This document shows, piece by piece, positions 1 to 7,455 of a DNA stretch of 7,455 bases. The notes under the pieces were generated by a model that saw nothing but the letters and a program-made list of their open reading frames with translations, searched no databases and was not told the origin of the DNA. Every line of letters starts with the position of its first letter. The first letter of the stretch is position 1. Source of the stretch: Opitutaceae bacterium. GTDB lineage: Bacteria; Verrucomicrobiota; Verrucomicrobiae; Opitutales; Opitutaceae. The DNA is taken from the NCBI GenBank assembly GCA_031266495.1, contig JAISAX010000378.1, positions 1 through 7,455 of the forward strand. Reading direction: 5' to 3'. The position numbers were made by a program, and so were the translations under genes.

Positions 1-20
1 CGGTCCATGGATGTTTTCAT
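1..20 (-). CDS. Possible 5' end of another leftward gene (partial, cut by window edge)
   Basis: On the minus strand an ATG at 20-18 opens a frame reading M-K-T-S-M-D before the window ends. A second in-frame ATG lies at 32-30. The location fits the local pattern, in which a stop codon is followed by a C-run/CA-rich spacer and then a start codon in the same direction. Met-Lys-Thr is also a common start for exported proteins. Only six to ten codons are visible, no Shine-Dalgarno sequence is seen, and no function can be given. This is a positional inference and could easily be chance. Confidence 0.2.
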
Positions 21-61
21 GGGACGAAGCATTGCGTGGTTTTCCGGATACAGACAGGATG

Positions 62-102
62 GCGTGTGTGGGTGTGTATGTGTGGCCGGGGGGGGGGGGG
101 GG
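62..102 (-). repeat. Poly-C plus CA-rich composite element (left copy)
   Basis: Read on the minus strand, this is 15 C (102-88), then GGCC, then a CA-rich stretch ending in CACACACGCC. It lies downstream of the PEP-CTERM gene stop and upstream of a possible next leftward start. The same order of C-run then CA tract, in the same sense relative to the genes, recurs at 1983-2013 and 5117-5158. The 72-84 part alternates purine and pyrimidine. A run of this length is likely to vary in length by replication slippage and is also prone to sequencing error. Confidence 0.8.
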
Positions 103-112
103 AAGGGAGAGA

Positions 113-227
113 GGCAGACGGGTTCAACGACGGCGGGCGTGTGGGGGGGTCGGGGGGGGGCGCGCCCGCCGGCCCCCCCCCCCCCCCCGGCAGAGACGCA
201 CACTGGGTCAACGACGGCAGGCGTGAG
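113..227. repeat. Imperfect direct repeat spanning the 3' end of the PEP-CTERM gene
   Basis: Positions 121-143 and 205-227 match at 20 of 23 bases and share the core TCAACGACGGC, with a period of 84 bp. The similarity continues weakly to the left, with GGCAGACG at 113-120 against GGCAGAGACG at 189-198. The right copy contains the stop codon and last codons of the PEP-CTERM gene. The left copy is non-coding. Between the copies lie a 7-G run, a 9-G run and a 16-C run. The simplest reading is a local duplication of the gene's 3' end, followed by expansion of the homopolymers. Confidence 0.75.
152..188 (-). terminator. Very GC-rich potential hairpin after the PEP-CTERM gene
   Basis: Nine G (152-160) and sixteen C (173-188) on the plus strand are separated by 12 bases. 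A transcript leaving the leftward gene could fold them into a G/C-only stem 20 nt past the stop codon. The loop region holds two further palindromes, GGGCGCGCCC (158-167) and GCCGGC (169-174). No U-tract follows, so it is not a canonical intrinsic terminator. It could block 3' exonucleases, pause polymerase, or simply be a by-product of homopolymer expansion. Confidence 0.3.
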
Positions 228-1848
228 TGCGAGGGCGAAGGCGAATACGAATACGAAGGCCAATGAGGAGAGCGGCAATGGCTGCGACAATGAGGGTGTG
301 GCAGGCCGGTTCGGGAATGGCGGCGGCGGAGGTAACAACAAGGTTGAGCTTGTTCGCGGTGGTGTCCCAGCGGAGATTGTAGTCGAAACCCGCAGGGAGA
401 TTGCCGCCAAGGGTGATGCCGTTGTTGGTGGCGACGCCGCCGGCGAAACTGAGGAGTTCGTAGGTGCCCGCTCCGAATCCGGATAGCGCGGTGATGTTGA
501 CCGTGCCGGCAAGAGTGAGGTCGCCGCCAGTGATGCTGATGTGGTCATGGCCGGAAGGGGCGGCGGACGTTCCGAGGTCGAAGGCCAGGTGCGAACCGGT
601 GTCCAGGACAAGCCCGGCGGTGAACGCGAGTGTGCCGGTTTCGCTGTTGCCGGCGGCATTGATGTCACCGGCGGAGAGTGTGGCTCCGGCGGCGAGCGTG
701 GTGGCGCGGTGAATGGCGCCTTTGCCTCCGAGCGTGGCGCCGGTTGCGACAGTCACGACCGCATCGCCAGCGGCGGCGGCGGCAAGCGTGCCGTTGACGA
801 GGAATGTGCCCGCCGTGATTTGAGTGGTTCCCTTGTACGTATGGGTGACGCCGCTTGTCGCGTTGAGTGCAACAATGCCTTCGCCGGTTTTGGCGATGCT
901 TCCGAGACCTGTGCTGGTATCGGTGATACTGCCGGTGATGTTGACCCGGCCTCCCGCGGCGGCAGTGAGGTTGAGGGTCACGTCAGTGGCGGTGCTGGCG
1001 AGCTGGATGTTTTTAAAGGAAGAGGTGTGCGCGGAGTTTCCGCCGAGGGTGTAGGTGTGGGCTGTGCCGCTGGAGCCTCCGGAAGTGATGGTATTGAGGT
1101 TGATCTGGTTGGTGATGGCAACGGCGGCTTCCGTGAGAATGGCGATGTCCATGGCATTTCCCGCGGAGAGGCCGAGCTGGACAGTACGGTCCGTGCCAAA
1201 TGCCTTGTCGGCGCGGACTAGCACGGTGCCATTCCGGATACGGGAGGGCGCATTGTAGGTGTTTTGTTTTTCGATGATGATGTCCCCGCCAAACTCGACA
1301 ATGGAACCTGTGCCGCTGATCTCTCCGGCAAGAGTGATCGCCCGGGTGCTGCCAATGGAGCGGAAATAGACGCCAACATTTTCGGAACCGTCGATGGCGA
1401 TGGCGCCGAGTTTGACGGGGCCTGAGTTGGCGGAAAAGCGCGTCGAATTGAGCAAACGGATACCGGCGTTGATGGTGAGAAGATTGCCGGAATTATTGGC
1501 GACGGCATCCGTCTCGATCCCCTTGCCATAAATGGAGAGGGTATTTCCGTTGCCACTACTATTGATGGTGAATGCCCCGGCGCCACTGTTGACCGCGAGG
1601 GTGTTGAGCGTGAAGTCGGTGTCCAGTTCGATGGTGGTGCGGGTGGTGCCACCAAGGGAAATGGCGGTGTCGTTCGCGCTGGCGAGGGTGGCGGGATCGT
1701 CGGTCCAGTTGGCGGTGTCGGTCCAGTTGGCGGTGGTGGTGCTGCCTCCATCCCATGTGTAGGCTTCGGCGGCGAAAAGGCGCGCGGCGGTGGCAGTGAT
1801 GAGGAGGAGCGGAGGCAGGGTGATGCGGGTTGCTTTGGCGATGTTCAT
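208..1848 (-). CDS. PEP-CTERM-anchored protein with autotransporter-associated beta-strand repeat
   Basis: A predicted exported, surface-type protein of 546 residues. Residues 1-29 look like a signal peptide, with a basic n-region, a hydrophobic LPPLLLITATAA core and likely cleavage near LFA-AEA. The mature part is low in Cys and rich in Gly, Thr, Ser and Ala, in repeated short strands. Residues 316-354 (GSIAKTGEGIVAL, then TYKGTT and AGTFLVNGTL) match the autotransporter-associated beta-strand repeat pattern. The C-terminus is a PEP-CTERM sorting signal: PEP at 512-514, a hydrophobic span at about 517-531, then an Arg-rich tail. Family knowledge says such tails are recognised and processed by exosortase, often in exopolysaccharide-producing bacteria. 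No exosortase lies in the window. No catalytic motif is visible, so a matrix, adhesin or structural role is the best guess. The ATG at 1848 precedes a good signal peptide but has no clear Shine-Dalgarno sequence. The basic tail is longer than usual and is encoded by a hexamer repeat. Confidence 0.88.
   Translation of the reverse strand: MNIAKATRITLPPLLLITATAARLFAAEAYTWDGGSTTTANWTDTANWTDDPATLASANDTAISLGGTTRTTIELDTDFTLNTLAVNSGAGAFTINSSGNGNTLSIYGKGIETDAVANNSGNLLTINAGIRLLNSTRFSANSGPVKLGAIAIDGSENVGVYFRSIGSTRAITLAGEISGTGSIVEFGGDIIIEKQNTYNAPSRIRNGTVLVRADKAFGTDRTVQLGLSAGNAMDIAILTEAAVAITNQINLNTITSGGSSGTAHTYTLGGNSAHTSSFKNIQLASTATDVTLNLTAAAGGRVNITGSITDTSTGLGSIAKTGEGIVALNATSGVTHTYKGTTQITAGTFLVNGTLAAAAAGDAVVTVATGATLGGKGAIHRATTLAAGATLSAGDINAAGNSETGTLAFTAGLVLDTGSHLAFDLGTSAAPSGHDHISITGGDLTLAGTVNITALSGFGAGTYELLSFAGGVATNNGITLGGNLPAGFDYNLRWDTTANKLNLVVTSAAAIPEPACHTLIVAAIAALLIGLRIRIRLRPRTHACRR
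234..263 (-). repeat. Hexamer tandem repeat encoding the Arg-rich tail
   Basis: Five 6-bp units on the plus strand (GGCGAA, GGCGAA, TACGAA, TACGAA, GGCCAA) lie inside the PEP-CTERM gene. On the coding strand they give alternating hydrophobic residues and Arg, ending in IRIRLRPR just after the membrane span. Gain or loss of a unit keeps the frame and adds or removes two residues of the basic cluster. Confidence 0.75.
1701..1736 (-). repeat. 18-bp tandem duplication in the PEP-CTERM gene
   Basis: Positions 1701-1718 and 1719-1736 differ at only one base (17 of 18 match). They encode two copies of a WTDTAN-like hexapeptide near residues 42-50 (NWTDTANWTDD), soon after the signal peptide. The duplication is in frame. 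It looks like a recent slippage event in the mature N-terminus. Confidence 0.85.
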
Positions 1849-1890
1849 GGCGGTTGTTTGTAATCAGGTTTCGGATACTAACGGAAGTGA

Positions 1891-2046
1891 GGCTGGGGGA
1901 GGGCAGGGGAGGGGGGGAGGGAACGGGAATGAAGCGGAAAACTGGATATATAGAAGGGAGGGAAAAAGAAAAACTGGCGCAGATACGCGTGTGTGTGTGG
2001 GGGGGGGGGGGGGAGGGGAGAGGTGAGGAGAAGGGAGGGAGAGGCG
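1891..2046 (-). other. C-rich, G-poor spacer between regulator and PEP-CTERM gene, with poly-C/CA element
   Basis: On the leftward coding strand this spacer has 87 C against 11 G in 156 nt. It holds a 15-C run (2013-1999, starting 33 nt past the regulator stop) followed directly by an (AC)5 tract. The alternating purine-pyrimidine stretch covers 1983-1999. A transcript of this region would be long, unstructured and C-rich, which is what Rho factor prefers to load on (established for Rho; the application here is inference). The rest of the spacer to 1848 shows no clear gene or hairpin. Confidence 0.75.
1947..1952 (-). promoter_or_regulatory. Candidate -10 element for the PEP-CTERM gene
   Basis: TATATA on the minus strand is the most AT-rich point of the 198-bp spacer upstream of the PEP-CTERM start. 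It would give a leader of roughly 90-100 nt. No convincing -35 hexamer lies at standard spacing, only T-rich sequence, so the call is weak. If it is real, the PEP-CTERM gene is transcribed separately from the regulator. Confidence 0.25.
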
Positions 2047-3231
2047 TCAGCCGGAGCTGTCGCGCACGACGAGTTCGCCGCGAAGGAGAATATCGGGCGA
2101 GGCGACGGGCGTGTCGCCGAGGAGGCCGTCGAGGAGTTCAAAGGAGCGTTCGCCCATTTGCTCGAAAGGGATGCGATAGGTGGTGAGCGGGACGGGAGCG
2201 GTGGCTGCGACCGCGAAGTCGTCGATACCCGCGACCTTGAGATCACGGGGAACGTCGCGGCCGAGCGCGCGGGCGGCGCGAATCATGCCGACGGCGAGGA
2301 AATCGTTGGAGCACACAACGCCTTCGACATCGGGGTGGCGCTGGAGGTAAAGGCGGGCCATGCGTTCGGGTTCGGCAAGCGGGTCGCCGAAGTCGGGCTG
2401 CATCTCGGCGTCGCGATGCGCAAGAGCGGCGGCGGTGTCGGCCAGTCCGGCTTGCTCCATGGCGTGCGCGTAGCCGGTGTGCTTGGCTTGGGCGACGGGG
2501 ACCCAGGCGTGGTTGGCGAGGAAGCCGATTTTGCGCAGGCCTTTTTCGAGGAGGTGGCGCGTCAGGGTGTAGCCGGCATGGAAGCCGTCGAGGTCAACAC
2601 AGGGGCGGCGCATGGCGCTCATGCTCATGGTGACGAGCACGACGGGGAAACGGCAGGCGAGGAGCATCTGCGCGTAGTAAACGTAGTCCCTGGGGGAGAG
2701 GACGACGGGGAAAAGGACGGCGCCTTTCACATCAAATTCGACAAGGCGGCCAACGGCCTCCGCTTCGCGCCGGAAGTCGGTGCCGGTGGAGAGCATGAGC
2801 GTCTGCCGCCGGGCGCGATGGGCGGCGGACTGGAAGCCGGCCATAATACGGCGGACGCCTTCGTGCTGGTCGCTCGGGTAGATGAAAGCGCAGGCGTCAA
2901 GGGAAAGCGGGGCGGGTGCGGGGACGCCGGTCTTGCCGGGCGTGGCGGTGGCGCGGAGGACGCGGGTGCCGGCGCGCGTCTTGCGCTCCACCCAACCCTC
3001 GTGCGCGAGCCAGGCGAGCGCCTTGCCAACGGTGGAGCGGCCACATTCGAGTTCGTCGGCGAGTTCTGTCTCGGTGGGGATTTGCGTGCCCACGGGCCAG
3101 ATACCGCTCGTGATGCGATTTTCCAGAATGTCGTAAACCGCCTTCAGCTTGGTCTGGCTGGCGGGCGATGCGAATGCGGAAGGAGCATCCGGTGAAGCGG
3201 TGGTGGCGGCGGTGGCGGCGTCAGGCGTCAT
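2047..3231 (-). CDS. GntR-type winged-helix / LacI-type sensor transcriptional regulator
   Basis: A 394-residue DNA-binding regulator. Residues 27-93 form a GntR-family winged helix, with LKAVYDILENRITSGIWPVG leading in and the helix-turn-helix at about 54-79 (ELADELECGRSTVGKAL). A Pro/Ala/Thr linker follows. From about 110 to the end lies a LacI/periplasmic-binding-protein sensor domain with the hallmarks VEGVVCSNDFLAVG (302-315) and VAGIDDFA (333-340). This architecture is that of AraR-like regulators, which bind sugars and usually repress divergent or neighbouring catabolic genes. The ATG at 3231 was chosen because the winged helix starts soon after it. A TTG at 3291 would add 20 unremarkable residues, and neither start has a clear Shine-Dalgarno sequence. 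The gene is divergent from the beta-helix/dehydrogenase operon, so control of that operon and of itself is the natural inference. The effector is unknown. Confidence 0.9.
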   Translation of the reverse strand: MTPDAATAATTASPDAPSAFASPASQTKLKAVYDILENRITSGIWPVGTQIPTETELADELECGRSTVGKALAWLAHEGWVERKTRAGTRVLRATATPGKTGVPAPAPLSLDACAFIYPSDQHEGVRRIMAGFQSAAHRARRQTLMLSTGTDFRREAEAVGRLVEFDVKGAVLFPVVLSPRDYVYYAQMLLACRFPVVLVTMSMSAMRRPCVDLDGFHAGYTLTRHLLEKGLRKIGFLANHAWVPVAQAKHTGYAHAMEQAGLADTAAALAHRDAEMQPDFGDPLAEPERMARLYLQRHPDVEGVVCSNDFLAVGMIRAARALGRDVPRDLKVAGIDDFAVAATAPVPLTTYRIPFEQMGERSFELLDGLLGDTPVASPDILLRGELVVRDSSG

Positions 3232-3297
3232 GGAGCAAAAGGCGAAACGGCAGGCGAAAGAGAGGCGAGCGCTGGTTGATTTGCCACACAAAACATC

Positions 3298-3322
3298 TTT
3301 TGTTTGTCCGGAACAAGCAAAA
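3298..3322. promoter_or_regulatory. Candidate operator 1: 25-bp palindrome with TTGT-N5-ACAA core
   Basis: An odd-length palindrome centred on 3310. Ten of 12 base pairs match between the arms TTTTGTTTGTCC and GAACAAGCAAAA, which flank a central G. The core is TTGT-CCGGA-ACAA. It lies between the two possible regulator starts and the rightward gene, where an autoregulatory and divergent operator is expected. GntR-headed regulators bind palindromes as dimers. From memory, Bacillus AraR sites have similar TTGT...ACAA arms. The assignment to this regulator is inference. Confidence 0.6.
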
Positions 3323-3352
3323 AATATGAAAAACCAGTTGGTAAAACATAAC

Positions 3353-3365
3353 TTGTTTATTACAA
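3353..3365. promoter_or_regulatory. Candidate operator 2: TTGT-N5-ACAA inverted repeat
   Basis: TTGT-TTATT-ACAA, with the same arms and the same 5-bp spacer as the core of the palindrome at 3304-3316. The two centres are 49 bp apart. The flanks are not symmetric, so alone it would be weak. Its likeness to the first site makes a two-operator, possibly looping, arrangement plausible. Confidence 0.45.
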
Positions 3366-3465
3366 AATAATTCTGCTTGTAAAAATCATAAATTATCCGG
3401 ATTTCCGATGTTTTTTCAGGCAGGGAATATTTATTTTCGCTTGATTTGTTACGTGAAATAAAATT

Positions 3466-3469
3466 GGAG
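3466..3469 (+). promoter_or_regulatory. Shine-Dalgarno site of the beta-helix gene
   Basis: GGAG lies six bases before the ATG at 3476 and supports that start over the internal Met17. It is the only clear Shine-Dalgarno site among the starts in this window. Confidence 0.7.
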
Positions 3470-3475
3470 TGAGAA

Positions 3476-5101
3476 ATGGTCCAGCAAAAATACCTCGATC
3501 ACCAAAACCGGAATCTTGTTTCCATGACGGCCGCTCTCGCCCTGGTCTTTCTTCCCGGACTTGTTCCGGCCAGGAGTATTGCTGCGGTGGATACGACTGA
3601 TACGGTGGATACGGCGGATACGATCATTCCCGAACACGGCAAATACACCCCGGCCTACATGAGCGACTGGGCAAAACTGCCCACCGGCGACAAAATCCCG
3701 CGAAGGAACGCGGCGGACATCGAATTCGAAACGGTGACGGGAGAATCGGCGCGCAAGGAATGGGCGCATCAGGAAAAAGTTCACCTGGCCGATCTCCGGC
3801 TGCGAGTAGCGTGGGACGCGAAGAAGAGTAACAAGAAAAACACTACACTGTTTCACGTCCTTGATTGCAAGGAGGTCATTATCGAGAATCTGGCGATTAT
3901 CCAGGGCGACCCCGATTTTCGCGGCTACCACACCATTTCCGTCGAGGGCGCGGATCGCGTGATCATCCGCAACCTCTACCTGGCCGGCACGGTGCAGTCG
4001 CATCACCTGCGCCTCGAAGGCTGCAAGGACATCCTCATCGACAATGTCGAAATCGCCGGCATCGATTATGTCGGCAATGGCAAGACGCGCGCGGGCGGCG
4101 GCATCTGGATCAACAACGGCGCCACGGGCACGGCCTCCTCGCCGATGGGCCTCACGGGACTCTGGATGCCGCCCGGACATGTCCGCCTGCCAGGCTGGCA
4201 GATCGTGCAAAACTGCTGGTTTCACGACGCCCTGGAAAGCGACGGCGGCGACTGGCGCAACCAGGACGCGCTCCTCATCCATCATCCGGGCAACGGAGCG
4301 CTCTTCAATTGTGTAGTGGAAAACTGGTTTCACCCGTCGATGGACGGCGGCTTCGATCTCTCCTACCGGCGCGCCGAACCGGAGTATCAGGACAGGTTTT
4401 TCCGCATCGAGCGCAACATCGTGCGCAACGTGACGTTTGGCACAAAAACCCCGGGGTATTCGCCCGGTCCCAACGTGCTGTTTTTCGCCAACAACCTGTT
4501 CGTCAATTCCCTGCTTGCCGAGTACCACAACGGCGCGGCGAACGACACGTATTACGTTCACAACACCTACATTTACGATACGGACCAGGCGCCTCCCGCC
4601 CTGCGCGACATGGCGTTGCGAGGTTCATCGGGTTACGCGAGCCTGTGGAGTTACCGGGCGCTTTCCGTGCTCTCCAACTCGCTGCTCTACAAACCCGCCG
4701 GCCAGTTCACCCTGTTTTATGGCAACCACATGGGCGAGCCGGACAAATACCTGTATCTGAAACACGATTACAACGTCTATGCCCTCGGTTCCGCGAACCC
4801 CGTCTGGTACCGGAATTTCAGTGACGGCGTGAAATTCAGGACCCTGGACGACTGGCGCAAGGCCACCGGGACGGACGGGCACAGCGCGCTCGTGAACGCG
4901 AGCGCCGTGCAATTCGTCGAGTATGCGAAAAGCGACTACCGTCTGCGCGCCAACCCCGCGCCCTCGCCGGAAACCCTCACCACGCGCTACCTGAAACCTT
5001 CCGACGCCCGAATGCGTGTGGACCGCGATTTTTATGGAAAACCACGAAGCGACTCCGGCACGGCGGGCCTGTCACCGGGAGCATTTTGCGTGGAAAAATA
5101 G
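3476..5101 (+). CDS. Secreted right-handed parallel beta-helix protein, probable glycan-active
   Basis: A protein of 541 residues. Residues 1-37 look like a signal peptide, with a long polar n-region, the hydrophobic core MTAALALVFLPGLV at 17-30 and cleavage near SIAA. From about 125 to 430 there are repeated short-strand coils typical of a right-handed beta-helix, for example CKEVIIENLAIIQG (131-144), RVIIRNLYLAG (161-171) and KDILIDNVEIAG (184-195). An Asn/His-rich middle follows (FHDALESDGGDW; NCVVENWFHPSMDGG). The C-terminal part has DYNVY (431-435), a DDWRKATGTDGHS segment (458-470) and VDRDFYGKPR...GLSPGAF (515-537). These elements are common at the ends of lyase-like beta-helix proteins. 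The fold is shared by polysaccharide lyases, some glycoside hydrolases and epimerases. The catalytic residues cannot be assigned by eye, so lyase activity is inference. It heads the rightward operon, 102 bp before an oxidoreductase. A 9-bp tandem repeat follows the signal peptide. Confidence 0.85.
   Translation: MVQQKYLDHQNRNLVSMTAALALVFLPGLVPARSIAAVDTTDTVDTADTIIPEHGKYTPAYMSDWAKLPTGDKIPRRNAADIEFETVTGESARKEWAHQEKVHLADLRLRVAWDAKKSNKKNTTLFHVLDCKEVIIENLAIIQGDPDFRGYHTISVEGADRVIIRNLYLAGTVQSHHLRLEGCKDILIDNVEIAGIDYVGNGKTRAGGGIWINNGATGTASSPMGLTGLWMPPGHVRLPGWQIVQNCWFHDALESDGGDWRNQDALLIHHPGNGALFNCVVENWFHPSMDGGFDLSYRRAEPEYQDRFFRIERNIVRNVTFGTKTPGYSPGPNVLFFANNLFVNSLLAEYHNGAANDTYYVHNTYIYDTDQAPPALRDMALRGSSGYASLWSYRALSVLSNSLLYKPAGQFTLFYGNHMGEPDKYLYLKHDYNVYALGSANPVWYRNFSDGVKFRTLDDWRKATGTDGHSALVNASAVQFVEYAKSDYRLRANPAPSPETLTTRYLKPSDARMRVDRDFYGKPRSDSGTAGLSPGAFCVEK
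3587..3622 (+). repeat. 9-bp tandem repeat encoding a VDT/TDT/ADT linker
   Basis: Four 9-bp units (GTGGATACG, ACTGATACG, GTGGATACG, GCGGATACG) encode VDTTDTVDTADT, residues 38-49 of the beta-helix protein, right after the predicted signal peptide. They form an acidic, Thr-rich spacer. Changes in unit number would keep the frame. Confidence 0.85.
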
Positions 5102-5203
5102 CGCGCAATCCTCCGTCCCCCCCCCCCAACACACACACATGCGCGCATACACACACGCCATGACGCAACCTTTCACGCACACTCTCTTGTCTCCGCAACA
5201 TCC
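5102..5203 (+). other. C-rich spacer with poly-C/CA element and alternating purine-pyrimidine tract
   Basis: This 102-nt spacer has 50 C against 12 G. Eleven C (5117-5127) start 15 nt after the stop codon. A 30-bp stretch (5129-5158) then alternates purine and pyrimidine without a break: AC repeats, the perfect palindrome ATGCGCGCAT (5139-5148), then AC repeats again. Such tracts can adopt left-handed Z-DNA under negative supercoiling (established for CA/GC alternation). No Shine-Dalgarno site precedes the next start, and there is no intrinsic terminator, so read-through into the next gene is possible. Confidence 0.8.
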
Positions 5204-6190
5204 ATGAAAATCGCCATCATCGGAACCGGCAACGTAGCCACCGGAAATTATCTGCCCTGGTTCACCGCCCAAACCGGCATCCAGATCGGATGTCTTGACC
5301 AGAACACCGCCCGCGCCCAGGCCGCGGCGGAAAAATCCGGAGGACGCGCCTTCGCCACGTCCGCCGAACTCATCGCGTGGAAGCCCGACGCCGCCTTCGT
5401 GCTCACCAACGAAATGTGGCACTACGACGCCGGCCTCCCGCTCCTCCAGGCCGGTCTGCCGCGCGTGCTCTTTGAAAAACCGCTCGTCGCCGCCAGGGGA
5501 CAGGCGCACGTCAGCGAAGCCGATTTTTTCCAGGGCAGGGAATTGCTCGAAATCGCGGCGCGAACCGGCTCCGAAGTGGCGATGCTTTTCAATTACCGCT
5601 TCTTCGACCAGACAATCGCCGCCCGCCGCATCGTGGCTGAACGCGATTTCGGAGAACTCGTCAACGTGTCGGGGACAATCCACTACGCCTGCTGGAGCCA
5701 TTGCATCGACCTCGTCCATCACTTCGGCGGAGGCGCCGCCACGCTCGCCGCGCTCGAAGGCGCGCCCGAACGCGAGGGCCAGGACATCGTCGCCCGCGAT
5801 GTCGTCGCCGCCTTCACTCTTGAAAACGGCGCCACCGGCACGCTCGTCGGCACCGCGGGGTTGAAATGGCAACATCCGCTTTTCGAACTGATCCTTGCTT
5901 TCGAACGCGGGCGCCTCCACATGCGCGACATTGACGGGGATCTGGAAATCCTTGACGGAGCCTCCAGTATCCATGAACGTATCACAACGGTCCGGGACGC
6001 GTCACGCTGGCAGCACTACACCGCCTCGTTCCACAAGGCGCTGACCGCCTACCTCGACGCCGTTCGCGCCGGGAAGCCCGCCCCTGTTTCAGGGACGGAC
6101 GGCTTGCGCGAGTTGCAATTCGAAGCCGCGCTGCGCCGTTCCATCGCCGAAAAACGCCCCGTCGAAATCGCGCGGGAATTCCCCCTGTAA
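5204..6190 (+). CDS. Gfo/Idh/MocA-family NAD(P)-dependent oxidoreductase
   Basis: A 328-residue cytoplasmic dehydrogenase, a normal length for the family. The N-terminal Rossmann fold starts at once with MKIAIIGTGNVA (GxGxxx at 7-12). An Asp32 after the second strand suggests NAD rather than NADP. The conserved E-K-P is at 91-93, with Lys92 as the expected catalytic lysine. NYRF is at 130-133. The second-domain motif is HCIDLVHHFGG at 166-176, where Asp169 and His173 have the D-x3-H spacing of the Asp/His pair in inositol dehydrogenases. Family members oxidise or reduce a hydroxyl or keto group on sugars, inositols or amino sugars. The substrate here is unknown. The ATG at 5204 lies just before the Rossmann strand and has no Shine-Dalgarno site. 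The neighbours suggest it handles a product of the beta-helix enzyme together with the downstream dehydrogenase. Confidence 0.92.
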   Translation: MKIAIIGTGNVATGNYLPWFTAQTGIQIGCLDQNTARAQAAAEKSGGRAFATSAELIAWKPDAAFVLTNEMWHYDAGLPLLQAGLPRVLFEKPLVAARGQAHVSEADFFQGRELLEIAARTGSEVAMLFNYRFFDQTIAARRIVAERDFGELVNVSGTIHYACWSHCIDLVHHFGGGAATLAALEGAPEREGQDIVARDVVAAFTLENGATGTLVGTAGLKWQHPLFELILAFERGRLHMRDIDGDLEILDGASSIHERITTVRDASRWQHYTASFHKALTAYLDAVRAGKPAPVSGTDGLRELQFEAALRRSIAEKRPVEIAREFPL

Positions 6191-6272
6191 ATCTCCCGCG
6201 CCATTCCTGTCTCGCCTCCCCCCCCCCCCCCGCCCGCCTCTCGCGCCCTCCCGCCTGCACTCTCTTTTACCT
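6191..6272 (+). other. C-rich spacer with 14-C run before the dehydrogenase gene
   Basis: This 82-nt spacer has 49 C, 19 T, 10 G and only 4 A. Fourteen C lie at 6218-6231, starting 28 nt after the stop codon. It has no CA tract, unlike the other three poly-C spacers. No Shine-Dalgarno site is seen before the ATG at 6273, where the preceding bases are TCTTTTACCT. There is no hairpin or U-tract that would end transcription between the two dehydrogenase genes. Confidence 0.8.
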
Positions 6273-7337
6273 ATGAAAATCCTCCACCAGACCGGCAACT
6301 CCCGCGTTGCCATCGAAGACGTTCCCATGCTTGCGCCCGGCCCAGGCGAAGTCCTTATCAAGACCGCCGTATCCGCCCTCTGCGGCAGCGAAATGCCGAC
6401 CTTCCGCGGCAAGGACGGACGCCCTTACGGCAACCTCGGCCACGAAGCCGCGGGCGTGGTTGTGGCGTTCGGCCCCGGAGCCGGCGACATCACCAGCCCC
6501 GTCACGCGCGCGCCGCTCGAAATCGGCGACCGCGTCGGCGTCAGCGCCATCGCCGGCTGGCCGGGCGAAAACCCGTCCGTATCTGATCCGCATTACATCG
6601 CGGGACGCTACACGTGGTGCGACAAGTTCACCTTTCACTGCGACATGCACGCCGACTATTTCACGATCCCCGCGCAAGCCTGCCATGTGTTGCCCGACGA
6701 CATCCCGTGGGACATCGGCGTGCTCATCACCGGTGACGGACTCGGCGTCCCTTATCACACCTCGACCAAACTCGCCGCGCTGCCCGGTCCGGTCGGGCAA
6801 CAGACGGTTGTCATTTTCGGACTCGGCCCCATCGGCCTTGGCAACGTCCTCATGCAGACGCATCTCGGGCGGCGGGTAATCGGGGTTGATCGCGCACCCG
6901 GCCGCCTCGAACTCGCCCGCCGGCTCGGAGCCGCGCACACCATTGATGCCGGTAGCGCCACCAATGCTACCGACATCCCTGCCGCCGTCAAAAAACTGAC
7001 CAACAACACCGGTGCGGATATTGCCATTGAATCCGCCGGAGTGCCGGCCACTGCGCGTCTCTGTTTTGCGTCGGTGCGCAAGGGAGGCACCGTCCTTTTC
7101 AACGGCGAACAACCCGCGCTCGAACTTTCGCCCAGCGAGGATTTCATCCGTCGTGACATCACCGCTACAGGCTCATGGTTTTATCATTTTTGCGAGTATC
7201 CCGACATGCTTGCCCATGCCCGCAATGGTCTGCCGGTTGCATCGCTCATCACGCATCGTTTTCCGCTTGCCGAGGCCGCCGGGGCGTATCACGTGATGCA
7301 ATCCGGACTGTCCGGCAAGGTGCTGCTGACTTACTGA
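6273..7337 (+). CDS. Zinc-type medium-chain dehydrogenase (alcohol/polyol dehydrogenase-like)
   Basis: A 354-residue member of the medium-chain dehydrogenase/reductase superfamily. The catalytic domain carries the expected zinc ligands Cys37 (LCGSE), His57-Glu58 (GHEAAG) and probably Asp155 (TGDGLG), where many relatives have Glu. The NAD-binding motif GLGPIG is at 183-188. Asp206 at the end of the next strand points to NAD over NADP. The four-cysteine structural-zinc lobe seen in classical members is missing. In its place is a segment (about 95-124) with only two Cys (116 and 123). The C-terminal catalytic part ends in the usual SGKVLLTY. Relatives oxidise sorbitol, threonine, sugar acids or similar alcohols. 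The substrate here is unknown. The ATG at 6273 sits two codons before the first strand, as is usual. It is the last gene of the rightward set. Confidence 0.92.
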   Translation: MKILHQTGNSRVAIEDVPMLAPGPGEVLIKTAVSALCGSEMPTFRGKDGRPYGNLGHEAAGVVVAFGPGAGDITSPVTRAPLEIGDRVGVSAIAGWPGENPSVSDPHYIAGRYTWCDKFTFHCDMHADYFTIPAQACHVLPDDIPWDIGVLITGDGLGVPYHTSTKLAALPGPVGQQTVVIFGLGPIGLGNVLMQTHLGRRVIGVDRAPGRLELARRLGAAHTIDAGSATNATDIPAAVKKLTNNTGADIAIESAGVPATARLCFASVRKGGTVLFNGEQPALELSPSEDFIRRDITATGSWFYHFCEYPDMLAHARNGLPVASLITHRFPLAEAAGAYHVMQSGLSGKVLLTY

Positions 7338-7358
7338 CTGACGTTACGCGGAACGGCC

Positions 7359-7455
7359 GTAGGGGCGTCGCTTGCGACGCCCGCGCCAGGCGGAGAGAAT
7401 TGGCGTATCTCCCGTTGCGAAAGGTCCTCGCGGGCTTCGCAAGCGAAGCCCCTAC
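7359..7455. repeat. Paired GC-rich palindromes in inverted orientation (REPIN/MITE-like), reaching the window edge
   Basis: Two 27-bp arms, 7359-7385 and 7429-7455, are inverted copies matching at 25 of 27 bases. Each starts from its outer side with GTAGGGGC. Each arm is itself a hairpin: GGGCGTCGC-TT-GCGACGCCC (7363-7382) and GGGCTTCGC-AA-GCGAAGCCC (7432-7451). The differences between the arms are compensatory within each hairpin, so both 9-bp stems are perfect. A short inner repeat, GGAGA (7392-7396) with TCTCC (7408-7412), lies between them. This is the layout of REP doublets and small non-autonomous elements. It sits 21 nt past the dehydrogenase stop and could also end transcription or protect the mRNA 3' end. 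The full boundary may lie outside the window. Confidence 0.85.

Follow-up and report, generated by a model that had tools for sequence, protein, structure and literature searches.

Long C tracts occupy the intergenic spacers of the 7,455-nt stretch of Opitutaceae DNA analyzed here (hereafter the window) and occur in large excess in Geminisphaera colitermitum TAV2, the nearest relative found, which carries them at several of the same sites, whereas its congener TAV5 lacks them there. On balance, we consider it probable that these runs are C tracts grown by replication slippage from C-rich seeds, and not copies of an element. Their preferred orientation appears to be mostly inherited from the composition of the spacers, and their concentration just past stop codons goes beyond what the seeds provide.

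Five genes were called in the window with our own dicodon script, their start positions being uncertain. The minus strand encodes a 546-aa protein (208–1848) without Pfam or NCBIfam matches at E 0.001, with a putative PEP-CTERM-like C-terminal end (judged by eye), and a regulator combining a GntR-type HTH with a LacI-type sugar-binding part (2047–3231). The plus strand encodes a 541-aa protein (3476–5101), likewise without Pfam or NCBIfam matches at E 0.001, a Gfo/Idh/MocA-type oxidoreductase (5204–6190) and a zinc-type (MDR) alcohol dehydrogenase family protein (6273–7337); the regulator and the last two proteins were assigned by family matches.

A run scan recovered all four runs listed in the first-pass annotation, at the positions given there and outside the five called genes. 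On the minus strand, a C15 at 88–102 (G15 on the plus strand) lies 105 nt past the stop of gene 208–1848, for which it reads C, and leads on the C strand into an AC-rich stretch (87–62); a second C15 (1999–2013) lies 33 nt past the stop of the regulator gene and is followed by (AC)5, seen as GT on the plus strand at 1989–1998. On the plus strand, a C11 (5117–5127) lies 15 nt past the stop of gene 3476–5101, with AC tracts next to it at 5129–5138 and 5149–5156, and a C14 (6218–6231) lies in the 82 nt that separate the Gfo/Idh-type gene from the MDR-type gene. The scan also detected an overlooked fifth run, a plus-strand C16 at 173–188, longer than any other in the window, which lies 19 nt past the stop of the minus-strand gene 208–1848. 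For that gene it reads G, contradicting the claim that the runs always read C in the direction of transcription. An ACACAC-type tract is located 3′ of three of the five window runs, and shorter runs share these spacers (G7 at 143–149, G9 at 152–160 and G7 at 1911–1917).

The chance origin of the window runs is ruled out by both a composition model, under which 0.03 runs of at least 11 nt are expected in the whole window, and shuffles of single spacers, in which the longest run of each spacer (C16 in the first) was matched in 2, 13, 73 and 36 of 5,000 trials. The earlier judgement that such runs are unexpected by chance even at high GC is thereby upheld, although it overstated their improbability because the spacers are themselves C-rich: in the sense direction, three of them contain 49–60% C and 8–12% G, and the first 46% C and 24% G. 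An intrinsic terminator reading was rejected, since a window scan for GC hairpins followed by a T tract gave six candidates where shuffles predict 8.0; all six lie on the minus strand, and none coincides with a run when read in sense. In the first spacer, G15 pairs with C16 as an 18-bp inverted repeat at 85–191 (arms 85–102 and 174–191, 100% complementary, 71 nt between them), and the RNA fold of minus-strand positions 210–75 has z = −3.6. A direct repeat (105–141 and 189–225; 37 nt, 84% identity, 84 nt apart) spans the stop region of gene 208–1848 and may be a trace of local duplication in this spacer.

Three of the four window sites have matching runs in the orthologous TAV2 spacers. Downstream of the orthologues of genes 208–1848, 2047–3231 and 3476–5101, TAV2 has a C10, a C15 and a C16 at 9, 8 and 18 nt past the stop, respectively, and after gene 3476–5101 the C-run is followed in the window and TAV2 alike by ACACACAC. 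In the spacer between the Gfo/Idh-type and MDR-type genes, the longest run is C14 in the window and C6 in both TAV2 and TAV5, where this spacer is short, C-rich and G-poor. None of the four orthologous spacers of TAV5 contains a run of at least 7 nt; in a TAV2–TAV5 comparison of 12 orthologous co-directional spacers, two have a TAV2 run of 14–15 nt and none has a TAV5 run longer than 6 nt. The Gfo/Idh protein is 85% identical between the window and TAV2, 83% between the window and TAV5 and 88% between TAV2 and TAV5, so the presence of runs in the window and TAV2 and their scarcity in TAV5 do not simply follow the kinship of this protein. Geminisphaera is a genus known from termite guts.

These comparisons bear on the possibility that the runs are sequencing or assembly artefacts. 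Such tracts do trouble sequencing, as 14 of 91 TAV2 contig ends lie near runs against 2.4% expected. However, the separate records of two species agree on the site and on the flanking AC tract, the orthologous TAV5 spacers have no run, and 115 of the 140 TAV2 runs with coding sequence on one strand on both sides keep the reading frame across the tract, a pattern that speaks for selection within genes and against mis-assembled tract lengths. An artefactual origin is thus very improbable. The frame differs in the other 25 cases, some of which may be separate genes; this test excluded 17 runs close to the ends of stretches.

Genome-wide counts all refer to relatives of the window, namely TAV2, TAV5 and others. 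TAV2 has 1,576 C/G runs of at least 10 nt (796 + 780), or 276 per Mb. TAV5 has 50, or about 7 per Mb, which makes a forty-fold difference. Both genomes belong to a draw of 100 from the family, in which the 99 genomes other than TAV2 have 0–81 such runs, with a median of 3 and 14 genomes having none. In a phylum-wide draw of 288 genomes TAV2 again ranks first, followed by one genome (G164) with 315 runs and the remainder with at most 67. C/G homopolymers of this length are therefore rare in nearly all genomes searched here, and the position of TAV2 at the top of both draws shows that the excess is lineage-specific. We found no account of such C tracts in Opitutaceae among the literature matches listed from a limited collection. 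The 315 runs of G164 are spread over 3.0 Mb, and in this genome, which encodes both MutS and MutL, the tracts (50 runs of at least 9 nt in 257 kb) are shorter, lie mostly in genes (31 of 50) and have G instead of T on their 5′ side; it is probably a different case, separate from that of TAV2.

The position and strand of the runs were analyzed in 1.48 of the about 5.7 Mb of TAV2, comprising 1,231 genes called with the same script; this sample includes contigs C59 and C180, picked for carrying window orthologues, of which C59 is run-rich, and leaves out nineteen contigs of 0.2–4.8 kb as well as the final 1.9 kb of contig C11. The 413 runs are distributed among genes (213), co-directional (134), divergent (30) and convergent (22) spacers, with 14 unclassified, 13 of them at stretch ends and one on a gene edge. 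Run density is 0.56–1.34 per kb in spacers, depending on their type, and 0.17 per kb in genes. Hence, two early observations, that runs avoid genes and that the divergent region lacks them, hold in the window, where no C/G run within a gene exceeds 5 nt, and do not extend to TAV2. The proposed genome-wide test for strand bias was positive, as 113 of the 134 co-directional runs read C in the sense direction and 21 read G (binomial p 2e-16). This is a strong bias, but the 21 G runs, like the C16 of the window, show that orientation is not constant. In TAV5, where 24 of the 50 runs were placed, co-directional runs divide into nine C and three G, and two convergent G runs were found.

It was suggested that the constant orientation might reflect a function in RNA. 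A dedicated RNA role is not supported by TAV2, since convergent and divergent spacers carry runs about as often as co-directional ones. Among spacers of 40–300 nt, a run was found in 97 of 454 co-directional, 14 of 82 convergent (Fisher p 0.46 versus co-directional) and 12 of 89 divergent spacers (p 0.11). Near stop codons, moreover, convergent spacers have five C and seven G runs, compared with 77 and nine in co-directional spacers (p 4e-4). Relative to 4–6-nt seeds, long runs are enriched less than 30 nt past the stop with odds ratios of 3.7 in short co-directional (p 4e-4), 5.5 in long co-directional (p 7e-8) and 6.8 in long convergent spacers (p 1e-3), so that proximity to stops is a general feature, whereas the C sense bias is confined to co-directional spacers. 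Within the latter, 81 of 134 TAV2 runs lie no more than 30 nt past the stop, against 49.6 ± 4.4 expected from random placement in their own spacers. Misannotated stops were dismissed as a cause of this hot zone, because the sequence itself fixes the stops and none occurs in a C tract. An account by tolerance alone is weakened by the middles of TAV2 convergent spacers, which are run-poor. The post-stop concentration in both co-directional and convergent spacers ties tract growth or survival to the end of translation.

The orientation of the runs largely reproduces that of shorter tracts. With runs of at least 7 nt masked, the sense C/G ratio of short co-directional spacers is 2.1 in TAV5 and 1.7 in TAV2, while convergent spacers are even in both genomes and the sequence past convergent stops in TAV2 has a masked ratio of 0.93–0.98; the length and some of the composition comparisons between the two genomes were made on the first 818 kb of TAV2 against 348 kb of TAV5. 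The C:G proportion of long TAV2 runs does not differ detectably from that of 6–8-nt tracts (Mantel–Haenszel odds ratio 1.28, z 0.7) and is somewhat more C-biased than that of 4–6-nt tracts (odds ratio 1.73, z 2.1), so that the outcome depends on which of the three length bins serves as seeds (odds ratios 1.73, 1.5 and 1.28). Within TAV2 genes, long runs (157:56) match 4–6-nt tracts (6158:2498; p 0.44). Since spacers C-rich and G-poor in the sense direction and C-biased short tracts are found in TAV5 as well, orientation is mostly inherited composition; the C sense bias therefore predates the expansion and is largely separate from it. Shine-Dalgarno-like 4-mers are scarce upstream of genes (14.5% in TAV2 and 16.4% in TAV5, against 8.9% and 7.7% in shuffled sequence), which fits the G-poor spacers. 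As for the strand-biased mutational process invoked in the first-pass annotation, a mutational origin is likely, although nothing in the data demands an intrinsic strand bias.

A different explanation for the post-stop zone is a mutational hot spot linked to transcription or translation. According to it, ribosomes leave the transcript at the stop, RNA polymerase stalls or R-loops form, and the exposed strand slips, with sense G being tolerated worse than sense C. Such a hot spot would explain why the 0–30-nt zone exceeds the seeds in both co-directional and convergent spacers, why the last 30 nt of genes hold only seven runs compared with the 81 in the first 30 nt past co-directional stops, and why the bias tracks net transcription, being present in co-directional and absent from convergent and divergent spacers. 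The same tendency is seen in TAV5, where seven of 12 co-directional runs lie within 30 nt past a stop; with far fewer runs in that genome, however, a hot spot alone is insufficient for the forty-fold difference. In addition, the C:G proportion of long runs within genes is no stronger than that of their seeds. We regard this explanation as rather unlikely.

A related proposal is that a sense C tract past the stop acts in RNA, loading Rho or another protein that ends transcription or separates neighbouring genes. Rho binds C-rich, G-poor RNA, with poly(C) as the classical cofactor. The post-stop RNA is C-rich and G-poor, as in rut sites and as expected of a Rho-type substrate; Rho scores above the cut-off in both TAV2 and TAV5; the first 30 nt of co-directional TAV2 spacers of 30–120 nt contain 50 sense C runs and a single G run; and a run with its AC tract occupies one and the same position in the window and in TAV2. 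Unlike rut sites, though, the runs are pure homopolymers, are missing from the TAV5 spacers and, in convergent spacers, where transcript ends are most needed and where sense placement would be expected of rut sites too, show no sense bias. They are also about equally common in short and long co-directional TAV2 spacers, one window run separates two genes that are adjacent in the window, TAV2 and TAV5 alike, and TAV5 mostly does without runs. This role is possible but disfavoured, and we give it a low probability. Similarly improbable is a broader version, in which the post-stop C tract, often with the AC tract after it, would constitute a genome-wide RNA or DNA signal within 30 nt past stops, with its length set by slippage, in a lineage that makes little use of Shine-Dalgarno sequences. 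If true, hundreds of gene junctions would carry a mutable knob for termination, re-initiation or polarity.

The tracts themselves show several further properties. In the first 818-kb sample of TAV2, C/G tract lengths are two-peaked, declining to 11–12 nt and rising to a second peak at 13–14 nt. Other simple tracts are raised to a lesser degree: A/T tracts of 8 nt occur at 56 per Mb in TAV2 and 14 in TAV5 (about four-fold), with longer A/T runs still rare, and (AC)4 tracts at 41.5 and 5.7 per Mb (about seven-fold). A T precedes C tracts of 3 nt in 27% of cases within genes and in 38% within spacers, and runs of at least 10 nt in 74–84% of cases. An ACACAC motif, one of seven motifs tried, is found within 45 nt 3′ of 18 of 187 TAV2 spacer C-runs and 5′ of two, against 1.7 expected, and CTCCTC is also raised on both sides (7 and 12 against 2.8 expected). 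A dispersed mobile or repeat element was considered and rejected, because the comparison of flanks for shared sequence beyond the run returned just the C-rich surroundings, the 5′ T and some downstream ACACAC, and the runs are thus not copies of an element.

The 213 TAV2 runs within called genes raise the possibility of phase variation, in which the tract length switches the host gene or its neighbour. Homopolymers at phase-variable loci of Neisseria, Campylobacter and Bordetella are likewise long and presumably slippage-prone C/G tracts, many of them genic; 41 C and two G runs fall within the first 120 nt of TAV2 genes, and long repeats are reported to correlate with host dependence (PMC4060949). 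Compared with those loci, the TAV2 tracts are far more numerous, sit in a 61% GC genome, show a strong post-stop excess and are mostly in frame within genes. Off states should consequently be uncommon, the gene number is too large for a classical contingency set, most co-directional runs follow stops instead of lying in promoters, and only a minority of the in-gene runs are 5′. Phase variation as a general explanation is hence doubtful, and we rate it as improbable. Some in-gene runs encode Pro or Gly stretches in variable loops and may mark slippage-sensitive genes. When nine in-gene TAV2 runs were aligned with their TAV5 homologues, three were located in loops of unchanged length and a fourth was off by one residue; the others had gaps nearby or lay beyond the end of the alignment. 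Runs without a change in length are not predicted by pure insertion.

The genome-wide length shift, with its milder rise of A/T and AC tracts, resembles microsatellite expansion in mismatch-repair-deficient lineages. It differs in that the C/G effect is by far the strongest, genes remain mostly in frame, and the TAV2 repair genes seem to be present: MutS is open across the family length and intact, and positions 1–333 of the 555 of MutL, its N-terminal half, are intact, with the remainder lying beyond the contig end and not recovered. The mutL gene is cut by the end of contig C11 shortly past a C9 tract in the linker. Of 51 genomes selected either for many runs or for large size with few runs, 46 have a MutS and 49 a MutL above the family cut-off. 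MutS was missed in G077 (51 runs; no match), G012 (34), G015 (37), G043 (20) and the run-free G057, and MutL in G100 (81 runs; no match) and again in G012. Most of these misses are run-rich (20–81 runs), which fits a link to repair; however, several are fragments at contig ends in fragmentary assemblies, and these, together with G057 and the intact MutS of TAV2, weigh against it. Loss of mismatch repair is therefore an unlikely general cause.

The slippage explanation is favoured by the TAV2 excess, the higher run density in spacers than in genes, the two-peaked lengths, the concomitant rise of A/T and AC tracts, the seed-like C:G proportions, the occurrence of runs in all spacer types, and the differing tract lengths in orthologous spacers. 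Under this scenario, co-directional spacers, being C-rich and G-poor in sense, would supply short C seeds in abundance and G seeds in smaller number. Beyond some length, the seeds of TAV2 and of the window species would grow to 10–20 nt, after a lineage-specific change in tract growth or removal. Within genes, selection would eliminate most of the resulting runs, leaving survivors that are mostly in frame, while in spacers the runs would persist and read C as their seeds did. The TAV2 excess, the two-peaked lengths, the orientation, the seed bias and the state of the orthologous sites are observed, whereas slippage itself, a threshold for growth and the lineage-specific change are inferred. 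The near-stop concentration beyond the seeds, the stronger C bias relative to 4–6-nt seeds and the one-sided ACACAC speak against it, as do the intact MutS and the N-terminal half of MutL in TAV2. Neither the AC tract nor the hot zone past stops is accounted for by slippage, and both leave room for a transcription- or translation-linked hot spot or for an RNA signal.

Tract biases with preferred positions have been described on a wide scale before. In the study of Orsi et al. (2010; PMC2831843), poly(A) and poly(T) tracts are over-represented in prokaryotic genes and prefer certain positions, which resembles the genome-wide and positional bias seen here, whereas poly(C) and poly(G) tracts longer than 2 nt are generally under-represented in the coding genes analyzed. 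Two congeners with 276 and about 7 runs per Mb offer a natural comparison for the control of tract length. If the in-gene tracts of TAV2 slip, 213 of which were counted in a quarter of the genome, the expression of many genes may change. Finally, the window ends with a dispersed repeat at 7356–7455, whose hairpin-like core starts at about gtaggggcgtcgcttgcgacgcc; dozens of matches with 70–100% identity were found in TAV2 and TAV5, and the repeat looks REP-like by eye.
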